From Loxodes magnus (lineage: Eukaryota; Ciliophora; Karyorelictea; Loxodida; Loxodidae), in contig CAMPDV010000208.1 of the NCBI GenBank assembly GCA_946699065.1, positions 186,001 to 250,000 of the forward strand: a DNA stretch of 64,000 bases, in the 5' to 3' direction. Shown piece after piece: positions 1-64,000 of the stretch. Each line of letters opens with the position of its first letter. The stretch's first letter is position 1. The notes under the pieces were generated by a model. The model was given only the letters and a program-made list of their open reading frames with translations. It had not been told where the DNA came from and did not search any database. A program made the translations under genes and the position numbers.

Positions 1-993
1 AATATTTTATTCACTTTTATCTACTACTAATGTCTAATTTATTATTTCAAAAGGAAACTATGAACAGTATTATCATTTGTTCTAACTTCCTATTTTTAAT
101 TTTTCTACTGTTCTTAAAAATTTACTTTAATCAAAAATTCCTCCTACTACATAAATATAATCTTAAGCTGATGCTAATCCAAATCCAAATCTTCCTTAGT
201 TAAGACCAGTTAGTATTTTACTATTTCCTTACAAGTCAAATTATCAAGTATCTTTTATTCCTTATCCATTTATTTATCCTCCAACTAAATATATCTTGTT
301 TCTATATTCAATACTTCTACTAAAACTAGGAACTTAAGTATTTAATTTAACTTTTTAAATTTATTCTGTTTCTATATTAAATAATCGAAGATCTTAAGTA
401 TCCCAATCAAAGAAATGAATATATTTTGTTTCTTTTATATTCTACTCAGCTTAAATTATTTATTTTTATTCTTGCTGTATATTTCTCTAATCAACTATTT
501 TAAGTTTTATCTGTTAATATATTTATTTGATTGTATTTTAGGAGTATTATTTAATGACAGAAATTAAGGCTTATAGATGGACATTATATTGCTTATTATT
601 CTTTAGTTCCTATTATGATAGCATTTTAATATGTTATGAGGAATTGCAATTTATAAACTAGTAGCTAACTATTTGTTACATCTAAGTAATTTTCTTTTGC
701 TTCTAATCTATTTACTTCTTCATTTAATTTAATTTCTATTAGCATTACTTTCTAATATTAATCTACTCCTATTATTATTGTAATATCTCTACCCATTCAT
801 CATTTATAGGTAAATCTTCAAATCTAAAGTGAAATACCTTATAACAAATGCAGCAGCTGATTTGATTCTATAAATAGTACTAAGTCTTTAAGCATAAGCT
901 ACAGAAAGTATGAGAACAAGGTAAGACAGTAGGAATAGCGTTAGTTAGGTTAAAAGGATAAGAGCAGTATTAGCATAGGTAGATGACTTACAT
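1..993 (-). CDS. RING-coiled-coil-kelch protein, copy K1 (C-terminal end cut by window edge)
   Basis: Minus-strand gene starting at 993, essentially identical to the complete copy at 5618-6982. With TAA/TAG as Gln and TGA as Trp it opens with a RING finger (C7-x2-C10-x15-C26-x-H28-x2-C31-x2-C34, C47-x2-C50), then a Gln/Lys-rich coiled coil, then kelch repeats. The last part lies left of the window. RING-kelch proteins are known as substrate-adaptor E3 ubiquitin ligases; this role is inferred from the domains only. Gene content and start are clear; whether it is expressed is not. Confidence 0.75.
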
Positions 994-2264
994 TTTATTA
1001 TAAAGTTAATAAATGTAAAAGCTAAAAGTGTAAATATAACAGTTTAGATTAGATTATTACTATTACTATGATAAACTAGCTTATTAATATTACCTCTAAT
1101 ACTAATGTAACTAATCTATTTATAATTTATTACTTACTTTAAATATTATAATACATTACCTTATATTCTCTTTTTATCTATTTTATATATAACTAATATT
1201 AAATAGAAATTATAAAGATTCTTTAATAAAAAGATAAATTAAAAAATTATTACAAATAAATAATCTGATATTAAGACAAAATTAAAATCCTTAGATAACT
1301 TATTTAATCACTAAAGATATATAAAAGTAAATGTATTATATCAATAATTTAAGAATTGTAATATATTAACTAATTAAATTAAAAATATAATATATTTAAT
1401 TTGATAATTAATATTAGAATATTTAAAAATAAAGTAAATAGATGTAAAATAAGTTTAAGTATATATAGATAGTATATTAAATGTTTATAGTATTTTTGGA
1501 ATTAGTAATTTGGATATTTGATATGTTATTGATATGTTGATAATCTAGTGTATAATAGTGTTAGTTGAACTAGTTATTTTGTAATGTAAATAGTGATTTA
1601 ATTTTGATAATATTATTTAATTTAAATAATAATTTGAGATATTTAATTAGCAAAATTTAGTTTTTATATATTAAAACTATTTACATATTTTTTTATTTAA
1701 TATTCTCTTTTTGGTAAATATTCTTTATAACTATGAGAATAATCTATGAATGTTGATCTACAATAATAAAATAGGAAAGATTAATAATTTAAATAAATTA
1801 ATTGTATATTTTAATCTAATTAAAGGAAATGTATCTTCATTGTAAAAACTTTTATCAAATTTAAACTGTTATTTAAATAGAATAAGATACAGAAAATAAA
1901 TTAAAGATGTTAAATTAAAACTATGCTAATCAATAAAATCCTAAAAATCTAATATCAAACTAAATAAGTTAAGGATAACAATAAATAATCCAAAATTAAG
2001 ATATTATTCAGTTCAAATCAAATTTACCACTCAATCCATTTTGTAAATTATTTATAAAATTTAATAAATTTATGTTAAAATGTAACATTTTTAATTTTTT
2101 ACAATCATTTAATTTAATGATACAAAAATAATTAATTTTAATATTTCTTTATTAAATCTTTCGCTTTATAAAAATATAATTCAAAAATATTAATCAAATT
2201 ATATATTATAATTAAGCCAAATAATAATCCTTACTACTTATTAGTTTTATATTTTCAAACTATT
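1..2264. repeat. Dispersed repeat unit K1 (RING-kelch gene plus ~1.3 kb upstream)
   Basis: Matches 5990-8253 base for base at a constant offset of 5989 with only a few substitutions seen (for example c/g at 1714/7703). The right border at 2264 is sharp: this copy continues into RNA repeat S1, the other into a zinc-knuckle gene. The 1.27 kb from 994 to 2264 upstream of the gene is very A+T-rich and shows no gene. Confidence 0.9.
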
Positions 2265-2287
2265 ATGTATAAATCAATAGATGCCAA

Positions 2288-2580
2288 TTCTCCAACTCAA
2301 ACTAACTTGAACTCTGGTGCCAGGAAGTATCCATAGGTGAAGAACCAATCAAAAATCTTGTTAGGAACCAAGAGAAGAGAAGACAAGATCGAAGAGGCAT
2401 CAAGTAGTATTAATGATGAAATAGCCAGATACTAAGGTCTTAGAGAAGCATTCCGATAGCGACCTATAATAAACTCACAAGGGAATGTTAGCACTGTGGA
2501 AGACTTCAGCAAGGAATTTTATTAACTTTAAAAATCTTTATCAAAGAGCTGCGCCCGCCTGAGGTGCTATGCGCTCAATA
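2288..2580 (+). ncRNA. Structured RNA repeat S1, copy a
   Basis: One of eight related ~290-bp sequences (others begin near 12251, 23579, 30573, 33891, 47427, 50218 and 61528). They share a ctccaactgaga-like 5' end, an aaccaagagaaga block, a ggaatgctagcactgtggaa block and a 3' terminal hairpin (here 2543-2576). They are less A+T-rich than the surroundings and have no conserved reading frame. An RNA gene or SINE-like element is the best reading; no match to a known RNA was recognised. Confidence 0.6.
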
Positions 2581-3400
2581 ATCGTATTAATTTATAAACT
2601 TTTTAATAAATATTTAATGCTTTATTTATAAATATTATTAATCTATTTATAAAGTTAAGATATCTTTTATATGTAAAATAACTTAACAACATTGCCTAAA
2701 AATTTACTAGAGTAGTGCTAGTTTTTTGCAAGTTAATTTAAAACCTTCAAATAATATATTGAGTATAAAAGACATAAATAACATTAACTTTAAATATCTA
2801 AAAATAACATAAAAATGATATAGTTTAATTTTAAATTATTAATAGATGTAATTTTTAGTTAAATTATATACATAAAAAATGCCTGTAAGTAGAATTAATT
2901 TTAAATATATATCAACTATTTTAATTGAATATATAATTTGAAAAAGCTTAAATAAAGCTAATGAAATAAATAAAAAGAAATGTTTTAAATTAAAGTATTA
3001 AGTAAATATTGATTGAATATTTATTAAAATAAATCAAATTATACATGCTTAAATTATAAATTATTAATAAAATTAATTTTACTAATAGATTAATTTAAAA
3101 TGTAAACTTATATATGTATATTTAAGATATTTCAAAAGTTATTTAATTATAAAAATAAATAAATACTACAATTTTAAATTTTTTTATTTATTATAAATTT
3201 TATTATTTTCTAGCTTTTAATAAATATAATTATAAACATAATTTTTTAATATTTTAGAAAAATAATTTAGATACTTAATTCAAATTTTATATTATTGATA
3301 TTATATATTTCTAAATCCAGAAAGAAAAGGGAAATCTATAAATTAAATTAGTACTTTCATTTACATGTTTTATATAAAAGGATAAAGGATAAAATTAAGT
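2581..3400. other. A+T-rich spacer
   Basis: No gene seen. It contains an A+T-rich stretch (about 2600-3390) resembling 13690-14430 and 51650-52400, the sequence that precedes the zinc-knuckle gene in the 15-kb duplication. Confidence 0.6.
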
Positions 3401-4234
3401 TTATAGTCTTAGAAAAGAGCTCCAGGGTTCACTTATTTTTGTTCCTGCTCTTTCTTGAACTAAAGGACTGCGTAGGACTACATTAGTCCACCATCCTTGT
3501 CTCTCCCTCATCCACTAATTATCGTTATAGTTTCTTCTTCCATTTTTATAAACATCGTTGTTTCTTGAGTTGTAGAATTTCTTTCTGTATACTTATCCTG
3601 TTCTTGTTGGTCATATTCTGAAAAGTTAGTCTAATATTTATTACTTGTTAATTTTTTCAATTTCTTGTTTCTTCCAGCATTTTTTCCAGCAATGATTTTT
3701 CTAGCATAAATAGCACCGAATCTTTTTGCGATAATAATTGATCTTATTTATTTCTTATTATTAGAATTCCGATTCGATTTCCATTTGGATATTTGATTAT
3801 TAATCTTATTAATCTTATAATTTTTTAATTATTACTTGCTATTATTCTTGTTTTTCTTAAAGTTGCTTTATTTGATATTCAATTTAAGAAAAATGAAATT
3901 GGAACATTTGAGGGACTTCGTTAAATTATTTATCAATTTATTCCAATTTAATTACTATTTACGATTAGATTTTATTTAATGATTCATCTATGGATGGGAA
4001 TCATAGGTTTAATTATTCCATTAATTTTTCTAGTAAGTTTTCTAAATTTTCTATTTTTTATCTTTGCTTTTTCAAGTCGTATTGGATATTTGATATCCTT
4101 TGCTGAACTGATTATGCAAAGGATTCCTTAGATTATTAATCTTTATCTTATTAAGACTATTCTTCAATTAAATTAGGTTATTCTTATTTTTTCAAGTATT
4201 CGTTAATAGAGGTCTATTATTTCTTAGGTGCCAT
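3401..4234 (-). CDS. Type I coiled-coil/zinc-knuckle protein
   Basis: One unbroken minus-strand frame of about 277 codons from ATG at 4234 (MAPKKQQ...). The N-terminal half is a Gln/Lys/Glu-rich coiled coil written largely with TAA/TAG. It is followed by a zinc knuckle CYLCQKNHCWKKC (CX2CX3HX4C) and a C-terminal motif LFRIWPTRTGQVYRKKF shared with the genes at 8266 and 27240. In that motif TGA (complement at 3611-3613) stands where paralogues have Tyr, fitting Trp. The TAA at 3401 is a plausible but unproven stop. Such short knuckle proteins resemble retroelement Gag/ORF1 RNA-binding proteins; that role is inferred. Confidence 0.75.
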
Positions 4235-4260
4235 TTTATATATATATAATAAATATTTGA

Positions 4261-4320
4261 ATCATACTTAATTAAATAACTTATACTTTATTTTAAACAT
4301 ACTTTTAGTATATTATTATT
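4261..4320 (+). promoter_or_regulatory. Conserved upstream module, copy 1
   Basis: An A+T-rich but well conserved block (ttaattaaataacttatact, then ttttagtatattattatttt) lying between the divergent starts at 4234 and 4386. The same block recurs at about 11627, 14450, 25102, 49596, 52408 and 63055, always on the plus strand just before a gene or the start of RNA repeat S2. A shared promoter is the natural reading; it could also simply be part of a larger repeat. Confidence 0.45.
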
Positions 4321-4385
4321 TTTAATCTTATAGATTTTTTATTTAGAATCTTATAATATTATCATTAATATATATTTAATATAAA

Positions 4386-4545
4386 ATGCTACCTAAGAAA
4401 TAGCAGATCTCTCTCAATAAATACCTTTAAAATAAGAATAAAGATCTTATTTAATTGATTAATTACCTTAATAAGATAAAGAAAAATGATTTCAGAAATA
4501 TTTTTTACAATCAATTCAGTAAAGGATATTAAATATATAATATGA
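4386..4545 (+). pseudogene. Type I zinc-knuckle gene, 5' fragment
   Basis: Begins MLPKKQQ and runs about 53 codons in parallel with the gene at 14571 (shared block ...QFSKGYQIYN). It then changes abruptly to unrelated sequence that is coding on the other strand. It starts 152 bp from the divergent gene ending at 4234. Probably a 5' gene fragment left by insertion or recombination. Confidence 0.55.
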
Positions 4546-4559
4546 ATTGAGTACAATAG

Positions 4560-4872
4560 ATTCTAAAAATATTTTCCCATTATTTTCTATAATTCTTTTT
4601 TCTTTAAGTCTAAATTGAAAGCAATTCCGTACTTTATGTCAAGGTCCTTGCAAAATCAGTATGTCATAATTTTCCGATAGGGAATAAAAGTTGTTGTAGT
4701 TTGCTGTTCGACATCAATTGGATCATTCATCGATATTTTTTAGAGGAACATGATTTCTAAAAACTCTGGGAATTGGTTGAATTTGTTTCTTGTTCTTCTA
4801 TTCTGGTATTTCCTGACTATTTATTTTCTAATTACATAGCTTGGAGTTCTTAAACTATTTTTTACTAAACAT
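4560..4872 (-). pseudogene. Type II zinc-knuckle gene relic
   Basis: Minus-strand remnant. One frame reads WFCK and the next reads GPWHKVRNCF, which together match the knuckle of the gene at 36481-37340 (WFCRKPGHFVRQC) with one frame change inside the knuckle. An NDPIDVEQQ block before it matches NDPMDIEPA there. The W of WFC is TGA here and TGG in the paralogue. The frame change makes it non-functional as it stands. Confidence 0.5.
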
Positions 4873-4961
4873 AACTTAATTGATTGCAGCTTTTTTAGAA
4901 GTGACTTTTTGCAATAAATTTTCCAATTTTCAAAGTATATATAAGTTATAATAGAAATCTA

Positions 4962-5244
4962 ATGAAGATACATAAGCAATGGAAAATTAAAGATGGATGA
5001 AGATTCAAAGAAATATTTAATAAATTAACTTTGAAGATATTGCAAGAGGATATTTTAAGATAAATAGACTCAATTTTAGTAATTTAGTAAATTTTTGATC
5101 TTATGGAAGAAGATTATGAAGAAGTTAATTAATTATAATTTTAATTTATTGAATTGGAATCGTATGCAAGATGTTAGAGACATTAATTTAACTAATAAAA
5201 ACTATGTAGACCTTTTAAAAGATAATTCCCTTAAATTATAATTA
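4962..5244 (+). CDS. Possible hypothetical protein
   Basis: From ATG 4962 the frame gives a mixed-charge sequence with a pattern more protein-like than its surroundings (RFKEIFNKLTLKILQEDI, MEEDYEEVNQLQ). No family was recognised. Since TGA may be sense, openness is no evidence, so this is weak. From 5245 to 5548 nothing is seen. Confidence 0.2.
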
Positions 5245-5548
5245 TTATAATTTCATACTTTTTAAGTTGCTAAATAAATAAATATTATATAACATTTTTA
5301 TTTTATATAATATTTTCTTTCTTTCCTAACTCATTACTTTACATTGCAATAAACCAAAATTTGGGTACTTAGTCTAAAGTTATAGGTTAAAGTTTTCATA
5401 TCAATACTGCTTAAATATTTATTTTTAATAAGAAATTATTATTTCATTCTTTGTAATTCAATAAAATAAAGTTATATATAAGATATTATTAATTATCAAA
5501 TTATTAACTACAAAATACTTAATTACTAAATTATTAAATCATTAATAT

Positions 5549-8253
5549 TTAAAATATAATATAATATTTATTTTTAAAAATACTTTAAATTAATTATATT
5601 TTATTTAACTTCATTCATCACTTTATTCTTAAAGTCCTGTAATCCAAGTTCACTATATCCACTCTCAACAATAAAATATTAGAGTTATCAGGAATAAAAG
5701 AATAAGCAAATCTATCTCTTGTTTTAAATGCTGATAAATTATAAGAATTATGTTTAAATTCTATTTATTATCATTATTGATTGCTTCTTTTATATATCTT
5801 TCTTTAAAATTCTTTATTTCTTTGATTTTTTACTCCTCCAACTATAGTTAGAGGCTCAAGTAATACTAAAGGATAATAAGCAGCTTCAGGAAGATTAAAA
5901 TGACATTTATTTCATATATCATTCTATATATTATATTTTCATACGTCATTTAAAATTTATGCATTTTAGTTCATTCCTCCAAAAGAATAAATATTTTATT
6001 CACTTTTATCTACTACTAATGTCTAATTTATTATTTCAAAAGGAAACTATGAACAGTATTATCATTTGTTCTAACTTCCTATTTTTAATTTTTCTACTGT
6101 TCTTAAAAATTTACTTTAATCAAAAATTCCTCCTACTACATAAATATAATCTTAAGCTGATGCTAATCCAAATCCAAATCTTCCTTAGTTAAGACCAGTT
6201 AGTATTTTACTATTTCCTTACAAGTCAAATTATCAAGTATCTTTTATTCCTTATCCATTTATTTATCCTCCAACTAAATATATCTTGTTTCTATATTCAA
6301 TACTTCTACTAAAACTAGGAACTTAAGTATTTAATTTAACTTTTTAAATTTATTCTGTTTCTATATTAAATAATCGAAGATCTTAAGTATCCCAATCAAA
6401 GAAATGAATATATTTTGTTTCTTTTATATTCTACTCAGCTTAAATTATTTATTTTTATTCTTGCTGTATATTTCTCTAATCAACTATTTTAAGTTTTATC
6501 TGTTAATATATTTATTTGATTGTATTTTAGGAGTATTATTTAATGACAGAAATTAAGGCTTATAGATGGACATTATATTGCTTATTATTCTTTAGTTCCT
6601 ATTATGATAGCATTTTAATATGTTATGAGGAATTGCAATTTATAAACTAGTAGCTAACTATTTGTTACATCTAAGTAATTTTCTTTTGCTTCTAATCTAT
6701 TTACTTCTTCATTTAATTTAATTTCTATTAGCATTACTTTCTAATATTAATCTACTCCTATTATTATTGTAATATCTCTACCCATTCATCATTTATAGGT
6801 AAATCTTCAAATCTAAAGTGAAATACCTTATAACAAATGCAGCAGCTGATTTGATTCTATAAATAGTACTAAGTCTTTAAGCATAAGCTACAGAAAGTAT
6901 GAGAACAAGGTAAGACAGTAGGAATAGCGTTAGTTAGGTTAAAAGGATAAGAGCAGTATTAGCATAGGTAGATGACTTACATTTTATTATAAAGTTAATA
7001 AATGTAAAAGCTAAAAGTGTAAATATAACAGTTTAGATTAGATTATTACTATTACTATGATAAACTAGCTTATTAATATTACCTCTAATACTAATGTAAC
7101 TAATCTATTTATAATTTATTACTTACTTTAAATATTATAATACATTACCTTATATTCTCTTTTTATCTATTTTATATATAACTAATATTAAATAGAAATT
7201 ATAAAGATTCTTTAATAAAAAGATAAATTAAAAAATTATTACAAATAAATAATCTGATATTAAGACAAAATTAAAATCCTTAGATAACTTATTTAATCAC
7301 TAAAGATATATAAAAGTAAATGTATTATATCAATAATTTAAGAATTGTAATATATTAACTAATTAAATTAAAAATATAATATATTTAATTTGATAATTAA
7401 TATTAGAATATTTAAAAATAAAGTAAATAGATGTAAAATAAGTTTAAGTATATATAGATAGTATATTAAATGTTTATAGTATTTTTGGAATTAGTAATTT
7501 GGATATTTGATATGTTATTGATATGTTGATAATCTAGTGTATAATAGTGTTAGTTGAACTAGTTATTTTGTAATGTAAATAGTGATTTAATTTTGATAAT
7601 ATTATTTAATTTAAATAATAATTTGAGATATTTAATTAGCAAAATTTAGTTTTTATATATTAAAACTATTTACATATTTTTTTATTTAATATTCTCTTTT
7701 TGGTAAATATTGTTTATAACTATGAGAATAATCTATGAATGTTGATCTACAATAATAAAATAGGAAAGATTAATAATTTAAATAAATTAATTGTATATTT
7801 TAATCTAATTAAAGGAAATGTATCTTCATTGTAAAAACTTTTATCAAATTTAAACTGTTATTTAAATAGAATAAGATACAGAAAATAAATTAAAGATGCT
7901 AAATTAAAACTATGCTAATCAATAAAATCCTAAAAATCTAATATCAAACTAAATAAGTTAAGGATAACAATAAATAATCCAAAATTAAGATATTATTCAG
8001 TTCAAATCAAATTTACCACTCAATCCATTTTGTAAATTATTTATAAAATTTAATAAATTTATGTTAAAATGTAACATTTTTAATTTTTTACAATCATTTA
8101 ATTTAATGATACAAAAATAATTAATTTTAATATTTCTTTATTAAATCTTTCGCTTTATACAAATATAATTCAAAAATATTAATCAAATTATATATTATAA
8201 TTAAGCCAAATAATAATCCTTACTACTTATTAGTTTTATATTTTCAAACTATT
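5549..8253. repeat. Dispersed repeat unit K2 (RING-kelch gene plus upstream)
   Basis: Complete copy of the K unit. Its right part matches 1-2264; its left part also matches, less closely, 21560-23190 and 59510-61160. The 6983-8253 stretch upstream of the gene is A+T-rich with no gene. The border at 8253 is followed after 12 bp by the start of a type I zinc-knuckle gene. Confidence 0.9.
5618..6982 (-). CDS. RING-coiled-coil-kelch protein, complete copy K2
   Basis: 454 codons from ATG at 6982 to a TGA TGA pair (first at 5618-5620). The RING finger has the spacing C7-x2-C10-x15-C26-x-H28-x2-C31-x2-C34-x12-C47-x2-C50. A Gln-rich coiled coil follows, then at least three kelch repeats (YLVGG, YVVGG, YSFGG, TIVGG) in the last ~190 residues. 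Four internal TGA codons (complements at 6233, 6062, 5939 and 5912) fall where kelch tryptophans belong, for example NDV-TGA-KYN and NDI-TGA-NK; TGG is used for the W in NDEWVEI and FDWDTQ. Likely an E3 ubiquitin-ligase adaptor, from domain content only. No frameshift is seen, so it may be functional. Confidence 0.85.
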
Positions 8254-8265
8254 AGAATATATAAA

Positions 8266-9000
8266 ATGGCTTTTAAGAAATAACAGAAATTTGAACAAAA
8301 CATTTAAACAGGAAAATTCTCCAAAAAATAAAAAAACGAAATAATTACAATGAGTGAAAATGAGAAGTATGATTGATATTACGAACATTAACCACTTGGA
8401 AATCCAGAACTAAAAAAACTTCCGACACAAACTCAAATAGAAATATTATCTAAGTCATTAAAAGAGTTTATGTTTAAATATAGATACCTCACTGATAAAG
8501 TAGAAAAATTAGAAAAACTAATAACGTCTTTACTTGAGAAACAATATTAATAATCATAAGAAATAGAAAACAAACTGGAACAAAAAATTCTTTAAATTTA
8601 ATAATAAATTCAGGTTACGCCATTTTCGTTTTAACAGAATTAATCAGATCCTATGGAAATAGAAAATGAAGCCTCAAATTAAAATAAACAGTAAACGTTT
8701 ATTTAAAATAAGTAGTAAATTTAAATTAAATAAGTATTACAGGAATAATAGTTTAAAAGAAGAATAAAATGTTACGTGTGCAATAAATAACACCAACGAA
8801 AATACTGCTATTAACTAAGCGAAATTTAAAGAAAGAATAAATAAGATATTTTTAGAAAACTATTTAGGATATATCCAACATAAAGCGGAAAAATTTATAG
8901 AAAAAAATTCTTTAATTCAAATCTTAATCCTTGGATAAATAATTAGGACTACATGCAAGATGAAAACAATTCAGAATATTAAGGGATGGTGCGCTAATGA
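8266..9000 (+). CDS. Type I coiled-coil/zinc-knuckle protein
   Basis: 244 codons from ATG 8266 (MAFKKQQ...) to TAA TGA at 8995-9000. A coiled coil (about residues 70-110) and a DPMEIENEASN block precede the knuckle CYVCNKQHQRKYC (CX2CX3HX4C) and the motif LFRIYPTQSGKIYRKKFFN. TGA codon 42 (KYD-TGA-YYEH) is also TGA in the paralogue at 27240 and is likely Trp. The last codons overlap the 5' arm of a hairpin shared with RNA repeats S1-S3. Probably an RNA-binding Gag/ORF1-like protein; this is inferred. Confidence 0.75.
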
Positions 9001-9101
9001 AGTGCTACACCGCCTAACTAAGCCTAGTAGAAATTCGAGACAAACTAATAGAGAAAAGCTGATAGAATAGGTCAGATGGCTGACTACTAAGGCTTTAACA
9101 A
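8984..9101 (+). other. Structured 3' region of type I gene (S5a)
   Basis: First a hairpin GGTG-CGCT-aatga-AGTG-cta-CACC at 8988-9011, with the same architecture as the S1-S3 terminal hairpin. Then a long-range stem AGCCTAGTAG (9021-9030) pairing with CTACTAAGGCT (9084-9094) with one bulged A. The copy at 27961 keeps both, with one C-G pair changed to a U-G wobble. Likely a 3'UTR RNA structure. Confidence 0.5.
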
Positions 9102-10098
9102 AGTTTTTTAACTTTAACTTTAACTTTATTAAGTTAGCTTCTAGATGTTTAATAGGATTTTTTAACTAAGTTATTTAACTAAGTAATCATTTTTCAATAT
9201 ATTCAATCTTTAGTCTTTAGATTCTACCAAGAAATTTATTATTCTTTAAATATTTTCCTTCTAATCAAAAGATTAAGAGATAGAATTCCTGCTATTTATC
9301 AAGCAAAACTCAATTTCTTTAACTAGATTTAGCTGTTCATTTTAAAATTCTTAACCATATCTAGATAAAGAATTTATCATAATTTTTAATAATAAGGCTT
9401 AGTAAAGAGATAAACAATGTTTTTTTATTTTATTTTGATTTATGGGATTGAAACTTTAAGAATCTAGTAAAGTTTTATTACACACTAGTTTAACTGATTA
9501 ATAATTTAAGTTACTTATTCTTTCATACGTAATTTATTAGATAGCTCTATTATTTTCTTATTGTATCTACATTTTGTTTAACAAGAGAGCTGCTTACCAT
9601 TTCAAAATCTTACAACTTAAAGAAAAGTTTGATTATTTAAAAAGCATAGTTTGCTGAAATAACTTAGGAGAACCTCTGCTAAATTAAAAAATGGCTCAAA
9701 CATTAATAAATTAACTTCTTTCTCCGTTTATTAAAATCCTTTTTACCTTACAAACTACTATTTGCTGTATTTTTTGTAATAATGAAGATCTGCTTCTTCC
9801 TATGACACTTATATTATTAGGAAAGCTTTTATTTTAAGATAATTATAGACTAAAGCAATCTCAAAACATTAAAGCGAGAAGTTTCTAGACAGAATTTTTG
9901 GTAATTCTTAATACTTAGGATAAAGGTTCTTATGATTACATCATAGACTATAAGAAGTTTTAAAAATAAGAATTTTGCAAATAGTAGGAAATATTTAGCA
10001 TCTTTATCTCTATCCTTTTTTATACAATTTTTCTCAGACTTAAGATACTTTTATTTATATGGTGAAAGTTCTTTAAGAACTTATTCAGATTATTTATA
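9102..10098 (+). other. A+T-rich region, possible decayed upstream part of a LINE
   Basis: No RT motif can be placed here with confidence, although the frame contains protein-like pieces and it precedes the LINE-like ORF at 10099. Possibly degraded fingers/palm coding sequence. Confidence 0.25.
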
Positions 10099-11202
10099 AT
10101 GCCAAAATTAGAATACTGCTAGGAATTAATCCCATATAGTATTCAATTAGGAATAACAAAATGAAAAAATAAAATCTAAATAGCACAAAGATAAATCCTA
10201 AGAAAATACTTGAAAATTCCACAAGCATCATTTAAAGAAATATAGTATATAGATTTAAACTGATGTAAATTTGAAGATTCAACAGCATAAAAATTTTTAA
10301 AATTCTACAAAAAGTTATAAGATTAATTCAGAAATGATCAAGAAAAAGAAAAAAGTAGATAAGATACAAAATTCTAATAACTTTTCAAACAGAGTTAAAA
10401 ATAGAACTCAAAATATAAAAAAAGCATTAAAAAAATTGAAAAATACTATGAAATAAGCAATGAATAAATAAAAGATCTTAACATAAACAATTATACTAAA
10501 GAAATCTAAAAAAATCTAAACAATTTTTTCAAGGAAACAATATAGAGAATATAAGATATGAAAACAGCCGAAATAATTTATAGACAATATAAAAATGAGA
10601 CTAAATTTAAAAAAATTACTTATATAACAACAAACAAAGAATTAATAAAATAATAAAAATTAATTTATAGATTAAGAACGCAATTAATATTTTTTAGAGC
10701 TGATCTCTCAGAAAGACATATTGATTAAGAGTAGATACTATGCATTTGTTAGCAATAAGAAAAATTTGAACGCGTCTTTGATTGCTAGTATTACAGATAA
10801 ATTATATAAGAAAACAGTCTTCAGATACAAGAAACATTATAAAATTTACACATAAACATAAATCTGAAAAGAAGGAAATAATAAATATACAATAAACAAT
10901 GAAACTAATAAAAAATAGAGAAAAATTTAAAAGAAATGCTAGAATATAATCAAATATTAATAAATTAAGAAACAAAAAAGAATAAATAAATCCTAGAAGA
11001 TATTGATCTTAAGATTAAAAAAACATGGTCTACCACAAAACAAAAATATTAACAAATAACTTGATTTTAAGAATGATTGAGGGAAAAATAAATCCATTAG
11101 TAATATTTGAATAAAGAAGACTTAAAATAATTATTTAAGAATGAACAAAGATACAAGAAGAAGAGAAACTAAACTAAAAAAATCAAATCAAAACAATAAT
11201 GA
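10099..11202 (+). CDS. LINE-type RT C-terminal-like ORF
   Basis: 367 codons from ATG 10099 to TGA 11200-11202 in one frame. The N-terminal part (YSIQLGITKWKNKIQIAQRQ, then LRKYLKIPQASF) resembles the thumb/connection region after the palm of non-LTR RTs. A Cys cluster LCICQQQEKFERVFDC resembles the C-terminal zinc-binding tail of such elements, with Arg where His is usual. A long Lys/Gln-rich coiled coil follows. The last ~200 bp recur at 48969-49163. No catalytic palm was found. Could be a separate coiled-coil gene. Confidence 0.4.
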
Positions 11203-11626
11203 AGACCTAAGAGTTTCAGAATGAGAGTGATATCATAAAAAATATTTTATTAAGCTGAAAGGCAAACATTATTTAATTTAATTTAATTATAAAAATGATA
11301 TAATTTAATTAATAAGAATAAATTTTAGCTTAAATAGTAATAAAAAATAACTTTATGTGAAATTAAAGATATATAAACTATTATTAAATAAAATAGTTTT
11401 AAAAAGTTAAATAGATTTAATTAAATATTTGATCAATCTTTAGATTGAAAATCTTAATTAAAATGAAATACTATTATAAATAATATAATATATTTAAAAA
11501 ATTTATAGATATTTAATAAAAATTAATAATTATTTAGATTATATATTTATAAATTAAAACATTAAAGTGTAATCTATAAATTTAATTATCACATTTCAAT
11601 ATTTTATCTATAATATATTTTTAATC
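11203..11626. other. A+T-rich spacer with repeated leader
   Basis: No gene. The sequence 11320-11600 recurs (diverged) at 24880-25100 and 62870-63050 and precedes the conserved upstream module each time. Confidence 0.5.
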
Positions 11627-11684
11627 ATATTTAATTAAATTACTTATACTTTATTTTAAATATATCTTTAGTATATTATTATAT
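11627..11684 (+). promoter_or_regulatory. Conserved upstream module, copy 2
   Basis: Same block as 4261-4320, here ending about 12 bp before RNA repeat S2a. Its position before both RNA repeats and protein genes supports a promoter-like role. Confidence 0.4.
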
Positions 11685-11695
11685 ATCAAATGCAT

Positions 11696-12082
11696 GTCGC
11701 GTCAGACAAATTAGTAGGTAATCTAGTGCAGTGTATACTGCATTGCGATTAATTTCGCACTAGATGCCACCAGGGGGAAGGGTGGATAAGTTCCGTTGAG
11801 ACATACATAACCTACCCGAGGGTTCTCTCTATCAGTATTAAAGTTTGACTGACGGGCCTTCTAATTACCGACTTAATAACTAATTCTTATTTAGATCTTA
11901 TTCAGGAAGACTGAAGCATTTGACTCAAGATTTAAGAATATATTTTAATAAGAAGATTCCCCATTTGGAGAAGCTGATATATCTCATCGGACCTCTAGAA
12001 TTTTAACAAGAAACATGAGAACATTTTCTTAATATTAAATATTGAAAGAGCTGCGTGCAAATGAGGTGCTACGCGCTCTATA
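11696..12082 (+). ncRNA. Structured RNA repeat S2, copy a
   Basis: About 385 bp, one of five copies (others at 33356, 49663 and, on the minus strand, 46402 and 31228). Visible pairing: CGTCAG with CTGACG closing the 5' domain, TGCAGT-gtat-ACTGCA, TAGTGC with GCACTA, and CCACC with GGTGG. The 3' end is the common hairpin (12046-12079). Conserved GC-richer blocks (gatgccacca, gaagggtgga, gacgggccttctaatta) stand out from the A+T-rich flanks and no reading frame is conserved. Type of RNA not recognised. Confidence 0.65.
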
Positions 12083-12250
12083 ATAATTTTTATTTATTTT
12101 AGAATATTTATAAGTAAATTAAATAAAATCTCAAGAAATAGAGCAATCTATTTATTTTAATAAATTTAACTTTAAAATTTTATTTTTAGATGAAAAGCAT
12201 TTAAATTCTATTTATTATATATATAATTTATTTTAAATAGGAAAAAACAA

Positions 12251-12545
12251 TTCTCCAACTGAGATCAACTTAAACTCTAATAGCATAGAATGCTTCATGA
12301 CGAAGAGCTGAATCAGAATCTAGGTAGAAGCCAAGAAAAGACAAAACTGAAGAAACATCAAGTAGTATTAATAATGAAAAGTGTCAAATACTAAGGTCTC
12401 TAAGGGTAGCACTAATATCACGGTCCTATAGAAGACAAAGCTAACCAAGGAATGCTAGTAATGTGAAAGATTTCGACAAATAATTTTTTTAACTTAAAAA
12501 AGCTGTATTAAATAAATGTGGGCCATTGAAGTGGGGTCTATAATA
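12251..12545 (+). ncRNA. Structured RNA repeat S1, copy b
   Basis: Follows S2a by ~170 bp, the same order as at 33356/33891 and 49663/50218. The body is conserved; the terminal hairpin is decayed, keeping only its core gggccattgaagtgg. Confidence 0.55.
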
Positions 12546-13404
12546 TTAGTTGATAATGTAATATAAATGAGTAATTTATAATGTTTATTGATAGTTAATA
12601 ATAATAATAAAATATATTTGTAAGTTACTTGAAATGTGTTTGACTAATGAATATAATATTAAATAATTGTATGATGAACTAGATTGTATTAGAATATTTG
12701 GTTGATATTTAAATGTATATAATTAAAGTAAAATGAGTATAAATAATTTGAATGATATTAAAATATTAAGCAGTTATATTTAATTATTATAATGTAGTAA
12801 CTTACTAAATTAATTAAATAATAGTAAATTTAATTAAATCAGATATTTAATTACCACTATTTAGTATGTATTTATATTATTTAAATTCATTTTATATTTC
12901 TTCCTAAATATTCAAACTACTATTTAAAAAATAATATCTTTTGAACATCTCCAATAAACAAAATAGAAAATATTTAATAGTCTAAATAAGGGAATTGTTT
13001 ATTTAAAGCACTTAAAATAAATACATCTCCATGGTAAAAAGTATATAATTTAAATTGCTATTTAATAGAATAAGATTTATAATTACAGAAGATACAATAA
13101 AGATTTAAATTATAAACTAAACTATTTTTATAATCAATTGCTTCTATAAAAATATCAAACAATATCAAAACTTAAATCATCCAAAATTAATTATAATTCC
13201 TTTTAAATCACATTAAATCATATCAACCATCAATTTATATTACAATTCAACTACCTATTATTTAATCAATCATATATCTCTATAAAAAATTATATTACTT
13301 AAAATATCTTTATAACTTACTCTAGTCATTAAATACATATTTCTAAAACTCTTTTATTATATACTTTTCATTATTATTTCAACATTTTTAACTTTTATTA
13401 TTTT
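12546..13404. other. A+T-rich spacer
   Basis: No gene or structured element seen; nearly identical to 50511-51364 in the second copy of the duplication. Confidence 0.6.
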
Positions 13405-13668
13405 GGGACTAGGAACTCCTTTTCAGTTATACGAACCGACACTCTCATGTTTAGGAATATTGGAATCATGTTATGTTCCAGACATAGCTGTCAGGGAGTT
13501 CCATCGCTATGAGCAGTCAGGCTTCAAGCCCCTACCAAGAACTGATAATTTCGAAGACAGCGTTCTCTTCAGAAAATGACTCTGATTATGGACTTTCTCG
13601 GCGACAGGAAAGGAATTTGTTCCTAGCCATAAAATCAAAAAGTTTAGTCCAGGAGGTAAATTTGAGTT
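13405..13668 (+). ncRNA. Structured element S4, copy a
   Basis: A ~260-bp GC-richer block in A+T-rich DNA. GGAACTCC near its start can pair with GGAGTTCC about 85 bases on. Further conserved blocks are gaaccgacactctcatgttt and caggcttcaagcccctac. The copy at 51365 differs by scattered substitutions and keeps both arms. No reading frame stands out. Strand is assigned only by neighbours; RNA identity unknown. Confidence 0.4.
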
Positions 13669-14449
13669 TCCACTAAATGTTTAATAATTTTAATAATTAT
13701 TAAATGGTTTATTTTTAAATATTATTAATTTACTTATAAAGCTAAAATATCTTCTATAAATAAAATAAATTATTAACATTATTTAAGTTGCTAGAGCTAA
13801 GTTAGTTCCTTGTAAGCTAAATTTTTAATTTAATAATATATTAAGTTAAAAAACATAAATAGATAATATTAACTTTAAATATCTAAAATAATAATATAAT
13901 AATGATACTATTTAATTTTAAATTACTAAAAAGACTAATTTTTAGTTTAATTGTATATAAAATGTCTGTAAGTGAAATTCAATTTAAAGATATATAAACT
14001 ATTTAGTTAAATAAATATCTTGAAATAGCTTAAATAAACTAATAAATTAAATAAAAAGAAATATTTTTAAATTAAAGTATTAAGTAAATATGTATTTACT
14101 ATTTATTAAAATAAATAAAATTATAAATGTTTAAATTATAAATTATTAATAAAATTAATTTTACTAATAGATTAATTTAAAATTGTAATCTTATGTATGT
14201 ATATTAAGATATTTAAAAAACTATTTAAATATTAAAAATAACTTTATGATACAATTTATAAATTAGTTTTATCTATTATAAATTTTATCATTTTCAGCTT
14301 TGTTAAATATAATATCAACATAAATTTTTAGATACTTATTGCAAATTATATATTATTGATATTATATATTTCTAAATCCAAAAAGAAAAGGGAAATCTAT
14401 AAATTAAATTAGTACTTTCATTTACATGTTTTATATAATAAATATTTGA
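13669..14449. other. A+T-rich spacer
   Basis: No gene; resembles 2600-3390 and 51636-52407. Confidence 0.5.
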
Positions 14450-14512
14450 ATCATACTTAATTAAATAACTTATACTTTATTTTAAATATACTAAAAGTAT
14501 ATTATTATTTTT
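14450..14512 (+). promoter_or_regulatory. Conserved upstream module, copy 3
   Basis: Same block as 4261-4320, about 60 bp before the ATG at 14571. In this copy part of the core reads ctaaaagtat instead of cttttagtat. Confidence 0.4.
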
Positions 14513-14570
14513 AATCTTATATGCTTTTTTATTTACAATCTTATAATTATTATCATTAATATATATTTCA

Positions 14571-15380
14571 ATGCTACCTAAGAAACAGCAGATCTCAATA
14601 AATACCTTCAAAATAAGAATAACAATCCTACTTAATTGAATAATTATCTTAATAAGATAAAGGAAAATTATATCAGGAATATTTTTTACAATTAGTTTAG
14701 TAAAGGATATTAAATATATAATATTAATTAAAAAATTTTAATTTAAAAAATAGAATTAATACTAGGAAAAAAAGCCGAATAACTGATATTCCTTTCTAAA
14801 GAAGATTCAATAAACAGTATATAATCGTAAATGGGATATAAACCAGAAGAGATTTAAAAATAATTTTATTAAATCCTTCAAATGTTTTAATTTAAGTTTT
14901 CTTAATTCGATATCAAATAAAAGAACTTTAATATGAAAAGAACATCCAATAAGAATCTACATATAAAATCAAATTATATAGGGAAATTCCCTATGGAAAT
15001 TAAAATAAATTAATAAAAATAAAAAATTAGAAGAAAAATATATTTCTATGTATGCAAAAAGCAGTATCATTGTAAAAGATGCAAATAAAGAAACCAAATT
15101 TATGATAAATTAGAAGATTTATTAGAAAAAACCTGGTTTAAATATGATCAACTTAAACAGATTCAATGTATAAGAGTTTATAAAAGTAAGATTAGAAATT
15201 AAAAAATAACTTTTTTATTTAAAAGCCTAGTAATAAAGTGCAAATTATAAATAACGATGGAGAATTAATAAGCCCTGTGCCGTCCTTTAATTCAAGAGAA
15301 GATGATCTGAAGTTCACTTGATGTAAAGGCTAATTTTTTAATCTTTAGTTTCTTTCAACTATTTAATTCCTTTTTATAAA
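14571..15380 (+). pseudogene. Type I zinc-knuckle gene with 4-nt deletion
   Basis: Starts MLPKKQQIS like the gene at 4386, but four bases (tctc) are missing just after codon 9, shifting the rest into another frame. That second frame then stays open through a coiled coil, a degenerate knuckle FYVCKKQYHCKRC and a tail RPLIQEKMI-TGA-SSL. The tail matches SPLVQERAG...EPWSSF of the gene at 3401-4234, where the aligned codon is TGG. It runs in the same frame into the type II gene at 15383 with only a TAA between. The duplicate at 52530 has the same deletion. Confidence 0.6.
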
Positions 15381-15382
15381 AA

Positions 15383-16156
15383 ATAGCAGAAGGTCTCAAG
15401 AAGGGTTTTTAGCAGGCTCCATAGATAAAGGAGTAAAAACCAGAGACTTCAAATTCTTCATCCATCACATCTTCTTTAATAAAATAATAATCTTCTTAAT
15501 CTTAATAACCTCCAATAGTTGAAAATTTAAGAAAATCTTAAATAAAATAAGAACTTAAATAAATATAAACAGAATAAAACTAATAATAAAATATTTACTT
15601 TCTTCCTAAACCGAGACCAAGCAACTATAGGAAATAAGAGAATCCAAAAAAGATGCAAAAACAGACAAATGAAGAATAATTATTAATTAAAAATCTTTTG
15701 AAATCTGTACATATTCTGTATGAAGAAGTAAAAATATTAAGATTAAAAAAAATTACTAGAAAAAAGTTAAAATACTGAAGAAAGATTAGTCAATAAGAAA
15801 TCGAAGTATAGCAACTTGGACAAAAAAGAATAGAACCTCTAATCTAAGAAATAAAAATGGAAGTAGAAGATAATTGGCAAATAGAACCAACCAATATTAG
15901 AAGGATTCTCAAGAGATGTTACATGTGCTAATCAAGATTCCATAGATTCAAGAGTTGCAAGATATACAAGGAAAAGATGAAGAGAAACAGCGAAGAAGAA
16001 TTTATGTGACAATGGAAGGAAGAATTTTCCATTCTAATTCCAGAACTCCGAAAAAACTAGGCGACCCGAATTTTTATTTTAAGCATCAAGGAGCAATCAC
16101 TGGATGTCAGTGAAAATGAGGTTGAAATACCTCAAATCCACAAACACTTTAATTAA
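15383..16156 (+). CDS. Type II coiled-coil/zinc-knuckle protein (start codon lost)
   Basis: 257 codons in one frame ending HFN-TAA followed by a tta-repeat, as in the gene at 36481. The expected start MA..KKGF reads ATA GCA GAA GGT here and ATT GCA in the duplicate, so the ATG appears lost in both. Ser/Gln-rich N-terminus, coiled coil, then a full knuckle CYMCQSRFHRFKSC (CX2CX4HX4C) at 15917-15958. FM-TGA-QW uses TGA and TGG two codons apart. Possibly translated only as an extension of the type I frame, or not at all. Confidence 0.6.
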
Positions 16157-16971
16157 GTTTATTATTGTTATTATTATTAACTCCTTTTGATTACTTTTTT
16201 GAATTAATTAAAAATAATAATAAGTACAGAATAAGTTAAAATAATTAATTTATAATTTTAAAATATTAAAGAAAAATTTAATTACTTATAAATTAATTTT
16301 ATTTATCTTAATTAAATATCTCATTTTTATTTTTATATAATAAAAATTTTGTTATTAATTTATTCTAGCTTTACTTATATTTATATCAATAATAAAATTC
16401 CTTTTTATCCTTAAATCAATTTATAATCCATAAATAAATTTAAAAGTAGCTAATGTTTTGTAATTTAAATAAAAATTAACTTTAATTTATAATAATATAA
16501 GTTTTAAACTTTATCAATCTTTAATAGTATAAACCTGTTTAATTATTTTATTTAGAAAATTAATAAAGTAAATATTTTAGTTAAACAAATTTAAAATAAT
16601 TTACTTTTTATTTATTTTAAAATAAAAGAAATTATTATAGAAAAACTAAATCATTTTCAGATTTTACAATTTACAGTAAATAATTAGAGTTTTAATATTT
16701 TAGGTTTATAAAAACCGAATAGAACAGGTTAATGCTAAGATTTATTAAATATTTTAATTTATAACTTTTATTTATCTTCAAATTATTTATTTATATCTTA
16801 TTTAATTTTTAAAGATTGTTAATCAAATTCAAAATTTATCATCTTATAAGCAAGGTTTATAAAATTTTTCCTTATTATAGGCGCTAATTTACTAGCAATG
16901 CAATTTTAGAAGAAATCATTTTAATTAAAATGATAATGAAATGAAGTTACTTATAAATCAGATATTTCATT
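16157..16971. other. A+T-rich spacer
   Basis: No gene seen. It lies between convergent coding regions and holds the 3' flank of the minus-strand retrotransposon. Confidence 0.5.
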
Positions 16972-19900
16972 TTAATTATGTTCGAAAAACTCAAACATCG
17001 TTCTTTCCATCTTCCAACTTTTCCCCATTGTTTCTTGTGCTTTCTTATTATTCTTCTTTAGGCTCCAGTCAATTATCTGTGTATTTTTCAACAATTTCAA
17101 TTCTTTTTTCCTCGTAGATTCTTATGAAAAATTTTTATCTGAAGATCTGCTTCCATTTACTTATGAGAAGTGAACTGTTCGTTTATGTAAAGTTAATCGT
17201 AAGTTACTAGTTTTTTCAAGTTTTTTCCATGAAATTTATCAGATATATTTCTAACTATGTCCTAATAGTAGACACATTAGAAGATTTGTCTAAACGTGTC
17301 TTTTCCATCACATTTACAGAGTAATTTTTTACAGGACAACGACGTATATGTAAGTCATATTGAAAACTGTAAGAATTAGTTCTTAATTTAAAGATTGAGA
17401 TGATTTCTTTTTATATTCTTTGTCTAGTTTAGTTTAATTTATTTCAGGAAATTTCAAAAGTCCTCCAAGTTTCTCTCTAAATATCTGTGCAGTGGGCATG
17501 TCTCTATATCGTATAGTTGCTTCTTAATAGAATTTTTTTCTTATTTTTTCTTCAATAAGATTCTCAAGAGAAAGTTAATTAGAAATCATGGTTTGATCGT
17601 CATTGTTAATTCCGTAATATTAAAGCATTCTTTTAACTTACTAAAAGTACAAAGATTTTTAGTTTCAATTGCATTCAAAGAGTCTTCTTATATCAGATTC
17701 CGGATAAATCCTAGCTTCTTTCCGTATTTTAAAGTAGAAAAGGAAAAAGCAACTAGCCATAATATGCTCAAAAGGGAGTCAGTTAAAGTCTATGTGACAG
17801 GACTCATTAAAGACAGAGATAGGGACTGTAAAGCCTTCCTCGCAATTATACGCATACTTTTGCTTATCTTCTCTTTCATAGACTATGAGCCTCTCATTAT
17901 AGTTCAAGGAACCAATTCTCCACCGTATTCAGCCTTAGGTAACGTAAACTTGCGACAAAGTATTTTAAAGTGTCAGGGAGTAACATTCTTGTATCAGTTG
18001 AGAGTATAAATGCATTTCTTTACCGATTCTAAATATGTTTAAATTCTCTATTTACAGTGATTGATCAAAAAACCATTTTCTTGTATTATGACTCAAAGGT
18101 ATGTCACTTGATTTTCTATTTGATATGCTAAGCTTCCAGTTTCAAGTTTAATTCAATCTTTTAGCTCTTCTTTTTTTAACAAGTTGTATTGCTTCATATT
18201 TACTAGTGTTAATTTACAGAAAAATTAACTGAAAAACTCTGTTGCATTAATCTATAAATTATTACATCCTTTAAGCAGAACAAGAAAGGAGATAAGGTCA
18301 TCTGCCCGCGCTCTGAATACAAAGTTCATATTATGCAGATTGATACCTAGATGTGTATTTCTTTCCTATAGATGTCAGATTACTATATCATAATATAGAA
18401 GGGAGAGTACAGGACCATGTGAACTCCCTTGCATAACTCCATTGTTGTAATGAAGTCGTCGAGTTGTTTACCCATCAATTAGAAAAGAGGAATTCAGGTT
18501 ACTATAGAAAGACTCTAGTGCCAGTATCAATCCCAAAGTTAGTTTTATTCTCCTAAGATGTTGAAAAAGTGTTCTTCTCTCAATACTATCAAACATTTTC
18601 TCAACATCAAATAGAGTAGCAAGCATCTTTGCTTAGTCTTTCCCTTCACTCTAATAGAGGTAAATTATCTGCTACAATTATCATATTTAGTGGACTGTTT
18701 GTCTCTTCTTGAGAAATCCCATTTATACAGGATGTATGAGGTTTCATTCTTAAAGAATTTTGTAAGTCCTTTCTGTTAAAGCCTCGTCGTCGATCTTCAA
18801 TATAGTATTCATAAGGGAAATTGGTCTTCAGTTTTTCCAATCACTCTTACTACCTTTCTTGAAAATAGGAATGATAATGGAGGTATTCAGTTTTTATGGA
18901 ATTTATTAAAGTCGCATCATATTTTCGATAAAACAGTGAATTATTTATTGTAATTCTTCTCCAGCATACTTGATGAGGTCGCACTTTATTCCATCTTGTC
19001 CAGCTGCCTTGCCATTTGGAATATGTTGAATAATTTTTTGAATTTCTTAAAATTTGAAAAGTTCGAAACTTTATAAATGAGAAGATGGATAATTGATAAG
19101 TTAAGGATTTCTATAAATGAGATCTATTTACCGTTTACTAAAATTAAGGTGTTCCTATGCTACATTTTAATGTTTGTTTAACACAAAGGTTTCTCAGTTA
19201 TCAATAAAGGAATTACTAAGTTCTTCATTAAAATTCATTTAATTCCTTATTTTAGGGTTTATTATTTTTTCCGCCTGACAGAACATTGTTCGTTGATTTC
19301 CATTTAGTTTGAGAAATTTATCTTTAGCCTGAAGCTTTTTCCATTTTCAACAAGAACGCATATATATTTTTTTTTATTTTCTAGCTACAGAATAAGCTTC
19401 AGTTACTGTTTAGTTAATTCTTCCTTGTATAAAAATCAATTTCTTATATTCCTAATTTGCTCTTTTAGCAGCTATATACTTCAAAGTGATATCCAGAGGC
19501 AGTTTGTTGTAATTAGTATTTTGTTTAACTACTTCTATTGTGTTCATTGCACTATTCTAAAGTTAGTTCGTGGTGAAACTATATTATGAGTCTAAGTTGT
19601 CTGATTCTACAGTCAAAAACACGAAAAACTACCTTAAAATTAATTTTAGTAATTTTATCTGTCCATTGGATCAAGTAACTTAATAATCTTATAGAGTAAT
19701 GGTTGATATCTTGGAACATTTGTGGTTGCATTGTAAGCAAGAGTCACAGATATAGGAATATGATCAGTGATTAGTTTTTCATAGTGAGCCTAGAAATCGT
19801 TGACATAATCAATTCTCAAGTGTTGGGTTGCCAAAATGTAATCATTACAATAATATTATTGATTAGCTCTATGAATGAATGTATTTACTATAGGGTCATT

Positions 19901-20671
19901 GATAATCTACAAATCATTCTGTTGAATAAACTATTTTAATCGGGATATATTATCGTAGTTGTTTAGAGGATTACTACCAAAGTCTTCTAGTAGTGCATTA
20001 AAGTCACCAAGGAAGATGTGAGATTTATGGGGAAACGCATTATATATTTCAATGAGAATGTCATAGGCTTCATCTTTCATATCTGTTGTCTTGTTGTTGT
20101 CTGGCATGTAGCATGAAGTAAAGAGTATATCGTCAAGTTTTTTTGTGCAGAATCTGAGTTAGACCTCTCCATCTGCCTCTTAAACTATTTAAGTTGTGTT
20201 TAGTTTCTCTTTAGCCAGGATACAGACACCTCCTCGCCCGTTAGCATTTCTATAGTAGGTCCGAAACCCATGTACTATAATAGGTACAAATTATTACTTA
20301 GCATGCGTTTCATTAATGGAAAAAATGTCAAAGTCGTTTTCAATGATAAATTCTTGAATTGATAAAGTTTTAGTTGCAATACCATCAATATTAGCATGAA
20401 CTATTCTTACTTGATTAATTTGATTATTTATTTAAGATTCTTCTCTCAGTCCAGATTCATATATTGTATTTTCCTTTTTAGACCCACAAATTTCTACATG
20501 TATATAATTTTTTTAATGTTCTTTATGCTATCAAAAAATTTTATTAAAATGTAGAGAAACTATCGGTTATATATCTTCAAGAGTCCTTAATCTTTACTAA
20601 TTTTAACTGTCCTATTGTCAATCTATCCTTTTTCAGTTTTGAATCCAGTACAATGGCTAATAACACTTCAT
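16972..20671 (-). pseudogene. APE-type non-LTR retrotransposon ORF (endonuclease-reverse transcriptase), copy 1
   Basis: From ATG 20671 (MKCYQPLYW) the minus strand reads an apurinic-type endonuclease with all hallmark motifs: SINETH, GRGGVCIL, a GDFN box, RIDYV and TDHIPIS. The RT follows: IPNGKAAGQDGI, N-TGA-RPISLMNT (complement at 18828-18830), QMGF with TAA for Q, FDVEKMFDS, GVMQGSS and a metal box R-A-D-D. A Cys-rich C-terminal tail ends near 16972. One-base deletions near 19615 (before LTVDSDN), after RADDLI and near 18220 break the frame, so this copy is dead. TGA occurs about seven times, mostly where Trp fits. Similar germline-limited LINEs (REP) are described from Tetrahymena; membership is not shown. 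Confidence 0.85.
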
Positions 20672-21616
20672 ATCAATGATATTTAAATTATAATTAAATT
20701 ATGGTAATATCCACCAAGAAATTCATTAAACTATCAAGAAGTTTATCTATCTATTAAAAAAGAAGCTTCTTAATAATATATTATATAACTTTAGAGCACT
20801 CAATATAGTAGTAATCATAATATTTTCACTTATAAATTTTCTTTTTTGTGAGCATTTATATAACTTCATTGTTCATGCTCTTTTTAAAATACTGGTCTTT
20901 ACTTTTTCTTAAGTAAAAAAGATATAAGTAAAATGAATTTAAATAGCTATTTAGACAAAAGCAACATTTAATATGTTTTAGATAAAATATTTTCTAACTT
21001 TAATCTTTGTTAATCCAATAAAGAATTATTTTATCACTAAAACTTACTTTTACCTTTAATTATTAAAGTAATATAATAGCTATAAATATTTATATCTATA
21101 TGTATTATTAGATTCTTTTTGCTTATTTTTAGTATTATTTAGATAATAAACTTTTTAAGATAATAATTTAGCTAACTGTTTATTAGATCACTTTTTTATA
21201 AATTTTTATTATTTAAATAATTCTTTTAAACTATAATATAATAACTAAATCATAAGTAGATAGCATCAACTTTAAAACTCAAATATTTTTATTTTATACT
21301 AAATTAAAACATACTTTCAAATTCATTATGCACATCATTATGTGCATCATTACTTAATATTAATATGTCTCTACTAATTACACAATATTTAATTATATCA
21401 AATATATTTATATCAACCCTTACAATCAACACCATCACTGTCTCACTAACTATCAGACTAACATTAAATCAACTTACAATATATAACATTCTAAAAATAT
21501 TACTACATAATCATTACTTCTTATTATACCTAAATCATTCAAATTTATAAAATAATATAATATAATATTTATTATTAAAAAATACTTTAAATTTATTATT
21601 TTTTATTTAACTTCAT
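20672..21616. other. A+T-rich region between retrotransposon and RING-kelch gene
   Basis: No gene. It contains a small perfect inverted repeat ATGCACAT-catt-ATGTGCAT near 21327-21348, conserved in the duplicate near 59287. Confidence 0.5.
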
Positions 21617-22978
21617 TCATAACTTTAATCTTAAAGTCTTGTAACCCAAGTTCACTATATCCACTCTCAACAATAAAATATTAGAGTTATCAGGAATGAA
21701 AGAATAAGCAAATCTATCTCTTGTTTTAAATGCTGATAAATAAATAGAGTTATGTTTAAATTCTATTTATTATCATTATTAATTGCTTCTTTTATATATC
21801 TTTCTTAAGTATTCTTTTTAAGGATTTTTTACTCCTCCAACTATAATTGGAGGTTCAAGTAATACTAAAGGCAAATAAGCAGCTTCAGGAAGATTTAAAT
21901 TACATTTACTTCATATATCGCTCTATATATTATATTTTCATATGTAATTTAAAATTTATCTATTTTAGTTTGCTCCTCCAAAAGAATAAATATTTTATTC
22001 ATTTTTATCTGCTACTAACGCTTAACTTACTATTCCAAAAGGAAACTAAGAACAATATTATCATTTATTTTAACTTTCTACTTTTAATTTTTCTACTGTT
22101 CTTAAAGGTTTACTATAATCAAAAGTTCCTCCTACTGCATAAATATAATCTTAAGCTGCTGCTAATCCAAATCAATATCTTCCTTAGTTAAGACTAGATA
22201 GTTTTCTACTATTTCCTTAAAAGTCAAATTATCAAGTATCTTTTACTCCTTATCCATTTATTTATCCTCCAACTAAATATAATTTATTTCTATATTCAAT
22301 ACTTCTACTAATACTAGGTACTTAAGTATTTAATTAAATTTTTTTAATTTATTCTGTTTCTATATTAAATAATCGAAGAATTTAAGTACCCCATTAAAAG
22401 AAATGAATATATATACTTTCCTTTATATTCTACTCAGCTTAAATTATTTATTTCATGCTTGGTTTAATACTTCCTTAATCAATCATTTTAAGTTTTATCT
22501 GCTAATTTATTTATTTGATTGTATTTGAGGAATATTTTTAAGTGATAGAAATTAAGGATTATAGTTGGATATTATATTGCTAATTATTCTTTAGTTCCTA
22601 TTATGATAGTATTATATGTTATGAGGGTATGCAATTTATAAACTAGTAGCTAATTATTTGTTATATCTAAGTAATTTTCTTTTACTTCTAATCTATTTAC
22701 TTCTTTATTTAATTTAATTTCTATTAGCATTACTTTCTAATATTAATCTACTCCTATTATTATTGTAATATCTCTACCCATTCATCATTTATAGGTAAAT
22801 CTTCAAATTTAAAGTGAAATACCTTATAACAAATGCAGCAGCTGATTTGATTCTATAAATAGTACTAAGCCTTTAAGCATAAGCTACAGAAAGTATGAGA
22901 ACAAGGTAAGACAGTAGGAATAGCGTTAGTTAGGTTAAAAGGATAAGAGCAGTATTAGCATAGGTAGATGACTTACAT
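21617..22978 (-). CDS. RING-coiled-coil-kelch protein, copy K3
   Basis: 454 codons from ATG 22978 to TGA 21617-21619, the same length as K2. It has clear divergence from K2 in sequence but keeps the RING cysteines/histidine, the coiled coil and the kelch repeats. The TGA codons of the kelch region (NK-TGA-QYC, I-TGA-KYN, DI-TGA-SK) are kept although neighbouring codons changed, which supports a coding role for them. Upstream DNA to 23190 also matches K1/K2; beyond that it matches only the K4 copy. Probable E3 ligase adaptor by domains. Confidence 0.75.
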
Positions 22979-23578
22979 TTTATTATAAAGTTAATAAATG
23001 TAAAAGCTAAAAGTGTAAATATAACAGTTTAGATTAGATTATTACTATTACTATGATAAACTAGCTTATTAATATTACCTCTAATACTAATGTAACTAAT
23101 CTATTTATAATTTATTACTTACTTTAAATATTATCATCTATTACCTTATATTCTCTTTTTATCTATTTTATATATAACTAATATTAAATAGAAATTATTA
23201 ATAGTTTATTGATAACTTATATAAAAACTAATTATTAAAAATTATTAAAAATAAGTGAGTATTATTGAACTGATATTAAAGACAAAATTAAAATCCTTAT
23301 ATAACTTATTTAATCATGAAAATAGATAAAAGTTAATAAGATATGGATTAATTTAAGAGTTGAAATGGAATATATTTACTAATTATGTTTATAATATAAT
23401 ATATTAGATTTTATAATTAATATTAGAATATTTATAAATAAACTAAATAAAGTATCAATAAATAGAACAATCTATATATTTTTAAATAAATATTAACTAC
23501 AAAATATGGATTTTAGATTAAAAGCATTTAAATAAAATTTATTATATATATAATTTATTTTAAATAGGGGAAAATAAT
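22979..23578. other. A+T-rich spacer upstream of K3
   Basis: No gene; shared with the K4 copy. Confidence 0.5.
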
Positions 23579-23866
23579 CCTCCAACTGATATTGATTTTT
23601 ACTTTCTTATCCGGAAGTACTTCGTCGGAGAAAAACCGATCAAGAATCTTGGTAGTAATCAAAAGAGTACAAGAATGAAGAGTTATCGGGTAGCGTTAAT
23701 AATGAAAGGTGCCAAGGTTTCTAAGTGTAGAATTCCGATCACAGCCTATAGAAGACAAAGCTAACCAAGGAATGATAGCACTGTGAAATACTTCAGCAAA
23801 TAATTTTTTTAATTAAAAAACTTTATTAAATAAATGTGGGCCATTGAAGTGGTAGGCGTTTTATAA
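23579..23866 (+). ncRNA. Structured RNA repeat S1, copy c
   Basis: S1 body with tccaactgatattg start and conserved gaattccgatcac block; the terminal hairpin is reduced to gggccattgaagtgg. Matches 61528-61815. Confidence 0.5.
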
Positions 23867-25101
23867 TATTTAGTTTTGATATATAAAATTAGTAATAAAA
23901 TATTTATAATTTAGTTATTGATAATAATACAAAAATAGAAGATATGAATTTGAATAGTTTTAACTTAGTTTAATTATAAAAGTGTTTACTTGTATCTGGT
24001 AGTCTAAATAATATTAAATAATTAGTTGATGTATTTTGATGTATTAACTACATTTGATTAGTTTGATCTATATAATTGGATTTAGTAATGATATTGAATT
24101 GATTATAATGTAAGAAGTAAATGTTTATATTGAATTAGGTAGATTTATTTTGATGTATTTAAATATTGATTTAATATTCTCTTTTTGATATTGTTTTTAA
24201 AGAAATATTGATAAATTTTTGAAGATTGAAAATCTAGAATATTAAAGATTTAATATTTAAATAAATAGTTTAAATAAATGTATCTTATAGTAAAGAGTAG
24301 ATATTAAATTTAATCTATTATTTAAATAGAACAAGTTTTAATAAAATTACAGAAGAAACATTAAAGATTTTATTATAAACAAAATTATGCTTATAGATAT
24401 ATTTTTCCCTAAAATTAGTAGCAAATATAAAACTAAATAATTAAAGGATAAATAATTTAAATAATTAAAAATTTAAATATTATGACAGTAAAAATAAAAA
24501 TTTAAAATATTTTTATAAATGATTTTATAAAGCTTTATTTTATAAAAATACTTAGAATTAAAATTTACTATTTTCTAATTATTTTACTTATATTTTAAAA
24601 AACTAAAATAATAAATCTTAAATTTATTATCAAATTATACAATTTTCTTTAAATAGAAATATTAAATATCTTTATTAAATAACTTAAATAATATAGATTA
24701 ATCTAATAATGCTGCTTACTAAATAGTAACTCCCATTTTTTATCAATTGTATACTTATCTTTACTACTTTATAACCATTATTAATTATATAATTCAATTC
24801 TTTACAAATACAGTTGTGTTAGTTCCTAGCTAGATAAACCTTTTTTCTAATATAAATAATAAGTAAAAATAATATAAGCAGATAATATTAACCTAAATAT
24901 TATCAAAATTATATAATTAATAACTATAAATTTTAGCTTAAATAGTAATAAAAAATTACTTTATGTGAAATTAAAGATATATCAACTAAAATACTTTTAA
25001 AAACTTAAATAGATTTAATCAAATATTTAATAATTGTCTATTATTATTTAGATTATATATCAAACATTAAAGTGTAATCTATTCATTTAATTATCAATTC
25101 A
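23867..25101. other. A+T-rich spacer
   Basis: No gene seen; nearly identical to 61816-63054. Confidence 0.6.
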
Positions 25102-25165
25102 TATATTTAATTAAATTACTTATACTTTATTTAAAATTTATCTTTACTATATTATTACTAAATTT
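25102..25165 (+). promoter_or_regulatory. Conserved upstream module, copy 4
   Basis: Diverged version of the block at 4261-4320, about 50 bp before ATG 25215. Confidence 0.35.
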
Positions 25166-25214
25166 TAATTTTTAGATTTTAATATTTTATATTATTTTAT
25201 CAATTATTATAATT

Positions 25215-26199
25215 ATGAAATTTAAGAGAATAAAGCTTATAATAAAAAAACTGTTATTAAGGATTTGTAAAAGAGAAAATACTAGAATTAGCAGATATAG
25301 ATAAATAATATTAAAAGATAAGTGTTAAATTATTTACGAAACTCAATCTGAACTTCTTCATTTAATATTTTTTAAATTATTTAGTTTTCATTAATTTTTT
25401 CTTTTACAAAAGCAAATTTATAATTTTTTTCTTTCTAAAATTTAATTAAAAATCTTTCAAGTATTTAAAAAATTTGAATTTTATCTTAAGTTTGATAAAA
25501 AGCATTTATTTTCTTATGTTTGAAAATATAGTTAAAATTAGAATGAAAAATATATTTAAAAAAAAGTTAAAAGTAAAGTAATTAAAAAGATGCATTATTT
25601 AATATTAAAAAGAATAAAAATTATGTTTTAAGCATTTAAATTTGCTTTTTTATAAATAGTAAATATAAGAAAAATCTTATTTAAACCAAAAATTATGTTG
25701 CAATTAGTTTAAAATATTTAAAGTTAAATCATTATTTTTATAGATCAAAATATGTAAAAAAACAATGAAATTCTATGAATTTGCAGCAAAGATTAAAAAA
25801 TTAGAAAATAAGATCTATTATAAATCAAGTAAAATAGAAGCATTAAATTAATAACTATATTTTATATAATATAAAAATTAACTAAACTTAATATGCTTTA
25901 AGGAAAAGATAAATTAGCTGAAGAGCTTCTGGAAAATTACAATTTTAAAACAGCTTATGTAAAATTGATAAAAATATTTAAAAATAGTTTAATTTAATTA
26001 AATTACTATCATTTAGAAAAATACTTGGTGGATAATTTTAATAAACATAATTTTAATTTGTATAAATTTATAACTAAGTAATTAAATTTAATTTCTTAAT
26101 AATTTATGAAAAAGAAAAAAACTAAAATAATTTAAACTGGAAGAAATTTTTAAACTAAAGAATAAATCTAATTTTATTTTAAAATTAAATAATAATGAT
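25215..26199 (+). CDS. Possible hypothetical protein
   Basis: From ATG 25215 the frame is Lys/Leu-rich (MKFKRIKLIIKKLLLRICKR) with a coiled-coil-like piece near 25780 (EFAAKIKKLENKIYYKSSK). The duplicate at 63165 has a one-base deletion in its first third, arguing against a conserved gene. No family recognised. Confidence 0.2.
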
Positions 26200-27115
26200 A
26201 ATAATATACTCAAAGTTGAAGTTTTAGTTTCACCTGGACTTTCAACTTGACAACTATGCCATTTATTTTACTTGGATGGGTATCATAATTTTTTTAAATA
26301 TATGGCAGGATACTAATATCAATAATCTTCCGTTCTTGATAAAAAATTTTATTTATAAATTCAACTTTCAGTGATCTTATGTTTATTCATCATCCTTCAT
26401 GTTCTTTGTTGTTCTCTTATCTTTAGTTTTTTCAGGCTCAACATTTTAATATGATGTGGTAAATTGAATTGCAGTACTTACAGCTTTTGATCTATTTTCT
26501 TTTATCTTTTTTTACATTTTTTTAGTAATTTTATTGTCTTTTACAAATTTAAGTCAGTCATCTCATTTTTTTTAATTTTTGATAAACTAATTTAACTTTT
26601 TCATTTTTATTTTCTATAATATTGTTTTATTCTATTTTAAATATTGACTAGGATTTTTTATATAGTTATTATTCTGTTACTAAGTTATATTAGATTAGCT
26701 AAAAACAAAGTTGAATAAATCATTATCTTAATCTTCGGAGTTGTTCATTAGTTTTCTGATCTTATTTTTAATTATTAATTGTTTCTTCATACTTTTAAAT
26801 TAATTTCTTCATTTTATCAACTAATTTGAGAGCTTAAGATCAGCTTAATTTTAAAAAATAGAATGATCCTCTATATAATTTTTATTTTTAGGGCTTCTTT
26901 TTATTTTCTAAAATATATCGATATTTTTTGTTTTAATTTTTAATTTTTAAACTTTCTAATTTTATAATTTAATTAACTTTTTTATTTTTATAAAGAGATA
27001 TTGTTTTTTATTTTTTCTCCTCTAAATTTTTATAAACTATTTAGATTAATTTTTAGCTTTTAAATTAAAGTAATAAATAAAAACATCTAAGCAGTTATTT
27101 TATCTTTTTAAACAT
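26200..27115 (-). CDS. Type II coiled-coil/zinc-knuckle protein
   Basis: From ATG 27115 one frame gives a long Lys/Gln/Glu coiled coil followed by a perfect knuckle CKYCNSIYHIILKC (CX2CX4HX4C), then a short tail. It is closest to the knuckle CYYCGSIYH of the gene at 31700-32654. No defined stop was found, so the 3' end is approximate. It lies head-to-head with the type I gene at 27240 (124 bp apart), like the pair at 4234/4386. Probably RNA-binding; inferred. Confidence 0.6.
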
Positions 27116-27239
27116 TATAGTATCTTTTTAAAAAATAATAAATAATAAATTAGATTTAAACGCTAAATCTAATATTAAACTTAATTATTTTTTATTATTT
27201 TTACTTTAAAAGGATTTATTTATATCTTACTTATATAAA

Positions 27240-28040
27240 ATGGCTTCTAAGAAATAACAGAACTTTGAACAGAATACTTAAACAGGAAAATTCTCTAAAA
27301 AATAAAAAAGCGAAATAATTACAATGAGTGAAAGTGAGAAATATGATTGATATGACGAACATTAACCACTTGGAAATCCAGAATTAAAAAAACTTCCGAC
27401 ACAAACTCAAATAGAAATATTATCTAAGTCATTAAAAGAGTTTATGTTTAAAAATAGATACCTCACTGATAAAGTAGAAAAATTAGAAAAGCTAATAACG
27501 TCTTTACTTGAGAAACAATATTAATCATCATAAGAAATAGAAAACAAACTGGAACAAAGAATTCTTTAAATTTAATAATAAATTCAGGTTACGCCCTTTT
27601 CGATTTAGCAGAATTAATCAGATCCTATGGAAATAGAAAATGAAGCCTCAAATTAAAATAAGCAGTAAATGTTTATTTAAAATAAGTAGTAAATTTAAAT
27701 TAAGTAAGTGTTACAGGAATAATAGTTTAAAAGAAGAATAAAATGCTACGTGTGCAATAAATAACACCAATGAAAATACTGCTACTAACTAAGCGAAATT
27801 TAAAGAAAGAGTAAATCAGATATTTTTAGAAAACTATTTAGGATATATCCAACATAAAGCGGAAAAATTTATAGAAAAAAATTCTTTAATTCAAATCTTA
27901 ATCCTTGGATAAATAATTACGAACGCTAAGTGCAAGGCCAAAACTATTTCCGAATATTAAAGGATGGTGCGCTAATGAAGTGCAACACCGCCTAACTAAG
28001 TCTAGTAGGAATTCAAGACAAACTAATAGAGACAAGGTGA
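27240..28040 (+). CDS. Type I coiled-coil/zinc-knuckle protein
   Basis: Close paralogue of the gene at 8266 (MASKKQQNFEQN...). 266 codons run to TGA 28038-28040, although it may end earlier. Knuckle CYVCNKQHQ-x-KYC, where x is TGA here and CGA (Arg) in the paralogue. KYD-TGA-YDEH keeps the TGA of the paralogue. C-terminal motif LFRIYPTQSGKIYRKKFFN conserved. The hairpin and stem of the 3' structured region overlap the end of this frame. Expected role as for the paralogue. Confidence 0.7.
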
Positions 28041-28082
28041 TAGAATAGGTCGGATGGCTGACTACTAAGGCTTTAACAAAGC
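27961..28082 (+). other. Structured 3' region of type I gene (S5b)
   Basis: Second copy of the 8984-9101 structure: hairpin GGTG..CACC at 27965-27989, then AGTCTAGTAG pairing with CTACTAAGGCT, where one C-G pair has become U-G. Confidence 0.5.
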
Positions 28083-28249
28083 TTTTTAACTTTAACTTTT
28101 TAATAAAAATTAAAAGCAAAAATTCAAAAGAATAATTTAATCTTTTTTTAATAAAAGAATTTAAAGAAAATGATTCGTTTAAATTTCATCCTTAATAATT
28201 TAAAAACGCTACTAATTTAATTACTGCATTATTTACTAAATAAAATTTT

Positions 28250-28736
28250 AATGAAATCTCTTAAAATAAAAATCTTGCAAAATCTTTAGGAACATTTCAA
28301 GTTTTAATATTTTTTGGTTTATATTTTTTATACTTTATTTCAATTCAGTTTGAGCTATATTTCCTTAATTAAAGATATGGTGATTTAAGAGAATTAAAGC
28401 TTATTAAGCAATAAAAGAATGTTATTTATTAATCTCTTATAGTTACTATTTCAAGTTTATTCTTTAAGACTTTAACATTTCTAAGTTTTACTCTACTTAT
28501 TAATTTCATTATATCATCTATTTATATTTATTTAAAAGTTGCTCGTTATTTTTTAAATCATTAGGATTTTATTTAGAGACTGCCTGGCAAATAGGACATT
28601 TATTTTATTTGCAATTTCTAAATTCCGCGAACAAACAACTAATGCAGACAGAGTGATTGCAAGGTAATATTTTAGGAATTCCAACCTATGAGTCGAATTT
28701 TTCATTACAAGATACACAAATATCTTGGTTCTACAT
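28250..28736 (-). pseudogene. RING-coiled-coil fragment lacking kelch domain
   Basis: From ATG 28736 a RING finger with the same spacing as the complete genes (CVSC, CNHSVCISC, CPIC at residues 7-50), then a coiled coil matching the 37959 gene (LLNHHIF, INQKILKLE). Similarity is lost near 28250, before any kelch repeat. Probably truncated when the type I gene and its 3' region (ending near 28082) arrived or recombined. Confidence 0.65.
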
Positions 28737-29225
28737 TATTATTATTTTAAGCTAAAAAATTAGTTTAAATATAATTTACCTTAAAATTTTTAATTAATTA
28801 AATATTTTATAATTTGTATTAATTTTTTAATATCTTTAATCAGAATTACTTTACATATTATTAATTAAATTAAAAATATTAAAAAAAATGTTAAAATCCT
28901 TATTTTTTAACTATTGTATTAAAAGTTAGTTTTTTTATTAAATTTTTATAAATAAATTCCTATTATATCAATTTTAAGATTTATGTAAAATTAGCATAAT
29001 TTTAATATAATATATAAGCATAAATTAAATTATAATGATAAAGTTAATTTATAATAATAAAAAATCTAAATACTTTCTATAATTTAGAATGCTTTAAAAG
29101 ATATTAATTTTAAATGGGAAAACAAAATAGTATGAAGTCATTTTTAATTTAATTTTCTTTTTTAATCAAATAACTATACGAACATTGCGTTTGTGTAATT
29201 TTTTATATTTAATGTTTAATTTTTT
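28737..29225. other. A+T-rich spacer
   Basis: No gene or structure recognised. Confidence 0.5.
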
Positions 29226-29710
29226 AATTTTTAGTTATATAATTTTTAAAATAAATATGGCTTTTATAAAATTTATACTTGAAATATAAATATAAATTTT
29301 TAGTTATATAGTTTTTCAAATAAATATGGCTTTTATAAAATTTATACTTGAAATATAAATATAAATTTTTAGTTATATAATTTTTCAAATAAATATGGCT
29401 TTTATAAAATTTATACTTGAAATATAAATATAAATTTTTAGTTATATAGTTTTTCAAATAAATATGGCTTTTATAAAATTTATACTTGAAATATAAATAT
29501 AAATTTTTAGTTATATAGTTTTTCAAATAAATATGGCTTTTATAAAATTTATACTTGAAATATAAATATAAATTTTTAGTTATATAGTTTTTCAAATAAA
29601 TATGGCTTTTATAAAATTTATACTTGAAATATAAATATAAATTTTTAGTTATATAGTTTTTCAAATAAATATGGCTTTTATAAAATTTATACTTGAAATA
29701 TAAATATAAA
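29226..29710. repeat. 69-bp tandem repeat, seven units
   Basis: Seven almost perfect head-to-tail units (starts near 29226, 29294, 29363, 29432, 29501, 29570 and 29639), each with the core caaataaatatggcttttat. The first unit differs most. Because 69 is a multiple of three, any frame through it is periodic; the minus-strand frame gives a 23-residue repeat, which is most likely incidental. Near-identity of units suggests recent expansion. Confidence 0.9.
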
Positions 29711-30572
29711 TTTTTTGAATTATTATTAAAATTTGAAAATATTGTTGTATTTTAAATTTAAAATAATTGATGAAGCTTCAATAAAAACGAAAAAAAAATC
29801 GCATATATTTATAAATTTTTTTCCTTCGCTTTATTTATTTTTAAAAAAAATTTAAATACCAAACAAGAAATTTATTTCTATTTTGTATATATAATAATTT
29901 GCTTATAAATTTAGAAATTTTATTTAATCTATAAGTTGAAATAAAATTATGCATTACAATATATTTAAATCTAATATTTTTTTGAGTAAATATTTCCCTT
30001 TAGATTTTATTAAATTATTTTTATTTTTTTCAATAAAGATAAAATAATTAATAGATCTTAGTTTACAACATAAATTAAAAAATGACTAAAATAATTATTT
30101 TATGAATATGTAATAATTTAAGATATTTTCTTTAACTTTAAATTTAAAACAAACTATTTATTTTTTTATAAATTACACTGCTACTAGTGTAATAATTTAA
30201 TTGGGAAGTTCTCACAACTTTTAGAGGTATCAATAAAGATTTCTTTTAGTTATTTATGTATATAAAAATATCCACCATTTACTTTAAAGATAGAATTAAT
30301 AATTTTTAATTTAAAATATTTAGTTTAACTTTTATTTATTTGCTTTTTAATTAATTTAATTTAAGACTTTATCTGCTAAACTAAGTAGTTATACAATTAT
30401 TCTCTATTGGTAATTTTCTAAACCCAATTTAAGTGTTAAAAATTTTTAATCTAGATAGAAATTAGAAAATTAAATTAAATAAATAATAAATTTGATTATA
30501 GAGTCGTAGCATCTCGATGATACGCAGCTCTTACAATATTTATAAAATATTATATAAATAAATAGGGAGGAG
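29711..30572. other. A+T-rich spacer
   Basis: No gene seen. Confidence 0.5.
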
Positions 30573-30874
30573 CATCCTCCAACTGACATTGACTTAAGAT
30601 CTGGTACCTGGAAGTGCCCATGGGCGAAGAATTGTAAAAGAATCTTGATGTAGGAGCCAAGAGAAGACAAAGACTAAAGAGGTATCAAACAACGTTATTG
30701 ATGAAAGATGCCAAATACCAAGGCCTCTTAAGGAGCATTTCGATCACGTCCCATAGGAGATGAGACTCACAAAAGATGCTAGCACTGTGGAAGACGTCAG
30801 AAAATAATTTTATTTGACTTTAAAAATCTTTATTAAAAAGTTGTACGCCATTGAGATGCTACGTACTCTCTAAT
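30573..30874 (+). ncRNA. Structured RNA repeat S1, copy d
   Basis: S1 body (tcctccaactgacattgact start, gctagcactgtggaagacgt block). The terminal hairpin 30835-30870 has a changed outer stem (AGT...ACG with CGT...ACT), consistent with compensatory change. It joins tail-to-tail with the inverted S2 copy at 30890-31228. Confidence 0.6.
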
Positions 30875-30889
30875 CTTATTTATTTAATA

Positions 30890-31228
30890 TTAAAAAAGAA
30901 TTCTCATAATTCATGTTGTTATTCTAGCCGCCCTATGAGTCACGTTAGCTTTTTTAATGGGGAATCTACCTATTAAAAATTATTCTCAATTCTAGAACCA
31001 AATAATATAGTTTTCTTGAATAAGGTTCAAGTAACAATTTTTAATTAAGAATAGTAAAGGTCCGTCGGTTAAACGTTCATGCTGTTTGCGAAAACCCTCG
31101 GTAAGTTAGGTTTGTCCCTTATGAGCTTATTCACTCTTCTCCGTGGTGATATCTAGTTCGAAATTATTCGCAATGAAGTACATACTGCGCCAGATTACCT
31201 ATTAATTCTCCCGATCGCGATCGACAAC
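30890..31228 (-). ncRNA. Structured RNA repeat S2, copy d (inverted)
   Basis: Minus-strand S2 with blocks gggagaattaataggtaatc, gcattgcga and cttaccgagggtttt. Where its own 3' hairpin should be lies the S1d hairpin read backwards, so two repeats of opposite strand share one terminal hairpin. Confidence 0.6.
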
Positions 31229-31699
31229 CATATTTTTATATTTTTTATCAAAAATATTTTTATCATATTACATATAGGTAAAATACGTTTTTAGAATCTC
31301 ATAGCTCAATAATCTTGTTTCATTAACCTTTCTCAGTTTCTTTCTTCCCTTGCATTTTAATCTAAATATTCTTTTAATGATTAATTTTCCCATACATTCA
31401 TCACATACTCTAGAATATAAATTTTTCTTTAAAATTACTTTGAATAAAAGGGCTTAATCCTTAAATAAAATAGCTAAAGTTGTTTTCAATAAGGAAATTT
31501 TGATTTATATACCTTTAGTTATAGATTATGAGTTTATGTGTACCTTAATTTCTGAAGTCAGAAAATTCTTAAGCAGCATCTTGCTTGAATTTACATTATA
31601 TATATGTATATAAGAATCTAAGTTCCAATAAATACATCATATATCAGGGTGCTTTATATGATAATTTTTTATTTTAAATCATACTAGAAATTAAAAGAA
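31229..31699. other. Unassigned, A+T-rich
   Basis: May hold the decayed 3' end of the minus-strand gene that follows; nothing firm. Confidence 0.3.
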
Positions 31700-32654
31700 A
31701 AAACTCTGGGTTTATAGAATAGATTGTTTCTATTATCATATGTATATTTATATTTGTATAAGTGCTCATTGGAGATTTAGATTTTTATTTTCAATGTCTC
31801 CAAAAATAAGATATGCAAAAGGTAATGCCATCAGTCTACCAGCTTTATCTTAATGGAATTTTTATTTAAAATTATTTTAAATTATGCTTTTAACCTCTTA
31901 TTTTATAATAAAGAGCGGAGAGAGATTTTTTTGTAATTTATTAAAAGATAATGCTTCTCTTGAGTTTGCCAGTATTCTTATGAATTTTTTTATATAGAAA
32001 TTCCCTTTTGAGTAATATAAATGTGTCATTTCTTGTCATAATTTTCTTTATTTTTGTTATTAAATTTTTTTAATTCTTAGTCATAATTTAGAAGATGATA
32101 GATAGATCCACAGTAGTAACATTTTTTTCTTGGCTGCTTTACTATAGTTATTTTAGGTTTTATGCAGCATGGACGGGATGCCTGAACATTGGATTCCTAT
32201 CATTCCATTTCAGATATTTTAAGCTTGAATTGGGCTGCTACACCTGGAATTCAATTTTCAATCCTTTTATTTTTTTCAATTCTTCCTTTAGTATTATATT
32301 GACGCCTGCACGTCTTGAAATTAAAACGGTTCTTAGGAAATTTAATCCATTCGTTCTCTTAACAACAAATTTTCGTATCTTAGAAATTCACAATCTTGCG
32401 TAATTCTTCTACATCATATAGGACACCTCAATCTTCATTGTACTCAACCTAGTAATAATTTTCATTCTAATCTTTAAGCGCTCTTATCTTTTGGGCTTAT
32501 ATTGATTTTTATTTCTTAATATTTATTTCTTCTGCTTATCCAGAAGAGTGTTGGTGCTTTCTGGCTCCTGAGGAGAGGTTAATAAGTTAGATGCTTCCTT
32601 TCTTCTTTTCATTTTCTCCTTCGGAACCAGAAAACCCTTTTAGAAACTTGCCAT
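31700..32654 (-). pseudogene. Type II zinc-knuckle gene, frameshifted
   Basis: ATG 32654 starts MASFQKGF, matching MAGFKKGF of the gene ending at 37340, with a shared KEASNLLTS-like block. In the N-terminal third the reading moves to another frame, which then carries the coiled coil (RALKDQNENYY, VEELRKIVNF) and an incomplete knuckle CYYCGSIYHLLNYD whose last Cys is missing. The EME-TGA-QESN piece and the C-terminal half end without a clear stop. Frameshift and missing Cys suggest decay. Confidence 0.5.
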
Positions 32655-33355
32655 TTTACATTACTTTATTAAAAATTATTTTTAATTCTACTAAGAAAGG
32701 ATTTGCTGTCTTTATAAAAATTTAAAAAATTTAGGAAAATGTTTTCAAGATTTTAAAGTAGTTAAGGTAACTTACGTTTTGATTTTTCGAAAAGACATTA
32801 ATCAGAATTAGGGTTTGTTAAGTTTCTAAATATTATTTAAAATAAAATTTTAATATTTTATTCTATATAGAATTTAGAGGGTAATCATTTTAAATCTATG
32901 AAGCAAGATTATTTTAATATTGAGTTTAAACTTTATAAAACACGACTTACTATTTTTATTTAGTTAACGTATCAAATATTTTTTATATTTTTAATTCTTC
33001 AAAGAACTATTAAGGAAAAATTTCTGATTCATATTCCGCTTTTGGAATTAAGAATATCAAATAATACCTATATTTGTTAAGAGATTCCTTTCATATAAAT
33101 TTAATTTTAATTTGATTATTTAATTAAAATGCTTTTTATAGCTTTTAGATTATTTTTATTTAATATGGTAATTATTAGAATTAAACATTCTTAAATTTAT
33201 ATTTTATTCCATTTTTTATTTATAAAATTTAAACTTATAAGCCAATAAATATAAATCAATATTAAACAAAAATTTGTAATTTTCATAAATAAATTACTTA
33301 TTTTATAAATATTTTAAAGATTAAAATAATATTTATTTTATAATCAAAAATATGG
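32655..33355. repeat. A+T-rich dispersed repeat
   Basis: 32780-32930 resembles 41830-41990, and 33080-33300 resembles 46540-46750 (shared cctttcatataaattta and gccaataaa blocks). Each lies upstream of an RNA repeat or a gene. No gene inside. Confidence 0.5.
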
Positions 33356-33755
33356 ATGTCGGCTATGTTCAAGAGAATTAGAAGGCAATCTGATGAAGTT
33401 TATACTGCATTGCGAGTGGTCTCTCACTAGATGCCACCATGGGGAAGGGTGTAGAAGATCGGAAGAGATAAGCCAAACTTGCCCGAAGGTTCTCACTAGC
33501 AGTATGAATGTTTGACTGATGGGACAATTAATGACTTAATTACTAATTCTTATTTGGATCTTTTTTAAGAAGAGTGGAGCATATGGTTCAAGATTCGAGA
33601 ATAATCTTTAATAAGCAGATTCCTTATTTTTAAAAGCTGGCGTTACTCATTGAACAGCTAGAATGGCAACAAGAAGTATGATAATACTTTTTTAATATTA
33701 AATATAAATATTGAAAGAGCTGCGCGCCAACAAAGGGCTACTGATTTATAATAAT
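33356..33755 (+). ncRNA. Structured RNA repeat S2, copy b
   Basis: Most diverged S2 copy; keeps actgcattgcgag, ctagatgccaccatgg and gttcaagattcgagaata blocks. The terminal hairpin is decayed (gctgcgcgccaacaaaggg). Confidence 0.55.
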
Positions 33756-33890
33756 CTTTATTGATTAAAATTTCTAAAAACTATCCATCTTGTTACTACA
33801 ACTATAAATAAAAGTAAATATTTGTTTCTATCTCAGTTTTTTATTTTAAACATTATTATATAAGCAATTTAATTTAAATAAGAAAGAGAA

Positions 33891-34180
33891 TCCTCCAACT
33901 GAGATTGACTTAAACTCTGGTACCAAGAATTATTCCATTGCTAGAATCCGAGCAAGAATCTTGGCAGAAGCCAAGAGAATATGCAGAGGCATTGAGTAAA
34001 AAAAGGCTGTAAGGGGCTAAAAAGATAAGATCATTTAGGGTAGATTTCGTTTACTACTCTATAAAGACAAAACTCACAAGGGAACGCTAGCAATGTGAAA
34101 ACTAAAAGGAAGATACTTTTTAAATTAAAAAAAGTTATTAAATGAGCTGCGCGCCATTGAGGTGCTACACTCTCTCTAAT
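33891..34180 (+). ncRNA. Structured RNA repeat S1, copy e
   Basis: S1 body followed by hairpin gctgcgcgccattgaggtgc near 34145-34175. With S2b upstream it repeats the S2-S1 tandem order. Confidence 0.6.
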
Positions 34181-35290
34181 CTTATTTATTAAATATAAAT
34201 TTTTAATAACTAATTTATATGCTTAGTATATTTTTTAATTTACTTTTACGCTATAAATTAAAGCAAGTAAACTTAATTTTTTTTCTAATAAAACTAATTT
34301 AAGTAAACATAATAAATTATAATTTTTTATTTAATGATTGTTTGTTTAAATTAAGTATTTAAATAATTCTAAATATGATTCTTTTATTTTTATACTATAT
34401 TTATAAGATTTATTATTAATGCTTTACAAGTAATTACTTTTTTTATTAATTAAATGAAGATATTTGTAATTTCATTTTAGATTTATTAATAAAATTATAT
34501 TTTTAGTGATTATTTATTTTCATAAATATTCAGTAAAAAATTGTTATGAAAGTTTTAAATTTTTTATTTCCTCATAAATTTAATAAGATGTACTCAAAAC
34601 ATTTATTAAGTAATAGAAAGTGAAAATAAATACAGATAGGATAGATAATCTTATACTGAGAAAAAAATAAGCAACCCTAAACATGATCTTTTTGGAGGAT
34701 TTTATCCCAAAAACTTAATTCACGGAATTAAATGAATTTATTATAATCTTGTTATTATTCAAAAAAAGATTCTAAAAGTAAATAATTAATAAAAACTGGA
34801 AATTAACTAAAAATTCGAAATATTTAAGGTAAATATGAAGATCTTATAAATAAAAGAGAATATTAGTTGGTTTACCTTATTTTCACAATCAATAATTCAA
34901 TAAAAATAAATAAATGGAGGTACTATGGATATTAAGAAAGAGTATGGGCCAATTAATACCTAAAGTTAGAAAAATTTCTTAAGATGTTTGATTCTGCAAA
35001 AAGATAGGATATCTGTTAAAAGACAAGGATAGTATTTACTAAAGGATATAAAATAGAGAACATTTTTTTGGATTAAATTGAGTTTAATATATTGCGAGTG
35101 AGAATGTAAGATTTATAGGGAATTGGGCTAAGGAATGGAATTACGTAAATCAATAATAGAATCAAATAATATAATAATATGGTAAATGCTAAAACGATAT
35201 TTGATTTATTATCTTAAAAGAGAGAGAAAAGGATTGAGATGAAGAAAAAGAATAAGAATAAAGCTATCAACATTTTCAGAAAGAGCAAAG
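34181..35290. repeat. Dispersed repeat downstream of S1e
   Basis: Resembles 47719-48950 throughout with many substitutions and indels (shared aataaataaatggaggta, ggatatctgttaa, aggaatggaattacgt). Both follow an S1 copy, so the S1 plus this tail form one repeat unit. No gene could be recognised in it on either strand. Confidence 0.55.
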
Positions 35291-35933
35291 AAGATTTAAT
35301 GAACAATAATACAATTGGACTTAATTAAAGCTGTAGTAATTCTATTAAAGAAAGAATTTGTTGTTCTATTATTATTTATAGTTCAAAAGGTATTTAAATT
35401 TCGTCGTTCGATTTTTAAATCAATTTCTTCATATTTTTTAATGCTTTCCATTATTTTTTCCTCCTTTAGTTTCTATGCCACTTCCTGTTAGATTTTTACT
35501 ACTTTTATTAAATTTCCTAAAGATTTTTCGTTAAATTATGAAAATTTAGAGATTATTTAAGGTTATACTAGCTAAGCTTATTTTTTAAGCTTTTATAAAG
35601 TTAGTTTAAATTTAATGTGCTACTATTCAGTTTATCTTTTATAAGATTTTTAAAACATTATTTATTTATTTTCTTTGGAATTAAAAAAAAATTTCAATTC
35701 TTTCAGTCATCTTTTTAAATTATATTTATTTAAATTTTATAAAAAAAGTCATTTAATTTTTTGCTTACAGATTATCTATAAATTATTTTCGAATGGCTAA
35801 ATAAGTTCTTTTCTTGATAATTTTTTAATTTTTTTTCTTGCTAAGAATGCGTTGAGATCTTTCAAATTTTTAATAACTTCTTGCTAAACATAATTAATCC
35901 ACCAATAATTTTTTATTTAAACATATCCTGCAT
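35291..35933 (-). CDS. Possible coiled-coil protein
   Basis: From ATG 35933 (MQDMFKQKIIGG) the frame is Lys/Gln/Asn-rich with coiled-coil-like pieces (WKALKNMKKLIQKSNDEIQ). No domain recognised; weak. Confidence 0.2.
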
Positions 35934-36480
35934 TTTAATTTATTTTAATAAATATAATATTCTTTATTTTTTCTATTATTATCCTATATACATCTTGGCT
36001 TATGATTCACTTGGAAAGATAATTTTACTATGCTTCAAATTTTGATCCTATATTTTCTATTTATTATATTCTTTATTTTATTTCTTAATTTATATTAATA
36101 TCAACTAAAATTTTAATTAAAGTTTGCCAATTCTGTAAAATAAAAAATTATAATTACTATTAAAACTTATAAGTTTAACAAATAAACTAAGCATTCTATA
36201 AATTATTCTATTAATAGTATAAAGCTTACTTAGTCATAATTCAGTTGCTATATAAGATTTAGTTTCATTTTACTAAAATTTTAATTTATTTTCAAATAAT
36301 TTAAGTGAATTTAATTTAGCAAGCATTTATTCTATTAATTATATCAAAATTATTCTTATCAATATTTTAAATTAACTAACATAAAGGAAATTACTAAATA
36401 GTTAATTTTTTTGAAATGGCATTAAAATTAAAGTTTTAAATAACTTTTTTTTACAATTTATAATATAATAATAATAATAA

Positions 36481-37340
36481 TTAATTAAAGTGATACCACC
36501 TTTCATTAGGATCATCACTGATATAATGTTTATAAATGCTAAAAAAAGTATTCTGGATATATTCTTTATAGTCTTCTTCTGTCTTATGCTTCATTATTAC
36601 ATATCGACTATTACTTTTTTCTCCAGGTTTTATTATAGGGATTTGGTTAAAATCTAGTTCTTTTCCAACTATTTACTAGGGTCTAAATCATATATTTTCT
36701 TCAGGACCGATTTACTAATTTTTTACGTTTGTTATTTTAAGTCTATAAATTTTACCCTCTTGAGTAACATACAATCTGCTTAATTTATTCAATGTTTTTT
36801 AAATTTTTTTATTCTCTTCATTTTGTTTATTCTAGTATTTCCAGCATTGTCTTACAAAATGGCCAGGTTTTCTGCAGAACCAGCTTTTAGTTTTTCCTTC
36901 ATTCTATTTCTTTTTGCTGGTTGAATTGCTGGCTCTATATCCATGGGATCGTTGTGAGAGAGATTTTTTAGAAACAGACTCTCAGTAATCTCAGCGAATT
37001 AGTTTAATTTTTCTTCTGTCTGCTTGATTCTCTAGTTAAATTCTAATAACTAAGGATTATTGCTGAGTTCAGTCTTGTAGTTACTATTTTCTTATCTTAG
37101 CGTGTTCACGTTATTGATCAGGCATTAGATTTATTCTTTCAGTGAATTAAGTTGTATGGAAAGTTCGTTATTATCATTTTGCATTTTTTAGAGGTTTTCA
37201 AAAATTATTTTCTGAGGATCTAATAAATCTTAGGAAGAAGAGTGGGTTAGTTAAAGCTAAGACGTGGTTAGAGATGATGCTTCAGGTTTTCTCTCCTACT
37301 CTGAGGAGGTGGTAAAAAAACCTTTCTTGAAGCCAGCCAT
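36481..37340 (-). CDS. Type II coiled-coil/zinc-knuckle protein with a frame change
   Basis: ATG 37340 starts MAGFKKGFFTTSSEQ. This frame runs through a clear coiled coil (LNSLKEQIQCLINNVNTLRQ, KQTEEKLNQFAEITES) to NDPMDIEPAIQ and KRNRMKEKLKAG. The knuckle SWFCRKPGHFVRQC is in another frame from about 36900 on, followed by LSRLYVTQEGKIYRLK and an end YHFN-TAA at 36481. The first knuckle Cys is Ser. One net indel at an A-rich stretch (aaaaagaaatagaatgaagg) separates the frames; decay, a tiny intron or frameshifting could explain it. Confidence 0.6.
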
Positions 37341-37958
37341 TTTTTGTATATTATATAATAAAAAACAAAAAATAAATAAATATAAAGAAGCTAGAGTAAA
37401 GAAAATAGAGTTAGTTTATAATATATGGCGTAACAACAAACCTAATTGCACAACTAAACGATTTTAATGGAAATAGACAAAATATAGACCAAATTAAAAG
37501 CATTCAAGAAAAAATGCAAAATCTTTAGTAGAAAATGTACCTCTGGAAAAGCTTCAGATAAAAAAGATAATCCGTAAGTAGATTTGAAAAGATATTAATA
37601 CGCTAACTCAAAATGTGATGGAAAGCTATGAAGGAAGAAACTCAATTTACAGAAGTAAATTGTTCTGCAAGCAAACTGGTTTAAATCAATGGAATCTAAA
37701 AGCCATTTAGGAAGAGAACTTTAAAAAAAATTATTTTCCTAAAAATAGTTGTAATTCATTTTAAAAAGGTCAAAAATAGGTTAAATTTCATATCAACAAT
37801 AAAAAAATAAAATTTATTTTATTTCTAGAATTTTTATTTTAATTAACAAAATTATCTAAGATTATTCAAATGAAGATGAAATTATATATAAGCAATAAAA
37901 AATTATGATGAAATTAAAATAAAATAAAATTTATTTTTATTAGCTAAAAATAGTTAAA
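37341..37958 (+). other. Intergenic region with a possible gene fragment
   Basis: Around 37615-37780 one plus frame reads SYEGRNSIYRSKLFCKQT, faintly like the GKIYRKKF tail of type I genes. Otherwise A+T-rich; it includes the upstream region of the RING-kelch gene. Confidence 0.2.
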
Positions 37959-39503
37959 ATGAAGAATCAAGATATTTGTACATCTTGTAGTGAAAAATTT
38001 GATTCATAACTTGGCATTCCTAAAATTTTACCTTGCAGTCATTCAGTTTGCATTATCTGTTTGGCAACAGATTTCAGAAAAAATAAACAGAATAAATGTC
38101 CTATTTGCTAATTAGTTTCTTTATAAAACCCTAATGATTTAAAAAACAACGAACAACTTTTAATGACTAAAAACTAACAACTTAGTTATAATAAAAAATA
38201 AAATAAACCTTAGAAACGTTAAAATCTTAAAGAATAAACTTGAGATTATAACTATTAAAGATAAAAATAGTAGCATTCTATTATTTGTAAATAGACTTTA
38301 GTTCTATTAAATAGCCATATATTTAACAAAACTAATCAAGTAAAAAATGAAATATAATAAAGCATTAGAAGCATAAATTAAAAAGTCTTGAAACTTGAAT
38401 ATATTATAAAATAGTAAGGTCAAATTAATATATATGATTAAAGAGAAAAAAATGAAGTACTAACTCAAGAGGATTATCAGAAAGTATAAAAATAAGGAAA
38501 GAAGCGAATATAAAAATTAGAAGACTATAAAGAATAATTGCTTAAGTAATTGGGTTAAGCTTTTGAGTTTGTTTATAAGAATTGAAAAGAAAAAACATAA
38601 GAAGTAATAGAGAAAAGTTAACAGTAATAAGAAGAGAGCAAATAAAATATAAGAATTTTAAATTAAAGTTAAGAATAAAATTATTAAAATCAAGACTTTT
38701 AAAATTATCTTCATTAATTTAGTAGAGATACCTGCAACTTACATTTATTTGATATAATAAGGGAAGAATATAAATTAATTAAGATACAATAAAAAGTTCC
38801 TACGTATTAAAGAAGTATATATTATAAAAATAAACTATATCTAGTAGGTGGAAAAACAAATAATTAAGTAATAAAAACTACCTGATAAGTGGATTTCGAA
38901 GGAAATTTTAAGTAATTAAACGATATGAATGTAGCAAGATTTTGCTAAGGTTTAGCTGCAGCTTAAGGTATTATTTTTGCTGCAGGAGGGGCAGATAAAA
39001 ATACATTAAATACAATTGAATGTTTAAGATTAGAAAGTGAAAATAATTGAAAATGAAGTTCTTAAATACCCTATGGAATTCATAGTTAAACACTTGCAAC
39101 GGATATGTAAGAAGAAAATATATATTCTTTTGGAGAAAAAAATTCAGAAAATTAATTGTTAAAAGATATACTTAGATACAATATTTAAAAAGATGAGTGA
39201 ACATAGATTGAATTTTAGCTACCAAGTCCTATTAGTGTTTCAGCTATATGTTTAGATCCTTTAATAATATTAGGAGGTAATCATAAAAATAATAAGCAAT
39301 CAAAAATAATTTATAAAAAAAATGCTTTTAATTGGTAAGAAGCACTTCTTCCTATAGAAGGTAATTGTCTATTTTAAGTAAAATAAAAAGAAAATTATGT
39401 TTTTGCCATTATGTATTCATATAGTTAAGAAGATTATATATAAATTATGAAAGTTGAAACTAATAATTTGCATGCAGAAATAATTAGAAGAGAAAGTAGA
39501 TAA
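37959..39503 (+). CDS. RING-coiled-coil-kelch protein, divergent paralogue
   Basis: From ATG 37959 one frame of ~514 codons to a plausible TAA at 39501. The RING (CTSC, CSHSVCIIC, CPIC at residues 7-50) has identical spacing to K2. Coiled coil, then kelch repeats (YLVGG, FAAGG, YSFGE, IILGG). Overall it differs strongly from K1-K4, yet TGA recurs at the same kelch positions: TT-TGA-QVDFEGN (38883-38885) against DT-TGA-QFDLQGN, NN-TGA-K-TGA-SSQ (39048, 39054), DE-TGA-TQIEF (39198). TGG is also used (FNWQEA). No frameshift is seen. Probable E3 ligase adaptor by domains; stop uncertain. Confidence 0.8.
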
Positions 39504-40784
39504 AATAATAATAAACTTTTTTAATCTTAAAAAATATTAAAAAATTATCTGTTTGTTTAAAAAAATTATTTTCTTATATAATCAACTATGATTTATTACA
39601 TTAAAAAAAAGTATGAAGATTTATTAACTTGCCGAAATTTTATGCCTTAAAAAAGAAAAAAAATCAGAATATATTGAATCACTACCTTCTTTTTTAAGTT
39701 TTTTTTTATAGATAAGCAAGTAATAAGCATCGAAAGGTTAACTATACGAATAGTTAAAAGTATAGCTAAAATTAGTAATACTAAATCCGACAAAGTAAAT
39801 TTTTAGAAATTAGTCATTCATAAAAATTATAAAAAGCTATATTAATTTAGAAAAAACAATAGAGTAAATTATCAGTTGATAAAAGTGAGAATTCTAGAAT
39901 AAAAATTAATTTTTTAGCAAGGAAAAACAAGAAATATTAAATTTCGCCTCGATTAGGACGAAATTTGAATTATATTATTTTATGGAAAATTAAGGGAATG
40001 TTAAAAGCTTAAAAACTTAGAACAGTAGAAAACGAATAGATAGTAATAAGAAAAAAATTAAAGAATACGATAAAGACTATGATAAAAAAATTATTAAAAA
40101 TTGGAAGAGAAGAATTTTTAATTGTTTAAGAGCAATAAAGAAAAAAGAAAAAATATAAATTTTATCTTACAATGAAAATTAAACTAAAATTTAGCTTTAT
40201 ATGAAAATAAGATGAAAACTGAAAATGCTTTTATAAAGTAAAAAAACAGTAAACAAACTTTTCTACAATAAAAAAATAGAAAAGCTTTAAAGAAATTATT
40301 TATAGACAATAAAAGTTTAAAATTTTTTCTGAATGATTTATAAAGCAAGATAAAAAATAGTGTAAGCTAATTTGGTTTAGATAGTTAAATTTATATAAGA
40401 AAAGCAATTTTTTATTTTAAATATATACATTTCTTTAGAAATTTAAATTAATAAATTTTGTATTATAAAGTTTAATAAACCTAAATTAGTTTAATATCAA
40501 ATTTATATTTAATAAAAATATGTTGAAATATTAAAATGTTGCAAATTTATTTAAAAATTAAAAGTTTATATAAAGCTTGAAGAAGCTGTAAATAATTTGT
40601 GCATTTAAATTAAAAAAAATAATAGTTTTAATAGAATTAATTAATTAATATAAATGAATATCTATATATTTTCATATAATTATAAAACAGTTTTATATAA
40701 ATTACAAACATTATTCTTATTTCATAAATCGCTTGTATTTTTTTCTTCTTCCACTTCAACTTCGTTGTATTAAATAAATATTAA
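39504..40784 (+). other. A+T-rich region with a possible Gln/Lys-rich ORF
   Basis: Between about 39700 and 40350 a plus frame reads protein-like pieces (QGKTRNIKFRLDQDEI, LFYGKLRECQKLKNLEQ). No family recognised. The rest shows nothing. Confidence 0.2.
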
Positions 40785-41110
40785 GATAGTGGCTCCCAAG
40801 TTTCAGCTTGCTTTAGTGGGGCGGATTTCCAAAGGTACTTAAGCCATCAATCTAGAGATGAAGGAAATAATAGCTTAATAAGAGGTTGGAGAATTAAGTA
40901 CCCATGATCGACTATATCTTCCACTGCTTTTGCTTATTCTTAAATCTTGAACGGAACGAACTTTGATTTTGATGGCTATTTAACTTTTAATCTGAAGTGA
41001 GATAATAGTTGAGCACTGCTTTGGTATTCGTAAGAAACAAAACCTGCCATGACTCCATTTTTCAAGATATATCTTATTTACTTGTGGTTAACCATATAAT
41101 GGTGAAGCCA
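40785..41110 (+). ncRNA. Structured element S3, partial copy
   Basis: Contains agaggttggagaattaagta followed by cccatgatcgac and a cttccactgctttt arm, the same module found twice in S3 at 46789-47264. No terminal hairpin is seen here. Confidence 0.4.
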
Positions 41111-41299
41111 TGTTAATCTAATTTATTTATTTATTTCCTTTTTGCCGTTCATCATTTCACTTATGAAACTAAATTTATCTTCTAGATAATTTTTTGGAAA
41201 GCTATTATTACTAAAATAGATTTCTTTTAACTGTTTTATAATTTAGAGATTAAAACTAAGATATATTTTTTTATATGTTAACTTCTTTACTAGAACATA

Positions 41300-41810
41300 G
41301 ATTTTTATATATGGAATCCTAAATAAAATCTTGCAGAGTTTCACATAATTAAAAATAATTAATGGCATTCAAGTCTTCATGTATGCAAAAATATGAATGC
41401 TTTAATTTAAAACGCTTCCATTATATATATTTGCAAAATCCAAAAATCAATGTTGTTATATCAATTCTCTGAGAGATAATAGTAATAGTAATAATATTAT
41501 AAGTCATATTAGAATTATAGCAAAAGGTTCAAATTTGTATAAAGAAACTATTCCTTTATCGTAAGCTTATACAATATTTTATAAGTATAATTGCAAATTG
41601 CTTCATTATCAATATCTTCAACATAAAAGTATGCAATTGTCATTTAACTTATTCTATCTATAGCATCTTAAAAGAACTTTCCTTTTCTATTATTTTTAAA
41701 TGTATTCAAGAATCTTTTACAGTCTTCAACGTTCTATATATCTATTTAGAAATGTTAGGTAAATTTCTTCAAGATTTTAAATATAAAAAGTTATCACTAT
41801 TTATATTGCT
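41300..41810 (-). CDS. Possible hypothetical protein
   Basis: A minus frame gives NVEDCKRFLNTFKNNRKGKF followed by IDRISQMTIAYFYVEDIDNE and continues, a pattern more protein-like than the flanks. No clear start and no family recognised. Confidence 0.3.
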
Positions 41811-42126
41811 AAATAAAAAATAAATATTAAAATCAGAATTTGTTAGCTTTCTAAAAATAATTTAAAATAAAGATTTAAATGTTTCATTTTTATATAGTCT
41901 CAAAAGGTAATAAAGTCAAATCTATGAAATAATATTTGTTAAATGTTTAGTTTTATTTAGAAAGAACATCTTGCTACTTTTATTTATTTTTTATAACTTA
42001 CAAAATTGCTCCTAAATAATTTCTGAGCTGTACTCTGTTTTATGAAGTAAAAAGATTTGAGGATTTGCTGAAGTTTAAGGAATAATATTTGATAGTTTGG
42101 TTGCTTTTATGTAAATATTAAAAAGT

Positions 42127-42520
42127 ATGTTAGGATTCAAACCAGGATTCTTCGTGGTTTCAAAAAGCAGAAGTTAAAAGCATCAAAGTAAGGTTATGAT
42201 CAAGAAAGGGTGTCAAAAAAAGTTTACCCATCAGGATGAGTCTCCCACCTCTGAAGAAAAGCCTAGAAAATAAGCTAAAATTATAATGCGTTTTGAAATC
42301 TCGAATCTCATCACATAAAAGTAAATAAACTATGATTAACTGATTAAAGTGGTGGTGGATTTCCAAGAAGAGGTCAAAAGTTGAAGAAAAACAATAAGAA
42401 GCTAATGATGAAAATTGAACTTGCGGAGCAAATAAAATCGAGAGTTTTGACCAAAGAATGAGACCTTAACATTTTTGAATATTTCACAAGACTAGAATAA
42501 TTAATCTCAAAACTAGCAAT
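42127..42520 (+). pseudogene. Type II zinc-knuckle gene, N-terminal fragment
   Basis: ATG 42127 starts MLGFKPGFF, like MAGFKKGFF of the gene at 37340, with a basic/Ser-rich stretch (QDESPTSEEKPRKQ). A coiled coil (KKLMMKIELAEQIKSRVL, LEQLISKLAIEEI) follows but in another frame. No knuckle is found. Likely a broken 5' part. Confidence 0.45.
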
Positions 42521-42649
42521 AGAAGAAATTTTTTATTTTTCTTATGTCTTTTAGTCTTCATTGTATTTTTTAAAATTTTCTTGCATATATCAATGTATTA
42601 AATGTTCAATATATGTAACTTTAAACTATTAAATATTTGATATTTAATT

Positions 42650-43000
42650 ATCATTCATCATATATATTTAATTTTTCGTTCAAAATAAGTTAAAGATTTA
42701 TAATGTCTGTTTCTCCCTTTTATTAGATAAGTTTTTCTTTTTAAATTCTCATTTTTTATAAAAAAATATATAAATTTTGAAGAACTTAACTTCAGATTCT
42801 TATTTTGATTAAATACATTTTTATTTCTAAAAGCATTCTTCATCGGATGGCATAATACTGATTTAATCAATTTTTTAATTTCTTATTTAAATCTTTGGAT
42901 TTTACCTACATAGAAAACATATTGCTTGAAGTCTTTAAATTTGTTCTTTAAAACTTTATATAATTTCAATTTACTTAATCTCAAATAATTTATAAAGTTA
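42650..43000 (-). pseudogene. Type I zinc-knuckle gene relic
   Basis: The minus strand reads KLIKSVLCHPMKNAFRNKNV then FNQN, aligning with the KLFRIYPTQSGKIYRKKFFN tail of type I genes. The knuckle before it has lost its cysteines (VFYVGKIQRF). The upstream part to about 43370 is A+T-rich and not interpretable. Confidence 0.3.
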
Positions 43001-43480
43001 TAAATGATTTTTTTGAACTAAATTTATTTAATTTTAATCAAAAATTGTTTTAAATCTTATTTTTAGAATTTTAATTTTTTATACATTCATAAGATTTTAA
43101 ATATAGTTTAACAATTTTTTAATACTTACTTTTAGAAAATTTAAAACATTTAATAATTATAATATTTATTTAATTAAAGCAAAATTATTGTCAAACATTT
43201 AAAGTTTAGTAAAAAATATATTACTATTTTCAAATTATTTATTAATAATTTTAATTTAATAACTAATAATTTTTAGACTTTAAGATTTTATTTAATACTT
43301 AAATTACTTAATTCAGCTAAAGAATAAATTATATTTCCTAAACTTTAAAAATTTTTATTATATAAAAATGGAATTTTAACTTAAAATATCTCAAACACAA
43401 AAGACTAATATAGTCAGGATAGTCATATTAAAATGTTTCCTAAAAATCTTAAGCAAGTAAGAAATTAATAAAAAAACTTG
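43001..43480. other. A+T-rich spacer
   Basis: Nothing recognised. Confidence 0.4.
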
Positions 43481-43485
43481 GATTA

Positions 43486-43520
43486 AAGAGCGCGCCAGTA
43501 TTTACTGGCGCGCATCTCTT
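43486..43520. repeat. Perfect GC-rich palindrome
   Basis: gcgcgccagta-tt-tactggcgcgc (43490-43513), an 11-bp perfect stem with a 2-base loop, flanked by aaaga and tctctt arms. It is the most GC-rich stretch in the neighbourhood. The left part (aaagagcgcgcc) resembles the start of the S1-S3 terminal hairpin. Confidence 0.75.
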
Positions 43521-43679
43521 AAAAAATAACATTGTCATTAAAAATGCTTAGAGAGCACATTTGAGCTTAATAACAAATATGACTTTAATAAATAGTAAAA
43601 CTAATATAAAAACTTAATTTAGTAATTATATTTATATGAAAGGGATTAATTTACAATTTGATCAATAAAAAAAGGTCTG

Positions 43680-44480
43680 TTAAAAATGTTCGATTTTGTG
43701 TGGGACCTGCAAGGCATCCATAACTGAAATTCGAAGGAATTTAGATCAAACCATATCTCAGAAAAATGGTTTTTAAGCCTCTTGGGGTGCAGATTTCTTT
43801 GATCAATATTTAGAGAGTGTTTGAATATCTAGGGGAAATTATGTAGTTGTTATAACTTCCTCCTTTATAATATTTTCACACAGACTCGGGTTTTGTCAAA
43901 CCATGCCATTGTTTAAAAGGTCAAACTACAAAATAGACGTGGAAGGCCTCTTTGGATTGGCCATGGATCTGGTGAAGGGCATATTCCTATTGTATTCTAG
44001 ATCGGAGCTTCTACAATTAGGAAGCCCGAAAAGGCGGAAAAAGCTTCGAATTAGTCAGAAATGGAAAAAAGTTCTTACAGAGATAATATGAATTCGATCA
44101 AGAGAAAAGGAACTATGGTAGCAATAGGACAATGGAGTAAATGGAATTCCTGTTGGTACATAGCGATTTACTCTCATAATACTCACAAACTGTAAATTCA
44201 GACATGCCAAGTGCATAAATTATGAAAAGTCTTTTTGTGCCACTTTGTCCCTTTCCACAGCCCTCCCACATTGAGAAAATATTCCAGAGAATGATAAGAG
44301 TCAACAGAGGAAGAGAATCACCTTGAATTAAAGCAATTTTTTCAGAACGAATTGGTCCCAACGAAATTTAAAATCAAGAATTTCTACATTACGAGCATAC
44401 CAACGACAAGTCTGCTCGCAGAACTTTCCCGGAGAAAAAAGCTATCCAATGTAGACTCGGACGTAAAAAGGGGTCTCTAA
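43680..44480 (-). pseudogene. GC-richer island, possible reverse-transcriptase relic
   Basis: Base composition is clearly richer in G+C than the flanks. On the minus strand RSEKIALIQGDSLPLLTLII (about 44270-44350) resembles the GIxQGDSLSPLLF segment of RTs, and an upstream piece in another frame (CRWYARNVEILDFKFRW) could be the preceding segment. No YxDD box was found and several frame changes would be needed. The plus strand is also open and runs toward the zinc-knuckle frame at 44614, so the strand is uncertain. Confidence 0.35.
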
Positions 44481-44613
44481 CGAGGCTAACTATCTAAATA
44501 ATTAAAATGCTTTGTATTACTATTTTTATTAAAATTGAACAAACAGAAAAAAAGATAAGTCGATTTGCCGAAATCAAAGAAAGTTTTTATAAAGCTTTTC
44601 CAATAATTATTTT

Positions 44614-45105
44614 ATGGAATTTGAGCGAGATTTACAGCTATCAAAGACAATAAAGAAGTAAAAAAGACCTAAATGCTGGTATTGTATAAAGCCTGGACAT
44701 TTCATAAGATTCTGTTAAAATTTTCATATCAAGTATAAGGTCTAAAATTATATAATCTTTAGTAAAATTAGTTAGATAATCGTTAATTCTTAGGGTAGCA
44801 TCTATATATTTAAATAATTAATAGAAAATATTTTATTACGAAATTTGAAGCAATCTAAAAATGCTAACATCAAAAATATTTGGCAATTATTTAAATTTCG
44901 ATTCAATATCAAAATCATGACAGTTTGAAAGAGCAAACTAGATTCTTTATCACGTAGTAAAAAAGTAGAGAAAGACTGTGAAATTATCTTTTAGGGAAAT
45001 TGTTTTCAGGAACTTTAAACAAATCAGTTATTAACTTAATTAGGAGATAATCATTATATTTTATTATTATTACTACTATCTTTAGTCAAAAAAATAAAAA
45101 AATAA
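44614..45105 (+). CDS. Type II zinc-knuckle protein
   Basis: From ATG 44614 (MEFERDLQLSKTIKKQKRPK) a perfect knuckle CWYCIKPGHFIRFC (CX2CX4HX4C), then KISQIIVNSQGSIYIFK, matching LSRLYVTQEGKIYRLK of the gene at 36481. The end NHYI followed by a tta-repeat is like YHFN-TAA-tta there. The N-terminal coiled coil typical of the family lies in the more doubtful upstream frame. Probably RNA-binding; inferred. Confidence 0.6.
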
Positions 45106-46009
45106 TTTATTTAAATTATTAAATATTATTTTTCCTTAAGATCTCATTTTTTTAGTTACTTTGATTTATAGATATTAATAATCTAGAACGACATTTAGAA
45201 ATGTTTAATTCTATTATGTAATTTTCTAAAAGATTCATCAATAGTCAATTTAAAGTATTACGAAGAATTTAAGTATTTTAAAAAGCAAAAGATAGATAAC
45301 TTTTTTATTTCAATAATTGCTTAATTTAAAAATGGTAGCAATTCTATATTTTTATTGATATAATTTTTTACTTTAAAAGTTTATTTAAAATCCTAATTGT
45401 ACAAATTACTTAAAATAAAGAGAAATTTAGGTTTAAAATTAAAGCTAATGAATATAATTAAAATATTACTTATCTGTTTAATTCGCTAAACTATAATTTT
45501 TATTTCGTTTTGTTTTTAATTTAATAAAAGCAATATATTTAAAAATGAATAAAAAGTAAATTGGTAATGGTTTAAAAATAGATTTATTATTACTTAATTT
45601 AAATATATAAAATAAGATTAAAGTGTTAATAAAATTTGAAATAAATAGTAATTTTAGTATTTTTAATAAATATAATAAAATCTACTAGCATATTTAATTT
45701 ATTTTGTATACAAGAAAATATTAATTACAATATAATTTCAAATTTACATTTTTCAATGTAATTTTAAATTTTACAATAAAATTATGAAAAAATCATTAAA
45801 TTTAAATACAAAAATAAGCGAATCGATGAAAATCTAGTTAAAGCAAAAAAATACTAACGTAAAAAATTGATTATATAACACAAAAAAAATTTGAAATTTA
45901 ATTAAAATTTTTAATTTATTGGCGCTATGCTTTGGAAATTAGAGTACTGATATTTAATTTTTTTGATAATAATAAAAAATTATTCTTATTAAATAAATAA
46001 AAATGATTA
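45106..46009. other. A+T-rich spacer
   Basis: No gene seen. Confidence 0.5.
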
Positions 46010-46402
46010 ATGAGCGCGTAACACCTCGTTGGCGCTCAGCTCTTTTAATATTAAGAAAAAAAGTGTTTTCATGCTTCTTGTTAAAAATCTTCTAATCTAA
46101 TGAGTCAAGACAATTTCTCCAAATGGGAAATCTACTTATTAAACATTATTCGCAAGACTTGAATCAAATGTTCCAATCTTCTTGAATAAGGTCCAAATGA
46201 GAATTAAATATTAAGTCATTAATTAGAAGGCCCATCAATCAAACTTACATATTGTTTGTGAAAATCCTCGGGATAAGTTAGACTTGTCTCAACTGAGCTT
46301 ATCCACCCTTCCCTCTGGTGACATCTATTGTAAGATTACTCGAAATGCAGCTTACACTGCATCAGATTACCTACTAGTTCTCCCGACTGCAGCTAACCCC
46401 CA
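46010..46402 (-). ncRNA. Structured RNA repeat S2, copy c (inverted)
   Basis: Minus-strand S2 with an intact 3' hairpin (46010-46044: gagctgagcgcc-aacga-ggtgttacgcgctc). GGATAAG pairs with CTTATCC here; in copy e the pair is GGGTA..AAG with CTTACCC, a consistent change. Confidence 0.65.
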
Positions 46403-46788
46403 TTTTGTATATAATTATAAATAAAAGTTTATTTATTATATAATGTATTTAGGAGTATATCATTCATTTGATTTTAATATTTATTTTAAATGTTTAATGC
46501 TAAAATCTATCAAAATAATGTCTATTTATGTTAAGAAACTCCTTTCATATAAATTTAGTTTTAATTTTAATTTAGTATTTATGAAAAGCTTTTAAATTTT
46601 TTAGATTATTTCTTTATATGGTAACTATTAGAATAAAAGTTATATTTTATTCCAATTTTTGATTATAAAATTTAAAATTATTAGCCAATAAACATAAATA
46701 AAAATTAAACAAAATTTAGTATACTTCATAGATAATTGCACTCATACTGTAAATAATTTAAGAATGAAAAGTAATTTATTATTATAGT
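46403..46788. other. A+T-rich spacer
   Basis: 46540-46750 resembles 33080-33300. No gene. Confidence 0.5.
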
Positions 46789-47264
46789 TGTTCGAAGGTG
46801 AACAACAAGGTCATCTTCATCAGAGGTTGGGGAAGTTAAGTACCCATAATCGACTTTATGTCTTCCTCTGCTTTGGTTTGGTCTCGAGACATAAGATTCT
46901 TAGACCTTCGACGTTGGCTTGACTTGGCTTCGTTTATTTTTAATACTGGAACGAAAAAAAAATAATATTGAGAGCTTTATCAGAGGTGGGGAATTTGAGT
47001 ACCCATAATTGACACATGTCGTCCTCTGCTTTGGTGATGCAATGAGACACAATCCTGCCATGTCCTTAGACCCCCAGCAAGTATTAAAGATTACGAGTAT
47101 TCTAAAATTATATCAGTATTAAACATTTTTATCAGTACTGAATAATTATACCAGTATTGAACAAGGTTTATCAGTATCTAATAATTTTATCAGTAACAAA
47201 CATTCTTGTCAGTATGAAACATTTTTTTTAAAGAGCTGCGCACCAACGAGAGTGCTATGTGCTC
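46789..47264 (+). ncRNA. Structured RNA repeat S3 with internal tandem repeat and terminal hairpin
   Basis: Starts with hairpin GTTGTTC..GAACAAC. It holds two copies of a ~75-base module (CAGAGG...GTACCC...CCTCTG) at about 46822 and 46981, then six ~20-base units, then the common terminal hairpin (47230-47264). The body is unlike S1 and S2, so the shared hairpin is a separable module. RNA class unknown. Confidence 0.55.
47111..47228 (+). repeat. Degenerate ~20-bp tandem repeat in S3
   Basis: Six units with core tatcagtattgaacattt, starting near 47111, 47130, 47150, 47169, 47189 and 47208. Confidence 0.75.
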
Positions 47265-47426
47265 TATAATCAAATTAATTAATTAATTTATTTAATTTAT
47301 TAAAATTTCTAAAAATCATCTAAATTGTTATTACATTTTTAAATAATGGTAAATATTTGCTCCCACCTCATTTTTTTATTTTAAACCCTATTATATTAAC
47401 AATTTAATTTAAATAGGAAGGAGCAA

Positions 47427-47718
47427 TCCTCTAGCTGAGATTTACTTAAACTCTGGTACCAGAAGGTATTCCATTGTGAAAATCCAAGCGAGAGTCTTGG
47501 TAGGAACCAAGAGAGTATTAAGGACTTTTGACATCGAGTAAAAATAGGTTGAAAGGTGCTTAGGCTTCAGGATCACTTAGGGTAGCATTCCGATTATGGC
47601 TCTATAGAAAACAAAACTCACAAGGGAATGCTAGCACTGTGGAAGACTTCAGAAAAAAATGTTTTTAACTTTAAAAATCTTTATTAAATAGCTAAACCAT
47701 TGAGATTCAACGCTCTCA
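47427..47718 (+). ncRNA. Structured RNA repeat S1, copy f
   Basis: Well conserved body (ggaatgctagcactgtggaa); terminal hairpin decayed. It begins ~160 bp after S3. Confidence 0.55.
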
Positions 47719-48968
47719 ATAATCTTAGTTATTTTTATAACTTTTTAATAAATATTTATATACTTAATATATCTTTTATTTACTTTTATGCTATAAATAA
47801 AAAAAACTTAATTTTATTTAATATTTGTAATAAAACTGATTATAAGTAAATACAATCAAATATAATATTTAATTTTATGATTGTTTTCTTAAATTAAATA
47901 TTTAAAATAGGTCTAAATATGATAATAGGTATATTACTACATTTAATAATTTTATTATTAATATTTTACGAATAATTACTATTTTTTAATTTAGATGAAG
48001 ATACTTGCTATTTTATTTTAGATTAACTAATAAAAATATACTTTTAATGTTTCTTTATTTTATCAATATTCTGTAAAAATTTGGTATCAAAGATTTTAAT
48101 ATTTAATTTCCTAAAAAATGTAAATTATATATACTCAAAATAATTATTAAGTAATAGAAAGTGAAAATAATAAAATTGGAATTGAAAATCTTATCATATA
48201 AAAAATTATTATAACTCTTCTAAAAGAAAAATAAGCAACCTAAACATGGTCTTTTTGGAGAATCAGACCCTAAAATCTTAAATCACGAAATTAAATGAAA
48301 ATATTGTTATCTAATTATTAAACGAGGGGAAAATTCTAAAAGGAAATTATTAATTAAAAATGGAAATTATTAGCAACTTGAAATTTAAGAGATAGTATGA
48401 AGATCAAATAAAAGAGAATATTAGTAAGTTTACTTTTTTTTCACAATCAATAATTAAATAAAAATAAATAAATGGAGGCACTATAGATATTTAGAAAGAG
48501 TAAAGGTTTTATACCTATAATTAGAGAAAATCTTAAGAGTTAATACTGAAAAAAGATAGGATATCTGTTAAGACAATGTTAAATACTTTGGAACAAAATG
48601 AGCTATCTATGTTGCTAATGAGAAGGTAAGATTTATAGGAAAATTAACTAAGGAATGGAATTACGTGAAGCAATAATAGAATAAAATATTAAAATAATTA
48701 TGAAAATGCTTAAAGGGCATTTGGATTTATAATCCTAAAAGAACAAGAAGAGAACTGAGCTGAAGAAAAATACCAGGAATAAAGCTATCAATATTTTTTG
48801 AAGTAGCAAAGATAATTCAATTAGAATTAACTAAAACCGTGACGATTCTATTAACGAAGGAATTTACTATTTTATTATTATTATATAATTCAAAAGAAAT
48901 TTAGATTTCGTAGATCAATTTATAAATAAATTTCTTTATAATTATTAAAATTTTTTCATTATTTTTTT
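47719..48968. repeat. Dispersed repeat downstream of S1f
   Basis: Diverged copy of 34181-35400. No gene recognised. Ends where the 15-kb duplication begins. Confidence 0.55.
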
Positions 48969-49163
48969 GATATTGATCTTAAGATTAAAAAAACATGGTC
49001 TAGCATAAAACAAAAGCATTAACAAATAACTTGATTTTAAGAATGATTGAGGGAAAAAATAAATCCATTAGTAATATTTGAATAAAGAAGACTTAAAATA
49101 ATTATTTTTAGAATGAACGAAGATACAAGAAGAAGAGAAACTAAACTAAAAAAGATCAATAAT
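48969..49163 (+). pseudogene. 5'-truncated LINE-like ORF tail
   Basis: Matches the last ~200 bp of the ORF at 10099-11202, starting abruptly at gatattgatcttaagattaa. Confidence 0.6.
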
Positions 49164-49595
49164 GAAGACCTAAGAGTTTCAGAATGAGAGTGATATCATA
49201 AAAATTATTTTATTAAGCTGAAAGGCGAACATTATTTAATTTAATTTAATTATAAAAATGATATAATTTAATTAATAAGAATAAATTTTAGCTTAAATAG
49301 TAATAAAAAATAACTTTATGTGAAGGTAAATTAAAGATATATAAACTATTATTAAATAAAATACATTTAAAAAGTTAAATAGATTTAATTAAATATTTTA
49401 TCAATCTTTAAATTAAAAATCTTAATTAAATACTATTATAAATAAAATAAAATAATATATTTAAATAATTTATAGATATTTAATAAAAATTAATAATTAT
49501 TTAGATTATATATTTATAAATTAAAAGATTAAAGTGTAATCTATAAATTTAATTATCACATTTCAATATTTTATCTATAATATATTTTTAATCAT
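49164..49595. other. A+T-rich spacer
   Basis: Counterpart of 11203-11626; no gene. Confidence 0.5.
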
Positions 49596-49655
49596 ATTTA
49601 ATTAAATTACTTATACTTTATTTTAAATATATCTTTACTATATTATTATATATCA
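49596..49655 (+). promoter_or_regulatory. Conserved upstream module, copy 5
   Basis: Same block as 11627-11684, just before S2e. Confidence 0.4.
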
Positions 49656-49662
49656 AATGCAT

Positions 49663-50048
49663 GTCGCGTCAGGCAAATTAGTAGGTAATCTGGTGCAGTG
49701 TATACTGCATTGCGAGTAATCTCGCACTAGATGCCACCACGGGGAAGGGTAGATAAGCTCTGTTGAGATATACCTAACTTACCCGAGGGTTCTCTCTATC
49801 AGTATGAAAGTTTGACTGACGGGCCTTCTAATTACCGACTTAATAACTAATTCTTATTTGGACCTTATTCAAGAAGACTGAAACATTTGACTCAAGATTT
49901 AAGAATAGATTTTAATAAGAAGATTCCCCATTTGGAGAAGCTGACATATCTCATTGGACCTCTAGAATTTTAACAAGAAACATGAGAACATTTTCTTAAT
50001 ATTAAATATTGAAAGAGCTGCACGCCAATGAGGTGCTACGCGCTCTAT
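49663..50048 (+). ncRNA. Structured RNA repeat S2, copy e
   Basis: Best preserved plus-strand S2, with CGTCAG/CTGACG closing stem, TCTCGCACTAGATG block and terminal hairpin (50014-50046). Counterpart of S2a. Confidence 0.65.
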
Positions 50049-50217
50049 AATAATTTTTATTAATTTTAGAATATTTATAAGTAAACTTAATAAAATCTCG
50101 AGAAATAGAGCAATCTATTTATTTTAATTAATTTAACTTTAAAATTTTAATTTTAGATGAAAAGCATTTAAATTCAATTTATTATATATATAATTTATTT
50201 TAAATAGGAAAAAACAA

Positions 50218-50510
50218 TCCTCCAACTGAGATTAACTTAAACTCTAATAACATAGAATACTTAATGACGAAGAGCTGAATCAGAATCTAGGTAGAATCCA
50301 AGAAAAGACAAAACTGAAGAAACATCAAGTAGTATTAATAATGAAAAGTGTCAGATACTAAGGTCTCTAAGAGTAGCACTAATATCACGGTCTATAGAAG
50401 ACAAAGCTAACCAAGGAATGCTAGTAATGTGAAAGATTTCGGCGAATAATTTTTTAACTTAAAAAAACTTGATTAAATAAATGTGGGCCATTGAAGTGGG
50501 GTCTATAATA
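50218..50510 (+). ncRNA. Structured RNA repeat S1, copy g
   Basis: Counterpart of S1b, with the same decayed hairpin. Confidence 0.55.
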
Positions 50511-51364
50511 TTAGTTGATAATGTAATATAAATGAGTAATTTATAATGTTTATTGATAGTTAATAATAATAATAAAATATATTTGTAAGTTACTTGAAAT
50601 GTGTTTGACTAATGAATATAATATTAAATAATTGTATGATGAACTAGATTGTATTAGAATATTTGGTTGATATTTAAATGTATATAATTAAAGTAAAATG
50701 AGTATAAATAATTTGAATGATATTAAAATATTAAGCAGTTATATTTAATTATTATAATGTAGTAACTTACTAAATTAATTAAATAATAGTAAATTTAATT
50801 AAATCAGATATTTAATTACCACTATTTAGTATGTATTTATATTATTTAAATTCATTTTATATTTCTTCCTAAATATTCAAACTACTATTTAAAAAATAAT
50901 ATCTTTTGAACATCTCCAATAAACAAAATAGAAAAGATTTAATAGTCTAAATAAGGGAATTGTTTATTTAAAGCACTTAAAATAAATACATCTCCATGGT
51001 AAAAAGTATATAATTTAAATTGCTATTTAATAGAATAAGATTTATAATTACAGAAGATACAATAAAGATTTAAATTATAAACTAAACTATTTTTATAATC
51101 AATTGCTTCTATAAAAATATCAAACAATATAAAAACTTAAATCATCCAAAATTAATTATAATTCCTTTTAAATAACATTAAATCATATCAACCATCAATT
51201 TATATTACAATTCAACTACCTATTATTTAATCAATCATATATCTCTATAAAAAATTACTTAAAATATCTTTATAACTTACTCTAGTCATTAAATACATAT
51301 TTCTAAAACTCTTTTATTATATACTTTTCATTATTATTTCAACATTTTTAACTTTTATTATTTT
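50511..51364. other. A+T-rich spacer
   Basis: No gene; counterpart of 12546-13404. Confidence 0.6.
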
Positions 51365-51635
51365 GGCAACTAGGAACTCCTTTCCAGTTATACGAACCGA
51401 CACTCTCATGTTTAGGAATACTGAAATCATGTTATGTTCCAGACATAGCTGCCAGAGAGTTCCATCGTTATAAGCAGCCAGGCTTCAAGTCCCTACATAG
51501 AACTGATAATTTCGAAGACAACGTTCCCTTCAGAAAATGACTCTGACCAGAGACTTTCTCAGCGACAGGAAAGGAACTAGTTTCTAGTCATAAAATCAGA
51601 AAGTTTAGTCCAGGAGGTAAATTTGAGTTTCCACT
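51365..51635 (+). ncRNA. Structured element S4, copy b
   Basis: Counterpart of 13405-13668. The arms GGAACTCC and GAGTTCC are kept; substitutions are spread evenly, so selection is not evident. Confidence 0.4.
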
Positions 51636-52407
51636 AAATGTTTAATAATTTTAATAATAATTAAATGGTTTATTTTTAAATATTATTAATTTACTTATAA
51701 AGCTAAAATATCTTCTATAAATAAAATAAATTATTAACATTATTTAAGTTGCTAGAGCTAAGTTAGTTCCTTGTAAGCTAAATTTTTAATTTAATAATAT
51801 ATTAAGTTAAAAAACATAAATAGATAATATTAACTTTAAATATCTAAAATAATAATATAAAAATGATACTATTTAATTTTAAATTGCAAAAAAGATAAAT
51901 TTTGATTAAAATATATATAAATGACTGTAAGTGTAATTTAATTTAAAGATATATAAACTAATTAATTAAATAAATATCTTAAAATAGCTTAAATAAACTA
52001 ATGAATTAAATAAAAAGAAATATTTTTAAATTAAAGTATTAAGTAAATATGTATTTACTATTTATTAAAATAAATAAAATTATAAATGTTTAAATTATAA
52101 ATTATTAATAAAATTAATTTTACTAATAGATTAATTTAAAATTGTAATCTTATGTATGTATATTAAGATATTTAAAAAACTATTTAAATATTAAAAATAA
52201 CTTTATGATACAATTTATAAATTAGTTTTATCTATTATAAATTTTATCATTTTCAGCTTTGTTAAATATAATATCAACATAAATTTTTAGATACTTATTG
52301 CAAATTATATATTATTGATATTATATATTTCTAAATCCAAAAAGAAAAGGGAAATCTATAAATTAAATTAGTACTTTCATTTACATGTTTTATATAATAA
52401 ATATTTG
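51636..52407. other. A+T-rich spacer
   Basis: No gene; counterpart of 13669-14449. Confidence 0.5.
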
Positions 52408-52472
52408 AATCATACTTAATTAAATAACTTATACTTTATTTTAAATATACTTTTAGTATATTATTATTTTTA
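52408..52472 (+). promoter_or_regulatory. Conserved upstream module, copy 6
   Basis: Same block as 4261-4320, about 58 bp before ATG 52530. Confidence 0.4.
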
Positions 52473-52529
52473 ATCTTATGTGCTTTTTTATTTACAATCT
52501 TATAATTATTATCATTAATATATATTTCA

Positions 52530-53345
52530 ATGCTACCTAAGAAACAGCAGATCTCAATAAATACCTTCAAAATAAGAATAACAATCCTACTTAATTGAAT
52601 AATTATCTTAATAAGATAAAGGGAAATTATATCAGGAATATTTTTTACAATTAGTTCAGTAAAGGATATTAAATATATAATATTAATTAAAAAATTTTAA
52701 TTTTAAAAAATAGAATTAATACTAGGAAAAAAAGCCGAATAACTGAACCTTCTATTCCTTTCTAAAGAAGATTCAATAAACAGTATATAATCGTAAATGG
52801 AATATAAACCAGAAGAGATTTAAAAATAATTTTATTAAATCCTTCAAATGTTTTAATTTAAGTTTTCTTAATTAGATATCAAATAAAAGAACTTTAATAT
52901 GAAAAGAACATCCAATAAGAATCTACATATAAAAATCAAATGATATAGGGAAATTCCCTATGGAAATTAAAATAAATGAATAAAAATAAAAAATTAGAAG
53001 AAAAATACATTACTATGTATGCAAAAAGCAGTATCATTGTAAAAGATGCAAATAAAGAAACCAAATTTATGATAAATTAGAAGATTTATAAGAAAAGACC
53101 TGGTTTAAATATGATCAACTTAAACAGATTCAATGTATAAGAGTTTATAAAAGTAAGATTAGAAATTAAAAAATAACTTTTTTATTTAAAAGCCTAGTAA
53201 TAAAGTGCAAATTATAAATAACGATGGAAAATTAATAAGCCCTGTGCCGTCCTTTAATTCAAGAGAAGATGATCTGAAGTTCACTTGATGTAAAGGCTAA
53301 TATTTTAATCTAGTTTTTTTCAATTATTTAATTCCTTTTTATAAA
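52530..53345 (+). pseudogene. Type I zinc-knuckle gene, duplicate
   Basis: Counterpart of 14571-15380 with the same 4-base deletion plus further small indels (for example an extra ccttct block near 52746), so more decayed. Knuckle region YVCKKQYHCKRC is kept. Confidence 0.55.
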
Positions 53346-53347
53346 AA

Positions 53348-54119
53348 ATTGCAGAAGGTCTCAAGAAGGGTTTTTAGCAGGCTCCATAGATAAAGGAGTA
53401 AAAACCAGAGACTTATAATTCTTCATCCATCACATCTTCTTAATAAAATAATAATCTTCTTAATCTTAATAACCTCCAATAGTTGAAAATTTAAGACAAT
53501 CTTAAATAAAATAAGAACTTAAATAAATATAAACAGAATAAAACTAATAATAAAATATTGACTTTCTTCCTAAACCAAGACCAAGCAACTATAGGAAATA
53601 AGAGAATCCAAAAAAGATGCAAAAACAGACAAATGAAGAATAATTATTAATTAAAAATATTTTGAAATCTGTATGTATTCTGTATGAAGAAGTAAAAATA
53701 TTAAGATTAAAAAAAATTACTAGAAAAAAGTTAAAATACTGAAGAAAGATTAGTCAATAAGAAATCGAAGTATAGCAACTTGGACAAAAAAGAATAGAAT
53801 CTCTAAACTAAGAAATAAAAATGGAAGTAGAAGATGATTGGCAAATAGAACCAACCAATATTAGAAGGATTCTCAAGAGATGTTACATGTTCTAATCAAG
53901 ATTCCATAAATTTAAGAGTTGCAAGATATACAAGGTAAAGATGAAGAGAAACAGCGAAGAAGAATTTATGTGACAATGGAAGGAAGAATTTTCCATTCGA
54001 ATTCCAGAACTCCGAAAAAACTGAGTGACCCGAATTTTTATTTTAAGCATCAAGGAGCAATCACTGGATGTCAGTGAAAATGAGGTTGAAATACCTAAAG
54101 CCACAAACACTTTAATTAA
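53348..54119 (+). pseudogene. Type II zinc-knuckle gene, duplicate
   Basis: Counterpart of 15383-16156. The first codon is ATT, one base is missing near 53438 and another near 54097, and the second knuckle Cys codon tgc is now ttc (cysteine to phenylalanine, CYMF). Non-functional as it stands. Confidence 0.6.
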
Positions 54120-54927
54120 GTTTATTATTGTTATAATTATTAACTCCTTTTGATTACTCTTTTGAATTAATTAAAAATAATAATAAGTACAGAATAAGTT
54201 AAAATAATTAATTTATAATTTTAAAATATTAAAGAAAAACTTAATTACTTATAAATTAATTTTATTTATCTTTAATTAAATATCTCATTTTTATTTTTAT
54301 ATAATAAAAATTTAGTTATTAATTTATTCTAGCTTTACTTATATTTATATCAATAATAAAATTCCTTTTTATCCTTAAATCAATTTATAATCCATAAATA
54401 AATTTAAAAGTAGCTAATGTTTTGTAATTTAAATAAAAATTAACTTTAATTTATAATAATATAAGTTTTAAACTTTATCTATCTTTAATAGTATAAAGCT
54501 GTTTAATTTATTTAGAAAATAAAATATTTTAGTTTAAACAAATTTAAAATAATTTACTTTTTATTTATTTTAAAATAAAAGAAATTATTATAGAAAAACT
54601 AAATCATTTTCAGATTTTACAATTGACAGTAAATAATTAGAGTTTTAATATTTTAGGCTTATAAAAACCGAATGGAATAAGTTAATGCTAAGATTTATTT
54701 AAATATTTTAATTTATAACTTTTATTTATTTTCAAATTATTTATTTATATCTTATTTAATTTTTAAAGATTGTTAATCAAATTCAAAATTTATCATCTTA
54801 TAAACTAGGCTTATAAAAATTTTCCTTACTATAGGCGTTAATTTACTAGCAATGTAATTTTAGAAGAAATCATTTTAATTAAAATGGTAATGAAATGAAG
54901 TTACTGATATAAATCAGATACTTCATT
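54120..54927. other. A+T-rich spacer
   Basis: No gene; counterpart of 16157-16971. Confidence 0.5.
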
Positions 54928-57900
54928 TTAATTATGTTCGAAAAACTCAAGCATCGTTCTTTCCATCTTCCAACTTTTCCCCATTGTTTCTTGTGCTTTC
55001 TTATTATTCTTCTTTAGGCTCCAGTCAATTATCTGTGTATTTTTCTACAATTTCAATTCTTTTTTCGTAGATTTTTATGTAAAATTTTTATCTGAAGATC
55101 TGCTTCCATTTACTTATGAGAAGTGAACTGCTAGTTTATGTAGAGTTAATCGTAAGTTACTAGTTTTTCCAAGTTTTTTCCAGGAAATTTATTAGAGATA
55201 TTTCTAACTATGTCCTAATAGTAGACACATTAGAAGATATGTCTAAATGTGTCTTTTCCACCACATTTACAGAGGTAATTTTTTGCAGGACAACGACGTA
55301 TATGTAATTCATATTGAAAACTGTAAGAATTAGTTCGTAATTTAAAGATTGAGATGATTTTTTTTTATATTCTTTGTTTAATTTAGTATACTTTATTTCA
55401 GTAAATTTCAAAATTCCCCCAAGTTGCTCTCTAAATATCTGTGCAGTGGGTATGTCTCTATATCTTATAGTTGCTTCTTAATAGAATTTTTTTCTTATTT
55501 TTTCTTCAATAAGATTCTCAAAAGAAAGTTAATTAGAAATCATGGTTTGATCGTCATTGTTAAATCCATAATATTAAAACATCTTTTTAACTTACTAAAA
55601 GTACAAAGATTTTTAGTTTCAATTGCATTCAAAGAGTCTTCTTATATTAGGTTCCGGATAAGTCCTAGCTTCTTTCCGTATTTTAAAGTAGAAAAGGAAA
55701 AAGCAACTAGTTATAATATGCTCAAAAGGGAGTCAGTTAAAGTCTATGTAACAGAACTTATTAAAGACAGAGATAGGCGACTGTAAAGCCTTCCTCGCAA
55801 TTATACGCATACTTTTGTTTATCTTCTCTTTCATAGACTATGAGCCTCTCATTATAGTTCAAGGAACCAATTCTCCACCGTATTTAGCCTTAGGCAACGT
55901 AAACTTGCGACAAAGTATTTTAAAGTGTCAGGGAGTAACATTCTTGTATCAGTTGAGAGTATAATGCATTTATTTGCCGATTCTAAATATGTTTAAATTC
56001 TCTATTTACAGTTATTGATCAAAAGACCATTTTCTTGTATTACGACTCAGAGTATGTCACTTGATTTTTCTATTTGATATGCTAAGCTTCCAGTTTCAAG
56101 TTTAATTCAAGTTTTTAGCTCTTCTTTTTTTAGGAAATTTTATTGCTTCACATTTACTAGTGTTAATTTACAGAAAAAATTAACTGAAAAACTCTGTTGC
56201 ATTAATCTATAAATTATTACATCCTTTAAGCAGAACAAGAAAGGAGTATAAGGTCATCTGCCCACGCTCTGAATACAAAGTTCATATTATGCAGATTGAT
56301 ACATAGATGTGTATTTCTTTCCTATAGATGTCTGATTACTATATCATGATATAGGAGGGAGAGTATAGGACCATGTGAACTCCCTTGCATAACTCCATTG
56401 TTTTAATGAAGTCATCGAGTTGTTTACCCATCAATTAGAAAAGAGGAATTCAGGTTACTATAGAAAAACTCTTGTGCCAGTATCAATCCCAGAGTTAGTT
56501 TTATTCTCCTAAGATGTTGAAAAAATGTTCTTCTCACAATACTATCAAACATTTTCTCAACATCAATAAGAGTAGCAAGCATCCTTGTTTAGCCTTTCCC
56601 TTCACTCTAATAGAGGTAAATTATCTGCTACAATTATCATATTTATTGGGCTGTTTGTCTCTTCTTGAAAAATCCCATTTATACAGGATGTATGAGGTTT
56701 CATTCTTAAAGAATTTTGTAAGAGCTTTCTGTTAAAGCCTTGTCGTAGATCTTCAATATAGTATTCATAAGGGAAATTGGCCTTCAGTTTTTCCAATCAC
56801 TCTTACTAACTTTCTTGAAAATAGGAATGATAATGGAGGTATTCAGTTTTTATGGAATTTATTAGAGTCGCATCATATTATTGATAAAACAGTGAATTAT
56901 TTATTGTAACTCTTCTCCAACATACTTGATGAGTTTGCCCTTTATTCCATCTTGTCCAGCTGCCTTGCCATTTGGAATATGTTGAATAATTTTTTGAATT
57001 TCTTAAAATTTGAAAAGTTTGAAACTTTATAAGTGAGAAGATGGATAATTGATAAATTAAGGATTTCTATAAATGAGATCTATTTACCGTTTACTAAAAT
57101 TAAGTTGTTCCTATGCTACATTTTAATGTTTGTTTAACACAAAGGTTTCTCAGTTATCAATAAAGGAATTACTAAGTTCTTCATTAAAATTCATTTAATT
57201 CCTTATTTTAGAGTTTATTATCTTTTTCGCCTTACAGAACATCGTTCGTTGATTTCCATTTAGTTTGAGAAATTTATCTTTAGCCTGAAGCTTTTTCCAT
57301 TTTCAACAAGAACGCATATATATATTTTTTTTAATTTTCTGGTTACAGAATAAGCTTCAGTTACTGTTTAGTTAATTCTTCCTTGTATAAACATCAATTT
57401 CTTATACTCCTAATTTGCTCTTTTAGCAGCTATATACTTCAAAGTGATATCCAGAGGCAGTTTGTTGTAATTAGTATTTTGTTTAACTACTTCTACTGTG
57501 TTCATTGCACTATTCTAAAGTTAGTTCGTGATGAAACTATATTATGAGTCTAAGTTGTCTGAATCTACAGTCAAAATACACGAAAAACTACCTTAAAATT
57601 AATTTTAGTAATTTTATCTGTCCATTGGATCAAGTAACTTAATAATCTTATAGAGTAATGGTTGTTATCTTGGAACATTTGTGGTTGCATTGTAAGCAAA
57701 ATTCACAGATATAGGAATATGATCAGTGATTAGTTTGTCATAGTGAGCCTAGAAATTCTTGACATAATCAATTCTCAAGTGTTGGGTTGCCAAAATGTAA
57801 TCATTACAATAATATTATTGATTAGCTCTATGAATGAATGTATTTACTATAGGGTCATTGATAATCTACAAATCATTCTGTTGAATAAACTATTTTAATC

Positions 57901-58630
57901 GGGATATATTATCGTAGTTGCTTAGAGGATTACTACCAAAGTCTTCTAGTAGTGTATTAAAGTCACCAAGGAAGATGTGAGAATTATGGGGAAACGCATT
58001 ATATATTTCAATAAGTATGCCATAGGCTTCATCTTTCATATCTGTTGTCTTATTGTTATCTGGCATGTAGCATGAAGTAAAGAGTATGTCGTCAAGTTTT
58101 ATTGTGCAGAATCTGAGCTAGGCCTCTCCATCTGCCTCTTAAACTATTTAAGTTGTGTTTAGTTTCTCTTTAGCCAGGATACAGACACCTCCTCGCCCGT
58201 TAGCATTTCTATAGTAGGTCCGAAATCCATGTACTATAATAGGTACAAATTATTACTTAGCATGCGTTTCATTAATGGAAAAAATGTCAAAGTCGTTTTC
58301 AATGATAAATTCTTGAATTGATAAAGTTTTAGTTGCAATACCATCAATATTAACATGAACTATTTTTACTTGATTAATTTGATTATTTATTTAAGATCCT
58401 TCTCTCAGTCCAGATTCATATATTGTAATTTCCTTTTTAGACCCACTAATTTCCACATGTATATAATTTTTTTAATGTTCTTTATGCTATCAAAAAATTG
58501 TATTAAAATGTAGAGAAACTATCGGTTATATATCTTCAAGAGTCCTTAATCTTTACTAATTTTAACTGTCCTATTGTAAATCTATCCTTTTTCAGTTTTG
58601 AATCCAGTACAATGGCTAATAACACTTCAT
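54928..58630 (-). pseudogene. APE-type non-LTR retrotransposon ORF, copy 2
   Basis: Start ATG 58630. The endonuclease region has exactly the same length as in copy 1 (no net indel over ~1040 bp). Here the linker after it is in frame (GSFSCILTVDSDN), as is the stretch after the metal box (W-A-D-D-LILLSCSAQRMQQF), but an extra A near 56174 shifts the frame downstream. The C-terminal zinc-binding tail CPAKNYLCKCGGKDTFRHIF-Q-C is better preserved than in copy 1, with the His present. Shared TGA codons include N-TGA-RPI (56784-56786). Each copy is broken at different sites. Confidence 0.8.
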
Positions 58631-59574
58631 ATCAATGATATTTAAATTATAATTAAATTATGGTAATATCCACCAAGAAATTCATTAAACTATCAAGAAG
58701 TTTATCTATCTATTAAAAAAGAAGCTTCTTAATAATATATTATATAACTTTAGAGCACTCAATATAGTAGTAATCATAATATTTTCACTTATAAATTTTC
58801 TTTTTTGTGAGCATTTATATAACTTCATTGTTCATGCTCTTTTTAAAATACTCGTCTTTACTTTTTCTTAAGTAAAAAAGATATAAGTAAAATGAATTTA
58901 AATAGCTATTTAGACAAAAGCAACATTTAATATGTTTTAGATAAAATATTTTCTAACTTTAATCTTTGTTAATCCAATAAAGAATTATTTTATCACTAAA
59001 ACTTACTTTTACCTTTAATTATTAAAGTAATATAATAGCTATAAATATTTATATCTATATGTATTATTAGATTCTTTTTGCTTATTTTTAGTATTATTTA
59101 GATAATAAACTTTTTAAGATAATAATTTAGCTAACTGTTTATTAGATCACTTTTTTATAAATTTTTATTATTTAAATAATTCTTTTAAACTATAATATAA
59201 TAACTAAATCATAAGTAGATAGCATCAACTTTAAAACTCAAATATTTTTATTTTATACTAAATTAAAACATACTTTCAAATTCATTATGCACATCATTAT
59301 GTGCATCATTACTTAATATTAATATGTCTCTACTAATTACACAATATTTAATTATATCAAATATATTTATATCAACCCTTACAATCAACACCATCACTGT
59401 CTAACTATCAGACTAACATTAAATCAACTTACAATATATAACATTCTAAAAATATTACTACATAATCATTACTTCTTATTATACCTAAATCATTAAAACT
59501 TATAAAATACTATAATATAATATTTATTATTAAAAAATACTTTAAATTTATTATATTTTATTTAACTTCATTCA
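58631..59574. other. A+T-rich spacer
   Basis: Counterpart of 20672-21616; no gene. Confidence 0.5.
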
Positions 59575-60938
59575 TCACACTATTCTTATGGTCTTGTAAC
59601 CCAAGTTTACTATATCGACTCTCAATAATAAAATATTAGAGTTGTCAGGAATAAAAGAATAAGCAAATCTATCTCTTGTTTTAAATGCTGATAAATTAAT
59701 TGAATTATGTTTAAATTCTATTTATTATCATTATTGATTGTTTCTTTTATATATCTTTCTTAAGTATTCTTTTTTATATGGATTTCTAAATCCTCCAACT
59801 ATAATTAGAGGCTCAAGTAATATTAAAGGATAAAAAGCAGCTACAGGAAGATTTAAATTACATTTATTTCATATATCGCTCTATATATTATATTTTCAAA
59901 TGTCATTTAAAATTTATTCATTTTAGTTTATTCCTCCAAACGAATAAATATTTTATTCATTTTTATCTGCTACTAACGTTTAACTTACTATTCCAAAAGG
60001 AAACTAAGAACAATATTATCATTTACTTTAACTTCCTATCTTTAATTTTTCTACTGTTCTTAAAGGTTTACTATAATCAAAAGTTCCTCCTACTACATAT
60101 ATATAATCTTAAGCTGCTGCTATTCCAAATCCAAATTTTCCTTAGTTAAAACTACATAATTTTCTACTATTTCCTTAAAAGTCAAATTATCAAGTATCTT
60201 TTAATCCTTATTTATTTATTTATCCTCCAACAAATATAATTTATTTCTATATTCAATACTTCTACTAATACTAGGTACTTAAGTATTTAATTAAATTTTT
60301 TTAATTTATTCTGTTTCTATATTAAATAATCGAAGAATTTAAGTACCAAAATAAAATAAATGAATATATTTACTTTCCTTTATATTCTACTCAGTTACAG
60401 TTATTTATTTTATGCTTGACATAATACTTCTTTAATCATGCAGCTTAGATTTTATCTGTTAATATATTTATTTGATTGTATTTGAGGAATATTTTTAGGT
60501 GATAGAAACGAAGGCTTATAGATGGAGATTATATTGCTTATTATTCTTTAGTTCCTACTATTTTAGTAATGTAATAAGTTATGAAGGTATGCAATTTAAA
60601 AACTAGTAGCTAACTATTTGTTACATCTAAGTAATTTTCTTTTACTTCTAATCTATTTACTTCTTAATTTAATTTAATTTCTATTAGCATTACTTTCTAA
60701 TATTAATCTACTCCTATTACTATTGTAATATCTCTACCCATTCATCATTTATAGGTAAATCTTAAAATCTAAAGTGAAATACCTTATAACAAATGCAGCA
60801 GCTGATTTGATTCTATAAATAGTACTAAGTCTTTAAGCATAAGCTACAGAAAGTATGAGAACAAGGTAAGACAGTAGGAATAGCGTTAGTTAGGTTAAAA
60901 GGATAAGAGCAGTATTAGCATAGGTAGATGACTTACAT
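59575..60938 (-). pseudogene. RING-coiled-coil-kelch gene, copy K4
   Basis: From ATG 60938 to TGA TGA (59572-59577). Same domains as K2/K3 and the same TGA codons in NDI-TGA-KYN and DI-TGA-NK. The start-to-stop length (1364) is not a multiple of three, so at least one indel is present. Either a pseudogene or a sequence error. Confidence 0.65.
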
Positions 60939-61527
60939 TTTATTATAAAGTTAATAAATGTAAAAGCTAAAAGTGTAAATATAACAGTTTAGATTAGATT
61001 ATTACTATTACTATGATAAACTAGCTTATTAATATTAACTCTAATACTAATGTAACTAATCTATTTATAATTTATTACTTACTTTAAATATTATCATCTA
61101 TTACCTTATATTCTCTTTTTATCTATTTTATATATAACTAATATTAAATAGAAATTATAAAGAGTCTTTAGATAACTTAATAAAAAGATAAATTAAAAAT
61201 TATTAAAAATAAGTGAGTATTATTGGACTGATATTAAGACAAAATTAAAATCCTTAAATAACTTATTTAATTATTAAAATATATAAAAGTAAATAAATTA
61301 TGTAAATAATTTAAGAATTGTAATATATTTACTAATTAAATTAAAAATATAATATATTCTATTTTATTATTAATTTTATAATATTTAAAAATAAAGTAAA
61401 TAAAGTATCAATAAATAGAACAATCTATATATTTTTAATAAATTTTAACCACAAAATATGGATTTTAGATTAAAAGCATAAATAAAATTTATTATATATA
61501 TAATTTATTTTAAATAGGGAAAAATAA
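60939..61527. other. A+T-rich spacer upstream of K4
   Basis: No gene; counterpart of 22979-23578. Confidence 0.5.
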
Positions 61528-61815
61528 TCCTCCAACTGATATTGAATTAAACTTTAATATCAGGAAGTACTTCGTCGGAGAAGAACCGATCAAGAATCTT
61601 AGTAGGAATCAAAAGAGTACAAGAATGAAGAGTTATCGGGTAGCGTTAATGATGAAAGGTACCAAGGTTTCTAAGTGTAGAATTCCGTTCACGGCCTATA
61701 TAAGAAAAAACTCTTAAAATAATGTTAGTACTGTGAAAGATTTCGAAAAATAATATTTTTTACTTAAAAAACTTTATTAAATAACATCGCGCCATTGAAG
61801 TGGTAGGCGTTTTAT
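61528..61815 (+). ncRNA. Structured RNA repeat S1, copy h
   Basis: Counterpart of S1c; hairpin core cgcgccattgaagtggtagg partly preserved. Confidence 0.5.
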
Positions 61816-63054
61816 AATATTTAGTTTTGATATATAAAATTAGTAATAAAATATTTATAATTTAGTTATTGATAATAATACAAAAATAGAAGATATGAAT
61901 TTGAATAGTTTGAACTTAGTTTAATTATAAAAGTGTTTACTTGTATCTGGTAGTCTAAATAATATTAAATAATTAGTTGATGTATTTTGATGTATTAACT
62001 ACATTTGATTAGTTTGATCTATATAATTGGATTTAGTAATGATATTGAATTGATTATAATGTAAGAAGTAAATGTTTATATTGAATTAGGTAGATTTATT
62101 TTGATGTATTTAAATATTGATTTAATATTCTCTTTTTGATATTGTTTTTAAAGAAATATTGATAAATTTTTGAAGATTGAAAATCTAGAATATTAAAGAT
62201 TTAATATTTAAATAAATAGTTTAAATAAATGTATCTTATAGTAAAGAGTAGATATTAAATTTAATCTATTATTTAAATAGAACAAGTTTTAATAAAATTA
62301 CAGAAGAAACATTAAAGATTTTATTATAAACAAAATTATGCTTATAGATATATTTTTCCCTAAAATTAGTAGCAAATATAAAACTAAATAATTAAAGGAT
62401 AAATAATTTAAATAATTAAAAATTTAAATATTATGACAGTAAAAATAAAAATTTAAAATATTTTTATAAATGATTTTATAAAGCTTTATTTTATAAAAAT
62501 ACTTAGAATTAAAATTTACTATTTTCTAATTATTTTACTTATATTTTAAAAAACTAAAATAATAAATCTTAAATTTATTATCAAATTATACAATTTTCTT
62601 TAAATAGAAATATTAAATATCTTTATTAAATAACTTAAATAATATAGATTAATCTAATAATGCTGCTTACTAAATAGTAACTCCCATTTTTTATCAATTG
62701 TATACTTATCTTTACTACTTTATAACCATTATTAATTATATAATTCAATTCTTTACAAATACAGTTGTGTTAGTTCCTAGCTAGATAAACCTTTTTTCTA
62801 ATATAAATAATAAGTAAAAATAATATAAGCAGATAATATTAACCTAAATATTATCAAAATTATATAATTAATAACTATAAATTTTAGCTTAAATAGTAAT
62901 AAAAAATTACTTTATGTGAAATTAAAGATATATCAACTAAAATACTTTTAAAAACTTAAATAGATTTAATCAAATATTTAATAATTGTCTATTATTATTT
63001 AGATTATATATCAAACATTAAAGTGTAATCTATTCATTTAATTATCAATTCATA
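61816..63054. other. A+T-rich spacer
   Basis: No gene; counterpart of 23867-25101. Confidence 0.6.
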
Positions 63055-63118
63055 TATTTAATTAAATTACTTATACTTTATTTAAAATTTATCTTTACTA
63101 TATTATTACTAAATTTTA
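63055..63118 (+). promoter_or_regulatory. Conserved upstream module, copy 7
   Basis: Counterpart of 25102-25165. Confidence 0.35.
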
Positions 63119-63164
63119 ATTTTTAGATTTTAATATTTTATATTATTTTATCAATTATTATAAT

Positions 63165-64000
63165 TATGCAATTAAAGAGAATAAAATTTATAATAAAAAA
63201 ATCGTTATTAAGGATTTATAAAAGAGAAAATACTAGAATTATCAGATATAGATAAATAATATTAAAAGATAAGTGTTGAATTATTAACGAAACTCAATCT
63301 CAACTTCTTCATTTAATATTTTTTAATTATTTAGTTTTCATTAATTTTTTCTTTTACAAAAGCAAATTTATAATTTTTTTCTTTCTAAAATTTAATTAAA
63401 AATCTTTCAAGTATTTAAAAAATATGAATTTTATCTTAAGTTTGATAAAAAGCATTTATTTTCTTATGTTTGAAAATATAGTTAAAATTAGAATAAAAAA
63501 TTTATTTAAAAATAAGTTAAAAGTAAAGTAATTAAAAAGATGCATTATTTAATATTAAAAAGAATAAAAATTATGTTTTAAGCATTTAAATTTGCTTTTT
63601 TATAAATAGTAAATATAAGAAAAATCTTATTTAAACCAAAAAATTACGTTGCAATTAGTTTAAAATATTTAAAGTTAAATTATTATTTTTATAGATCAAA
63701 ATACGTAAAAAAACAATGAAATTCTATGAATTTGCAGCAAAGATTAAAAAATTAGAAAATAAGATCTATTATAAAACAAGTAAAATAGAAGCATTAAATT
63801 AATAACTATATTTTATATAATATAAAATTTAACTAAACTTAATATGCTTTAAGGAATAGATAAATTAGCTGAAGAGCTTCAGGAAAATTACAATTTTAAA
63901 ACAGCTTATGTAAAACTGATAAAAATATTTAAAAATAGTTTAATTTAATTAAATTACTATCATTTAGAAAAATACTTGGTGGATAATTTTAATAAACATA
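63165..64000 (+). other. Counterpart of the doubtful ORF at 25215
   Basis: Same sequence with a one-base deletion in its first third; a coding role is doubtful. Confidence 0.2.

Follow-up and report, generated by a model that had tools for sequence, protein, structure and literature searches.

TGA as a tryptophan codon and a stop codon in Loxodes magnus: support from kelch, kinase, eRF1 and tRNA-Trp genes

The sequence evidence supports a genetic code in Loxodes magnus in which TGA is read as tryptophan alongside TAA and TAG as glutamine. This had been proposed in a sequence-only reading of a 64,000-nucleotide window (the whole stretch analysed, C208:186001-250000), and it is borne out by kelch profile scores, by 30 kinase domains from the whole genome, by in-frame TAA and TAG codons in the eRF1 genes, that for the Gln of the GGQ motif included, and by agreement with the published code. 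The conclusion has fared better than the evidence first listed for it, several items of which do not stand, and that reading was silent on TGA serving as a stop as well. The explanation that we regard as practically certain is NCBI table 27, in which UAA and UAG are Gln and UGA is Trp inside genes and stop at their ends, with UGA probably read by a tRNA-Trp(CCA) with a 4-bp anticodon stem and eRF1 probably prevailing near the 3' end of the mRNA.

The code has already been published for Loxodes and its relatives, and the analysis is an independent recovery that adds no new code. The primary description of the ambiguous-UGA code of karyorelicts is said to be the work of Seah, Singh and Swart in 2022, and a codon that is both stop and sense was a true surprise on its description between 2016 and 2022. 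The present value lies in separating the good evidence of the window (Trp sites of the kelch repeats) from chance matches (two zinc-knuckle pairs), with tandem arrays of short-stem tRNA-Trp genes as a second extra. According to the available part of PMC11441545, NCBI table 27 is the code of karyorelicts, Loxodes among them, with UGA the only stop and able also to encode Trp; the published macronuclear assembly of L. magnus is given there as 706 Mbp. The genome searched here comprises 705,730,643 bases in 7843 contigs.

The RING-kelch genes of the window

Copy B of the RING-kelch family (5618..6982, reverse strand) is open under table 27 for 454 codons plus a stop and reads as a RING domain and kelch repeats. 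It holds 53 in-frame TAA or TAG codons and five sense TGA, at residues 250, 307, 348, 357 and 404. On the reverse strand these stand in DT-TGA-QFD (6233..6235) and NK-TGA-QYC (6062..6064), where copies A, C, E2 and F likewise have TGA; in LNDV-TGA-KYN (5939..5941), with TGA in C and E2 and Leu in F; in NDI-TGA-NK (5912..5914), with TGA likewise in C, E2 and F; and in NQQ-TGA-QQI (5771..5773), with TGA in C and E2 and TGG (Trp) in F. The three motifs named beforehand, LNDV-TGA-KYN, NDI-TGA-NK and DT-TGA-QFD, are all present.

When Trp and nine of the 19 alternative residues were substituted at the TGA codons, Trp was the top scorer among the ten in all five kelch profiles passing an E-value of 1e-9. 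With TGA as Trp the scores were 68.7, 66.5, 61.5, 58.5 and 52.0 bits, against 54.8, 54.5, 51.7, 48.1 and 44.1 bits for the highest-scoring alternative of the nine. Counting the in-frame TGA codons was dropped as a test: the coding frame has six, the two remaining forward frames have four and 16, and shuffled sequences average 9.5, so that no clear shortage of TGA marks the coding frame off from either. The signal is where the TGA codons fall, not how many there are.

That five RING-kelch genes have TGA at kelch Trp positions holds for the motifs, which are real, but less well for the number of genes. Copy A (1..993, reverse strand), cut by the window edge, is a duplicate of copy B, identical to it across the 993 bases compared; copy E (59575..60938, reverse strand) lies in two reading frames with a change near 60231; and of copy D the RING part alone was recognised, by eye. 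The change of frame in E, between its RING and kelch parts, may reflect a pseudogene, an assembly error or a tiny intron. Copy C (21617..22978, reverse strand; its coordinates, like those of E, are derived from alignment offsets) has one further TGA, opposite a Gly of B, A and E2 and a Cys of F. Around copies A and B the window is duplicated between positions 1 to about 2000 and about 5990 to 7990, 5989 bases apart, and the first four steps of 500 bases each show an identity of 0.996-1.0.

The strongly diverged gene F (37959..39503, forward strand) has six in-frame TGA, and its expected end is without TGA. The statement that the same positions are TGA in this gene is correct for three of the five columns; one of the others is Leu and one is TGG-Trp, and of the three additional TGA of the gene one lies at an insertion, one at a Leu/Ser site and one at a Tyr site.

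Retrotransposon and zinc-knuckle sites

Outside the RING-kelch family, the motif N-TGA-RPIS had been pointed out in the reverse transcriptase of a retrotransposon. It is present in the reverse-transcriptase domain (PF00078) at 18819..18833 and again in a second, very similar copy at 56775..56789, both on the reverse strand, and both copies contain a second TGA, in QE-TGA-NLI. The two copies count once because the stretches shown are nearly identical.

The zinc-knuckle genes, in which TGA had been aligned with TGG or Tyr, fare less well. Both TGG pairs are alignments at chance level: 56 of 500 shuffles score as high as MI-TGA-SS/EPWSS and 144 of 500 as high as Y-TGA-FC/SWFC. Homology is genuine in the pair RI-TGA-PT/RIYPT, whose score is reached by 0 of 500 shuffles, yet here TGA stands opposite Tyr, not Trp. 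Over the window TGA is found also opposite Leu, Gly, Tyr and Leu/Ser, which counts against a reading as Trp only.

Kinase domains across the genome

A search of the genome with a kinase profile gave 5592 first-look candidates, 136 of which were scored; the best-scoring 30 of the 136 were analysed after extension by eight codons at the 3' end. They contain 31 TGA and 63 TGG in 7871 codons. A Trp column was defined as one whose non-TGA codons encode Trp more often than any other residue, and the alignment has three such columns, with 75 cells in all: 47 TGG, 21 TGA, four TTT, one TAA, one TAT and one ATT. Thus 21 of the 31 TGA lie in these 75 cells. Without the added codons the domains hold 21 TGA in 7631 codons, and these three columns account for 13. 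The Fisher probability for TGA in the Trp columns, 7e-37, exaggerates the evidence, since the domains are relatives of one another, with a mean pairwise identity of 0.43 and best pairs at 0.92-0.96. The remaining ten TGA, in 7796 cells outside the Trp columns, count against a pure Trp reading. Domains with TGA at Trp columns reach 254-267 bits with the family profile, and the contexts of these TGA include the kinase D-x-W-S and H-P-W motifs. Most of the 185 in-frame TAA and TAG codons of the kinases lie in Lys, Glu and Gln columns.

Termination and eRF1

TGA is a stop codon too: two eRF1 genes and kelch copies B, C and E2 end with it, unlike gene F. The ending is TGA TGA in copies B and E2, in B a terminator and backup (5615..5620, reverse strand), and TTA TGA in copy C. 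In copy B, the one gene looked at for the depletion of sense UGA in the last ~20 codons expected under table 27, the last sense TGA lies 51 codons before the stop. In gene F (39501-39677) TAA stands where the family has its terminal TGA, and the frame then runs for 57 further codons without TGA until one begins at 39675.

The genome has three matches to PF03463, two of which (L040 and L041) are eRF1. Both eRF1 genes have 436 codons, with four TGG and no internal TGA, and stop at a TGA that is followed by another three codons later. The lack of internal TGA says little, given just four Trp codons. L040 aligns with the solved eRF1 structure 4d5n over residues 6-432 of 436 and, as this alignment is near end-to-end, its stop lies at the proper end of the protein. 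In-frame TAA and TAG number 20 and 21 in the two genes, and in both, one of them supplies the Gln of the catalytic GGQ motif. At least eight of the 20 in L040, the GGQ Gln included, fall on Gln of the aligned chain, in an alignment of one gene read by eye. The two genes lie at C196:19713 and C196:54613, 35 kb apart.

Changes in eRF1 had been suggested as a further thing to look for. They are present, TASNIKS having become RAQNIKS and the first residue of YxCxxxF having changed from Tyr to Phe, but they are insufficient alone to explain the handling of UGA, since a Y125F mutant keeps its activity on UAA and UGA and is lowered on UAG, according to the available part of PMC4698671.

The third match, L039 (C2:1762690-1763037), is presumably Pelota-like. 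It has an in-frame TGA where the human protein has Asn.

The tRNA-Trp genes

The sequence-only reading had suggested looking for a tRNA-Trp with a UCA anticodon. A pattern admitting either CCA or UCA gave 125 matches in the whole genome and none in a reversed control. The anticodon is CCA in all of the 100 matches listed and in all of the 115 copies read as sequence, and no UCA anticodon was found among these. The copies read form two tandem arrays, at C67:481500-491499 (L064; 48 copies, in units of 182-195 bases) and at C148:155000-175000 (L062-L063; 66 copies, in units mostly of 241 bases), with one more copy on C148 apart from the array and on the opposite strand.

There are two forms of the tRNA, one per contig, which differ by one base in the anticodon stem, and each array has its own spacer. 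Position 27 of the stem is A or U, neither pairing with C43. Alignment to Rfam (cmscan, one copy per form) finds the top anticodon-stem pair alone to be non-standard, A.C on C67 and U.C on C148. Only these two stem forms occur in the 115 copies read, and none of these has a 5-bp stem; the D arm is slightly altered in one C67 copy. Seven tRNA-Lys genes of the same genome, taken as a control, are fully paired at that position. The two forms are not independent breaks of the stem, because C43 is common to both. The Rfam alignments were used in place of folding, the predicted minimum-energy fold of the tRNA-Trp alone not being a cloverleaf.

A short-stem tRNA-Trp was reported for Loxodes by Swart et al., as cited in the available parts of PMC13092985 and PMC12005148, and the same parts rest the link from a short stem to UGA reading on reporter experiments with Blastocrithidia and Condylostoma tRNAs. 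By analogy, an anticodon stem without its top pair, of 4 bp rather than 5, would make the tRNA tolerant of the near-cognate UGA, and ordinary tRNA-Trp(CCA) probably reads UGA as Trp in Loxodes; the causal role of the stem is suggested by this literature. eRF1 would then win at UGA only near the 3' end of the mRNA, where the literature points to nearness of the poly(A) tail as the probable decider.

In its main text, the L. magnus paper (PMC11441545) uses no word that starts with tRNA. Tandem tRNA-Trp arrays found no mention in the literature looked at, which does not show them to be unpublished. It is a rather unlikely proposition that the whole tRNA-Trp supply of Loxodes has been given over to short-stem tRNAs, as two CCA forms in large arrays. 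If true, the high dosage and the two unpaired forms would suggest selection on the strength of UGA decoding against eRF1. That the tRNA-Trp genes appear to have been converted and amplified is the most novel part of the analysis, and a full tRNA count is needed to give it meaning.

Alternative readings

The window genes might be decaying multicopy pseudogenes and their TGA codons true nonsense mutations. Copy E shifts frame, gene F has no TGA at the family end, and dN/dS is 0.86 between copies B and C and 0.53 between B and F; the B-C value shows too little constraint to speak against decay of the window genes. With one exact duplicate, one frameshifted copy and a dN/dS of 0.86, the window genes by themselves are weak evidence. 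Random nonsense mutations, however, would not choose Trp columns, and TGA gathers at Trp positions not only here but also in kinase domains elsewhere that still score 254 bits or more. The kinases refute decay as a general account, for which we see very little chance, and it may hold for single copies such as E and F.

UGA might alternatively specify another amino acid, such as Cys, Arg or Tyr, or be read by a tRNA-Trp with a UCA anticodon. In Euplotes, as far as the available part of the source goes, UGA is Cys via a tRNA-Cys(UCA), and two homologous sites in the window, in gene F and in the zinc-knuckle pair, put TGA opposite Tyr. Against this, each of the nine other residues scored below Trp in all five kelch profiles, Tyr occupies just one of the 75 cells of the kinase Trp columns, and the anticodon was CCA throughout the listed and read tRNA-Trp genes, so that the probability of either variant is close to nil. 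Hardly more credible is a UGA that is purely sense, with termination by another signal. Gene F, ending near a TAA with no TGA in frame for a long way, would suit it. It is contradicted by the TGA ends of both eRF1 genes and of copies B, C and E2, by copy C, in which TTA replaces the first tandem TGA and the second TGA then follows, and by published poly(A) transcripts, in which UGA is the sole stop according to the available part of PMC11441545.

Comparison with other codes

No difference was found from the karyorelict code of NCBI table 27 (Loxodes; Parduczia), in which UAA and UAG are likewise Gln and UGA is Trp or stop by position. According to the parts of the sources available, all 64 codons can likewise be sense in the heterotrich Condylostoma magnum, with context-dependent termination, and it too has a tRNA-Trp(CCA) with a 4-bp stem and no UCA tRNA-Trp found; its eRF1 is, however, inferred to recognise all three stops, whereas the clear gene ends of Loxodes are all TGA. 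The nonstop code of Blastocrithidia, again from a source available in part, shares UGA as Trp and a 4-bp-stem tRNA-Trp(CCA) but differs in that UAR is Glu and UAA is also the stop.

Other tRNA searches

A tRNA-Gln pattern had no match in the genome, but the spacing used was probably wrong. The general tRNA model RF00005 gave 42,786 first-look candidates and 63 scored matches; every one of the seven that were read is a tRNA-Lys(TTT). As several of the 63 matches stand in evenly spaced runs, Trp is not alone in having tandem tRNA genes. Such runs occur on C103, C158 and C78, with matches 527 and about 1752 bases apart, and the match read out of the run on C103 is a tRNA-Lys(TTT).
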